A stretch of 45,146 nt of DNA from Bacteroidota bacterium (lineage in GTDB: Bacteria > Bacteroidota > Bacteroidia > Bacteroidales > GCA-2748055). The stretch spans positions 1 to 45,146 of the forward strand of contig JAIFNN010000169.1 of NCBI GenBank assembly GCA_020047715.1, read 5' to 3'. A model generated the notes under the pieces. It saw nothing but the letters and a program-made list of their open reading frames with translations. It was not told the origin of the DNA and made no database searches. Below are positions 1 through 45,146 of this stretch, piece by piece. Made by a program: the position numbers and the translations under genes. The number at the start of each line of letters is the position of its first letter. The stretch's first letter is position 1.

Positions 1-126
1 TTTGCGGAACAAAAAATGCAGGAATACAAAAACCTGGCTTTTGAAAAACTAAACTCTTTCCCCGATTCAGAATCCAAAAAATCTCTGATTGCACTTCTTG
101 AATTCACTATAAGCCGCAAAGAATAG
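1..126 (+). CDS. polyprenyl synthetase, C-terminal fragment (cut by window edge)
   Basis: An open frame enters from the left edge and stops with TAG at 124-126, giving 41 residues that end in YTISRKE-like sequence (actual end EFTISRKE). The helical pattern with an 'ALLEF-x-I-x-R' close resembles the extreme C-terminus of octaprenyl/heptaprenyl diphosphate synthases, which build the side chain of quinones. No catalytic DDxxD motif lies within the visible part, so the call rests only on the tail. The 124 bases to the next gene hold no further gene. Confidence 0.6.
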   Translation, partial: FAEQKMQEYKNLAFEKLNSFPDSESKKSLIALLEFTISRKE

Positions 127-250
127 AACGTAAGAAAAGAAAATTGCCACCTGAGGTATTCTTCGTTTTCAAATAGATCATTCTCCTTCTATCAAACCCC
201 ATGTTATTCGATGTTAAATCGTTAAATGACAGTTAATTATAGGAACAATT

Positions 251-2068
251 TCACGAATGTGTTTTTAATCCTTCCAGATAGATTTTTACCAATTTTGCCT
301 TTTTCTCGCCTAGAATTTCAATCAGTTCATTTTCTGTCAGGTTTTTCATTTCCTCAATGTTACTTACCCTGCTCCATAATTTCTTGAGAGTACTCTCCCC
401 TATTCCGGGTATATTTGTAATTTCCGACTTCAGCATGGAATCAGAACGCTTGAGACGGTGAAAAGTAATTCCAAACCTATGCGCTTCGTTTCTCATTTGC
501 TGGATAAGTTTCAGTGATTCGGAATTTTTATCAATATACAATGGAATCGGGTCCCCCGGAAAATAAATTTCCTCTAGCCTTTTGGCAATGCCGATTACCG
601 CAATTCTGCCCCGCAATTCGAGTTCTTCAAGTCCCTGAACCGCAGCATTGAGCTGTCCCTTTCCCCCGTCCACAATTATTAATTGCGGCAAATCCAGTTG
701 CTCTTCGAGCATCCGGGAATAACGCCGAGAAACTACCTCCTTCATTGATGCGAAGTCGTCCGGACCGATAACCGTCTTAATATTAAAATGACGATAATCG
801 CGCTTGGATGCCCGGGCATTTTTAAAAACAACACAGGCAGCAACCGGGTTTGCGCCCTGAATATTGCTGTTATCAAAACACTCTATATGTATGGGGATTT
901 CTGAAAGTCTCAGATCGGATTTCAGAGTGGAGAGAATCCGGAAGGTGGATTTTTCGGGTGAAATTGAAGCTTTTTGTCGTTTACGCTCAAGCATAAAGTA
1001 CTTGGCATTTCGTTCCGAAAGTTCAAGCAATTTCCGTTTATCTCCAATCTTGGGAACAGTTTGGAAAGAATTTGGCGGCAGACTCTCAAGTAAAAACGGA
1101 ACTATTATTTCCTTTGCATCACTATGGAGCCGTGAACGCACCTCAGTAATGGCGAATTCCAGCAACTCCCCCGGCGATTCATCCAATTGCTTTTTCATTT
1201 CAACCGTATGCGCCTGGATAATAGCTCCGTTAACAACTTTAAGGAAGTTAACAAAAGAAAGATCGTTATCCTGAACAATGGAAAAAACATCCACATTATG
1301 AATTGAAGGGTTAACAATTGTTGATTTAGTTTGGAATTTCTCCAACATTTCAATTTTCTGCCGTATCATTTCCGCATCCTCGAACAGATATTTCGAAGAA
1401 AATTCCAACATGATTTTATTCAGATGGTCGAGTAGGTCCTTCAGGTTTCCTTTAAGAATCAAGTGTATTTGACTAATGGCAGCATTATAGTTCTCCTCCG
1501 TTTGCATAGATTCGCAAGGCGCAAGACAGTTTCCGATATGAAATTCAAGACATTTTTTGATTTTTCCCCTCTGTATATTTTCAGTCGACAGAGTATGCGG
1601 GCAAGTTCTAAGTTTATAGAGTTGTCTTATAAGGGAAAGGATAGTACGCACTGTAGATGCAGAAGTGTACGGACCATAATATTTCGATCCGTCTGAGACA
1701 ATATTCCTGGTAGAGAAAACCCGAGGAAAAGCTTCATTCTTTATACAAATCCAGGGAAAGGTTTTATCATCTTTGAGGTTAACATTATATTTTGGCTGGT
1801 ACTTTTTAATCAGATTGTTTTCCAGAAGAAGCGCATCGGATTCGGTATCGACTACAATATGCTTAACGTCAGCGATTTTTTTCACCAGGATCCGCAGCTT
1901 GTTATTCTCATAATGAGTTTTCGAGAAATAGGATGAGACCCGCTTTTTAAGATTTTTGGCTTTTCCGATATAAAGAAGCGTATCGTTCGCATCGTAAAAC
2001 TGATATACCCCTGGCTTACCGGGCAGGTTGAGAATGGTGTGCTTTAGAATGTCATTTTCCTCTTTCAT
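251..2068 (-). CDS. uvrC: excinuclease ABC subunit C
   Basis: UvrC makes both incisions around a lesion during nucleotide excision repair, acting with UvrA and UvrB in the cytoplasm. The 605-residue product has the full family architecture. A GIY-YIG nuclease domain lies near residues 15-90 (KPGVYQFY, LLYIGKAKNLKKR). A UVR motif for UvrB contact lies near 205-240. The RNase H-like 5' endonuclease domain lies near 380-540, with IECFDNSNIQG and IIVDGGKGQL. A helix-hairpin-helix pair (NIPGIGESTLKKLW) is at the C-terminus. The length is normal. It begins 20 bases after the ade stop on the same strand, so co-transcription with ade and mnmG is likely. Confidence 0.97.
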   Translation of the reverse strand: MKEENDILKHTILNLPGKPGVYQFYDANDTLLYIGKAKNLKKRVSSYFSKTHYENNKLRILVKKIADVKHIVVDTESDALLLENNLIKKYQPKYNVNLKDDKTFPWICIKNEAFPRVFSTRNIVSDGSKYYGPYTSASTVRTILSLIRQLYKLRTCPHTLSTENIQRGKIKKCLEFHIGNCLAPCESMQTEENYNAAISQIHLILKGNLKDLLDHLNKIMLEFSSKYLFEDAEMIRQKIEMLEKFQTKSTIVNPSIHNVDVFSIVQDNDLSFVNFLKVVNGAIIQAHTVEMKKQLDESPGELLEFAITEVRSRLHSDAKEIIVPFLLESLPPNSFQTVPKIGDKRKLLELSERNAKYFMLERKRQKASISPEKSTFRILSTLKSDLRLSEIPIHIECFDNSNIQGANPVAACVVFKNARASKRDYRHFNIKTVIGPDDFASMKEVVSRRYSRMLEEQLDLPQLIIVDGGKGQLNAAVQGLEELELRGRIAVIGIAKRLEEIYFPGDPIPLYIDKNSESLKLIQQMRNEAHRFGITFHRLKRSDSMLKSEITNIPGIGESTLKKLWSRVSNIEEMKNLTENELIEILGEKKAKLVKIYLEGLKTHS

Positions 2069-2088
2069 GTTTGTTTTAAAAGAAGTAA

Positions 2089-3720
2089 TTACTCATACAG
2101 ACTTGTAAAGCAAAAATTACAACCATCGAACAGCCCTTTATTGCTGAGTTTCAAATCGGGAATAACCAATAAAGCCATAAAGCTAAGGGTCATAAAAGGA
2201 GCTTTTAAACTGCAACCAATTCCCGCAGCAACATTATTAATGTTCTTGTACAGGCTGGCCACAGTTTCTGCCTTTTGATCGGATATAATGCCTGCAATTG
2301 GAAGCGGGATTCCTGTGACTCCAATACCGTCATGAACAGCAACCCCACCCCTGTTATCAATTATCCAATTGATGCACTCGGCGATTTCTGTATTGGATAC
2401 TCCAACGGCTATGATATTATGGGAATCGTGAGAAATGGAACTAGCGAGAGCACCCTTTTTCAGGGAGAAATTATTTATAAATGCAAGGGACGGCATTTCA
2501 TTCTCATACCGGTTGAGAACCGCCATTTTCAAAATATCCTGAGAGATATCCGAAACCAAATCATCCTGTACAGCCTCCAGAGATGCCACAAAAAATTTGG
2601 TGAGCAACTCTCCATCTTCAACTGTTATAACTTTGACACTATTTGATTTTGGTGGAACCACTAGAGAATTTTCCTCGATTCTCTTTGCTTCGAACTTATT
2701 TAAAATTCTTTGTGGGGGAACTTCCTTTAGTCCTTCGAGCCGATCAAAAACTTTTTTACCACCGATATAAGTTTCCGAAACGCGGAATGAAACCAGGTCA
2801 TCGACCCGTATAAAATCGGCACTATTGCCGACCTTTAACAATCCAACCGGCAGATCATAATGCCGAATTGGATTAATTGAAACTGCGCGCAGGAGATTAA
2901 AGAGATTTATTCCCTTTTCTACGCCTTTTTTTAGAAGCTTATTAATGTGACCATCCAGCAAATCATCCGGATGCAGGTCATCAGAACACAGAAACACCAT
3001 ATCGGGAAACTTATCGACGAGGGTCCATAAGGCATCGAAATTCTTGGCTGCGCTACCTTCCCGAATCTGGACAATCATACCTCTTTCAATTTTCTCAAGT
3101 GCCTCCTCGATTCCAGAACATTCGTGATCTGTATCAATTCCGGCTTGAATGTATTTAACAAGATTCGCTCCAGTAAGTCCGGGAGCATGACCGTCAATCT
3201 TGCGCTTGTGTTTTTTCGCAATCTCAATCTTTCTAATTACCTCCGGGTCATCGTAAATAACCCCCGGGTAATTCATCATTTCGGAAAGAAACTTTAGACC
3301 CTTCTTTTCGAAAAGGTATTCGATGTCGTCTGCGGAGATTTCCGCCCCAGAGGATTCGAAACATGTGGCAGGTACACAACTTGGCGCACCAAAAAAGAAC
3401 TTCAACTCTGCACCCAAGGCGTTCTCAATCATATACCGAACCCCATCAAGCCCGAGAACATTGGCTATTTCGTGCGGATCCGAAACGGTGGCCACAGTAC
3501 CGTGAGAAACGGCAATTCGGGAGAAATGCTGTGGAGTAAGCATAGAACTTTCGATATGAATATGGGAATCCACGAGCCCAGGTAGAATATAGGAGCTGGA
3601 CTTTGTTGACGATTTTTCTATAGATTGGATTTTACCGTTTCTTACAACAATTTCCGCATCGTAAATCTCTTCAGTAAAGAGATCCACCAGCTTACCAATG
3701 TGTTTTTGTGATGAATTCAT
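2089..3720 (-). CDS. ade: adenine deaminase
   Basis: Adenine deaminase hydrolyses adenine to hypoxanthine and ammonia in purine salvage. It is an amidohydrolase-fold metalloenzyme. Visible motifs are the metal-binding DSHIHIESSM, a later HAPGL histidine and SDDLHPDDLL, followed by the C-terminal adenine-deaminase domain. I place the start at the ATG at 3718-3720 (MNSSQKHIG, 543 residues). The open frame runs 15 codons further upstream ([11 protein letters not shown]...), but that stretch is simply a translation of two parS palindromes and is a well-known kind of false N-terminus. The gene follows mnmG and precedes uvrC. Confidence 0.92.
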   Translation of the reverse strand: MNSSQKHIGKLVDLFTEEIYDAEIVVRNGKIQSIEKSSTKSSSYILPGLVDSHIHIESSMLTPQHFSRIAVSHGTVATVSDPHEIANVLGLDGVRYMIENALGAELKFFFGAPSCVPATCFESSGAEISADDIEYLFEKKGLKFLSEMMNYPGVIYDDPEVIRKIEIAKKHKRKIDGHAPGLTGANLVKYIQAGIDTDHECSGIEEALEKIERGMIVQIREGSAAKNFDALWTLVDKFPDMVFLCSDDLHPDDLLDGHINKLLKKGVEKGINLFNLLRAVSINPIRHYDLPVGLLKVGNSADFIRVDDLVSFRVSETYIGGKKVFDRLEGLKEVPPQRILNKFEAKRIEENSLVVPPKSNSVKVITVEDGELLTKFFVASLEAVQDDLVSDISQDILKMAVLNRYENEMPSLAFINNFSLKKGALASSISHDSHNIIAVGVSNTEIAECINWIIDNRGGVAVHDGIGVTGIPLPIAGIISDQKAETVASLYKNINNVAAGIGCSLKAPFMTLSFMALLVIPDLKLSNKGLFDGCNFCFTSLYE

Positions 3721-3732
3721 AAGTGTTTTTAA

Positions 3733-3764
3733 TGTTCCACGTGGAACATGTTCCACGTGGAACA
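3733..3764. promoter_or_regulatory. parS: tandem parS centromere sites (two copies)
   Basis: Two perfect 16-base palindromes TGTTCCACGTGGAACA lie head to tail with no spacer, at 3733-3748 and 3749-3764. Each matches the conserved chromosomal parS core (TGTTnCACGTGnAACA) bound by ParB. They fill the gap between the mnmG stop (3765) and the ade start (3720). CACGTG cores elsewhere in the window lack the flanking arms. Confidence 0.93.
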
Positions 3765-5639
3765 TTATCGACCCATAAATAAAAGAAGCACACTAATATC
3801 AGCGGGCGAAACCCCACTGATTCTGGAAGCTTCTCCTATCGTTATAGGCTTAACACGTGCAAGCTTTTGCCTGGCCTCAATGGAAATAGAAGCAAGCTTT
3901 TCATATTGAATATCTTCTTTAATCTTAATTCCTTCAAGGCGTTTAATCTTGTCGGCAATAATACGTTCCCTTTCGATATAACCTTCGTATTTGATTTCAA
4001 TTTCAGCTGATTCCAGGATTTCTTCCCTTCTGGCCTCAAAAAGTTTGCATAGGTCCTCAAGACCTGGAACCAAATGCAATATATCCTTAAGAGATATTTG
4101 AGGCCTTCGAAGAATGTCGATAATTTTGACCTTCTGATTAATTGAAGCGGTTCCTTTATCGAGCAACAATATATTAATGTCGCTAGGTGAAACACTAGTG
4201 GTTTCGAGTAGATAACGGATCTCCTTTTTCCATGCCCTTTTGATAACAAGCAAATCATATCTGTTCCTACCAGCCAAGCCCATTTGAAAAGAAATTTCGG
4301 TCAGCCGATCATCAGCGTCATCCTGCCGAAGTAATAAACGATACTCAGCCCTCGATGTAAACATACGATAGGGTTCATCAACACCCTTTGTAATGAGATC
4401 GTCGATAAGAACACCTATGTAAGCCTGTTCACGACCCAAAACAAATTCTCCTTTACCCTGAACGCTAAGTGCAGCATTAATACCAGCCATTAAACCCTGA
4501 GCAGCAGCCTCCTCATAACCAGTAGTTCCATTGATCTGTCCAGCAAAGTACAAACCTGAAACCATACGGGTTTCCAAAGAATGTTTCAATTGCTCTGGAG
4601 GATAGTAATCATATTCTATTGCATATCCAGGACGGAAAATCTTCACATTCTCCAAGCCCTCAATTTTTCGAAGGGATTCGTACTGCACATTCAATGGCAG
4701 TGAGGAACTGAAACCATTGATATAATATTCTATTGTATCCAATCCTTCCGGCTCCAGAAATAGTTGATGAGAATCTTTGCCGGCAAAAGTATGGATTTTA
4801 TCTTCGATGCTAGGACAATACCTTGGACCAATGCTCTTAATAGTACCGTTGTACATGGGAGAATCTTCCAAACTTGTGCGAATATTGTCGTGAACATCCA
4901 AATTAGTAAACGCGATGTAGCAAGACTTATGTGTTGAATAATCTACATCATAATTCAAAAATGAAAATTTTCGATTTTCATCATCTCCTGTCTGCTCGGC
5001 CAGTTTTGAGAAATCAATGCTTCTTCCATCAATACGAGCCGGAGTTCCGGTTTTCATCCTGCCAACCTTAAATCCCAAGTCCGATAATTGTTCGGAAATT
5101 CCAACTGATGCAGGCTCAGAAGCCCTTCCACCCTCAATTTGGGTACGCCCAATGTGCATAAGACCATTCTGGAATGTTCCGTTGGTAAGAATAACTTTTT
5201 GGGAATGGAAGCGCATGCCCATTTTGGTTACAACCCCACCAATAGCCCCGTTCTCCAGAATTAGTGAAGTAACCATATCCTGCCAAAAATCCAAATTAGC
5301 TGTCTTTTCAAGCAACTCTCTCCAGACAATACTGAACCTGGTTCTGTCACACTGTGCTCTAGGACTCCACATAGCAGGACCCTTAGATCGATTAAGCATA
5401 CGGAACTGTATCATAGATGAATCCGAAACTAATCCTGAGTATCCACCGAGTGCATCAATTTCACGAACCATTTGTCCCTTGGCAACACCTCCCATAGCAG
5501 GATTACAACTCATTTGGCCAAACTTTGTCATATCCATTGTAATCAACAAAGTGTTACAGCCAAGATTAGCAGAAGCCGCAGCAGCTTCACAGCCTGCATG
5601 TCCAGCACCAACCACAATTACATCGTACACCGGTAGCAT
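3765..5639 (-). CDS. mnmG: tRNA uridine-5-carboxymethylaminomethyl modification enzyme, FAD subunit
   Basis: MnmG (GidA) works with MnmE to install the cmnm5 group on the wobble uridine of several tRNAs, using FAD and folate. The N-terminus carries the FAD-binding motif [15 protein letters not shown], and family signatures follow ([44 protein letters not shown]). The helical C-terminal MnmE-contact domain is complete. I chose the ATG at 5637-5639 (MLPVYDVIV, 624 residues). An in-frame TTG at 5657 lies inside the likely promoter. The downstream end abuts the parS pair. In many bacteria this gene lies near the replication origin. Confidence 0.96.
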
Positions 5640-5654
5640 AAATCTAAATTTCTG

Positions 5655-5683
5655 CAAAGATAAATATTTAAAACCAATACAAA
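5655..5683 (-). promoter_or_regulatory. candidate mnmG promoter
   Basis: Read on the minus strand there is TTTG (5683-5680), 17 bases, then TATCTTTG (5662-5655). This fits the Bacteroidota -33/-7 pattern, with a spacer at the short end. Transcription would begin just upstream of the ATG at 5639, which supports that start over the TTG at 5657. Confidence 0.5.
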
Positions 5684-5758
5684 TAACAATTATGGCAGGT
5701 ATAGGAAATACAATAACATTCTATTTAAGGAAAAGTTGGAGGAAAAACTAAAAGCAAA

Positions 5759-6190
5759 TTATTTTCCAAAAGCTAGCAATAGCCTATTCAGGGCATCATC
5801 TTCCTTGTCATGAATGGCTTTCTTCAGGAGCGGGGTATTGTCCAAGTAACCAAACAGGTGTAGTATTCCGTGTATAATAACCCTGCAAAGTTCCGTTTGA
5901 AGGTTGGACTTAAAATTTTCAGCATTCTCGCAAACTCGATCAATGCTTATAAATAAATCCCCAGATATGAAATTATCCTCGTTGTAATTAAAAGTAATTA
6001 TATCCGTGTAATAATCATGGCTAAGATACTTGCGGTTAATCTCCAATAAGTATTCATCTGAACAGAATATGAGGTTGATTTGCCCAGGTTTAAAACCACT
6101 ACGAACAATTTCAGAAACAATCCAATTTCTGAGAATCCGCTTATTCTTCAAATTAAAGCTGAGATCAGCCGAATGAAAGGTAACAGGCAA
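5759..6190 (-). CDS. ybeY: endoribonuclease YbeY, 16S rRNA maturation
   Basis: YbeY is a single-strand metallo-endoribonuclease involved in 16S rRNA 3'-end maturation and ribosome quality control. The 143-residue protein has the family zinc motif in the form IIHGILHLFGYLDNTP. The first two His ligands are present. The third ligand position of the classical HxxxHxxxxxH is occupied by Asp, a variant I recall as usual in Bacteroidota. The gene starts 2 bases after the RsbW-like gene on the same strand, so it is the last member of that transcript before a roughly 100-base gap to mnmG. Confidence 0.92.
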   Translation of the reverse strand: MPVTFHSADLSFNLKNKRILRNWIVSEIVRSGFKPGQINLIFCSDEYLLEINRKYLSHDYYTDIITFNYNEDNFISGDLFISIDRVCENAENFKSNLQTELCRVIIHGILHLFGYLDNTPLLKKAIHDKEDDALNRLLLAFGK

Positions 6191-6192
6191 TT

Positions 6193-6591
6193 TTATTTAA
6201 GACTAAAGGTTAATTGAACAATTCTACCGCGCTCAAAAAATTCAATTTTATCAGAAAGTCTTTGCATCAGAAACACCCCTCTCCCATTAATTTTTTCCAG
6301 ATTTTCAGGAGCTGTTGGATCGGGTATATTTTCATAATCAAAACCATCTCCCTCATCCTGTACTCTTAAAACAATCTCTTCTTTTTCCGAAGTAAGGTGA
6401 ATATCGACAATTTTATCTTCCCTACTCTTATTGCCATGAACTATAGCATTATTAGCAGCTTCAAGAGTAGCAATAAGCAGATTTCCATAAATTTCATCAG
6501 AGAGCGACAAATCAGCAGAAACTTCATCCACAAATTTTTCAACTTTCCGAAGATTCTCTGAAACAGACTTAATTGTTAATTCCTTTCTCAT
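6193..6591 (-). CDS. RsbW-like ATP-binding protein (anti-sigma factor / serine kinase family)
   Basis: A compact 132-residue GHKL ATPase of the HATPase_c_2 type. The N box (EAANNAIVHGNK), the G1 box (VQDEGDGFDY) and the G2-like NGRGVFLMQRL are all present, so ATP binding is expected. In Firmicutes, relatives (RsbW, SpoIIAB) bind a sigma factor and phosphorylate an anti-anti-sigma protein. In Bacteroidota the targets are mostly unknown. No STAS-domain partner or sigma factor is adjacent; its neighbours are envC and ybeY. The partner therefore has to be encoded elsewhere. Start ATG at 6589-6591. Confidence 0.85.
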   Translation of the reverse strand: MRKELTIKSVSENLRKVEKFVDEVSADLSLSDEIYGNLLIATLEAANNAIVHGNKSREDKIVDIHLTSEKEEIVLRVQDEGDGFDYENIPDPTAPENLEKINGRGVFLMQRLSDKIEFFERGRIVQLTFSLK

Positions 6592-6676
6592 AACATATAA
6601 CCGAAACCAATTGATGCTATTATCATAAACGAACCCCTTATACTTAAGTTAGCAAAAAAAGTTACACAAAACTGCA

Positions 6677-7894
6677 TTATTTACTAAGCCATAATTCAGG
6701 ATTCAAAATTACTTTATCCTTCCATACTTCAAAATGAAACTTTGTGTTCTTGTCAAGATCAGTAAATACAGTACCAATAATATCCTTGGTCTTGAGCTTG
6801 TCACCGGCTTTAACTTTAACATCTATAAGATTCTGATATACCGTTCTATACTCACCATGTTTAATTATCACTGTATAATTTGCTCCAAGAATTGCAATTA
6901 CCTTTGTTACCTCGCCTTCATATACAGTCCTGACCTTAGCCCCTTCAACCGTATTAATATCAATTCCGTTGCTTTTAATTTTGATTCCTTTCAAAACAGG
7001 ATGGCTTTGTTCACCATATTTCCCTGTAATGACACATTGCTCGGAAGGCCATGGCAATCGCCCCATATTTTTGTAAAAATCCCCTGAAATAATTTTCTCT
7101 TCGGGAGTAAGAACATTAGGCTTGTTGGCCACTTTAGCCTTGCTAATTTCTTCTTCAATAAGACGTCTGATTTCCTTCTCAATTTCAGATTGAATTCGTT
7201 CTCTCTTTTTAATATCGGCTTTTAATTCGGATTCCTTACTTTGCAAAGAGCGAATAAGTGTTACGTTCTTCTTCTTGTCTCTATCAAGAGAACTAAGTTC
7301 TCGTTGTCGCTCTGTCAAAAGAATTTCGTTCTTTCTTTTATTCTCCACCAACTCTGAATTCCTTCGCACTAAATTTTCCTCCTCGATCATCAACTTTTCA
7401 ACAAGTTCAGACCTATAGCGTGCTAGATATTTAAGATACTTGATTCTTTGATAAGCCTGATTAAAGTCCTCCGAAGAAAATAAATACATCAAAGCGTAAT
7501 CGTTATCTAAATTTCTAGAGGCGGCAAGAACAAGCGATGCGTACTCGTTCTGAAATTGCTTAACCCTTTCTTCAAGCCTTTTAATTTCGAGAATATTCTC
7601 CTCAATATTGCTCCTAAGGAAACTTAACTCATCAGAAATGTTCACAATAATTCCTTCTCTCAATTCAATATTCTGTTGGATAAGGTTGAGCTGGTTTAGG
7701 GTAAGATTCTTAGAGGCTTCTGTTTTCTCCAAGAGGGACCTCGAATACTGAAGCTTCTGAATATTCTCTTTCTTTTTCGAATCAAGATCCTTTGAGTTTT
7801 GAGAAAATAAAACAAAACAGGAAGCAAGAATAAATATTCCAGAAAAAAAAGGTTTTAACAATATGTTAGAATGTAATCTCACTGTATCCAGCAT
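6677..7894 (-). CDS. EnvC-like murein hydrolase activator, coiled coil plus degenerate LytM domain
   Basis: The 405-residue protein has an N-terminal signal/anchor segment (about residues 12-32), a long coiled coil (about 35-255) and a C-terminal LytM/M23-type domain (about 285-405). This is the EnvC architecture; EnvC activates cell-division amidases in the periplasm. The zinc motifs are decayed. The usual HxGxD reads SNGID, so the first His is lost. The HxH motif reads KFH, and the YAHL-type His is Asn (YQNL). It is thus probably an activator and not an active endopeptidase. Its start overlaps the DUF4292 gene by 29 bases, a sign of translational coupling. Confidence 0.88.
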   Translation of the reverse strand: MLDTVRLHSNILLKPFFSGIFILASCFVLFSQNSKDLDSKKKENIQKLQYSRSLLEKTEASKNLTLNQLNLIQQNIELREGIIVNISDELSFLRSNIEENILEIKRLEERVKQFQNEYASLVLAASRNLDNDYALMYLFSSEDFNQAYQRIKYLKYLARYRSELVEKLMIEEENLVRRNSELVENKRKNEILLTERQRELSSLDRDKKKNVTLIRSLQSKESELKADIKKRERIQSEIEKEIRRLIEEEISKAKVANKPNVLTPEEKIISGDFYKNMGRLPWPSEQCVITGKYGEQSHPVLKGIKIKSNGIDINTVEGAKVRTVYEGEVTKVIAILGANYTVIIKHGEYRTVYQNLIDVKVKAGDKLKTKDIIGTVFTDLDKNTKFHFEVWKDKVILNPELWLSK

Positions 7895-8636
7895 TTACAT
7901 TAAAAGATTTCCTTGCAAATTTATCCTTGGATATTTTTCCAATACCAACGAGAACTTCAGCATCCAAGCCTCTACTTTTAACTGAAATTCTCAATTCTTT
8001 TGGGTAATTCAAGCCTTCATAAAACGAACCAGGAAAGGCAGAAACAAATAAACCTGCAGCAGAATCTACAATATTGATTTTCGAAATTCTGTACGTTTCA
8101 ATATTAAACACTGAGGAAACCTCAGCTCCAAAAGAAGTGCGGTACGTGTAAGACAAAAGTTCAGGTCCTTCAAACACCCTATCCCTGAAGGATCTTCTGT
8201 TTTCAGAACCATCAATCACAAATCCTTTCAGAACAATACTTTCAATTTCTTCGTAACCCAAATCTACCCCAAACAAACTCTTCAGTTCGTCTATCGCGCC
8301 AAAGTAAAACGATTTATCCAGACGATTAATAATCTTAACACTATCGACAGATAATTCAAGACGCCCCAATTCGAAGCCAAGAAAATTTACATTAGCATAA
8401 ATAAATTCTCCTTGCTTAATGCTAATTTTCCCACGAAGATTTTTCGTGTCATCAGTAATAATTTTAATATCCAACTGCTCGGAAGAGAAATACTCAGAGG
8501 AGTATTCTGAAGAGTGCTTAAACAAATACTGCCTGAATTCAGTATCTCTAGCAACAGAGGCAAGCGGTACCGTTTTACAAGAAACAGCAGTAAAAACCAA
8601 AAAAATGAGAAACCAAAATAAGCTATAGCTTTTCAT
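7866..8636 (-). CDS. DUF4292 lipoprotein
   Basis: A 256-residue protein with a lipoprotein signal peptide (hydrophobic SLFWFLIFLVFTAVSC; Cys near residue 20). The body is rich in beta strands and matches my recollection of the DUF4292 family, which resembles LolA/LolB-type outer-membrane lipoprotein handling folds; that function is inference. It lies between a TPR protein and the EnvC-like gene, overlapping both (14 bases with the TPR gene, 29 with envC). This order recurs in Bacteroidota and suggests envelope assembly or division. Confidence 0.82.
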   Translation of the reverse strand: MKSYSLFWFLIFLVFTAVSCKTVPLASVARDTEFRQYLFKHSSEYSSEYFSSEQLDIKIITDDTKNLRGKISIKQGEFIYANVNFLGFELGRLELSVDSVKIINRLDKSFYFGAIDELKSLFGVDLGYEEIESIVLKGFVIDGSENRRSFRDRVFEGPELLSYTYRTSFGAEVSSVFNIETYRISKINIVDSAAGLFVSAFPGSFYEGLNYPKELRISVKSRGLDAEVLVGIGKISKDKFARKSFNVNAGYSEITF

Positions 8637-10329
8637 ACAAGAGCATTAGTTTAGTTTCAATATGTTGCTTATTGTACCCTTTCTGCAGGGCCTTTTCATA
8701 ATACTCTTTTGCTAAGCGGTATTCACCAAGCATATACAATATCTCCGCGTAATGAAACATAATATCAGGATCCTTTTCAGAATCTATAATTAGTGCCCTT
8801 TGAGCATAAACTTTAGCATTATTATAGTCACCCAATCTAAATAAAACCCAGGAATAGGTATCTAAAAAAGTACTATTATCCGGTGAATTGACGATTGTTG
8901 AATAACTCAAGTCCTTAGCTTTTAATAAATCAACACTATCCAAAGCAAGGTAATAACTGTAATTATTTTTGGTAAAATCGTTTGACGGATCCATTTCCAC
9001 CAATGCATCGAAATAGGTATAAGCTTCGGTTTTTCGATCAGTACGATAACTTGACTCTGAAAGAAAAATCAGAAACTGCAATCTAATTTTATCGCTGTCT
9101 TTGATAGAACTATAATTTTGTGACAAAACAGAATAAGCTTTTTCAAAATTATCCAACTGAAAGTAGGCCATTCCAACAAATAAATAAAGCTCATGCTTAT
9201 TTGGGAAATACCTAAGTGCCTCTTCCCCAATAATAATCAGCTCATCAAAATCCTCTAGCATAGAAGCATTATACAAAGCTTGTTGCCAAATTATATAGTC
9301 GTCTTTCTTGTTGCTCAGAATATCTTTAATTATTTCCAGAGCTCTCGGATGATCCTCAATACCATTGTAAAAATCGTAGGCAACAGTCTTAACTTCATAA
9401 TTATCAGGATATTCATTCATCAGACTAACAACCATAACCTCCAACAATTTACGGTTATGATTAATATGGTTCCTATCCTTATTAAGCGCCATCATGGTCT
9501 GGATCTTATTTGACAAGGGAATATTATGATTCAAAAAAGCCTGATTAAGATAAAAATACGCCTTTTCATCATCACCTTGCGAGGAATAGATATCAGCCAG
9601 ATTCGTAACAGCATAAATATTGGAAGAATCGATAGAAAAAGCGGCCATATAAGCTTGAAGAGCACGGACAGAATCTCCAATCTCAGCAAAATATTCCCCT
9701 AGAATAATTTGATATTCAGAGATTTCCGGAGCACTAATGATCAAACTGTTAAGCACACCTTCGGCTTTAGCATAGCTGCCTTGCAATTTAAATATTTCAA
9801 ACTTCTTAAAACTTATAAGTTCAGAAACTCCATATTCCTTTTCAATTAACTCGAGTACAGAAATGGCTTTTGAATACCTTCCATCAATGGAATAGATTTC
9901 TGCAATCTTAAAATCAATAGTAAGAAAATTGCTTCGATTATTTCTCTTAACTTTTTTTAATACTTTTAATGATTTAGAGCTTTTATTATTAATTTTAAGC
10001 AACTCTGAATAAGCAATTCCATACCAATAATTATCGGGAACCAACTTAAAAGCTTTAAAAAGAATATCTTCAGCCTTTTCGTTTTCACCCAGTGCCGAAT
10101 AAACTGTACCAAGCTCATAATAAGCTACATCGCATTCAGGATTGGCACTAATACATGACAAATACAGATTAATGGCCTCGTTTACATTTCCTATCATCTT
10201 TTGCCGCGAAGCCTCAATGAGTGCATATTGATATGAATACTCCGATTTAATAGAAGAAACCTGATCCGTTTTTTGTGAAAAAACTGAAGTCCCATACAAC
10301 AAAAGCGCTAATGTTAAAATTATCCTCAT
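8623..10329 (-). CDS. TPR-repeat periplasmic protein
   Basis: I place the start at ATG 10327-10329 (MRIILTLALLLYGTSVFSQ). This gives a clear signal peptide, 568 residues, and an 8-base gap after dut. The open frame extends 34 codons upstream, but those lie inside dut. The mature protein is almost entirely tetratricopeptide repeats (for example AYYELGTVYSALGENEKAED and MFHYAEILYMLGEYRLAKEY), which are protein-protein interaction scaffolds. Position between dut and the DUF4292/EnvC pair is typical of Bacteroidota. A role in envelope biogenesis is inferred from context only. Confidence 0.88.
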   Translation of the reverse strand: MRIILTLALLLYGTSVFSQKTDQVSSIKSEYSYQYALIEASRQKMIGNVNEAINLYLSCISANPECDVAYYELGTVYSALGENEKAEDILFKAFKLVPDNYWYGIAYSELLKINNKSSKSLKVLKKVKRNNRSNFLTIDFKIAEIYSIDGRYSKAISVLELIEKEYGVSELISFKKFEIFKLQGSYAKAEGVLNSLIISAPEISEYQIILGEYFAEIGDSVRALQAYMAAFSIDSSNIYAVTNLADIYSSQGDDEKAYFYLNQAFLNHNIPLSNKIQTMMALNKDRNHINHNRKLLEVMVVSLMNEYPDNYEVKTVAYDFYNGIEDHPRALEIIKDILSNKKDDYIIWQQALYNASMLEDFDELIIIGEEALRYFPNKHELYLFVGMAYFQLDNFEKAYSVLSQNYSSIKDSDKIRLQFLIFLSESSYRTDRKTEAYTYFDALVEMDPSNDFTKNNYSYYLALDSVDLLKAKDLSYSTIVNSPDNSTFLDTYSWVLFRLGDYNNAKVYAQRALIIDSEKDPDIMFHYAEILYMLGEYRLAKEYYEKALQKGYNKQHIETKLMLLYEKL

Positions 10330-10336
10330 TTGAAAT

Positions 10337-10768
10337 TTATTTACCAGTATGGCCAAAACCTCCGCTTCCGCGGACAGTCTCAACCAAAAATTCAACATTA
10401 ACCAAAGTAACACTTTCATGCTTAGAAACAATCATTTGACAGATCCGCTCGCCATGTTTAATTTCAAAGTCACAATCTGAAAGATTAATAAGAATGATAC
10501 CAATCTCACCACGGTAGTCGCTATCGATGGTGCCCGGGGTATTTAAAACTGTAATCCCATGCTTCAATGCCAGACCACTTCGGGGCCGGATCTGAGCTTC
10601 GAAACCAACCGGAACCTCAATAAATAAACCAGTGGGTATCAGCATTCGCTGCAAAGGTTTCAATAGAACAGGAGAACTAAGGTTCGCCCTTAAATCCATT
10701 CCAGCAGATTGAGCTGTACTATATTCAGGAAGAGGATTTGATGATCGGTTAATGATTCTGACTTTCAT
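10337..10768 (-). CDS. dut: dUTP diphosphatase
   Basis: Dut hydrolyses dUTP to dUMP and pyrophosphate, keeping uracil out of DNA and supplying thymidylate synthesis. All five trimeric dUTPase motifs are present in the 143-residue product: [39 protein letters not shown] and the C-terminal [11 protein letters not shown] arm. It overlaps the end of the upstream flippase gene by 20 bases and is followed after 8 bases by the TPR gene, so it sits in the middle of a long minus-strand transcript. Confidence 0.97.
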
Positions 10769-12224
10769 GTTTCACAAACAATTTTCGTTTTTCAGAGATA
10801 TAAAAAATCAAAAGATAAGAACAAATCAATACAAAATGAAAAATATACTTGCCAACCGAATTGGAGAACACAAAAATCTCAGAAGCGAGATAAAACAATA
10901 AAGCCAAAACAACGAGAATCAGCATCTGTTTCAACTCGTAATTAATTCTGTAAAACCTTTGCCCAACCACGAAACTAAGAACAACCATCAAAAAATAGCT
11001 AATAAAATGACCCCATGCAGAAGCATAATATCCAAAACGCGGAATAAAGAAGTAATTAATCACAAAAGTAACAACAGCACCGAAGAAAACAAGATAAACT
11101 CCCCAGATAGTTTTATTCGAAAGTTTGTACCAAATCGATAAATTATAGAAAATTCCCATGAATAGATTAGCTATGAGGACCAGTGGAATAATAGAAATTC
11201 CATCCCTAAACTCAGGTCCGATGAAAAGAATAAAAACATCCAGAAAGAGCATAACAAACAAGAATATTGCCATTCCAGAAAATACAAAATACTTCATAAC
11301 CTGAGCATAAATATCTCGTGCATTAAGCTCATCCTTTTTTGAAAAAAAGAATGGCTCAGCAGCATATCGAAACATCTGCACAAAAAGTGTCATGAGTACG
11401 GCCAACTTTACGCTAGCTCCATAAACACCGAGCTGCTCCATAGGATTTTGCGAAGCGGGTAAAAGATATTTAAGCAATATTCGATCGATTACTTCATTAA
11501 CTGTGCCAGCAAGCCCCGCAATGAGAAGTGGGAAGCTATAAAATAACATCCTCTTCAAAAGTTGAAAATGAAAAACACCAGATGAATAAAATATTTCTTT
11601 GCTTAATGCAAGTACTTTTACAACAACAGATAACACATTACTAATGAAAACATACCCCACCCCAATTTCCGGATTATATACATTGGAAACCAATACAGAA
11701 TCGGTATTGTCAGGACAATAAAATAGGAAAAACCAATTTGCGAGAATGTTAACACAAACCTCAAGAATTCGGATAATAGCATATTTAAGAGCACGTGTTT
11801 CCAGCCGAAGCTTAGCAAAAGGAATTGAGGCAAAACTATCCAAACCAACAATAAGACCGACCCACACCACATACTCAGGATTATCGGGATAATGAAGGAA
11901 ACTAGCTAAACTCCCACTAAACAACCAAGCAAGTCCAATGAAAACTGTAGATGTGAAGGAAAGTGCAATAAGTGCTGATCGGTAAACATTTTTATGATTG
12001 TTTTCCTTGTCTGCAAAACGGAAGAAACCCGTCTCCATCCCATAGGTAAGGACTACCATTAAAATAACAATATATGCATAGAATTCGGTAATAATGCCGT
12101 ACTCCGCTTTTGTGAATATTCTAGTATAAAAAGGTGTTAGCAGCAAATAGTTGAGAACGCGCGGCACCACAATTCCCAGACCGTAAACTGCCGTTTGTCC
12201 GGCAAGCTGTTTAATATGATTCAC
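10749..12224 (-). CDS. polysaccharide/lipid-linked oligosaccharide flippase (MOP superfamily)
   Basis: A 491-residue integral membrane protein with about 14 hydrophobic segments. It opens with the family-like sequence [22 protein letters not shown] followed by [12 protein letters not shown], typical of Wzx/RfbX-type flippases that move lipid-linked sugars across the inner membrane. The substrate cannot be told from sequence, and no glycosyltransferase cluster is adjacent. It follows the epimerase gene by 27 bases and overlaps dut by 20 bases. Transport of peptidoglycan precursors is an alternative that the context does not resolve. Confidence 0.85.
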
Positions 12225-12251
12225 AGAGAAAATTTGCGTCTAAGTTAAGCC

Positions 12252-13109
12252 TTATTTCACAAGAATATTAAGGCAGTCCTTCAAATTATTTCCAATAAAT
12301 CGGTAACCTTCAGTTTGCAATCGGGCAGAAATAACTTTTTGGCCTTCAAGAAGCGTTGAACTCCCTTCTCTAAAAACCATTTGCAATATAAAAGAAGGAA
12401 TCGTAAAAAAACAAGGTCGTCGAAGGCTTCTGGCCAATTCCCTGGAAAATTCAGCATTGGTAACGGGTCGAGGACAAACAAGGTTAATAATTCCCACTAA
12501 TTCCCTCGAAATAATAAGATGAAATATTTTCAGAACATCTTCTATTAGAATGAATGAAAAACCTTGTTTACCACTTCCTATTACACCACCAATTCCAAGT
12601 TCAAATACTTTTCGAAGAATTTTAAAAGCACCTCCAGAATTGGAAAGAACAACACCGAAACGCGCAATACTTAATTTAACACCCAAGTCAAGAACACAAG
12701 AGGCTTCTTTTTCCCAGTCAATAACAACTTTTGAAAGAAAATTACCGGCGAAATTTCTGGAAGACTCATCAGACAACTCCTGATCGGAGTATATGCCCAC
12801 AGCACTAGCATTGATCAATTGCAAAGGTTTCCTCTCCAATAAGGTTATTGCCAAAATTAGGTTCTTGGTAGTATTGATCCGGGAATTGTATATTTGGTTC
12901 TTTACCTTATGATTCCATCTTCCCGCAATTGGATAGCCTGCAAGATTAACAATGACATCAATCCCATCAAGACTAAGAGCCAACACACGTGCATCCTCAT
13001 AAAGCAAAGAGCTCTTAATAATTCTAATCTCAAAATCAGCTGAAAGAAACTTAACAAGTTCTGACCCTATTAAACCTCCAGAGCCAATGATTCCTATCAC
13101 TTTTTTCAT
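12252..13109 (-). CDS. TIGR01777/YfcH-like NAD(P)-binding epimerase family protein
   Basis: An atypical short-chain dehydrogenase. The N-terminal Rossmann motif is GIIGSGGLIGSEL, followed by VIVNLAGYPIAGRW, the NASAVGIYSD segment, and a C-terminal DUF1731-like tail (LLEGQKVISARLQTEGYRF). This combination is characteristic of the YfcH/TIGR01777 family, whose substrate is unknown. I use the ATG at 13107-13109 (MKKVIGIIG, 285 residues) because the longer frame would start at a TTG at 13118. It is the first gene of the minus-strand run that continues through the flippase and dut. Confidence 0.88.
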   Translation of the reverse strand: MKKVIGIIGSGGLIGSELVKFLSADFEIRIIKSSLLYEDARVLALSLDGIDVIVNLAGYPIAGRWNHKVKNQIYNSRINTTKNLILAITLLERKPLQLINASAVGIYSDQELSDESSRNFAGNFLSKVVIDWEKEASCVLDLGVKLSIARFGVVLSNSGGAFKILRKVFELGIGGVIGSGKQGFSFILIEDVLKIFHLIISRELVGIINLVCPRPVTNAEFSRELARSLRRPCFFTIPSFILQMVFREGSSTLLEGQKVISARLQTEGYRFIGNNLKDCLNILVK

Positions 13110-13265
13110 ATCAACCAAATAAGCGTATCAATTCAAGACCAAAACAATCTGCACTAAGCGAAGATTAAAGACTAATAATACAAAAAATAAAAACTACAAA
13201 TCAGGATAGAAAGCAAAAATATTCCCAAGCTTAAACATTTTTATCGTCAATAAGTTATAATTTAA

Positions 13266-13273
13266 TACTTTTG
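13266..13273 (+). promoter_or_regulatory. candidate -7 element for the cyclophilin gene
   Basis: TACTTTTG matches the Bacteroidota TAnnTTTG element, and the ATG at 13292 follows after 18 bases. No convincing TTTG is seen at -33. It supports 13292 as the original translation start of the now frameshifted gene. Confidence 0.4.
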
Positions 13274-13291
13274 CTAATTATAAAAATAGAC

Positions 13292-13956
13292 ATGAGAAAA
13301 TTTATATTGCTAACGCTCATACTGCGGACTCGAATTGTCAGTTTTCAACAAATGAACAACTTACAAAAGTCCAGATTAGAACGGATTCCGGAACCATAAC
13401 AATAGTTTTATACGACGAGACTCCCCTCCATCGTGATAACTTCATCAAATTAACCAAGTCGGGGTATTTTGACAATCAGCTTTTTCATCGACTTATAAAA
13501 AATTTTATGATTCAGGGAGGCGATCCGAATTCAAAAAACGCAGATAAAGGCGAATTATTAGGACAAGGCGGACCCAGTTATACAATACCTGCTGAATTCA
13601 ACCCTAATTACTTTCACAAAAAAGGAGCTCTTGCAGCGGCAAGGAAAGGAGATGATGTTAATCCTTCAAAAGCCTCTTCCGGATCGCAGTTCTATATTGT
13701 GCAGGGGAACGTATATTCTTTAGCCCAGCTTGATATGATGGTTACACGGAATATGCATGCCCCATTTACAGACGCTGAGAAAGAAGCTTATACCCAAATT
13801 GGAGGTTCACCTCATCTTGATGGCTCATATACAGTATTTGGCGAGGTAATTGAAGGATTTGAGGTCCTTGACAAGTTGATGAGGGTTCCCGTTGATGCTT
13901 ATGACAGACCCTTAACCGACTTGAAATTCAGTATAAAAATTTTTAATCTCGACTGA
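13292..13956 (+). CDS. cyclophilin-type peptidyl-prolyl cis-trans isomerase, frameshifted near its 5' end
   Basis: The body encodes a cyclophilin: VQIRTDSGTITIVLYDE, FHRLIKNFMIQGGDP, the GSQFYIV core and YTVFGEVIEGFEVLDK, with a stop at 13954-13956. The reading frame is open from before 13261 but has no usable start upstream of 13507, and starting at 13507 would remove the first third of the fold. A good signal-peptide start lies in another frame at ATG 13292 (MRKFILLTLIL), which would join a lipoprotein-like SNC at about 13333-13341. The two frames differ by one base (loss of 1, or gain of 2). The gene is therefore either recently inactivated or carries a sequencing error. If intact it would be a periplasmic or outer-membrane lipoprotein foldase. 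Confidence 0.75.
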
Positions 13957-13985
13957 AATATTTTACACCCACACAACGATATTTT

Positions 13986-13993
13986 TAACTTTG
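13986..13993 (+). promoter_or_regulatory. candidate -7 element for pheS
   Basis: TAACTTTG fits TAnnTTTG, and the pheS ATG follows 19 bases downstream. I see no clear -33 TTTG at the expected spacing, so this is a half-match. Confidence 0.4.
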
Positions 13994-14012
13994 CACAAAA
14001 AGAACAAGATCC

Positions 14013-15032
14013 ATGTTAGATAAAATAAAGGAGCTTATTTCAGAGGCCGAACAATACAAGGCAGAAAGCCTTCAGGATTTGGAAGATTTCAGGATAAAAC
14101 ATTTGAGTAAAAAGGGCAGTTTAGCTCAGCTTTTTGAAGACTTCAAGGTTATTTCAAACGACAAAAAGAAAGAGGTTGGGCAGGCACTCAATGAGCTTAA
14201 GCAGGCGATACAGTCAAAAATAGACATTCTCAAAGATGAGCTGGGAACATCTGCTGAAAGCAGCAGTATTTCAGACCTAACTTTATCGGCTGAGAGTCTT
14301 CCCTTAGGTTCCAGACACCCCATTTCCATTGTCAGAAACGAGATTCTTGAGATCTTTTCGCGCTTGGGATTTACGGTTTCAGAAGGACCGGAAATAGAGG
14401 ATGACTGGCATGTTTTCACCTCTTTGAATTTTCCACCAGAGCATCCGGCCCGTGACATGCAGGATACTTTCTTCATTGAGAAAAATCCTGATATTCTTTT
14501 ACGTACTCACACCTCTTCGATACAGGTAAGGGTTATGGAACACACAAAACCTCCGATTCGAACTGTTTCTCCCGGAAGAGTTTTCAGAAATGAGGCAATA
14601 TCAGCACGTGCACATTGCATTTTCCACCAGGTAGAAGGCTTGTACATTGATGAGAATGTATCGTTCGCAGACTTAAAGCAGACCCTTCTTTATTTTGCCA
14701 AGGAGATGTTTGGAGAGTCGACGCAAATCCGCCTTCGCCCCTCCTATTTTCCCTTTACCGAGCCCTCGGCTGAAATGGATGTAAGCTGTGCCTTATGCGG
14801 AGGAAAAGGCTGCAACGTATGCAAGTATACCGGTTGGCTGGAAGTGTTAGGATGCGGTATGGTTGACCCAGCGGTACTGGAAAACAACAATATCGACAGC
14901 AAGAAATATACCGGGTTTGCCTTTGGAATGGGAATTGAACGTCTCGCTATGTTAAAATTTCAAATCAGGGATTTGAGATTGTACTTTGAGAACGACGCAC
15001 GATTCTTAAGACAGTTCTCTGGAGCAATTTGA
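14013..15032 (+). CDS. pheS: phenylalanine-tRNA ligase alpha subunit
   Basis: PheS is the catalytic chain of the alpha2-beta2 phenylalanyl-tRNA synthetase, which charges tRNA-Phe. The 339-residue protein has the N-terminal coiled-coil arm for tRNA binding (about 1-90). Class II motif 2 follows (RVFRNEAISARAHCIFHQVE), then motif 3 (GFAFGMGIERLAMLKF). Between them is a Cys-rich insertion (CALCGGKGCNVCKYTG), present in many bacterial PheS proteins. pheT is not in the window, so the two subunits are encoded apart, which is common in Bacteroidota. Confidence 0.97.
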   Translation: MLDKIKELISEAEQYKAESLQDLEDFRIKHLSKKGSLAQLFEDFKVISNDKKKEVGQALNELKQAIQSKIDILKDELGTSAESSSISDLTLSAESLPLGSRHPISIVRNEILEIFSRLGFTVSEGPEIEDDWHVFTSLNFPPEHPARDMQDTFFIEKNPDILLRTHTSSIQVRVMEHTKPPIRTVSPGRVFRNEAISARAHCIFHQVEGLYIDENVSFADLKQTLLYFAKEMFGESTQIRLRPSYFPFTEPSAEMDVSCALCGGKGCNVCKYTGWLEVLGCGMVDPAVLENNNIDSKKYTGFAFGMGIERLAMLKFQIRDLRLYFENDARFLRQFSGAI

Positions 15033-15065
15033 GAAGGCTATTAGAAATTTAAGCCAACCCAATAA

Positions 15066-15485
15066 TTAGTTGCCGTTCAGCTCGATTTTGTGCTCGATCT
15101 CCATGGCTTCCTTATAACTTGCGTAAACTCCGCAGTATTTGTCTTTCGACATATCCACAGCTTTCTGGATTTTATCAAGAGGCAGGTCTTTTCCTGAAAA
15201 TTTATAGATAATCTTCATATGTAGGAATTTCTTGGGGTGCTCTTCAGCTGTATCTCCTTCAACGGAAATTTCCAAAGAATCATATTCTACCCGCATTTTC
15301 TTCAGTATCGAGACAACGTCCATACCCGTGCATCCTCCAAGAGCAACAAGCATAAAAGCTTTAGGTCTTGGTCCCAAATCGTTCCCACCATGCTCTTCAG
15401 AGGCATCGATAATTAGTTTATGTCCGTTAACACTGGTCTCGAAAGCCATATTGTTTAACCAGTTCATTGAAATTGACTGCTTCAT
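15066..15485 (-). CDS. OsmC-family protein
   Basis: A 139-residue OsmC/Ohr-fold protein. The family core is visible as PRPKAFMLVALGGCTGMDVVSILKK (the region around residues 40-64) and a later KDKYCGVYASYKEAMEI. Both conserved Cys residues are present, one in GGCTGMD and one in KYCGVY, so thiol peroxidase activity toward organic hydroperoxides is possible. The spacing and sequence look closer to the YhfA-like branch, whose function is unsettled. It is convergent with pheS and stands alone. Confidence 0.85.
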   Translation of the reverse strand: MKQSISMNWLNNMAFETSVNGHKLIIDASEEHGGNDLGPRPKAFMLVALGGCTGMDVVSILKKMRVEYDSLEISVEGDTAEEHPKKFLHMKIIYKFSGKDLPLDKIQKAVDMSKDKYCGVYASYKEAMEIEHKIELNGN

Positions 15486-15685
15486 GGTATATAGAAAGTT
15501 ATCGTTAATGATTGCAACAAATCTTTCTGCAAAGAAAGAGAAAATACCTTCCTATAACAACAGGGATTAATTTAAGTTCCCGAGAAATTGATATCTTAAC
15601 ATTTGTATTTATTTCCTACTTTTGCAAAGTTTTGCATTGATTACATGCTCAAAAAGAAGATGGTACTACAGGCCATGATTTGCAG

Positions 15686-16393
15686 ATGAAACAAAATAAC
15701 ATACCCGGGAAAAAGGAAGATTGTTTAATAAAAAACCATCCCCTCTTCCGTCATCTCACTTCCACTGAATTTGACAGGCTATACGACGAAACTGTAACCG
15801 AACATCATAAGCGAGGTTCGGTTCTATATCATGAAGGTAATCGAATAAACGGGTTTTATTATATTTCAGAAGGGATCATAAAAATTTACAAAACAGGCAT
15901 TGACGGTAAGGAGCAAATTATACGGTTTGCCCAAAAAGGCGACATTATCGGATTCAGGTCTATATTGAGCAACGAGCAGGCCTGCACTACTGCTCAGGTA
16001 ATCGACGAGTCCGCAACCTGTTATATTCCCGGTGAAACCCTCATAAATCTTGTAAAAAACAACGGTAATTTCTCCATAGAACTCATGCAAATAACCTGCA
16101 GGGAGTTGGGTCAGGCAAATTCTTACATAACCGACATTGCACAGAAAAGCGTGAGGGAGCGCCTGGCAGAAATAATTGTTCAACTCCATAATGACTTTGG
16201 TCTTGACGAGGAGAATGTGTTAAGGATAACCTTAACACGCGAAGAACTTGCAAACATTGTGGGCACAGCAACAGAATCAGTAATCCGATTGTTGTCGGAA
16301 TTCAAGCAGGATAAGATGATTGAACTAAATGGCAGGAAGATCAAAGTTCTGAACCTTCCCGCACTCAGAAAAGTCGGAAATATTTTCGTTTAG
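15686..16393 (+). CDS. Crp/Fnr-family transcriptional regulator
   Basis: The protein has an N-terminal cyclic-nucleotide-binding-type beta barrel (about 20-140; GSVLYHEGNRINGFYYISEG) and a C-terminal winged helix (about 150-225; LTREELANIVGTATESVIRL). It lacks the N-terminal Cys cluster of true FNR, having one Cys near residue 12, so a 4Fe-4S oxygen sensor is unlikely. The ligand is unknown. I use the ATG at 15686; the frame also has a TTG at 15680. A TACTTTTG element at 15617-15624 could be its promoter. It ends 2 bases before convergent ruvB. Confidence 0.9.
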   Translation: MKQNNIPGKKEDCLIKNHPLFRHLTSTEFDRLYDETVTEHHKRGSVLYHEGNRINGFYYISEGIIKIYKTGIDGKEQIIRFAQKGDIIGFRSILSNEQACTTAQVIDESATCYIPGETLINLVKNNGNFSIELMQITCRELGQANSYITDIAQKSVRERLAEIIVQLHNDFGLDEENVLRITLTREELANIVGTATESVIRLLSEFKQDKMIELNGRKIKVLNLPALRKVGNIFV

Positions 16394-16395
16394 AA

Positions 16396-17415
16396 TCAGA
16401 ACAGTCTGTTTTGATCATTCCGCAATTTCCCAAGGTGCATATAAGCAATAGCTGTAGCTTCACGGCCTCTGGAGGTTCTTTTAATATATCCCTCTTTAAT
16501 TAAAAAAGGCTCATATACTTCCTCGATAGTTCCAGCATCTTCTCCAACAGCAGTTGCTATGGTAGAAATGCCCACAGGACCACCGGCAAACTTATCGATT
16601 ATCGTATTCAGGATCTTATTATCCATTTCATCCAATCCGGATTTGTCGATGTTAAGTGCTTCAAGGGAGTAACGTGTGATGTCGATGTCAATGATCCCGT
16701 TACCTTTAACCTGAGCGAAATCCCTTACCCTTCTCAAAAGAGCGTTCGCAATACGGGGTGTTCCCCTGCTCCGCGACGCAATTTCCACAGCGGCCTGATC
16801 ATGGATTTCAACCTTAAGAATCCCGGCAGAACGGTGAACGATTCCTGTGAGTATATCGTGATCGTAATACTCAAGTAAGGAGGTAATCCCAAAACGTGCA
16901 CGTAAGGGGCTTGTTAGCAGTCCGGAACGCGTTGTGGCCCCAATAAGGGTAAAGGGATTAAGGGTAAGCTGCACCGAACGAGCGCTAGGGCCTTTATCTA
17001 GCATTATATCGATAGTATAATCCTCCATGGCCGAATACAAATATTCTTCAACAACAGGAGAAAGACGGTGAATCTCGTCGATAAAAAGCACATCTCCGGT
17101 TTCAAGGCCCGTTAGCAGTCCTGCAAGATCACCGGGTTTATCGAGAACAGGACCTGAAGTAATTTTTAGACCAACTCCTAATTCATTTGCTATTATGTTT
17201 GCCAGGGTGGTTTTACCAAGCCCGGGAGGGCCGTGCAGAAGAACATGATCGAGAGCTTCTTCACGCTGCTTTGCAGCCGTAACAAACACCTTTAGATTAT
17301 CTACAACTTTGCTCTGCCCGGCAAAATCATAAAATCTCAAAGGCCTCAATTTGTTATCCAGTTCCCTCTCGGAATCAATAAAACCTTCTTCCCTTATATG
17401 AAAATCTTCATTCAT
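16396..17415 (-). CDS. ruvB: Holliday junction branch migration helicase RuvB
   Basis: RuvB is the hexameric AAA+ motor that drives Holliday junction migration with RuvA, ahead of RuvC cleavage. The 339-residue product has Walker [12 protein letters not shown], Walker [10 protein letters not shown], sensor [10 protein letters not shown], the arginine finger region PLRARFG, sensor [18 protein letters not shown], and the C-terminal winged helix. The length is normal. It is the last gene of a nadA-ywqK-ruvB transcript (7-base gap to the gene upstream). ruvA and ruvC are not in the window. Confidence 0.98.
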
Positions 17416-17422
17416 TTAGACA

Positions 17423-18985
17423 TTATTTGATAGTTTGGATTGAGCCTTTGGGCAAATTAATCTTCTCACCGTTAATCCTGTATTCTGTATCGTTTTTATA
17501 GGTAATGGTCATTTCCAGGTTTCCCTGCTCGTTGAATTTCTTCCAATTTCTCTCCCTTACACCGCGGCGATAGTAACGCTCCTCTTTCAGAATGCCAGAT
17601 GGGTAAAAATATTTGTGCTTCCCTTCTGCAAGATCCTGGTTAAAATCCCCTGAGAACTGAAGAACCCCATCATTATAAAAATACTTCCAGGTACTGCTCC
17701 TCAAGCCCGATTGGTAATTACCCGTTTCGCTGTGATCATTTACATTATAGGTCCATTCCCCTTCCTTTTCTCCGTTTATAAATTCACCTTTGGCAATCAC
17801 TGTTCCTGAATCGGAATACTCAATCATTGGACCATCTTCACGCCCATTGAAGTAACTTTCCTCTCTCCAAATTTCCCCGTTGGGATAATACCAGGTCCAT
17901 TGACCATCATAAAGTCCCCTGAGAAAATTCCCTTCCTGCTCCTTTCTACCATTTTTATAATAAAACACCCAGCTTCCAACTTGCTTGTTATCCTTATAGC
18001 TACCGACAGCTTTAACTTCACCGCTTGAATAATATTCCTTCCACATTCCTTCTCTACTACCTGTTTCATCAATAATCCCCTCTGAAATGCAATTGGACAA
18101 ATCATCATAAACTTTTGCACTTACTACTTTTCCGTCAGCATTGTAAAACCGGTGCATGCCTACAGGCCGATCTTCCTTGTAGCCACCAGAAGATACCAAT
18201 TTTCCGTTATCATCATAAATTCTTCTGAAATCGAGGTTTTCCAAATCGATAATCTCCTGGTTGCTTTCAACGATTTTATCATCCTGATATTTAATGCTGA
18301 GAAGCAGATTCCCGCTTTCATTAAACTCCTTATAAAAACCGTTCAATTGGTTATTTTTATAGTTCAATTCCTTCTGAACTTTTCCGTCGGGATAAAACAG
18401 TTTCCAAGTCCCTTGCTTAAGACCCTGCTGATCGGTCACGTTAATTTTCTCGCGGGAAATAAGATAATTGTTATTGTATTCCAAAAGATATATTACCAAA
18501 CCATTAGAGTCGTATTCTTTACCAGGACCTTGTTTCTTGCCGTTTATATAATTAATTTCCTCTTTTAGTTTACCATCGGGATAATAATAATATGCCTTTC
18601 CTTCTTTTTTGTCGTTCACATACAGCTCTTTGCTGATCAATATGGCTAGAGAACTTTTTTCATAGCTGTATTTAAAACAATAGCCGTTCTTTTTGCCGTA
18701 TTTGTAGTTTATTTTTTCCTCCAACTCGCCCTTGTCGTTGTAAAAAGTCCATGTGCTGTCTAGAAGAAAATCGGTACGAAGTCCTTCGGATTTGAGAATT
18801 CCGGAAACGTTGTAAGTTTTCCAAAACCCATCCGGCTTTCCATTGCGGATCATCCCTTCGCTTGAAATTTGCTTATTAGGATAATAAAAACGCGTGAAGC
18901 CATCCTTCACAGTATCCTGGGAATTGAGATCAGGAAAAAGCAAGAGCAAAGAAAAAAGCCAAACAATTGTCAGAAATGATTTCAT
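17423..18985 (-). CDS. exported YwqK-type MORN-like repeat protein
   Basis: A 520-residue protein with a signal peptide (MKSFLTIVWLFSLLLLFPDL). The remainder is more than a dozen repeats of about 22-25 residues of the type YYPNGEIWREESYFNGREDG and WTFYNDKGELEEKINYKYG. These are the YwqK/MORN-2-like repeats common in Bacteroidota. Automated annotation often calls such proteins 'toxin-antitoxin system YwqK family antitoxin'. Here there is no toxin gene beside it, and the signal peptide argues for an envelope or surface role. The true function is unknown. It lies between nadA and ruvB with gaps of 6 and 7 bases. Confidence 0.82.
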   Translation of the reverse strand: MKSFLTIVWLFSLLLLFPDLNSQDTVKDGFTRFYYPNKQISSEGMIRNGKPDGFWKTYNVSGILKSEGLRTDFLLDSTWTFYNDKGELEEKINYKYGKKNGYCFKYSYEKSSLAILISKELYVNDKKEGKAYYYYPDGKLKEEINYINGKKQGPGKEYDSNGLVIYLLEYNNNYLISREKINVTDQQGLKQGTWKLFYPDGKVQKELNYKNNQLNGFYKEFNESGNLLLSIKYQDDKIVESNQEIIDLENLDFRRIYDDNGKLVSSGGYKEDRPVGMHRFYNADGKVVSAKVYDDLSNCISEGIIDETGSREGMWKEYYSSGEVKAVGSYKDNKQVGSWVFYYKNGRKEQEGNFLRGLYDGQWTWYYPNGEIWREESYFNGREDGPMIEYSDSGTVIAKGEFINGEKEGEWTYNVNDHSETGNYQSGLRSSTWKYFYNDGVLQFSGDFNQDLAEGKHKYFYPSGILKEERYYRRGVRERNWKKFNEQGNLEMTITYKNDTEYRINGEKINLPKGSIQTIK

Positions 18986-18991
18986 TATATA

Positions 18992-19996
18992 TCAGAGTCC
19001 TAATTTTGCGGATATTTCAAGCATTCTTCGAATAGGTATTTCTGCTTTTACCCGGATTTCTTCCTTCAAAGTTACCTCGGGCAATTCATATTTTAAAGTA
19101 TTATAAAGCTTTTTTAAGGTAATCATCTTCATAAACACACAATCGTTGCAGGCACAGGTAGAATCATCAGGGGGTGCAGGAATAAAAAGCTTATTGGGAT
19201 TGGTTTTCTGCATTTGGTGAATAATACCGAACTCTGTTGCCACAATAAAAATATTTGAACTGTCTTTGATCGTATAATTTAACAGAGCAGAAGTTGAACC
19301 AATATAGTCGGCTACGATCAGAATGGTTTGTTCGCATTCGGGGTGGGCAATAATTTTTGCCTGTGGATACTGCTTTTTCAACTCCAAAATTCTTTCAAGC
19401 GAAAAACGCTCGTGAACATGACAAGCCCCATCCCAAATAACCATATTTTCTTTGCCGGTTTTGCTCTTAATGTAGTTTCCCAGGTTTTTATCAGGAGCAA
19501 AAATCACATTTTCCTCTTTTGGAAGACTATTAACAATTTCAAAGGCATTTGAAGAAGTGCAGGTAATATCTGAAAGAGCTTTGATTTCAGCTGTGGTATT
19601 CACATAGGAAATTACAGTATAGCCCGGATATTTGTTTTTGAATTCGGCAAATTTGTCCGGGGAACATGAATCTGCCAGTGAACAGCCGGCATTTGAATCG
19701 GGAATAAGAACCTTTTTCTGGGGAGACAGAATTTTTGCGGTTTCCGCCATAAAATGAACTCCGGCAAACAGTATAATATCGGCTGATGTACTTGCAGCCT
19801 GCTGGGAAAGAGCGAGACTATCGCCAACAAAATCGGCAATATCCTGAATTTCAGGCTCCTGATAATAATGAGCCAAAATTACGGCATTTTTTTCTTTTCT
19901 CAGTTTGTTGATTTCAGAATGAAGATCAAGCGACTTGTCTATTTCTATATCAACAAACCCCTTTTTGATCAGTTCAGCCTTATTAACATTAACCAT
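18992..19996 (-). CDS. nadA: quinolinate synthase
   Basis: NadA condenses iminoaspartate (from NadB) with dihydroxyacetone phosphate to quinolinate, the precursor of NAD. It uses a 4Fe-4S cluster. The 334-residue protein has the family landmarks [21 protein letters not shown], the Cys-bearing [21 protein letters not shown] with TCTSSNA, AHPECE and the C-terminal [11 protein letters not shown]. Candidate cluster ligands are the Cys in GCSLAD, HPEC and CNDC. nadB and nadC are not adjacent. It is the first gene of the transcript leading to ywqK and ruvB. Confidence 0.97.
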
Positions 19997-20473
19997 TCCT
20001 ATTATTATTATATAATTTAAATTTTAAAATATTATATGATGATGATGTTAGTCCGTTAATACTGTTCACAATTATTTTCAATTCCTTTGGCAAGTTTACT
20101 TATAAAATTTTCAAAACATGATATTAACACAAGAATTCATCAACGCATCTTGTAAATCAAACAATTCCAAAGTAATTAACAAGCTGTTAATAGCGTAAAT
20201 TTCTCATAAATATTGTTTTTTCCCAGCATAAAAATTGGTTTAAAAATTGTTGGTTTTCGCACTAAAAACCAATGCTTATTTTTTTGATATTCTGACAATT
20301 TTTATTAGCACTACTGCTTTTTTCTTTTTCTAATTTTTTAGCACTTTTTACTCTCATTTAGTAAACAATTTATCAACCGAATAGTTAATAAATCCTTTTT
20401 GGGAAGGTGCCGATAAATAAAAACAGTTTCAGGTCTTAAAATATTTAAGTATTTTTGGGGATAATTGAAAACC
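19997..20473. other. AT-rich divergent intergenic region between nadA and rpiB
   Basis: No credible gene is seen in these 477 bases. They are visibly AT-rich and must hold the divergent promoters. A TATTTTTG at 20450-20457 could be the rpiB -7 element. A weak hairpin (TTGGTTTT at 20250-20257 with AAAACCAA at 20265-20272) precedes a T-run but follows no gene, so I do not call it a terminator. Confidence 0.6.
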
Positions 20474-20917
20474 ATGAACGAATTAAAAATAGCAATAGCG
20501 GCCGATCACGCCGGTTTTGAATTGAAAGCCGAAATTATGAGTTTTCTTCTTAACCGGGGAATAAAGGTAAAGGATTTTGGAACATATAGTGCGGAGTCGG
20601 TTGATTATGCCGATTTTGCCCACCCGATGGCTGATGCCGTTGAAAAAGGCGATTTCCTTTATGGGATATCGATATGTGGTAGTGGGAATGGAATCAACAT
20701 GACGGTAAACAAGCATCAGGGAATACGTTCGGCGATTTGCTGGAACGAGGAAATAGCAATGCTTGCCCGCTCGCACAACGATGCCAACATTTGTGCCTTG
20801 CCCGCCCGGTTTATTAAAAAGGAGGAGGCCCTAAAGATCCTTGAGGTTTTTTTATCAACCGGTTTTGAGGGCGGACGACATACTCAAAGGATACAGAAAA
20901 TCCCCCTAAAACATTAA
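20474..20917 (+). CDS. rpiB: ribose-5-phosphate isomerase B
   Basis: RpiB interconverts ribose 5-phosphate and ribulose 5-phosphate in the pentose phosphate pathway. The 147-residue product, starting at ATG 20474 (a TTG lies three codons upstream), has the RpiB/LacAB signatures ADHAGFELK, DYADFAHPMADAV, the catalytic-Cys segment CGSGNGINMTVNK, and RSAICWNEEIAMLARSHND. The Rrf2 regulator begins 2 bases after its stop, so the two are probably co-transcribed. Confidence 0.96.
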   Translation: MNELKIAIAADHAGFELKAEIMSFLLNRGIKVKDFGTYSAESVDYADFAHPMADAVEKGDFLYGISICGSGNGINMTVNKHQGIRSAICWNEEIAMLARSHNDANICALPARFIKKEEALKILEVFLSTGFEGGRHTQRIQKIPLKH

Positions 20918-20919
20918 GC

Positions 20920-21354
20920 ATGCTTTCAAATACCTGTAAATACGGAATTCGCGCGGTGCTTTACCTTGCAGTAAATGCGGGGGAGGGGCAAAAAATCGGC
21001 ATTAAGCAGATATCAAAAGATTTGGAAATTCCCACACCATTTCTTGGGAAAATACTGCAATCGCTTGCAAAACATCACCTTCTCTCTTCTACCAAAGGTC
21101 CTAACGGCGGGTTTGGCTTAGGGAAAAAGCCGGAGGATATCTTATTGATGGATATTGTTGAGATTATTGATGGAATGGATAGCTTTCACAAATGCGTTAT
21201 TGGGGTAAAGTACTGCTCAGAGCAGGAAAACCCGTGTGCTTTGCACTCCCGTTACGCTTCGTTGAGGGAGGAAATCCTGAGGATCTTTGAAACAGAAACC
21301 ATTGAGCAGCTTGTGAAGGACATGGCGGTTGGCAAGCACGGGTTTGTTATTTGA
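20920..21354 (+). CDS. Rrf2-family regulator with a three-Cys cluster motif
   Basis: A 144-residue winged-helix regulator: CKYGIRAVLYLAVNA, a recognition region IPTPFLGKILQSLAKH, and GPNGGFGLGK in the wing. The loop carries three cysteines in the spacing C-x6-C-x6-C (HKCVIGVKYC then SEQENPC). This resembles the Fe-S cluster ligand loop of IscR and NsrR, so it probably senses Fe-S status, nitric oxide or redox (inference). It is coupled to rpiB by a 2-base gap and overlaps the convergent VanZ-like gene by 8 bases. Confidence 0.9.
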   Translation: MLSNTCKYGIRAVLYLAVNAGEGQKIGIKQISKDLEIPTPFLGKILQSLAKHHLLSSTKGPNGGFGLGKKPEDILLMDIVEIIDGMDSFHKCVIGVKYCSEQENPCALHSRYASLREEILRIFETETIEQLVKDMAVGKHGFVI

Positions 21355-21733
21355 GTTTTTTCAGAACCACCCAGGCCAACACAGCCAGCAAAACTCCAAG
21401 AGCATTAAAGGCCAAATCTGCAAAATCTCCCGAACGGGAATCCGTGAGGGTAGCCTGCAAAATTTCCAGCGATCCGCCATAGAATACAGCTAAAACAGCT
21501 GCAAGAAGAAAAATTCTGGTATATGCCACATCCGGTTTGGCCTTCATGATGTCGAAAATAAGCACAAAAGCCAGACTGAAATACATACCAAGATGCACCA
21601 GCTTATCGAAATTTGGCACATCGAACCAGGTGATTTTTTCAACTTCATTCGATGGGAGGGTGCTGGCTATTAAGATCAAAACCAATATGGCCAGCGACCT
21701 GTAAAAGTTATGGAGAAATTTGAGTAAGGGCAT
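21347..21733 (-). CDS. VanZ-like membrane protein
   Basis: A small integral membrane protein with about four hydrophobic segments. It has the VanZ-family features PNFDKLVHLGMYFSLAFVL and GGSLEILQATLTDSRSGDFADL, then an N-x-x-G-type ending (ALGVLLAVLAWVVLKK). The role of VanZ-like proteins outside teicoplanin resistance is not known, and nothing here implies resistance. I use the ATG at 21731-21733 (128 residues), because the longer frame starting at 21793 would begin inside a good promoter. It is convergent with the Rrf2 gene. Confidence 0.85.
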   Translation of the reverse strand: MPLLKFLHNFYRSLAILVLILIASTLPSNEVEKITWFDVPNFDKLVHLGMYFSLAFVLIFDIMKAKPDVAYTRIFLLAAVLAVFYGGSLEILQATLTDSRSGDFADLAFNALGVLLAVLAWVVLKKLK

Positions 21734-21762
21734 CCAGACTGTTTTTGTTTTAAAATATTGTG

Positions 21763-21793
21763 CAAAGATATAGTTAGACCGGAAATATAACAA
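21763..21793 (-). promoter_or_regulatory. promoter of the VanZ-like gene
   Basis: On the minus strand there is TTG (21793-21791), 20 bases, then TATCTTTG (21770-21763). This is a close match to the Bacteroidota consensus, and it decides the start of the VanZ-like gene at 21733. Confidence 0.65.
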
Positions 21794-21861
21794 CTTGCCC
21801 CCATAATGGTTTCGGGTTTTGCGGAGATTCCACGTTAATCACTAATTTTTAAGCCTTTACT

Positions 21862-22986
21862 ATGGCCGGAATTTACATACATATTCCTTATTGCAGGCAG
21901 GCCTGCAGGTACTGTGATTTTCATTTTGTGGTCTCGGTATGGCAAAAGAAGGAACTCCTTCCCTATATGCTCAGGGAAATTGAGGAGAGGAAGGATTACC
22001 TTATGAATGAGGTTATTGACACGATTTATTTCGGGGGAGGTACCCCGTCGGTGCTTGAGGTAAAGGAAATCGCCAACATCTTGGATTGTATTTACAGGTT
22101 TTATCCGATATCATCCGGTGTTGAGCTGAGCCTGGAGGCTAATCCGGAAGACCTGAAGCCGGAATACCTTTATGAACTTGCGAAAACCGGTGTCAACCGC
22201 CTGAGCATAGGGATCCAATCGTTTCAGGATTCCGATCTGGAGCTGATGCACCGGATCCACAGCGGCGAGCAGGCAGGGGAAGCTGTTAAAAACGCCCAGA
22301 ATGCGGGTTTCGATAACATCAGTATCGACTTGATTTATGGACTTCCCCGCCAGGAAAAAAACGTTTGGCAAAAAAACCTTGACAAGGCTTTGTCATTGGG
22401 TATCCAGCATTTTTCGGCCTACCATCTCACTTATGAGTCGGGTACAGTGTTCGATCACTGGAGAAAAAAGGGCAGAATAGGCCTCATTCCCGAAGAGGAT
22501 AGTCTGAACCAGTTCAAAATCCTTATAAATACTGCAAAACAGCAAGGTTTTGAGCATTATGAGATTTCGAATTTTGCCCTTCCCGGTTTCCAGTCAAAGC
22601 ATAACAGCAGTTACTGGCAACAGAAAAAATATCTGGGCATTGGACCCTCCGCCCACTCATACAACGAGCTTAGCCGGCGATGGAATTTAAGTAATCATAA
22701 AAGATATATCGACGCCATGTCTTCAGCTGAAGATTATTTCGAGACCGAAACATTAAGTCCGGAAAATATTTATAATGAACATGTAATGACATCCTTACGG
22801 ACTTCTAAAGGAGTTAGTTATTTGTATTTGAAATCCCGTTTCGGAGATCAGGAAGCGGAACATTTCAGAACAGCAATTGAAAAGTTTGTGAAAAGCGGCC
22901 ATGTGAATGTGAACCAGGAAATTTACAGCTTGACACAGGAGGGCATTTTCATAGCTGACCACATAATTGAGGTGGTTTTTAAATAG
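21862..22986 (+). CDS. hemW: radical SAM heme chaperone HemW
   Basis: HemW is a radical SAM protein that binds heme and is thought to insert it into respiratory proteins. It was long misannotated as oxygen-independent coproporphyrinogen oxidase. The 374-residue protein begins GIYIHIPYCRQACRYCDFHF, with the CxxxCxxC cluster followed by the F/H pattern of HemW and not the CxC of HemN. Further signatures are DTIYFGGGTPS, SLEANPED, NRLSIGIQSF and the HemN_C-like tail. A strong terminator follows. Confidence 0.93.
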   Translation: MAGIYIHIPYCRQACRYCDFHFVVSVWQKKELLPYMLREIEERKDYLMNEVIDTIYFGGGTPSVLEVKEIANILDCIYRFYPISSGVELSLEANPEDLKPEYLYELAKTGVNRLSIGIQSFQDSDLELMHRIHSGEQAGEAVKNAQNAGFDNISIDLIYGLPRQEKNVWQKNLDKALSLGIQHFSAYHLTYESGTVFDHWRKKGRIGLIPEEDSLNQFKILINTAKQQGFEHYEISNFALPGFQSKHNSSYWQQKKYLGIGPSAHSYNELSRRWNLSNHKRYIDAMSSAEDYFETETLSPENIYNEHVMTSLRTSKGVSYLYLKSRFGDQEAEHFRTAIEKFVKSGHVNVNQEIYSLTQEGIFIADHIIEVVFK

Positions 22987-23016
22987 CAAACGAAGGAAAT
23001 CCTTGGGATCCAAGCA

Positions 23017-23046
23017 AAAAAAAGACGGGATTTCCCCGTCTTTTTT
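23017..23046 (+). terminator. intrinsic terminator after hemW
   Basis: GACGGG (23024-23029), a 5-base loop and CCCGTC (23035-23040) form a stem flanked by an A-run and a T-run. The symmetric A/T runs allow it to stop transcription from both strands, serving hemW and the convergent coiled-coil gene. Confidence 0.9.
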
Positions 23047-23064
23047 ATCTTTTCTGCAGGTATT

Positions 23065-23952
23065 TTATCTCAACAGAAACTCAGTACTGCCAATGAGTTT
23101 GTTCTCGCAGTAAAGTTCGCAGGTATAGTTTCCTTTTACCAGATCTCCATTGTTGTCCCAGAAGATCGAGACCGGAAGGTCGTTCTTTTCATAGTTTACC
23201 TCCCTGCTTGCGCTGTAGGGAATTTGCGAATTCTGGTATTCCATAACACCTGCATTTTTCGCTCCCAGTACAACGGCATCCGGACGAACCAGACGCAGAT
23301 ACACAACCTTTGCTCCTGCATCGGCAACAGTATTTTTACGAAGTGTGAAATCCACCCTGATTTTCGTCACCTTATCAATTTTATCCTGTTCTTTGCTTCT
23401 CTTGTTCAATGCTACCGGGGTAATACCGGCAGCAATAAGCGTTTTGGCTTCGGATTTGATTGTGGTTAGCTCTTCTTTTTCCTGTTCGAGCATTTTGTTC
23501 TTTGTTTCCAGTTTGGCGTGTACGTTTTTCAAGTCTTTGTTTTCAACCAAAAGGATTTGATTCCGCGTATTCAGACTATCAATTTGCACAATGTAACTTT
23601 TCAAAACATCGCGAATTGTCAGGAGTTCCTTTTCATACCTCTTGATTTTTTCGGCATCGCTGATCCGCATCGTCAGGAGTTTCTTAATTTTTTCCTGTTG
23701 CTCTGTGATCTGCATATTAAGGGTGTCGTTGTTGGATCTCAAAGCATCGTATTGAAGGATTATTTCGTTCAATTCGGTTTCAAGCGAATCTTTCTTTACC
23801 TCCATTATTCCTGAGTATTCCTGCAATTGGGCGATAACAGCGCGACTTTCTTTTCTTTGATCAAAATAAAGAAACAGAACAACTATAAGGGCAACAGACA
23901 TAACTGCAAAGCCAGCTATTAGTAGTGATGGGGATTCTTTCTTGTTTTCCAT
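23065..23952 (-). CDS. membrane-anchored coiled-coil protein of unknown function
   Basis: The start at ATG 23950-23952 (MENKKESPSL, 295 residues) is supported by a TATCTTTG element at 23981-23974, which overlaps the longer possible start at 23976. One transmembrane helix (about 10-32, LLIAGFAVMSVALIVVLFLY) is followed by a long coiled coil (about 40-170). A C-terminal beta-rich domain follows, containing KIRVDFTLRKN and CELYCENKLIGSTEFLL, which looks Ig- or fibronectin-like. I do not recognise a named family. It shares the bidirectional terminator with hemW. Confidence 0.75.
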   Translation of the reverse strand: MENKKESPSLLIAGFAVMSVALIVVLFLYFDQRKESRAVIAQLQEYSGIMEVKKDSLETELNEIILQYDALRSNNDTLNMQITEQQEKIKKLLTMRISDAEKIKRYEKELLTIRDVLKSYIVQIDSLNTRNQILLVENKDLKNVHAKLETKNKMLEQEKEELTTIKSEAKTLIAAGITPVALNKRSKEQDKIDKVTKIRVDFTLRKNTVADAGAKVVYLRLVRPDAVVLGAKNAGVMEYQNSQIPYSASREVNYEKNDLPVSIFWDNNGDLVKGNYTCELYCENKLIGSTEFLLR

Positions 23953-24029
23953 GGTATATGAATTTTTAAAATACAAAGATAATCAATGAGATATTAACGA
24001 TAAAGAAAAGTTATTATTATCAAAGGCAA

Positions 24030-24629
24030 TTATTCTAAATCACCAATGCTGATAATATTATTCAAAATGGCATAAACAGTTAGGCCTGAAATGGTTTTAA
24101 TGCCCAGTTTGTTGGTGATGTTTTTACGGTGTGTGATTACCGTATGGGCAGAAAGAAAAAGTTTTTCGGCAATCTCCTTGTTGGTAAGTCCCTTAGCCAC
24201 GTGTTTAAGGATTGTTTTTTCACGCTCGCTGAGCTCGGTCTGTTGGCTAAGCTTGTGACGGCTGTCAACTTTTTCGCGTATCAGGCTTTGAAGTTTATTG
24301 TAAATATCATCTCGCTCGTCCAGAGTACTTATTATTTCGCGTAAACCATGTTTTTTTTCCTTTTCTGCACTATTGCCCGAGGCTATTCCTATGCCGGTTT
24401 GCGACAGGTCGGCCTTGATTTCAGTATTTCTGAAAGTGTCAATATCACTAAGAATCCCAATATTCACAACAATGAAATCAGGAGTGTATTTGAGAAGCGC
24501 GGAATTTATTTCATCAAGGTTTTCAAGTTCTTTCACCACGGTGGCATGCTCAATGCGGTTTATTATTGAAGCAATACCCTTCCGAATAAGGTAGGACTTT
24601 TCGATGATAACGAATTTTATCCTTTCCAT
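24030..24629 (-). CDS. LuxR-type transcriptional regulator with a degenerate receiver domain
   Basis: The 199-residue protein has a C-terminal LuxR/FixJ helix-turn-helix (LSEREKTILKHVAKGLTNKEI and SAHTVITHRKNITNKLG). The N-terminus has the layout of a receiver domain (KFVIIEKSYLIRKGI, DFIVVNIGIL). The acidic pocket is replaced by E-K and the phospho-acceptor Asp by Asn (VVNIG), so phosphorylation by a histidine kinase is not expected. The hemerythrin gene ends 2 bases upstream on the same strand, and the two form one transcript. No sensor kinase is nearby. Confidence 0.88.
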   Translation of the reverse strand: MERIKFVIIEKSYLIRKGIASIINRIEHATVVKELENLDEINSALLKYTPDFIVVNIGILSDIDTFRNTEIKADLSQTGIGIASGNSAEKEKKHGLREIISTLDERDDIYNKLQSLIREKVDSRHKLSQQTELSEREKTILKHVAKGLTNKEIAEKLFLSAHTVITHRKNITNKLGIKTISGLTVYAILNNIISIGDLE

Positions 24630-24631
24630 GG

Positions 24632-25366
24632 TCAGGCTTTGTATAAGGCAAGCAGCTTTTCTTCCATGGCTGCCACTTTGGGTATCAACACCTTGTCTTC
24701 AAGATTTGCGTGGGCATTAAGATCCTTCTCAAGCCGGAAAAGCTCGATTAGTATGCTGTTGCACAGGCCTGAAGAGTTACAGGGGGGAAGGTATTTGATA
24801 ATGATGTTTTTCAGGTCGAAAAGTTTCTCCTCCACGTTATCGTGTTCCGATGCGAAATCGTTAATAGAATACTTGCGGATTTTTGAATGCAGGCTTTTGT
24901 TTATCTCGTTCTTGATTGCAGCAGCCTCGATTTCAAGAACATAAGGGTGCACATTGGCCTCTTCCCGATTAATATGATTGGTAAGCTCCTGTTTGTATTC
25001 GGTGAAAAAATTTTCCACCAGGCTAAACTTGTCGTTAATTGTTTTCTCCGCATCCAGAACTCTTTGGATGTTTCTTTCGATTTCCGGGATTTTTTCCTCC
25101 AGATAATATTGGTGCGTTTTTTTAAGGTACTGAACAATGAGGGATACCGGGAACGTGTTGAGTTCTTTCTGGGGGATATAATCCTCGTCGACATATGAAT
25201 TTGTAATTTCCAGGAAGAAATCGAGGTTCACGTCGGAATTGCGACATACTTCAGAAACCGTTTTATCGCCAAAACCGAGTTTGATGTTAAATCGGGAAAC
25301 CACTGGCAATAGCGTGTAGTTGTGGAACAGCACGTCTGCCATCTTCATATCGGGAGTGATATTCAT
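24632..25366 (-). CDS. hemerythrin-domain protein, RIC/ScdA-like
   Basis: The 244-residue protein has an N-terminal DUF542-like segment (about 1-60) and a four-helix hemerythrin domain (about 75-235). His and Glu ligands lie in KKTHQYY, NHINREEANVHP, SEHDNVEEK and NAHANLEDKVLIP. RIC proteins of this form release iron to repair Fe-S centres damaged by nitric oxide or peroxide. The usual Cys-Cys motif of the RIC N-terminal domain is absent here (KLGFGDKTVSEVC). It may therefore sense or carry O2/NO or iron by a different route. It leads the operon with the degenerate LuxR-type regulator. Confidence 0.85.
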   Translation of the reverse strand: MNITPDMKMADVLFHNYTLLPVVSRFNIKLGFGDKTVSEVCRNSDVNLDFFLEITNSYVDEDYIPQKELNTFPVSLIVQYLKKTHQYYLEEKIPEIERNIQRVLDAEKTINDKFSLVENFFTEYKQELTNHINREEANVHPYVLEIEAAAIKNEINKSLHSKIRKYSINDFASEHDNVEEKLFDLKNIIIKYLPPCNSSGLCNSILIELFRLEKDLNAHANLEDKVLIPKVAAMEEKLLALYKA

Positions 25367-25440
25367 GTTTTTTGCCGGGATTTGGGAAGTAAGGTGCAGT
25401 AAAATTAGGAATAAGTTTAGAATTATTCCAAATAAAAGAA

Positions 25441-26376
25441 TTATTCTCTGGTTAATCCCTCCACATCACCTTCCTTGAGCCCGAATTTTTCGTTTTCCTC
25501 CTCGTTTCCGTAGGGTTCAATATGAACAACGATGTCGTAAACATTAGGCAAGCTCTCCTTAATAATGTTTTCCACTTTACGCGCAATTTCATGCGCGTCG
25601 GTAACGGTGATATTCGGATCCACCTCCACATCCATGGAGATCATGTTAAGATTGCCTATTTTCCTAACCCTTACGCGGTGCGGATTTCTGGCGCCATCAA
25701 CAAGTTTAACAGCACGGAAAAGCTCGCAATACAAAATGGGATCTTTCATTCCATCCATCAGCTCTGTATTGGACTGGAAGAAGATCTGCAAGCCTACTTT
25801 CATGATAAAGAGACTTACAATCAGTGCGGTAACCGAATCCAGAATTGGCATTTTCAGAAGAAAGGTGAATATTAATCCCACCAGAACCGCGAGTGATATA
25901 AGAACATCATTCTGCATGTTTTTCGCGTTTGCCAAAAGCATGGAACTGGACACCGATTTGCCGGTTCGGTGCAGGTAATATGAAAGACCCAGTTTTCCGA
26001 AAATCGACACCAGGGTAACGTAAATTGCAAGCATCTCAGGCGGGTCGGCAATCTGAGGGTGAAGGAGTCGCCCTACGGTGGATATAGCGAGTTGGGCTCC
26101 CGCGAAAAAAATAACAAACGAAAGAGCCTTGGTGGCAAGGGTGTCGGCTTTCTCATACCCGTAAGGATATTGTATGTTCGGTGGCTTGGAAAGAAGTTTG
26201 GCGGTGAAGAGAGTGATAACCGAGGTTGCGATATCGCTTGTTGAATCAATACCGTCGGCAATTACCGCAAGACTGCCTGAAACGATTCCCAGGGAGACTT
26301 TCATTATTGCCAGCGCAGCGTTGCCAATAATACCGACCCATGAGGCCAAAATCAGGGTTTTTTGTCTTTCGTTCAT
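25441..26376 (-). CDS. cation diffusion facilitator, Mn-like metal site
   Basis: A 311-residue CDF transporter with six membrane segments and a C-terminal cytoplasmic ferredoxin-like domain (MDVEVDPNITVTDAHEIARKVE). The start is the ATG at 26374-26376, because a TACATTTG -7 element lies at 26400-26393 inside the longer frame. Helix 2 carries D-x3-D (IDSTSD) and helix 5 carries N-x3-D (NMQND). An ND/DD quartet is described for Mn-type CDFs, while Zn-type have HD/HD. Mn2+ or Fe2+ efflux is therefore more likely than Zn2+ (inference). It is divergent from the HYC_CC_PP gene. Confidence 0.9.
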   Translation of the reverse strand: MNERQKTLILASWVGIIGNAALAIMKVSLGIVSGSLAVIADGIDSTSDIATSVITLFTAKLLSKPPNIQYPYGYEKADTLATKALSFVIFFAGAQLAISTVGRLLHPQIADPPEMLAIYVTLVSIFGKLGLSYYLHRTGKSVSSSMLLANAKNMQNDVLISLAVLVGLIFTFLLKMPILDSVTALIVSLFIMKVGLQIFFQSNTELMDGMKDPILYCELFRAVKLVDGARNPHRVRVRKIGNLNMISMDVEVDPNITVTDAHEIARKVENIIKESLPNVYDIVVHIEPYGNEEENEKFGLKEGDVEGLTRE

Positions 26377-26463
26377 AGGAAGATTTGTTGGCCAAATGTA
26401 AACGAAATTTGTTAGTTGACGACCCAAAGTTACGTTAAACAAAAGTTAATCAACGAATTTTCC

Positions 26464-26494
26464 TTGTTTAAACGGGCTTAAGACTTTATATTTG
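26464..26494 (+). promoter_or_regulatory. promoter of the HYC_CC_PP/TonB/HMA cassette
   Basis: TTG at 26464-26466, a 20-base spacer, then TATATTTG at 26487-26494, 7 bases ahead of the ATG at 26502. This closely matches the Bacteroidota consensus. The short leader fits SD-less initiation. Confidence 0.65.
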
Positions 26495-26501
26495 ACCCCG
26501 C

Positions 26502-26966
26502 ATGAAAACCGTAAATCTAATATTATCCTCATTGCTTCTGGCTGCGATGTGCATGTCCTTCACCGGGGAAGCGCTGCATGTCCATTACTGTTCAAGCTCC
26601 AATTCCTACTCCATCGATCTTCACCACTTTGCCGATGTTGAATGTTCTCCAAAGAATTGTGTTTGTCATGTTTCGGGGGAGGAAAACAAAACGGCCCCTT
26701 CTTGTAAATCGTGCTGCAGCACTAAAACGGAAGACAGCGCTGAGGGTATTTGTTGTATCGATTTAATGACCAGTCCGGATCCGGATACGTTCTACAGTCC
26801 TGTTGGTAAAAGTCTGAATTTGAAACCATCGGTACTGGAAATTTTCAATTTTGCTTTTTCTGATGTCCCCACAACTCGATTGACCTCTTTATTTTTTTAC
26901 GATTTCGATAAATCCGGAGACCATTCTCCCCCGGATATAATTACCACCCAGATACTTCTGATTTGA
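26502..26966 (+). CDS. HYC_CC_PP family exported protein
   Basis: A 154-residue protein with a signal peptide (MKTVNLILSSLLLAAMCMSF). It carries the three hallmarks of this Bacteroidota family: HVHYCSS near residue 28, a Cys-pair zone (CKSCCST ... GICCIDL), and a late proline pair (HSPPD). The His/Cys content suggests metal binding in the periplasm, but no function is established. A TonB-dependent receptor and an HMA protein follow directly on the same strand, an association I recognise from other Bacteroidota. Confidence 0.85.
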   Translation: MKTVNLILSSLLLAAMCMSFTGEALHVHYCSSSNSYSIDLHHFADVECSPKNCVCHVSGEENKTAPSCKSCCSTKTEDSAEGICCIDLMTSPDPDTFYSPVGKSLNLKPSVLEIFNFAFSDVPTTRLTSLFFYDFDKSGDHSPPDIITTQILLI

Positions 26967-27017
26967 GATATCTTCTTTGTAGAGTGCTGTATTAATTAGT
27001 TTTAAACAAAGAAGCAT

Positions 27018-29234
27018 ATGAAATTTTTATTATTTTCCCTTGGGGGATTATGCCTTGTTGCTGGCATTTCAGCCCAAAAGGCGGGTTATATTTCCGGAAA
27101 GGTGTTTGAGATTGACGAACATGGACACAAAGAACCCATGGAGTTCGTTAATGTATATTATTCCTTATCGCGGGAGGGTGTTATTTCTGGACAGGACGGA
27201 GCGTTTATGATCAGGAATCCCCTGCCTGAAGATGGCAAAAAACTGGTGTTTAGCTACATGGGATACAAGCCGGATACCATAGCGGTTCGGAAGGGAATGT
27301 CGGAAATTGAGTTGGTGATGAAGTCGTCACTCGATATTCAGGAGGTTACCGTTGTGAAACGCAAAGCAGGTGAGTTTACCAGCCGTTTAAATACTCTGCC
27401 TACTCAGGTTACTACCGAAGCGGGCTTGCAGAAACTTGCCTGTTGCAATATTGGCGAATCGTTTGAAAACAGCGCAACAGTTGATGTCGGATATACTGAT
27501 GCCGTTTCGGGGGCTCGTAAGATCAGGATGCTGGGTCTCGATGGCAAGTACAGCCAGTTTTTGTACGAAAACATTCCATCCCTGAGGGGACTGGAGTCGG
27601 GGTTCGGGTTAAGCCACATCCCCGGACCGTTTATGGAGTCCATACAGGTTTCCAAAGGAACATCCTCCGTATTGAACGGTTACGAATCCACTACGGGACA
27701 GATTAATGTTGAATTCAAGAAACCCGACAACGGCGACAGGCTTTTCGTGAATTTGTTTGCCAACACAGAAGGCCGATATGAAAGCAACTTTACCACAGCC
27801 CAAACAATTAATGAACGTTGGAGCACCATACTGCTGTTTCATGCATCAACCAATTCGGGAGAAATAGACCATAATAAGGACGGATTTTTGGATGTGCCTT
27901 TAACACAACAGCTCAACTTTCACAACCGCTGGAAATATGCAATCGGTGAAAACCTTCATGCCCAGTTTGGTCTGGAGGTTTTGAATGAGAGCAGGGTAGG
28001 GGGTCAGGTTGGATTTCAGGACGACGCCGCAGGTCTTTACGGAATCAACATCGATTTGCAGAAATTCAGAGCTTATGGGAAGCTTGGGTTTGCCTCTCCC
28101 TCGAAACCCTATGAAAGCATAGGATGGATAAACTCCTTTACATGGTTCGATCAGAAATCGAAGTTTGGTTTGCGCGACTATGACGGTAGACAGAAAAGCT
28201 ATTTCTCAAACCTGATATGGCAGACCATACTTGGGAACAGCAATCACCAGATAAGCAGCGGCTTATCGTTTCAGTACGACGAATACAGGGAGTACTTTGT
28301 TGATACCGAATCTCTTCGAAAAGAGATCGTTCCCGGAGTTTTCTCGCAATATACCCTGACTCTTCCGGATCAGATGGTGTTGATGGCCGGAGCCCGACTG
28401 GATCACAATTCGAAATACGGATTGTTGTTCACACCCCGGCTTCACCTGAAGTACGACCTAAGCCATACCTTGATTGCGCGTGGCACCCTGGGACGGTCGT
28501 TTCGTTCGGCCAATGCAGTGAGTGAAAACATGAGCTTTCTCTCCAGTTCGCGGCAGTTTGTGATGGATAGGGAGTTTGAGATGGAACAAGCCTGGAATGC
28601 AGGTTTGAATCTAACACAACATCTTCATTTCCGTGATCAGCGGGAGGGAACCCTTTCGATCGACTATTACCGCACTGAGTTTGTCAACCAGGTGGTGATT
28701 GATCTGGACAGGAATGTTAACCAGGTTAATTTGTATAATCTCGATGGGCGTTCTTATTCCACTTCCGTGCAGGCAGAGTTTACGGCCGAAGTGATAAAGA
28801 GACTTGAACTGACGCTGGCCTATCGCTTTAACGATGTTAGAGTCAATCAGCTCGAAGGCCTTCACGAAAAGCCTTTTGTTGTAAGGAACAAGGGTCTTTT
28901 CAGCACAAGTTATGCAACCCCTTTCGAAAGGTGGAGAATTGATTTGAACGTTCAATTCAACGGGAGTTCCAGACTGCCCGACACAAGCGACAGTTTGCCG
29001 GAGTTCCGGTTGGCGGAACGGTCGCCTTCCTTTTTTATCGTTCATACCCAATTAACACGGAAATTCAAATGGTTTGATGTTTATACCGGGGTTGAGAACC
29101 TCACCGGTTATACCCAGAAAAATCCGATCTTATCGGCCGACAATCCCTTTGGAGACAGTTTCGATGCAAGCATGATCTATGCCCCGATTTCGGGCAGGAT
29201 GTATTATGCCGGATTGCGTTTCAGGATCAAATAA
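27018..29234 (+). CDS. TonB-dependent receptor, probable metal-related substrate
   Basis: A 738-residue outer-membrane receptor. It has a signal peptide (MKFLLFSLGGLCLVAGISAQ), a carboxypeptidase-D-like regulatory domain (about 22-110), a plug (about 125-230) containing LGLDGKYSQFLYENIP and VSKGTSSVLNGYES, and a 22-strand-type barrel ending in an aromatic/basic residue pattern (YYAGLRFRIK). The plug begins with a Cys-Cys pair (KLACCNIGESFE). No SusD partner is present. Flanking HYC_CC_PP and HMA genes suggest a copper or zinc complex as the substrate (inference). Confidence 0.9.
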   Translation: MKFLLFSLGGLCLVAGISAQKAGYISGKVFEIDEHGHKEPMEFVNVYYSLSREGVISGQDGAFMIRNPLPEDGKKLVFSYMGYKPDTIAVRKGMSEIELVMKSSLDIQEVTVVKRKAGEFTSRLNTLPTQVTTEAGLQKLACCNIGESFENSATVDVGYTDAVSGARKIRMLGLDGKYSQFLYENIPSLRGLESGFGLSHIPGPFMESIQVSKGTSSVLNGYESTTGQINVEFKKPDNGDRLFVNLFANTEGRYESNFTTAQTINERWSTILLFHASTNSGEIDHNKDGFLDVPLTQQLNFHNRWKYAIGENLHAQFGLEVLNESRVGGQVGFQDDAAGLYGINIDLQKFRAYGKLGFASPSKPYESIGWINSFTWFDQKSKFGLRDYDGRQKSYFSNLIWQTILGNSNHQISSGLSFQYDEYREYFVDTESLRKEIVPGVFSQYTLTLPDQMVLMAGARLDHNSKYGLLFTPRLHLKYDLSHTLIARGTLGRSFRSANAVSENMSFLSSSRQFVMDREFEMEQAWNAGLNLTQHLHFRDQREGTLSIDYYRTEFVNQVVIDLDRNVNQVNLYNLDGRSYSTSVQAEFTAEVIKRLELTLAYRFNDVRVNQLEGLHEKPFVVRNKGLFSTSYATPFERWRIDLNVQFNGSSRLPDTSDSLPEFRLAERSPSFFIVHTQLTRKFKWFDVYTGVENLTGYTQKNPILSADNPFGDSFDASMIYAPISGRMYYAGLRFRIK

Positions 29235-29255
29235 ACAATTAAAAAAAGGAGAGAG

Positions 29256-29711
29256 ATGAACCTAGCATATTTACTAAGCCCAGACTTGCATGAACAAAAT
29301 ATCCATGCGAGTCCTGGCCGACCCATTAGAAATAATTCGGTACGGCTGAAATCAACAATTATGTTATTTTGGATTTTTGTGATCGGGCAGGCTGCTTTGC
29401 TGGCCCAGAGTGGCGAAAGCAAAATGGTTCGGAGCAAAATCCAGACCACCGCACAGTGCGGAATGTGCAAGGAAAGGATAGAAACCGCCATGGCTTTTGA
29501 AAAGGGGGTAAAGAGTTCCAGTCTTGATCTTGATACAAAAATTCTCAGTGTGGAGTACAAGAGGGGAAAGACAAGCGATGAGGCTATACGCAAGGCAATT
29601 ACCAAGTTGGGCTATGATGCCGATGCTATGAAGAAGGATGAAAAGGCCTATGCCAAGCTGCCGGGTTGCTGCAAGATGCCCGATGATCCCGATTATGTGA
29701 AACACGAATAG
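29256..29711 (+). CDS. exported heavy-metal-associated (HMA) domain protein
   Basis: The protein contains an HMA fold of about 70 residues with the metal-binding loop QCGMCKERIE and the family-like KLGYDADAMKKD. A second Cys pair is near the C-terminus (LPGCCKMPDDP). A hydrophobic export segment, MLFWIFVIGQAALLAQS, begins at 29361. The frame is open from ATG 29256, which has an unusual purine-rich AGGAGAGAG just before it and would give a 35-residue N-region; 29361 is the alternative start. It closes the HYC/TonB/HMA cassette and is followed by a terminator. Likely a periplasmic Cu+ or Zn2+ carrier. Confidence 0.82.
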   Translation: MNLAYLLSPDLHEQNIHASPGRPIRNNSVRLKSTIMLFWIFVIGQAALLAQSGESKMVRSKIQTTAQCGMCKERIETAMAFEKGVKSSSLDLDTKILSVEYKRGKTSDEAIRKAITKLGYDADAMKKDEKAYAKLPGCCKMPDDPDYVKHE

Positions 29712-29715
29712 AAAA

Positions 29716-29765
29716 AACCCCGCTCCAGCTCCCGGAAAAAAGGGAAGTTGGACGGGGTGTTTTTT
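29716..29765 (+). terminator. intrinsic terminator of the HYC/TonB/HMA cassette
   Basis: ACCCCG at about 29717-29722 pairs with CGGGGT at 29753-29758, and the inner arms (TCCAGCTCCC with GGGAAGTTGGA) extend the stem with one bulge. A T-run follows. It starts 5 bases after the HMA stop. Confidence 0.85.
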
Positions 29766-29841
29766 GAGGCAAATTGAATTGTCCTGATTCTGCCGAAGCG
29801 CTTTTGGATCTTTTGGTTCTTCAAGGAGCTCGATGAAGGAT

Positions 29842-30588
29842 CTATTTTGCTTTTCCCTGGTTGGCTACTGCTTCCATTGCTTTTTTAACTGCCTCTTCAT
29901 CACCCAGGTAGTAATGCTTGATGGGTTTGAGGTTTGCGTCCAGCTCGTAAATCAAAGGAAGTCCGGTAGGAATATTGAGTTTTAAAATTTCCTCTTCGCT
30001 CATATTATCGAGGTATTTCACCAAGGCACGAAGACTGTTTCCATGAGCGGCAATAATAACCTTTTTGCCGGTTTTGATGGTTGGCGCAATGGTTTCGTGC
30101 CACAGCGGAAGGAAACGCTCAACTGTGTCTTTCAGACATTCGGTAAGTGGAAGATCTTTTTCAGGTACATTGGCATAGCGGGGGTCGTTCCCGGGATAGC
30201 GGGGATCACTTTTTTCAAGAGCTGGAGGTGGAACATCATAGCTCCTTCTCCATATCAGCACTTTGTCTTCACCGTGCAAAGCAGCGGTTTCGGATTTGTT
30301 AAGACCTTGCAGACCGCCATAATGACGCTCATTGAGCCTCCATGATTTTTCAACGGGAATCCAAAGAAGATCCATCTCGTCGAGGGCAAGGTTTAGCGTA
30401 CGGAGAGCCCTTTTCAATACCGAAGCGTATGCGATATCGAAGGTAAATCCGTTTTCTTTCAAAACTTTACCTGCGCTTAGTCCTTCCTGAACACCTTTTT
30501 CAGTAAGATCAACATCTGTCCAGCCGGTAAACCTGTTCTCCAGGTTCCACTGACTTTCTCCGTGCCTGAGGAGTACAACTTTATACAT
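29842..30588 (-). CDS. gpmA: 2,3-bisphosphoglycerate-dependent phosphoglycerate mutase
   Basis: GpmA interconverts 3- and 2-phosphoglycerate in glycolysis via a phosphohistidine. The 248-residue protein has the N-terminal catalytic [18 protein letters not shown], the RRSYDVPPP and RYPGNDPRY segments, and the second catalytic His in [14 protein letters not shown]. Length and motifs match the cofactor-dependent family fully. A TATCTTTG -7 element lies at 30639-30632. It stands alone between two metal-transport units. Confidence 0.97.
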
Positions 30589-30740
30589 AATGAGTTATGG
30601 GTTTGATTAATAAATATTGCCTTTGGGAAAGCAAAGATAAGACAAAAGACAAAAGGATAATTACAAAAGTGTTGAAAAAGCCACAAATTCCGAAGGCATT
30701 CCCAAAAAAGCTTCAGGAATAAGGGTAAGAAAGGGTGGCC

Positions 30741-32021
30741 CTAGACAACACCCTTGTACTTGTACCCTAAATCGTTAATTGTTTTTTCAGTGTCGCCAAG
30801 GTTAATGTTTTCACCTTCAAGGCTCACGTGACCGCTTGCCAAATCGATTTTTACATCGGTAACACCGTTCATTTTTTTCAGGTTATTTTCGACATTCATT
30901 TTGCAGTGATTGCATGTCATACCTTCTACCAATATTGTTTTGATGTTCATAGTATTGTTGATGTGGGTTACTGTGAGTGGGGTTTTCTTTTTGAAAAGAA
31001 AGGGCAAATAAATTCTTAACAAACCATTGATCATTAGGCCGGTAAGTACGATAGCCGATCCGACCTGAAGCCAGCGTGGTAGGATCTGGTGGTTGTGTTG
31101 GCCCGAATGGATATTATGGATTGCGCTCATAAAAAGGTTTCGGGGCAGCAGCTCGTTTACAAGGATTCCAAAAAAAAGTGCTCCTGCAATGATGGAGAAC
31201 AAATAGATAAAAAGAGTTTTACGCCCCATGGTGTTTCCAATCACAGAAATCGTTGCCGCGTTGGTTGCCGGTCCGGCCATAAGAAAAACCAGGGCTGCAC
31301 CCGGTGAGAGCCCTTTCATCATAAGCACGGCTGCGATGGGAACCGATCCGGTGGCACAAACGTAAAGGGGTATTGATGCAAGAAGGATAATCAACATGCT
31401 GAGGTAATCGTTGGAAAGGTATATTAGGAAAAAATCCTCGGGAATGATTACCGCCATCAATGCCGCAATCAGCAAACCGATGGTTAGCCACTTTACAATA
31501 TCCTGAAGGAAATCCACAAAGGCATATTGCAGCATGCCCTGTATGCTCACCTTCTTTTTTACCGTTTCAACGGGAATAGTTTTTTCCGGGGGATTGGCTT
31601 TGTTGGCGCGGTTTTCCGAAATGTTTGTCAGGATACCTCCTAACACACCGGTTACGAAAGCGACAAAAGGACGAATAATTGCCAGGGGCCATCCCAGAAG
31701 CGAGCCGGTAACCATAATGGAATCCACCCCGGTTTGAGGGGTAGAAATAAGAAACGACACCGAGGAACCCTTCGACGCCCCGTTACGGTAAAAGCTCACT
31801 CCGGTTGGGATAACCCCGCAGCTGCAGAGTGGAAGCGGAACGCCCAACAAAGCCGCATTTACTGCTGAAGCTGTATTGCTTTTCCCAAGGTATTTCACCA
31901 TTTTTTGATCCGGAAACCACGCGTAAAGCATGCCGGCAAACAAAAAGCCAAGCATAAGGTATGGAGCCATTTCTATTGTAAGTTCCACAAGCTCCCCGAT
32001 GTATAGTAAAATCCATTCCAT
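30741..32021 (-). CDS. SO_0444-type Cu/Zn efflux permease fused to an HMA domain
   Basis: The first 340 or so residues form a multi-span permease of the DUF318/ArsP-like family. It has the signature LPLCSCGVIPTGVSFYRNG and a second conserved helix pair (PLYVCATGSVPIAAVLMMKG). After a linker, residues about 358-426 form an HMA domain with the metal loop EGMTCNHCKMNVE. The fusion implies that the HMA domain delivers or gates metal for the permease. It is last in an operon behind the CDF and ZIP genes (4-base gap). Copper versus zinc cannot be settled from sequence. Confidence 0.9.
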   Translation of the reverse strand: MEWILLYIGELVELTIEMAPYLMLGFLFAGMLYAWFPDQKMVKYLGKSNTASAVNAALLGVPLPLCSCGVIPTGVSFYRNGASKGSSVSFLISTPQTGVDSIMVTGSLLGWPLAIIRPFVAFVTGVLGGILTNISENRANKANPPEKTIPVETVKKKVSIQGMLQYAFVDFLQDIVKWLTIGLLIAALMAVIIPEDFFLIYLSNDYLSMLIILLASIPLYVCATGSVPIAAVLMMKGLSPGAALVFLMAGPATNAATISVIGNTMGRKTLFIYLFSIIAGALFFGILVNELLPRNLFMSAIHNIHSGQHNHQILPRWLQVGSAIVLTGLMINGLLRIYLPFLFKKKTPLTVTHINNTMNIKTILVEGMTCNHCKMNVENNLKKMNGVTDVKIDLASGHVSLEGENINLGDTEKTINDLGYKYKGVV

Positions 32022-32025
32022 AGTT

Positions 32026-32946
32026 CTATTCCCCGTTTGAAATCATTGCTTTTTGACCGCCTGTTTTGTACTCGAACTGAAGGGTTACGTGATCGATATC
32101 AAAGGAATTTCGAAGCATCGTTTCGATTTGGTTGCGCAAAACATCAACCTCGCTTAACAACATGTCATGGTTAACATCCACATGCGCCTCAAAATGAATT
32201 AGCTGATCGGTAAGGTTCCAGGCATGGATGTGGTAAATGTTTTTCACACCGCCGATTTTTTCCACTTCTGCTTTGATCTCAAGCAGGTTGAGGCATTCAG
32301 GAGTGTGTTGCATCAGGATCGCAACAGCCTGGCGGAGTATTTCAATGGTTTCCTTTAGAATATACAGACCAATTAAAAAGGTAATGAGCGGGTCAACCCA
32401 ATACAACTCGAAATACAGCATAAGCAGTCCGCCGATGATCACCACAACCGATGATAGGCTGTCGCCGATAAGGTGAATATAGGCAGCTTTAACATTCAGG
32501 CTTTTGGCAGAGTCTTTTTTCAGAAGTACAACGGCATAGATGTTTGCCAGAAGACCTATCGTTGCAACAGCCAGCATAACCAAAGAATTTACAGGTTCGG
32601 GATCCTGCAGACGGAACCACGCTTCCTTAAAGAGGTAAAAGCTGAGAATAATCAGGGTAACAGCATTAAACAGGGCTGCCAGGATTTCAATTCTTTTCAG
32701 TCCAAAAGTAGCTTTTGGGGTTGAGTCTCTGCTGCTAAGTTTTAGGGCAATCCAGGCAATAAATGTCGCAAATGCATCACCCAGGTTGTGAAGGGCGTCG
32801 GAAAGCAGGGAGAGGGAGTTGGAAAACAGTCCGCCCACCAGCTCAACGGCAGTGATAAGCAGGTTCAGCAGCGTTACCCAAAGCAGATTTTTTGAATTAA
32901 TCTTTTTTTCCCCGTGGGAGTGGCTATGGGAGCTGACTTGGTGCAT
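32026..32946 (-). CDS. cation diffusion facilitator, Zn-type (CzcD/ZitB-like)
   Basis: A 306-residue CDF exporter with an N-terminal His-rich stretch (HQVSSHSHSHGEKK) and six membrane segments. Both metal-site helices carry H-x3-D (HNLGD in helix 2, HLIGD in helix 5), the HD/HD quartet of zinc-specific CDFs. The C-terminal cytoplasmic domain is present (HIHAWNLTDQLIHFEAHVDV). It exports Zn2+ (possibly Cd2+ or Co2+) from cytoplasm to periplasm by proton antiport. It is 2 bases from the upstream ZIP gene and 4 from the downstream permease. Confidence 0.94.
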   Translation of the reverse strand: MHQVSSHSHSHGEKKINSKNLLWVTLLNLLITAVELVGGLFSNSLSLLSDALHNLGDAFATFIAWIALKLSSRDSTPKATFGLKRIEILAALFNAVTLIILSFYLFKEAWFRLQDPEPVNSLVMLAVATIGLLANIYAVVLLKKDSAKSLNVKAAYIHLIGDSLSSVVVIIGGLLMLYFELYWVDPLITFLIGLYILKETIEILRQAVAILMQHTPECLNLLEIKAEVEKIGGVKNIYHIHAWNLTDQLIHFEAHVDVNHDMLLSEVDVLRNQIETMLRNSFDIDHVTLQFEYKTGGQKAMISNGE

Positions 32947-32948
32947 TT

Positions 32949-33764
32949 TTATAAGAATAAAAGCAAACTGACGGCCATGACGCCCATCCCTGCTACGAGT
33001 CCGTAAATGGACAAGTGATGTTCCCCATATTCCCGCGCTGTGGGAAGGAGTTCATCGAGCGAGATGAAGACCATGATACCTGCAACTCCGGCAAAGAGAA
33101 CCCCCGAAAGGGTTTCGCTGAAAAAGTTGCGCAACAGAAAGAAGCCCACCAGTGCGCCCAGGGGTTCTGCTAGACCGGACATAAAAGATAACAAAAAAGC
33201 TTTCTTTTTGTTCCCGGTGGCGAACGAAACGGGAATGGAAACTGCAATTCCCTCGGGGATATTGTGGATAGCTATAGCCACAGCGATGGGTATCCCCAGT
33301 TTGGGATCGGCCAATCCAGCAGCGAAGGTGGCCAAGCCCTCAGGAAAATTGTGAATGGCAATGGCAAGTGCGGTAAAAAGGCCCATCCGGTAAAGCTTTT
33401 TGTCTTTTGCGGCTTTGGATGGGATCATCTCTTCAACATGGTGTATCTCATGGGGATTTTCGCCAGAAGGAATGAGCTTGTCGATAATGGCAATAATCAG
33501 AATTCCCCCGAAAAAAGCAAGCACAGTGTACCAGGATCCGATTCTGTCGCCGTAAATCTCGGTCATTGACACCCTTGCTTTTTGAAATATCTCAACCAGC
33601 GAGACATAGATCATAACCCCTGCGGAAAAGCCCAGGGATACGGAGAGAAACCGCGTGTTGGTTGTTTTGGTAAAGAAAGCCAGGGCACTTCCTATGCCCG
33701 TTGCCAGTCCGGCAAACAGCGTAAGGCCAAAGGCAAAGAGTATATTTTGGGTACTGAGATCCAT
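32949..33764 (-). CDS. zupT: ZIP-family zinc transporter ZupT
   Basis: A 271-residue, roughly eight-span ZIP importer. The paired metal-site helices read [15 protein letters not shown] and [15 protein letters not shown], the ZupT/GufA signature. ZupT brings in Zn2+ with some affinity for Fe2+, Mn2+ and Co2+. It is the first gene of a three-gene unit whose other two members look like exporters, an unexpected pairing. The 136-base gap to lgt upstream should contain the promoter; I see only a near-match (TGTATTTG at 33809-33802). Confidence 0.93.
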
Positions 33765-33900
33765 AATTTATTTGTTATGATGAAAATCATTTATGTAAGG
33801 GCAAATACAATGTGTGTCCCAACAATGTTAATCATCGGAACAAGTTTGGTCTAACCCGGCATAACAATACCCCATACTGCGCAGCTCCGGCACATTAGTT

Positions 33901-34758
33901 TTACGCGTTGGTTTTTCCATATTTACGCAGCCATACAAGCAGGCCGATTCCCAGCATAATAAAAGGCAGGCTAAGTAACTGACCCATGTTCATGTGCCAT
34001 TGGGAAATCATGTTCAGCTCGAAGTCGGACTGTTCGAATTTCAAGTATTCAATAAGAAAACGAGTGGTAAACAGTGCGATGAGGAACCAGCCGAAAATAA
34101 CGCCATCCTTGAGTTTTTCCCCGTATTTGCGGATAACCCAAAAGAGAATGAAGAACAAGAGCAGGTAACTCAGGGCCTCATAGAGTTGGGTGGGGTGACA
34201 GGGAAGGTGTTTACCGAGGATTTCGCCGGTATTCGGATCGGAAAAAGTGATGCGGGAGTTGTCGCGAACAAAGCGGAAACCCCAGGGCAAATCGGTGGGC
34301 CTACCATATATTTCCGAGTTCATGAGGTTTCCCATGCGAATAAAAAATCCGCCAAGTGCTGTAACAACACTGATGCGGTCGATAAGCCAAAGAAACGACA
34401 TTTTGTTTTTCCTGACATACAGATATAAGGCAACAAGGATGCCAATGGATGCACCATGACTGGCAAGTCCGCCTCTCCAGATCTGCAGGATTTCCAAGGG
34501 ATTTTTCAAATAGTAGGCGGCATCGTAAAAAAAGCAATGACCGAGTCGTGCACCGATAACCGTACCCAGAGCAATGTATAGGGTTAACTGGTCGAGTTTT
34601 TCGGTTGAAAGGCCTTCCTTTTTAAAAAAGCGGTTGAAAATAATGTACCCAAAAAGGAATGCGCAGGCAAAAAGCACGCCGTACCAGCGGATGCCAAATG
34701 AATCAGACAGTTTAAACAGCCAGGGATTAACATCCCAAACAATGCTAAGTATGTTCAT
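33901..34758 (-). CDS. lgt: prolipoprotein diacylglyceryl transferase
   Basis: Lgt transfers diacylglycerol from phosphatidylglycerol to the lipobox Cys of prolipoproteins, the first step in lipoprotein maturation at the inner membrane. The 285-residue protein is polytopic and shows RGGLASHGASIG, the signature with the essential Arg in GGFFIRMGNLMNSEIYGRPT, and HPTQLYEALSYL. The length is normal. Its substrates in this window would include the DUF4292 protein and the Ig-like protein encoded divergently next to it. Confidence 0.96.
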   Translation of the reverse strand: MNILSIVWDVNPWLFKLSDSFGIRWYGVLFACAFLFGYIIFNRFFKKEGLSTEKLDQLTLYIALGTVIGARLGHCFFYDAAYYLKNPLEILQIWRGGLASHGASIGILVALYLYVRKNKMSFLWLIDRISVVTALGGFFIRMGNLMNSEIYGRPTDLPWGFRFVRDNSRITFSDPNTGEILGKHLPCHPTQLYEALSYLLLFFILFWVIRKYGEKLKDGVIFGWFLIALFTTRFLIEYLKFEQSDFELNMISQWHMNMGQLLSLPFIMLGIGLLVWLRKYGKTNA

Positions 34759-34867
34759 CTTTGTTTTTTTTTAAAAAGAGTTTAAACTTACAAAATTTAA
34801 TCTGCATAGAGGGTTAAGCGTTTTAAAAATTTCGACCTGCTATGATTCCTTTCCTGGTAATTCTTTC

Positions 34868-34875
34868 TAAATTTG
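34868..34875 (+). promoter_or_regulatory. -7 element for the Ig-like lipoprotein gene
   Basis: TAAATTTG matches TAnnTTTG. Its position makes the GTG at 34877 too close to be a translation start and favours the TTG at 34898. No clear -33 TTTG is seen. Confidence 0.45.
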
Positions 34876-34897
34876 CGTGTTATCAAAATATTGGAAT

Positions 34898-36790
34898 TTG
34901 AAAAAGCTTAAATCGTTATTGCAGGTATTATTGTTGCTTTTCTTTTTCGGGGGATGTGCAAAAATGGGTTCCCTTACTGGTGGCTACAAGGATGAAGTCC
35001 CGCCGGTTCTCATCTCCTCCAAACCTTTGAACTTCTCTGTGAATTTCAATTCCGAGAAAATCGAGCTGGAATTTGACGAATATATAGCTCTCAAAAACGT
35101 TAACCAGGAACTGATCATCTCCCCACCGCTTCCCAAAAAACCTGTTGTGAGGATTAAAAACAAATCCGTAATTATCGATCTTAAAAACGAGTTGAGGCAA
35201 AACACAACCTACACCTTGAACTTTGGAAAATCGATAACCGATAATAACGAGGGCAACCCGCTTACAAATTTCGAATTCGTGTTTTCAACCGGAACTTTTC
35301 TCGACTCCCTCTCGGTTAAAGGCAACCTACTCAACTCGTTCAATCTCCTGCCTTCAAAAGAACCCTTTGTTGTTGGACTGTACCATCAGTCTGAGGATTC
35401 GGTTCCCATGAAATCCATTCCTGTGTATATCAGCAAGACGGATACGAAAGGGCTTTTCCAGATCAACAACATCAAGGCCGACACTTTTAAGATTTTTGCC
35501 TTGAAAGACCTCAATTACAATCTCTTGTACGACTTGCCCAATGAAGAAATCGGATTTGCAGACACCTTGCTGATTCTTACTCCTGAATTTCTGAGTTCCC
35601 TTCCCGAAAGAATTGCGGCTGTTGATACCCTTTCGTTGGATACCGTAGACCCCGAAAGGCCCGAACCGACTCCCCCGATATCCGACAAAAAAAAGGAAAA
35701 AAAGTCCAAAAGGCTGGCCCCAGCGGTCAGCCTGCCCGATACTGCTGCAGTTGACAGCTTCGACCAGAAAGTGAAGTTGCCCGAATTGTATGTTGATATG
35801 TTTTATTTTTTGCCCGAGGCAACAAAGCAATACATGACGAACAATGAGCGTATCAGCAGGGAAAATTTTCAGTTGTGTTTCAGCCTCCCACTTAAAGATA
35901 ACCCGGGTATAGAGGTTCTTGGATTTGAAGCGGCTAAACCGTGGTATCTGCCGGAAATTTCCGCCAGGAGGGATACCTTTACTTATTGGATTACCGACAC
36001 GAGCCTTATTAGCCGCGATACGATTAGTCTTCAAATTGCTTATCCCATGAAGGATTCCGTGGGAGTTACTTATACCCAGCTTGACACGATAAAATTCATA
36101 AGCCGCAAACCTTTAGCGAAAGCCACTAAATCAAAATCAGATAGCAAGAAAGCTGAAGCCAAAAACCCGGAAGGAATCTTAACGCCAACAAGCATTCGCA
36201 ACAACGGGATTCTTGATTTTAATGTGAACCTTCCGTTTACCTTTAATTATCCACTTCAACGGGTTGACACTTCGTTTTTGAAATTATATGCTCGGATCGA
36301 CACGCTGGAAGTTCTGCAGAATTATAAATTTGAGATTGATAGTTTCAATTTACGAATGGCCTATTTGGAATGCGTCTGGAAAGAAAAGACAAAATACAGG
36401 CTAGAGGCTCTGCCCGGCGCTTTCAACGACATTTACAAGCACACGAATGATACGGTAGTGCTGAAGTTTTCAATACAGGAGAAAGCTTTTTATGGCACAC
36501 TTACGCTTACCTTAAGTGAGGTGGGTTCACCGCTTTTTGTTCAGCTGATGAACGAAAAGGAACAGGTGTTGAGAACAGCCACAGCTGTTGCAGATGGCCC
36601 GGTTTTGTTTGAGTTTCTTTCTCCGGCGAAGTATAAACTCAAGTTTATCTATGATACCAACAGTAATGGAAAGTGGGATACTGGTGATTATACGAATAAA
36701 ATACAGCCTGAACGGGTGTCTTTTTATAAAGGGGAAATTAACATCCGTTCAAATTGGGATCTTGAGGTGAAGGAGTCTTTTAAACAATAA
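34898..36790 (+). CDS. Ig-like-domain (Big_5 type) lipoprotein
   Basis: I choose the TTG at 34898 as start, which gives a compact lipoprotein signal (about 18 residues, basic KKLK then a run of Leu/Phe, lipobox FGGC) and 630 residues. The first mature domain (about 35-120) matches bacterial Ig-like Big_5 domains: PPVLISSKPLNFSVNF, IELEFDEYIALKN, TYTLNFGKSITDNNEGN. A Lys/Pro-rich linker lies mid-protein. A C-terminal beta region follows, with KLKFIYDTNSNGKWDTGDY. Such proteins are common, usually surface or periplasmic lipoproteins of unknown role. Confidence 0.83.
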   Translation: MKKLKSLLQVLLLLFFFGGCAKMGSLTGGYKDEVPPVLISSKPLNFSVNFNSEKIELEFDEYIALKNVNQELIISPPLPKKPVVRIKNKSVIIDLKNELRQNTTYTLNFGKSITDNNEGNPLTNFEFVFSTGTFLDSLSVKGNLLNSFNLLPSKEPFVVGLYHQSEDSVPMKSIPVYISKTDTKGLFQINNIKADTFKIFALKDLNYNLLYDLPNEEIGFADTLLILTPEFLSSLPERIAAVDTLSLDTVDPERPEPTPPISDKKKEKKSKRLAPAVSLPDTAAVDSFDQKVKLPELYVDMFYFLPEATKQYMTNNERISRENFQLCFSLPLKDNPGIEVLGFEAAKPWYLPEISARRDTFTYWITDTSLISRDTISLQIAYPMKDSVGVTYTQLDTIKFISRKPLAKATKSKSDSKKAEAKNPEGILTPTSIRNNGILDFNVNLPFTFNYPLQRVDTSFLKLYARIDTLEVLQNYKFEIDSFNLRMAYLECVWKEKTKYRLEALPGAFNDIYKHTNDTVVLKFSIQEKAFYGTLTLTLSEVGSPLFVQLMNEKEQVLRTATAVADGPVLFEFLSPAKYKLKFIYDTNSNGKWDTGDYTNKIQPERVSFYKGEINIRSNWDLEVKESFKQ

Positions 36791-36820
36791 ATATTTTAAG
36801 TCCAGAATGATCAAACAGGG

Positions 36821-37786
36821 TTATTGTCTGCCTCTGTTGTTCAGTTCGTTCCAAATAAGGGCTCCGGCACCCAGAACTGCAATGTTTTTGTCCTGTAGGG
36901 CGGATGGAAGCAGTTTTATTTTGTTTCGGTAAATTGGCAGAAGGTAGTGCTCCATATATTTGCGGGTTGGGGCGAAGATAAGATCCCCGGCGCAGGAGAG
37001 TCCGCCGAAAAGAAAAATCGCTTCCGGGCTTGTGTGAGCCACTGCGTCGGCAAGTTTTAGGCCCAGCATTTTTCCGGTATAGTCGAAAGCCTTAAGCGCG
37101 AGGGGGTCGCCCTTTTTTGCAGCTTCGCTGATCATCTTGGCATCAAGGTCATGAAAACTGACGTTTCGGAGCTCGCTGTCCTCAATTTCGGAGGCGATCA
37201 TTTTATACATGGTTCGTTTGATCCCGCTGGCAGAAACGTAGGTTTCGAGGCAGCCCTGTTTTCCACAGGCACACTGTCGGCCCTCGGGAACGACTACGGT
37301 ATGTCCCAGCTCACCGGCAAACCCGTCGTGTCCGTATACAAGTTTTCCATCCACAACAAATCCGCTTCCCAAACCTGTGCCCAGAGTGATCATAATAAAA
37401 TGCTTCATCCCTTTGCCGCCGCCATAAATAAGCTCTCCCAATGCCGCGGCATTGGCGTCGTTGGTAACAATTACCGGTACTGAAAAATGCTTTTTCAATA
37501 AGCCGCCCAAATCCACTGAACCTTTCCAGGGGAGGTTTGGGGCAAATTCGATTTTTCCGGAATAAAAGTTACCGTTTGGAGCGCCCACACCCACACCCAC
37601 AATATCAAAGGCTTCTTTTTCAATTAGCTTCTGCATTTGTTTATAAAGTTCCTCAAGAAAATCCTTAATCTTCGGATACTTGTCTGTAGGAATAGCTCCC
37701 TCATGGGTTAACTCCCCATTCTCAGCAACCAGCCCAAACTTTGTAAACGTACCGCCAATATCAATTCCTACTACACGTTTCTTCAT
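36821..37786 (-). CDS. ROK-family sugar kinase (glucokinase-like)
   Basis: A 321-residue ROK protein from ATG 37784-37786 (the longer frame adds four residues). The ATP phosphate motif (VGIDIGGTFTKFG), the catalytic region (VTNDANAAALGELIYG), the zinc-binding signature (CACGKQGCLETYVSASG) and a GTGLGSGFVVDG motif are all present. It probably phosphorylates glucose or another aldohexose. There is no DNA-binding domain, so it is a kinase and not a NagC-like repressor. No sugar cluster is adjacent to name the substrate. Confidence 0.92.
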   Translation of the reverse strand: MKKRVVGIDIGGTFTKFGLVAENGELTHEGAIPTDKYPKIKDFLEELYKQMQKLIEKEAFDIVGVGVGAPNGNFYSGKIEFAPNLPWKGSVDLGGLLKKHFSVPVIVTNDANAAALGELIYGGGKGMKHFIMITLGTGLGSGFVVDGKLVYGHDGFAGELGHTVVVPEGRQCACGKQGCLETYVSASGIKRTMYKMIASEIEDSELRNVSFHDLDAKMISEAAKKGDPLALKAFDYTGKMLGLKLADAVAHTSPEAIFLFGGLSCAGDLIFAPTRKYMEHYLLPIYRNKIKLLPSALQDKNIAVLGAGALIWNELNNRGRQ

Positions 37787-38150
37787 AGTTAAAACCATTT
37801 CAGATGAAGTATTTTTTTAAAAACGACCTTTCTTGTTTTAAAAACAGTGGTAAAGATAATCGTTTGCGGTGACAAAGAAACAAAAAATAACCTTGAAAAA
37901 CGGATGCGCCGGTTGTGCCGAAGCAATAAATTCTTTTTGAGAGACTCAGTCGGTCTGAGACTTTTAAGGTGTTTCTCCAAAAAGCTTTGATTGAACTTGT
38001 TTGTTGTATCTCGATTTTGTGGCACAAGGAACCACTTCCGGTTTTGATATACTATTCATTACAACCCCTTCAAAAAGAATGTTATGCATTCTCAAACGAT
38101 TAAAGATTGTTTTATTGAAATAATATTTAATTTAGCTGAGATTAAATTTA
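37787..38150. other. intergenic region between the ROK kinase and universal stress protein genes
   Basis: No credible gene is seen. Short open frames on the minus strand (up to 78 codons) have a composition and lack of motifs typical of chance. A TATCTTTA at about 37858-37851, with TTTG 22 bases upstream on the minus strand, may be the ROK gene promoter. Confidence 0.5.
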
Positions 38151-39017
38151 ATGCCTGTCATGATGAAAAATTTCATTATTCCAATTGATTTTTCGAGCGA
38201 TTCCTTAAAAGGGCTTGAAGTTGCCGTTCTTTTTTCCAAAAGATTGCATGTGAATATACAGATGGTTTATGTTCAGAAAAGCAGCGAGGATTACCACCCC
38301 GGCTCAATGGAAGAAGAACACAAGTTTGCCGAGTCCAGATTTAAGGAAATCATCGCGAACTATGAGAACAAACTAGGTAACGATTCGAAGCTTCGTTACA
38401 TTATTAAAAAGGGGAAGATATATCAGGAGATCGTAAATCAGGCTGAATCATACAACAATAGTATAATTGCCGCCTCCACCCATGGTGCCTCCGGGTTTGA
38501 GGACTTTTTTATCGGAAGCAACGCAATCAAAATCATATCTGCCACAGGCAAACCCGTCATTACTATCCGCAAAGGAAATTGTCCTACCGATATTAAGAAA
38601 ATCATTGTTCCCATCAAAATGAATGTTGATACCCGGCAAAAAATTCCCTGGGCCATGGAAGTTGCCGAATTGTTCGGAGCAGAAATACACTTGATTGCAA
38701 TTTCAACAAGCACAAACAAGAAAGATTTGGCCAGGATAAAAGCCTACCAAAGCCAGAGTGCCGATTTTATTGCAAAGCGAAAGATTCCCGTTGTGGCTAA
38801 GCAGCTGTTTGGCGATAGCCTTTCAACCCTCGTCACAAATTATGCCACTGCGGTGAATGCCGACTTACTGGTTATAGGATCCAACCGCTTCAACGGTTCC
38901 AGCAAGCCAATGGGCGGCTATGTTCAGGAAATCCTGAACACCTCCCCGGTTCCCGTCTTGTGCATAACCCCCGGTGAGAAACATGTACCGGTTGGGTTTC
39001 ATGTGGGATCAAAATAG
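38151..39017 (+). CDS. tandem-domain universal stress protein
   Basis: Two UspA folds in one 288-residue chain. Domain 1 (about 5-145) begins KNFIIPIDFSSDSLKGLEVA and ends SNAIKIISATGKPVITIRKG. Domain 2 (about 148-280) begins IKKIIVPIKMNVDTRQKIPW and ends GYVQEILNTSPVPVLCI. Domain 1 has an AASTHGASGFEDFFIGSN segment close to the ATP-binding G-x2-G-x9-G(S/T/N) pattern; domain 2 has IGSNRFNG. Start choices are ATGs at 38151, 38160 and 38163. A stress-survival role is general family knowledge. The protein is convergent with the SDR gene, 3 bases away. Confidence 0.9.
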   Translation: MPVMMKNFIIPIDFSSDSLKGLEVAVLFSKRLHVNIQMVYVQKSSEDYHPGSMEEEHKFAESRFKEIIANYENKLGNDSKLRYIIKKGKIYQEIVNQAESYNNSIIAASTHGASGFEDFFIGSNAIKIISATGKPVITIRKGNCPTDIKKIIVPIKMNVDTRQKIPWAMEVAELFGAEIHLIAISTSTNKKDLARIKAYQSQSADFIAKRKIPVVAKQLFGDSLSTLVTNYATAVNADLLVIGSNRFNGSSKPMGGYVQEILNTSPVPVLCITPGEKHVPVGFHVGSK

Positions 39018-39020
39018 CAC

Positions 39021-39821
39021 TCACGAAACTTTGACTTCTTTCATAAACTCCCGGGTAAGCATTCTCTGCTGAAGTGCTGTGGGAATGAATTTCTGAAGGA
39101 GGATAAGGAAACGGTTCACCCCGAGTGGGATATACAAGAATTTTCCTGTGAGCATCTTTTCTATTGCGTTTTTTGCTAGAACTTCCACGGGTATCGCCGT
39201 GAGTCTTGCTTTTGCCCCATGAGCCTCAATTCTGGCATGTGTTCCGGCATTGGTTCTTACCCCGTTTGGACAAACCACCGATACGCTGATCGGAGAGCCT
39301 TTCAATTCGTACCGAAGCGCCCGGCTGAAGTTTACCACATAAGCTTTGCTGGCACTGTAAACGGTTTTATAAGGAATGGAAAAAAAGGCCGAGAGACTGC
39401 CCACGTTTAAAATATAGGATTTTTCCTGTTTCTTGAGCTCCGGAATAAAATAGCGGGTAAGGAGGGTGAGGGCCCGAATATTTACCATTATCCTGATATC
39501 GCTGTAGGCCGGGTCGGAGTTTTCAAACACCGCCGTTCCAGCAACCCCCGCGTTGTTGACAAGGATGTTTACCGCATACTTTTTTTCTATCACCCATTTA
39601 TAGACGCTTTCCGGGCTTTCCAATTGAGAAAGGTCGGTTTCGAAATAGTCGATGATAACATCGTGTTTTTCACGAATTTCGCGGGCCACCTCGCTGAGTC
39701 CCTCGTTGGGCAGCGAAATCAGTAAAAGGTTCATTTTCCTGCTTCCGCAATACCAGGCAATACCTTTTCCAATGCCTGAGCTGGCACCGGTTATTAGGGC
39801 GAAGGACTTTTCTTGTCTCAT
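39021..39821 (-). CDS. short-chain dehydrogenase/reductase
   Basis: A classical SDR of 266 residues. The cofactor motif is TGASSGIGKGIA, the stabilising NNAG is in ILVNNAGVAG, and the catalytic Ser/Tyr/Lys are in NVGSLSAFFSIPYKTVYSASK (split across about residues 135-155). An Arg rather than Asp after strand 2 is not clear enough to decide NADPH versus NADH. The C-terminal hydrophobic tail (FLILLQKFIP) suggests membrane association, as in acyl or steroid-type SDRs. It overlaps the upstream epimerase gene by 4 bases (ATGA). Confidence 0.9.
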   Translation of the reverse strand: MRQEKSFALITGASSGIGKGIAWYCGSRKMNLLLISLPNEGLSEVAREIREKHDVIIDYFETDLSQLESPESVYKWVIEKKYAVNILVNNAGVAGTAVFENSDPAYSDIRIMVNIRALTLLTRYFIPELKKQEKSYILNVGSLSAFFSIPYKTVYSASKAYVVNFSRALRYELKGSPISVSVVCPNGVRTNAGTHARIEAHGAKARLTAIPVEVLAKNAIEKMLTGKFLYIPLGVNRFLILLQKFIPTALQQRMLTREFMKEVKVS

Positions 39822-40816
39822 CTCGGTAAGGATTTAAGATCATTTAACCAGGTTAATGTGCTTTTCAAACCGGAACCGATGCTCCTGGGGCGATATCCCA
39901 ATTCAGCAATAGCTTTTGAGCTGGATACGTTCCAGTGCTGTACAAATTTTTTCACAAGGGGAGGTGTTATCAGAGGTTCTCTGCCGAAAAGCTTTGCAAA
40001 TAGCAGCATGGTATTCGACAACAGCATCATTAATGCAATGGGGATATGCATCATGCGTTGTTTTTTGCCACTAAGACTGCCCAGCTCCTTGAAGAAATCG
40101 TTGTATGAAATATTGTCGCCTCCCAGAATATAGTTTTCGCCAGACAAACCTTTTTCCATGGCAAGAATATGACCGCTAACCACATCTTCCACGTGTACAT
40201 AGTTTCCAACGCTTTTCCCGTTTCCGGGAATCACATGCCATCGACCTTCGGTGTAGCTTTTTATCATGCGGGTAACCCCGTTGCTTTCGCTAAGGAGCCC
40301 GGGACCATATACTCGGGTGGGGTTTACAATCACCACATAACTGCCCGATCTGCTGAGGGTCCTGAGGATCTCTTCAAGAATTGCTTTTGAGGATTCGTAA
40401 TCGATAAAGTACTTTTGAGGTTTCGGGGATGACTCGTCAACAAAACCCTTTTCCCCCGAAGGACCAAAGACCCCAGCGGTGGAAGTGCACACAAACTTTT
40501 TTACTCCACAAGTAATACCCGCGGAAATAAAATTCATTGTACCTTCTATGTTGAGTCGATAGATTTGGGAAGGGTCGGGGTCCCAGACTTTGGCAAAGGC
40601 TGCGGTGTGATATGCCTGTTCACAACCGGCCATGGCTGCCTCCAGGTCCGCGCGCACGAGGATATCCCCCTTGAAAAGAACAATATTGGGATGCCTGATG
40701 ATTTCCGATTTGGCTAAGGAGCGGTACAGAGCGTGTATGGTGTTGCCCTCGTCGGCAAGTCGCAGCGCCAGTCGACTCCCAATAAATCCCGTAGCTCCGC
40801 TTATGAATATTTTCAC
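39818..40816 (-). CDS. NAD-dependent epimerase/dehydratase family protein (dihydroflavonol reductase-like)
   Basis: An extended SDR of 332 residues with the Rossmann motif IFISGATGFIGSRLALRL, the AYHTAAFAKVWDPD segment, the VCTSTAGVFGPSG region, and a catalytic YESSK (the Y-x3-K form). The overall pattern resembles bacterial dihydroflavonol-4-reductase or 3-beta-HSD-like proteins, often associated with lipid or hopanoid/sterol-type metabolism; the substrate is unknown. It overlaps the genes on both sides by 4 bases, so CPBP protein, this protein and the SDR are translated as a coupled unit. Confidence 0.87.
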   Translation of the reverse strand: MKIFISGATGFIGSRLALRLADEGNTIHALYRSLAKSEIIRHPNIVLFKGDILVRADLEAAMAGCEQAYHTAAFAKVWDPDPSQIYRLNIEGTMNFISAGITCGVKKFVCTSTAGVFGPSGEKGFVDESSPKPQKYFIDYESSKAILEEILRTLSRSGSYVVIVNPTRVYGPGLLSESNGVTRMIKSYTEGRWHVIPGNGKSVGNYVHVEDVVSGHILAMEKGLSGENYILGGDNISYNDFFKELGSLSGKKQRMMHIPIALMMLLSNTMLLFAKLFGREPLITPPLVKKFVQHWNVSSSKAIAELGYRPRSIGSGLKSTLTWLNDLKSLPR

Positions 40817-41526
40817 GGTTTGGTTTTAATTAGTTGCATATTGGGGTGAAAGAGAAAGGAAAACCATTCGTTTGAAAGTGCCAGAACAACGTGGGCAAAA
40901 AACGCGATCCAGAACGAACCCGACCCAACAGCAAGGTAGGAGAGCAGAATGCCGAAGGGGATGGCACCAAGGGTTTCCTTGCTCCCTTTGGGAATGTGAA
41001 CCAGCGAATATACGGCCGTATTCAGAAGTATTGCCGGCCATAAGCCCAGAACGGGCAGACTTGCGAAAAGAAGAAATCCCCTGAATAAAAACTCGTAGGC
41101 CAGAAGGTATAAAATCCAACTCAAAGCACTCGACAACAATAGGGAAACCGACCATTGCTGATCCCGGATCTGCGGGTAATGGGAAAGATTTTCGGAATCC
41201 CGGGAGTTAACATAGTTCATGGGGATTATAACTACCGACAACACCAGGATCCATATCAGCGTGATTCGGTTTGGCATGCCCGTCCCGAACAGAGCGGCTG
41301 AAGAATCCAGGAAGAAACCAATCACAGCGAGCGATGCCAGTCCAAAGAAAAGTACCCCAATCATGCGCTGAATAATCACATGGCGGGCGTTGCTTGAACT
41401 CAGACTTTCCCAGAGTTTGTAGGCAGGGCTGTTTGTTATGAGGTGGTATAAAATAAATCCAAATGATGCTGTTGAAAATGCTGATATGAAAACTTTTATG
41501 GCTTCCGGGTCGAGGGTTGAGGGCAT
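40813..41526 (-). CDS. CPBP-family membrane protein with degenerate protease motifs
   Basis: A 237-residue protein with about seven membrane segments and the arrangement of CPBP (Rce1-like) intramembrane proteases. Motif 1 is YEFLFRG in place of EExxFRG, so the first Glu, the catalytic base in Rce1, is Tyr. Motif 2 (YSLVH) keeps its His. Motif 3 (HVVLA) keeps His but lacks the Asn/Asp four residues later. Proteolysis is therefore doubtful. It leads the overlapping operon with the two dehydrogenases. A TAAATTTG element at 41554-41547 is a likely -7 promoter. Confidence 0.82.
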   Translation of the reverse strand: MPSTLDPEAIKVFISAFSTASFGFILYHLITNSPAYKLWESLSSSNARHVIIQRMIGVLFFGLASLAVIGFFLDSSAALFGTGMPNRITLIWILVLSVVIIPMNYVNSRDSENLSHYPQIRDQQWSVSLLLSSALSWILYLLAYEFLFRGFLLFASLPVLGLWPAILLNTAVYSLVHIPKGSKETLGAIPFGILLSYLAVGSGSFWIAFFAHVVLALSNEWFSFLFHPNMQLIKTKP

Positions 41527-41834
41527 TTTGCGAGGGGTTTGAAAACCAAATTTATGAAAAGAAGGGATAGGAATAAGCTTTTAATGAAAATATTTTTGTC
41601 CCCAGGTTCTCACGTTATAGAGGTTAAGGCTTGCCGCGACCCAATCAAATCATCCAAGAATCCTTAATAAAAAAATTTGCAATGGCAAGAAATCAAAATT
41701 GTCATCTCCTTCGATCTCCCCAGCTTCAGCGAAGGAGAGCCTGAACATCATCCATAAACAAGAGCCGATAATACATTTTGACATTTTTTATAATTTCCTA
41801 CATTTGTAACATGTGACAATAATTTATCCCAAAA
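41527..41834. other. intergenic region with divergent promoters
   Basis: No gene is seen. The left end carries the -7 element of the CPBP operon (minus strand) and the right end the FISUMP promoter. Between them, GCTTCAGCGAAGGAGAGCC-type sequence at about 41723-41742 shows no repeat or RNA structure that I can support. Confidence 0.5.
41777..41806 (+). promoter_or_regulatory. promoter of the FISUMP gene
   Basis: TTTG at 41777-41780, an 18-base spacer, then TACATTTG at 41799-41806; the ATG is at 41835. It fits the Bacteroidota consensus. Confidence 0.6.
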
Positions 41835-42509
41835 ATGCACCTGAAAAACATTTCCCTCTCTCTCATGCTGCTGCTAAGTACCTGCATCATAGGCCTGCGG
41901 GCCCAGACAGTTTCCGATGTGGATGGAAATCTTTACCCCACTGTCGTCATCGGGTCACAAACATGGATGGCAAAAAACCTTTCGGTAAGCAAGTTCAGAA
42001 ACGGGGAGGAAATACCCGAAGCCCGCACATCAAAAAAATGGAACGCAGCCAATAATGCTGGAAAACCTGCGTGGTGCTACTACAATTACGATGCGGCAAA
42101 CGGAAATCGTTACGGTAAGCTTTATAACTGGCATGCTGCGGCCGACCCAAGAGGCATTGCCCCCGAAGGATGGCATGTTCCCAGCGATGCTGAGTGGACC
42201 ATGTTGATTGACACGCTTGGAGGAGAGAAAATCGCCGGCGCCCATATGAAAAGCAAAACCGGTTGGGATGGCACAACTTCAAAAGCCGAAAATGTCGTAA
42301 TTACCGACGGCTTCACCGGTCTCCCAGGTGGGAGTTGTAACCACAGCGGATCGTTTTATGGGATCGGCGATATCGGTGCCTGGTGGAGCACTACCTGGAG
42401 CAGGATCGACATAGCCTGGGCCCACAGCCTTTATTTCGGGAGCGATTTTGTGAGCCGCGATGGCGACTATAAGCGCGTGGGACTATCGGTTCGCTGCGTA
42501 AAGGACTAA
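41835..42509 (+). CDS. FISUMP-domain exported protein
   Basis: A 224-residue protein with a signal peptide (MHLKNISLSLMLLLSTCIIG, cleavage near LRAQ). It carries the Fibrobacter succinogenes major paralogous domain (TIGR02145): VVIGSQTWMAKNLSVSKF, YGKLYNWHAA, PEGWHVPSDAEWTMLIDTLGG, and the C-terminal WWSTTWS ... GLSVRCVKD. The fold is related to C-type-lectin/sulfatase-modifying-like domains and is found on many surface proteins; the ligand is unknown. There is no C-terminal sorting domain, so it is probably periplasmic or outer-membrane associated. Confidence 0.9.
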   Translation: MHLKNISLSLMLLLSTCIIGLRAQTVSDVDGNLYPTVVIGSQTWMAKNLSVSKFRNGEEIPEARTSKKWNAANNAGKPAWCYYNYDAANGNRYGKLYNWHAAADPRGIAPEGWHVPSDAEWTMLIDTLGGEKIAGAHMKSKTGWDGTTSKAENVVITDGFTGLPGGSCNHSGSFYGIGDIGAWWSTTWSRIDIAWAHSLYFGSDFVSRDGDYKRVGLSVRCVKD

Positions 42510-42784
42510 GAATCTTTAAAAAATACCGAAGGTGTTTATGTCTTTTCCCCTGGAAAACGAAACCTTTACCTGTTTGATTGAGTACAAAAACCAGTTTTCA
42601 TTCAAAACCGAATCCAAATTTCGAAAAAAGGCTTAAAGATTAAATTTCGCATGTCTTTAGTGGAATAATTTTGACAAGTGTTGATATTTTTTGATATACG
42701 AGAGGGAGATATTGAAAAGTTTGTGCGAAACTTGTAAAAGTATTTATTAAACTATTATTAAGTGTTTTGCTAGTATACATTTAA

Positions 42785-43243
42785 ATGAGTGAACTAAAAA
42801 ACATATCTATCGACGGAACAGGGAAGACTCCCAAAATTGAATTCAATCAGGAAAGGGGAGATCTTATTTTAATTGGCCGTTCCATCCCGGAAAACGCCAG
42901 CCTCGTTTATGAGCCGCTTCTAGAATGGATAAACGATTACATCAAATCCCCCTTTCACACCACCAATCTCTATCTCAATCTCGAGTACTTCAACTCTGCC
43001 ACTTCCATATGGTTTGCCAAAATGGTAAGGGCTCTGAGCAAAATTACCGGGAAGGACAAAGTCTTTATTATCCATTTGTATTTCGATATGCAGGATTATA
43101 AAAACATGGATACCGACGACCTTAGCGATATGGTAAGTACCTTGGTTGGAAATATCAGCGATGTAAAAGTAAGCATCGGACTGAAAATTCATGGCATCAA
43201 CCGCGAAAGAAAAACTGTTAAGGATACGATGATCTTTATCTAA
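42785..43243 (+). CDS. SiaC-family (DUF1987) regulatory phosphoprotein
   Basis: A 152-residue protein with the DUF1987 landmarks: GKTPKIEFNQERGDLILIG, SIPENASLVYEPLLEWINDY and LNLEYFNSATS. In Pseudomonas, SiaC is dephosphorylated by the SiaA phosphatase and phosphorylated by SiaB, and controls a diguanylate cyclase. The Ser/Thr residues in YFNSATS lie where the phosphosite is expected. No SiaA, SiaB or GGDEF gene is nearby, so it is an orphan here. About 275 bases without a gene precede it. Confidence 0.88.
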   Translation: MSELKNISIDGTGKTPKIEFNQERGDLILIGRSIPENASLVYEPLLEWINDYIKSPFHTTNLYLNLEYFNSATSIWFAKMVRALSKITGKDKVFIIHLYFDMQDYKNMDTDDLSDMVSTLVGNISDVKVSIGLKIHGINRERKTVKDTMIFI

Positions 43244-43302
43244 TGCAGTCCTTTTTGCGATAGGAACCGTTAGCGCGAATAATTTTATTTAATAGGATTG
43301 AG

Positions 43303-43326
43303 AAGCCTTGGAGAAATCCGGGGCTT
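43303..43326 (+). terminator. hairpin after siaC-like gene, possible terminator
   Basis: AAGCCTTGGA (43303-43312), loop GAAA, TCCGGGGCTT (43317-43326). This is a 10-bp stem including two G-U pairs, with a GNRA tetraloop, starting 60 bases after the SiaC stop. Only a loose T-rich stretch (GTTCATTT) follows, so termination is likely but not certain. Confidence 0.5.
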
Positions 43327-43525
43327 GTTCATTTATCCCTATGCCGTTTTGGAGAAATAAAGGGGTCCAGACGGTCACTCCCAATGGATATCGGGAAGCG
43401 ACACTCTGATTATGAGTGTTAAATCAGGGTTTCCATCCGTTTACACAGATTTGTATCCCTTTGTACCAGTATAAGTTAAAGTTGATTAAATGTAAAATAT
43501 TACAGGGATTAAGATTGATTTTTAG

Positions 43526-43547
43526 AAATACTGGCGAAAATACTGGC
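43526..43547 (+). repeat. 10-base direct repeat upstream of the AbiE promoter
   Basis: AAATACTGGC occurs at 43526-43535 and again at 43538-43547, separated by GA. The 12-base period and position 33 bases ahead of the -33 element suggest a regulator binding site, possibly for the AbiEi antitoxin, which autoregulates in characterised systems. Confidence 0.5.
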
Positions 43548-43579
43548 TCGTTTATCAATACGCTTTTGCTCACCTTACT

Positions 43580-43611
43580 TTTGAAAAGATTATTAAAGAT
43601 CACTATATTTG
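43580..43611 (+). promoter_or_regulatory. promoter of the AbiE toxin-antitoxin pair
   Basis: TTTG at 43580-43583, a 20-base spacer, then TATATTTG at 43604-43611; the ATG follows at 43637. This is the best match to the Bacteroidota consensus in the window. Confidence 0.7.
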
Positions 43612-43636
43612 TGAACTAAACATCCTATATTTTAGT

Positions 43637-44224
43637 ATGAATAGTTCACTAAACTTTAAGAATAACATTTTATTATCAATCTTCAGCGATGTAAAGACGG
43701 TATTTCGATTAAGAGATATTGCCCTAATGGTCGGAGAAAAAGATTTTGGATCACTTAATAAAAAGTTAAACTATTATGTCCGAACGAGCAAATTGCTAAA
43801 TCCAAGAAAAGGCATTTATGCTAAACCGAATTATAATAGTGAAGAGTTGGCATGCCTCCTTTATGCTCCCACATATATTTCCTTGGAATATGTGCTTCAA
43901 AAAGAAGGGGTTTTGTTTCAGTTCGACTCACGCATTACTTCCGTTAGTTATTTAAGCCGCAGTATTGATGTCCAGGACAAGACTTTTGTTTACCGTAAAA
44001 TTAAGGGTGAAATAATTGCCAACACTAAGGGAATTTCCAGACAAATTAATCAGGTTAACATTGCTACAGGCGAAAGGGCATTTTTGGATCTACTATACTT
44101 GAATAAGAATTGTTATTTTGATAATTTAAATCCACTGAATAAGGCTAAGATATTTGACCTCCTTCCTATTTATATGTCAAAAGCATTGACAGACAGAGTG
44201 AAAAAACTTTTTCCCGATGATTGA
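43637..44224 (+). CDS. AbiEi-family type IV antitoxin
   Basis: The 195-residue protein has an N-terminal winged-helix-type region (about 15-65; DVKTVFRLRDIALMVG, then LNPRKGIYAKPNY). The C-terminal region is typical of AbiEi antitoxins (LACLLYAPTYISLEYVLQ, ... IATGERAFLDLLYLN). Such antitoxins repress their own promoter and counter the toxin without forming a stable complex with it. It overlaps the toxin gene by 8 bases, the usual arrangement. It is an accessory defence module against phage or for element stability. Confidence 0.85.
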   Translation: MNSSLNFKNNILLSIFSDVKTVFRLRDIALMVGEKDFGSLNKKLNYYVRTSKLLNPRKGIYAKPNYNSEELACLLYAPTYISLEYVLQKEGVLFQFDSRITSVSYLSRSIDVQDKTFVYRKIKGEIIANTKGISRQINQVNIATGERAFLDLLYLNKNCYFDNLNPLNKAKIFDLLPIYMSKALTDRVKKLFPDD

Positions 44225-44912
44225 TTTAAACAAACACAAATTTCTCTTAATTCAAATCCTAAAAGACATTTATTCTGACATTGAATTGTCAAATTCTTTA
44301 GGGTTCAAAGGGGGTACTGCCCTGATGTTTTTTTATGATCTGCCTCGTTTTTCAGTCGATTTGGATTTTAATCTTCTGGATGCAGACCAGGAGGATCGGG
44401 TTTATCAGAAAGTCAGGAAAATTCTGTTAAAATACGGTAGCATACATGATGAAGCAATAAAGCATTATGGCCCTCTCGTCGTTCTGAATTACGGGTATGG
44501 TGAACGAAAATTAAAAGTTGAGATTTCAAACCGGGTTTTTGAAAACCGTTACGAGATTAGAAATTTATTAGGAATTACTGTAAAGGTTATGGTGCAAGAA
44601 GATATGTTTGCCCATAAATTATGTGCTTTGCTTGATAGAAGCAGTGTAACCAACAGAGATATATTCGATTGTTGGTTTTTTATGGAAAAACGCACTCCCG
44701 TAAATAAAAACATTGTTGAATCCCGCATGAAAAAGCCTTTAGCCGAATATCTTCAGCAATGCATTGACCTTCTGGAATCTATGAATGATAAAGTATTATT
44801 ACAAGGATTAGGCGAATTGATGGACAACAGCATGAAAAAATTTGTGCAAACCAAAATGAGAAGCGAAACCATCAGTTTGCTGAGATTTTATAAGGAATTC
44901 CCGATTTTGTAA
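44217..44912 (+). CDS. AbiEii/AbiGii-family nucleotidyltransferase toxin
   Basis: The 231-residue protein has the DNA polymerase beta-like nucleotidyltransferase core of AbiEii toxins: GFKGGTALMFFYDLPRFSVD with the paired acidic residues of SVDLDFNLL. A further conserved motif is KVMVQEDMFAHKLCALLDR. Characterised relatives modify tRNA or use GTP to halt growth. All catalytic residues that I can identify are present, so it is probably active. It is translated in overlap with the antitoxin. Confidence 0.88.
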   Translation: MIDLNKHKFLLIQILKDIYSDIELSNSLGFKGGTALMFFYDLPRFSVDLDFNLLDADQEDRVYQKVRKILLKYGSIHDEAIKHYGPLVVLNYGYGERKLKVEISNRVFENRYEIRNLLGITVKVMVQEDMFAHKLCALLDRSSVTNRDIFDCWFFMEKRTPVNKNIVESRMKKPLAEYLQQCIDLLESMNDKVLLQGLGELMDNSMKKFVQTKMRSETISLLRFYKEFPIL

Positions 44913-45011
44913 ATGGGAAAAGTATTCCTGCTTTACCAAATCCCGGCACCAAACATAAAGAAATCTACAAGTGGTCTTGTAAGTGTCTGATTTATAGAAG
45001 GGGGTGGTTAT

Positions 45012-45051
45012 AATAAAAAAAGCCCGCCTTCGCCTTACGGCTTCGGCGGGC
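45012..45051 (-). terminator. GC-rich intrinsic terminator, minus strand
   Basis: On the minus strand GCCCGCC (45051-45045) pairs with GGCGGGC (45028-45022), enclosing an inner GCC/GGC pair with a GTAA tetraloop, followed by seven T. It lies directly downstream of the tRNA-like element and also faces the convergent AbiEii gene. Confidence 0.8.
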
Positions 45052-45061
45052 GAAGGTGGGC

Positions 45062-45134
45062 CCAGCTGGGCACGATCCAGCGACCCTCCCGACATGCAGT
45101 GTCGGGATGCTCTAACCAGCTGAGCTATTTTCAA
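45062..45134 (-). other. decayed tRNA-like element
   Basis: Read on the minus strand, a normal D-arm (TAGCTCAGCTGGTTAGAGC) is followed by an anticodon-like hairpin of 7 bp (TCCCGAC/GTCGGGA, loop ACTGCAT). Next comes a T-arm (GCTGG/CCAGC) with loop ATCGTGC, and a 3' end of TGGGCCC-ACC. It is not functional as drawn. The base at position 33 is C, the T-loop lacks its invariant A58, and the 5' strand TTGAAAA cannot pair with TGGGCCC. I regard it as a tRNA remnant and not a tRNA gene. Confidence 0.55.
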
Positions 45135-45146
45135 TTCCTGGTAAAA

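Follow-up and report, generated by a model that had tools for sequence, protein, structure and literature searches.

Do the two abutting palindromes between mnmG and ade in this Bacteroidota bacterium form a loading site for the partition protein ParB, and does the lack of a spacer between them matter? In the window, which is the whole stretch of 45,146 nucleotides analyzed here, direct reading gave TGTTCCACGTGGAACA twice at 3733-3764, as two identical, perfect 16-base palindromes with 0 bases between them, just as the initial annotation had described. Both copies were exact matches to the palindromic parS consensus TGTTNCACGTGNAACA. The first (3733-3748, no strand assigned) was kept beside mnmG in relatives, and the second (3749-3764, likewise unstranded) abutted both the first copy and the stop codon of mnmG. 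These were the only two parS matches in the window at up to two mismatches, compared with a mean of 0.09 in shuffled sequences. The draft genome (3.78 Mb, 254 contigs, 87.6% complete), to which all genome-wide counts refer, held two exact parS sites, both at this one locus, and none with one mismatch. At two mismatches, 12 sites were counted with the doublet included, which was no real excess over the 11 of the reversed-pattern control and the noise level. The 16-mer was accordingly not scattered over the draft genome. The missing parts of the draft may hold further sites. A random occurrence would be expected 0.016 times per genome for the exact site and 7e-11 times for an abutting pair. The identical doublet was also present in another genome of the same genus (G409), whose MnmG protein was 90% identical, and it is therefore not an assembly error. 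A search of the window with Rfam gave no match.

The doublet is best explained as the single chromosomal parS locus of this bacterium, present as two abutting sites and predicted to be bound by ParB; we put the probability of this reading at about 0.92. The identification as chromosomal parS is based on the unique sites, which are not expected by chance, on a parA-parB operon in the same genome, on a position beside mnmG shared by nearly all sites examined in the order, and on the closeness to the GC-skew minimum. That doublet is thus a well-supported case of an ordinary chromosomal parS site in a very rare abutting form.

The mnmG gene (gidA; 3765-5657, minus strand) was identified by TIGR00136 (820 bits, cut-off 525), and its stop codon at 3767-3765 touched the doublet. 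Exact parS sites were found in 242 of 393 genomes of the order, with one to five per genome and mostly one or two. In nearly all of the order genomes examined, parS lay at the 3' end of mnmG, with a few cases at the 5' end, and in many loci it started on the first base past the stop codon. The position behind mnmG was conserved across the order. A parS variant, AGTTCCACGTGGAACA, was seen in seven family members (L042, L043, L047, L048, L049, L051 and L054), where its first two bases, AG, were shared with the mnmG stop TAG. A literature search, with poor coverage of subscription journals, found no published account of parS beside mnmG. The initial annotation had also asked whether the tandem spacing was kept in alignments of relatives; it was not conserved beyond the genus, and relatives had either a single site or a pair separated by 9-15 bp and more. 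Doublets occurred in several families, with centre-to-centre distances of 25-26 and 30-31 bp in the family of the window, where other genera also kept a parS doublet with a different spacer, and of 31-47 bp and more elsewhere.

Zero spacing was rare on a wider scale as well. Among 84,980 species genomes, a collection that may omit the window's own genome, the exact abutting doublet was found in seven records from three lineages, namely five Clostridium-group genomes, Chlorobium sp. N1 and G409. Within the sample of the order, it was limited to the genus of the window. The record of G409 (CAMAZH010000006.1, L007) is labelled Chitinophaga pinensis, a label that is probably wrong, as the collection groups it with the window's genus. 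In Chlorobium sp. N1 the doublet stood behind mnmG, and its copies were reverse complements of each other. Its genus usually has one parS, or two that are separated by the length of mnmG, about 1.9 kb, and the N1 doublet is therefore a separate gain. Among the genomes sampled, zero spacing in Bacteroidota was found only in the window's genus and in Chlorobium sp. N1, unlike the other doublets of the phylum, which had spacers of at least 9 bp and resembled the present one in that single or double sites touched the mnmG stop codon or lay near it. The Clostridium-group doublet shared the zero spacing and the place right after a stop codon; in contrast to the present doublet, it consisted of TGTTTCACGTGAAACA twice and directly followed the parB stop (checked in L004), not mnmG.

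The second copy might have arisen when a single functional parS was duplicated locally, as a neutral change that adds nothing, an explanation to which we give a sizable chance, somewhat short of even. It would fit the confinement of zero spacing to one genus, with relatives that have single sites or longer spacers, and many genomes live with one parS. Against it, both copies remained perfect in two species with 90% identity between their MnmG proteins, other genera of the family retained a pair of sites despite the different spacer, and abutting pairs arose separately in Chlorobium, as reverse-complement copies, and in the Clostridium group.

The spacing between close parS pairs bears on what an abutting doublet might do. 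Distances to neighbouring parS-like sites were compared around 165 distinct bacterial sites and 331 viral ones; since the bacterial loci had been fetched largely for holding close pairs, the fair sample is the range of 16-46 bp. Centre distances of 17-22 bp were nearly empty, with no bacterial case and two viral ones, a pair 19 bp apart and a weaker site at a distance of 22 bp. The distance of 16 bp is an isolated value, with examples from three lineages of bacteria and a single viral contig. In a simple reading, ParB dimers require about 23 bp to bind as a pair, except at 16 bp, where they would be 1.5 turns apart on opposite faces of the helix; alternatively, abutting sites are occupied one at a time. 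Many of the viral contigs (L255-L417) had parS pairs at close range; centre spacings of 23-25 bp characterized a large set of related contigs, and one contig (L256) carried an abutting pair. In genus g215 of the same class, as many as six parS-like sites formed arrays (e.g., G584:C1:1003944-1004178), with distances of about 36-61 bp, most commonly 46 bp.

A half-turn helical phasing of the doublets in the order was suggested by these distances. Tested over a span of three periods, the phasing gave p = 0.0035 for all points of the order at a period of 10.5 bp; for the points unused in forming the idea, p was 0.004 at 10.5 bp and 0.06 at 10.0 bp. The values were p = 0.12 for the rest of the class and p = 0.03 for the arrays of genus g215, and the viral contigs gave no signal (p = 0.83). 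Because the species are related and the outcome depends on the period chosen, the phasing is kept as a lead. A more general spacing rule could be formulated, in which 17-22 bp is avoided through collision of dimers, the order prefers half-integral turns (about 16, 26, 37 and 46 bp, on opposite faces), and the abutting doublet, as the smallest allowed spacing, would allow two ParB clamps to load simultaneously. We regard this rule as rather unlikely.

Downstream of mnmG, the mnmG stop TAA (3767-3765, minus strand) overlapped an ATG, as TAATG, that opened a 558-aa frame (2089-3765) running through both sites into ade, the gene for adenine deaminase. The palindromes might be mainly coding or regulatory for ade, as part of its N-terminus or as an operator, rather than a centromere, and the frame was indeed open into ade in both members of the genus. 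This explanation is very improbable. In most relatives the ATG formed by the stop codon and parS soon met a stop codon, while parS was retained, and the site also stayed where uvrC or other genes followed in place of ade. Moreover, position 7 of the adenine deaminase profile (TIGR01178, 581 bits) matched residue 24 of the frame, so that the profile starts near M16, whose ATG codon is at 3720-3718. Since the profile begins there and the frame soon closes in relatives, the extension through both parS sites is likely not real, and the likely true extent of ade is 2089-3720 on the minus strand, with its start at M16. The gap between mnmG and ade is therefore about 44 bp. The claim that the doublet fills this gap held for the mnmG side, where the doublet abuts the stop codon, but the doublet probably takes up 32 of the 44 bp. 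The junction of TAA and parS creates ATGTTCCACGTGG, and spurious MFHVEH or MFHVKQ starts were seen in gene predictions for the window (2089-3765) and its relatives. The next gene, uvrC (251-2068, minus strand; TIGR00194, 514 bits), belongs to the conserved mnmG-(parS)-(ade)-uvrC block, which was syntenic in relatives.

A cognate partition system was present in the draft genome. Contig C111 carried parA followed by parB in a single parA-parB operon, and the ParB of 295 aa was the sole match to the ParB family model. It scored 176-177 bits with TIGR00180 (cut-off 58), matched solved ParB/Spo0J structures and contained the GERR and ENIQR motifs. In Caulobacter ParB, positions 173 and 201 switch the specificity between parS and NBS (PMC7383237). 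The equivalent residues here were R and G (R157 and G185), which is the parS type, while Noc has Q and R; the protein thus lacked the Noc-type set Q/K/K/R, and the sites did not have the NBS sequence. A Noc-like nucleoid occlusion protein as the user of the sites has a negligible probability: although Noc is a relative of ParB and its model gave the present ParB 239 bits, this score was under the cut-off of 315, the recognition residues were of the parS type, the DNA was parS and not NBS, and the sole ParB-family member found adjoined parA. The proposal that the doublet is a ParB loading site was supported by parB beside parA, parS-type residues, and an unscattered palindrome near the GC-skew minimum. 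As regards a ParB-SMC loading system, the best score for Smc (TIGR02168) was 55 bits, below the cut-off, which in a draft of 87.6% completeness may reflect either absence or missing sequence.

The location of the doublet relative to the origin of replication was assessed by GC skew. The cumulative skew of the window dropped to a minimum at 20,378, 16 kb from the doublet, and then climbed. The minimum lay in a gap (19997-20464, no strand assigned) whose AT content, 75%, was the highest of any gap in the window and which separates the divergent genes nadA (quinolinate synthase; 18992-19996, minus strand; PF02445, 416 bits) on the left and rpiB (20465-20917, plus strand; PF02502, 184 bits) on the right. 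This gap is the candidate oriC. No DnaA boxes of canonical form were found in it, and no cluster of them in the window.

Five relatives of the family agreed on this region. The skew minimum of the fetched stretch was inside the syntenic nadA-rpiB gap in G367 and G304, at the rpiB edge of the gap in G223, at the nadA edge in G410, and about 1.1 kb short of the gap in G409, slightly beyond the distal end of nadA. Two closed chromosomes were sampled for skew rather than read whole. In G292, the sign changed about 31 kb from parS, beside nadA; DnaA boxes clustered about 1.8 kb upstream of that gene (L107:2453-2593), and dnaA was 1.24 Mb away. In G327, about 2 kb separated the minimum from parS, with dnaA at a distance of 0.66 Mb. 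In a third relative, G257, the skew was too noisy to place a minimum. The suggestion that the window lies near oriC was thereby upheld, and the doublet can be regarded as origin-proximal. We conclude that the origin region of the order is marked by parS and not by dnaA. The oriC is probably in the window, between roughly 20.0 and 20.46 kb, the exact site being a proposal. One study of Porphyromonas gingivalis sets oriC at dnaA (PMC5771137).

For the doublet as the chromosomal parS locus, a function can be outlined from established knowledge of ParABS. The ParB encoded on contig C111 would bind the sites as a dimer, close into a CTP-bound clamp and slide onto the flanking DNA. ParA would then move the ParB complex, so that the origin region, at a distance of about 16 kb, would segregate first. 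The two copies most likely serve ParB loading either redundantly or as a double site, and their spacing may have an effect. The initial annotation had raised an influence of zero spacing on cooperative loading or clamp release as a possibility; the confinement of zero spacing to one genus, next to relatives with longer spacers or single sites, speaks neither for nor against it. The locus resembles the chromosomal parS of Bacillus subtilis, Caulobacter, Pseudomonas and Corynebacterium in the 16-bp palindrome TGTTNCACGTGNAACA, the origin-proximal position, and the presence of ParA and ParB in the genome. Unlike in those systems, there was one locus with two copies and no spacer, parAB was on another contig, and dnaA was not the origin marker in the closed relatives.

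The combination of a zero-spaced doublet with the nearly empty range of 17-22 bp offers a natural test of the loading of ParB clamps side by side. A likely origin at nadA-rpiB rather than at dnaA bears on estimates of replication rate and on the rotation of genomes in this group. Finally, the doublet identifies a putative chromosomal centromere for an uncultured lineage of Bacteroidota.
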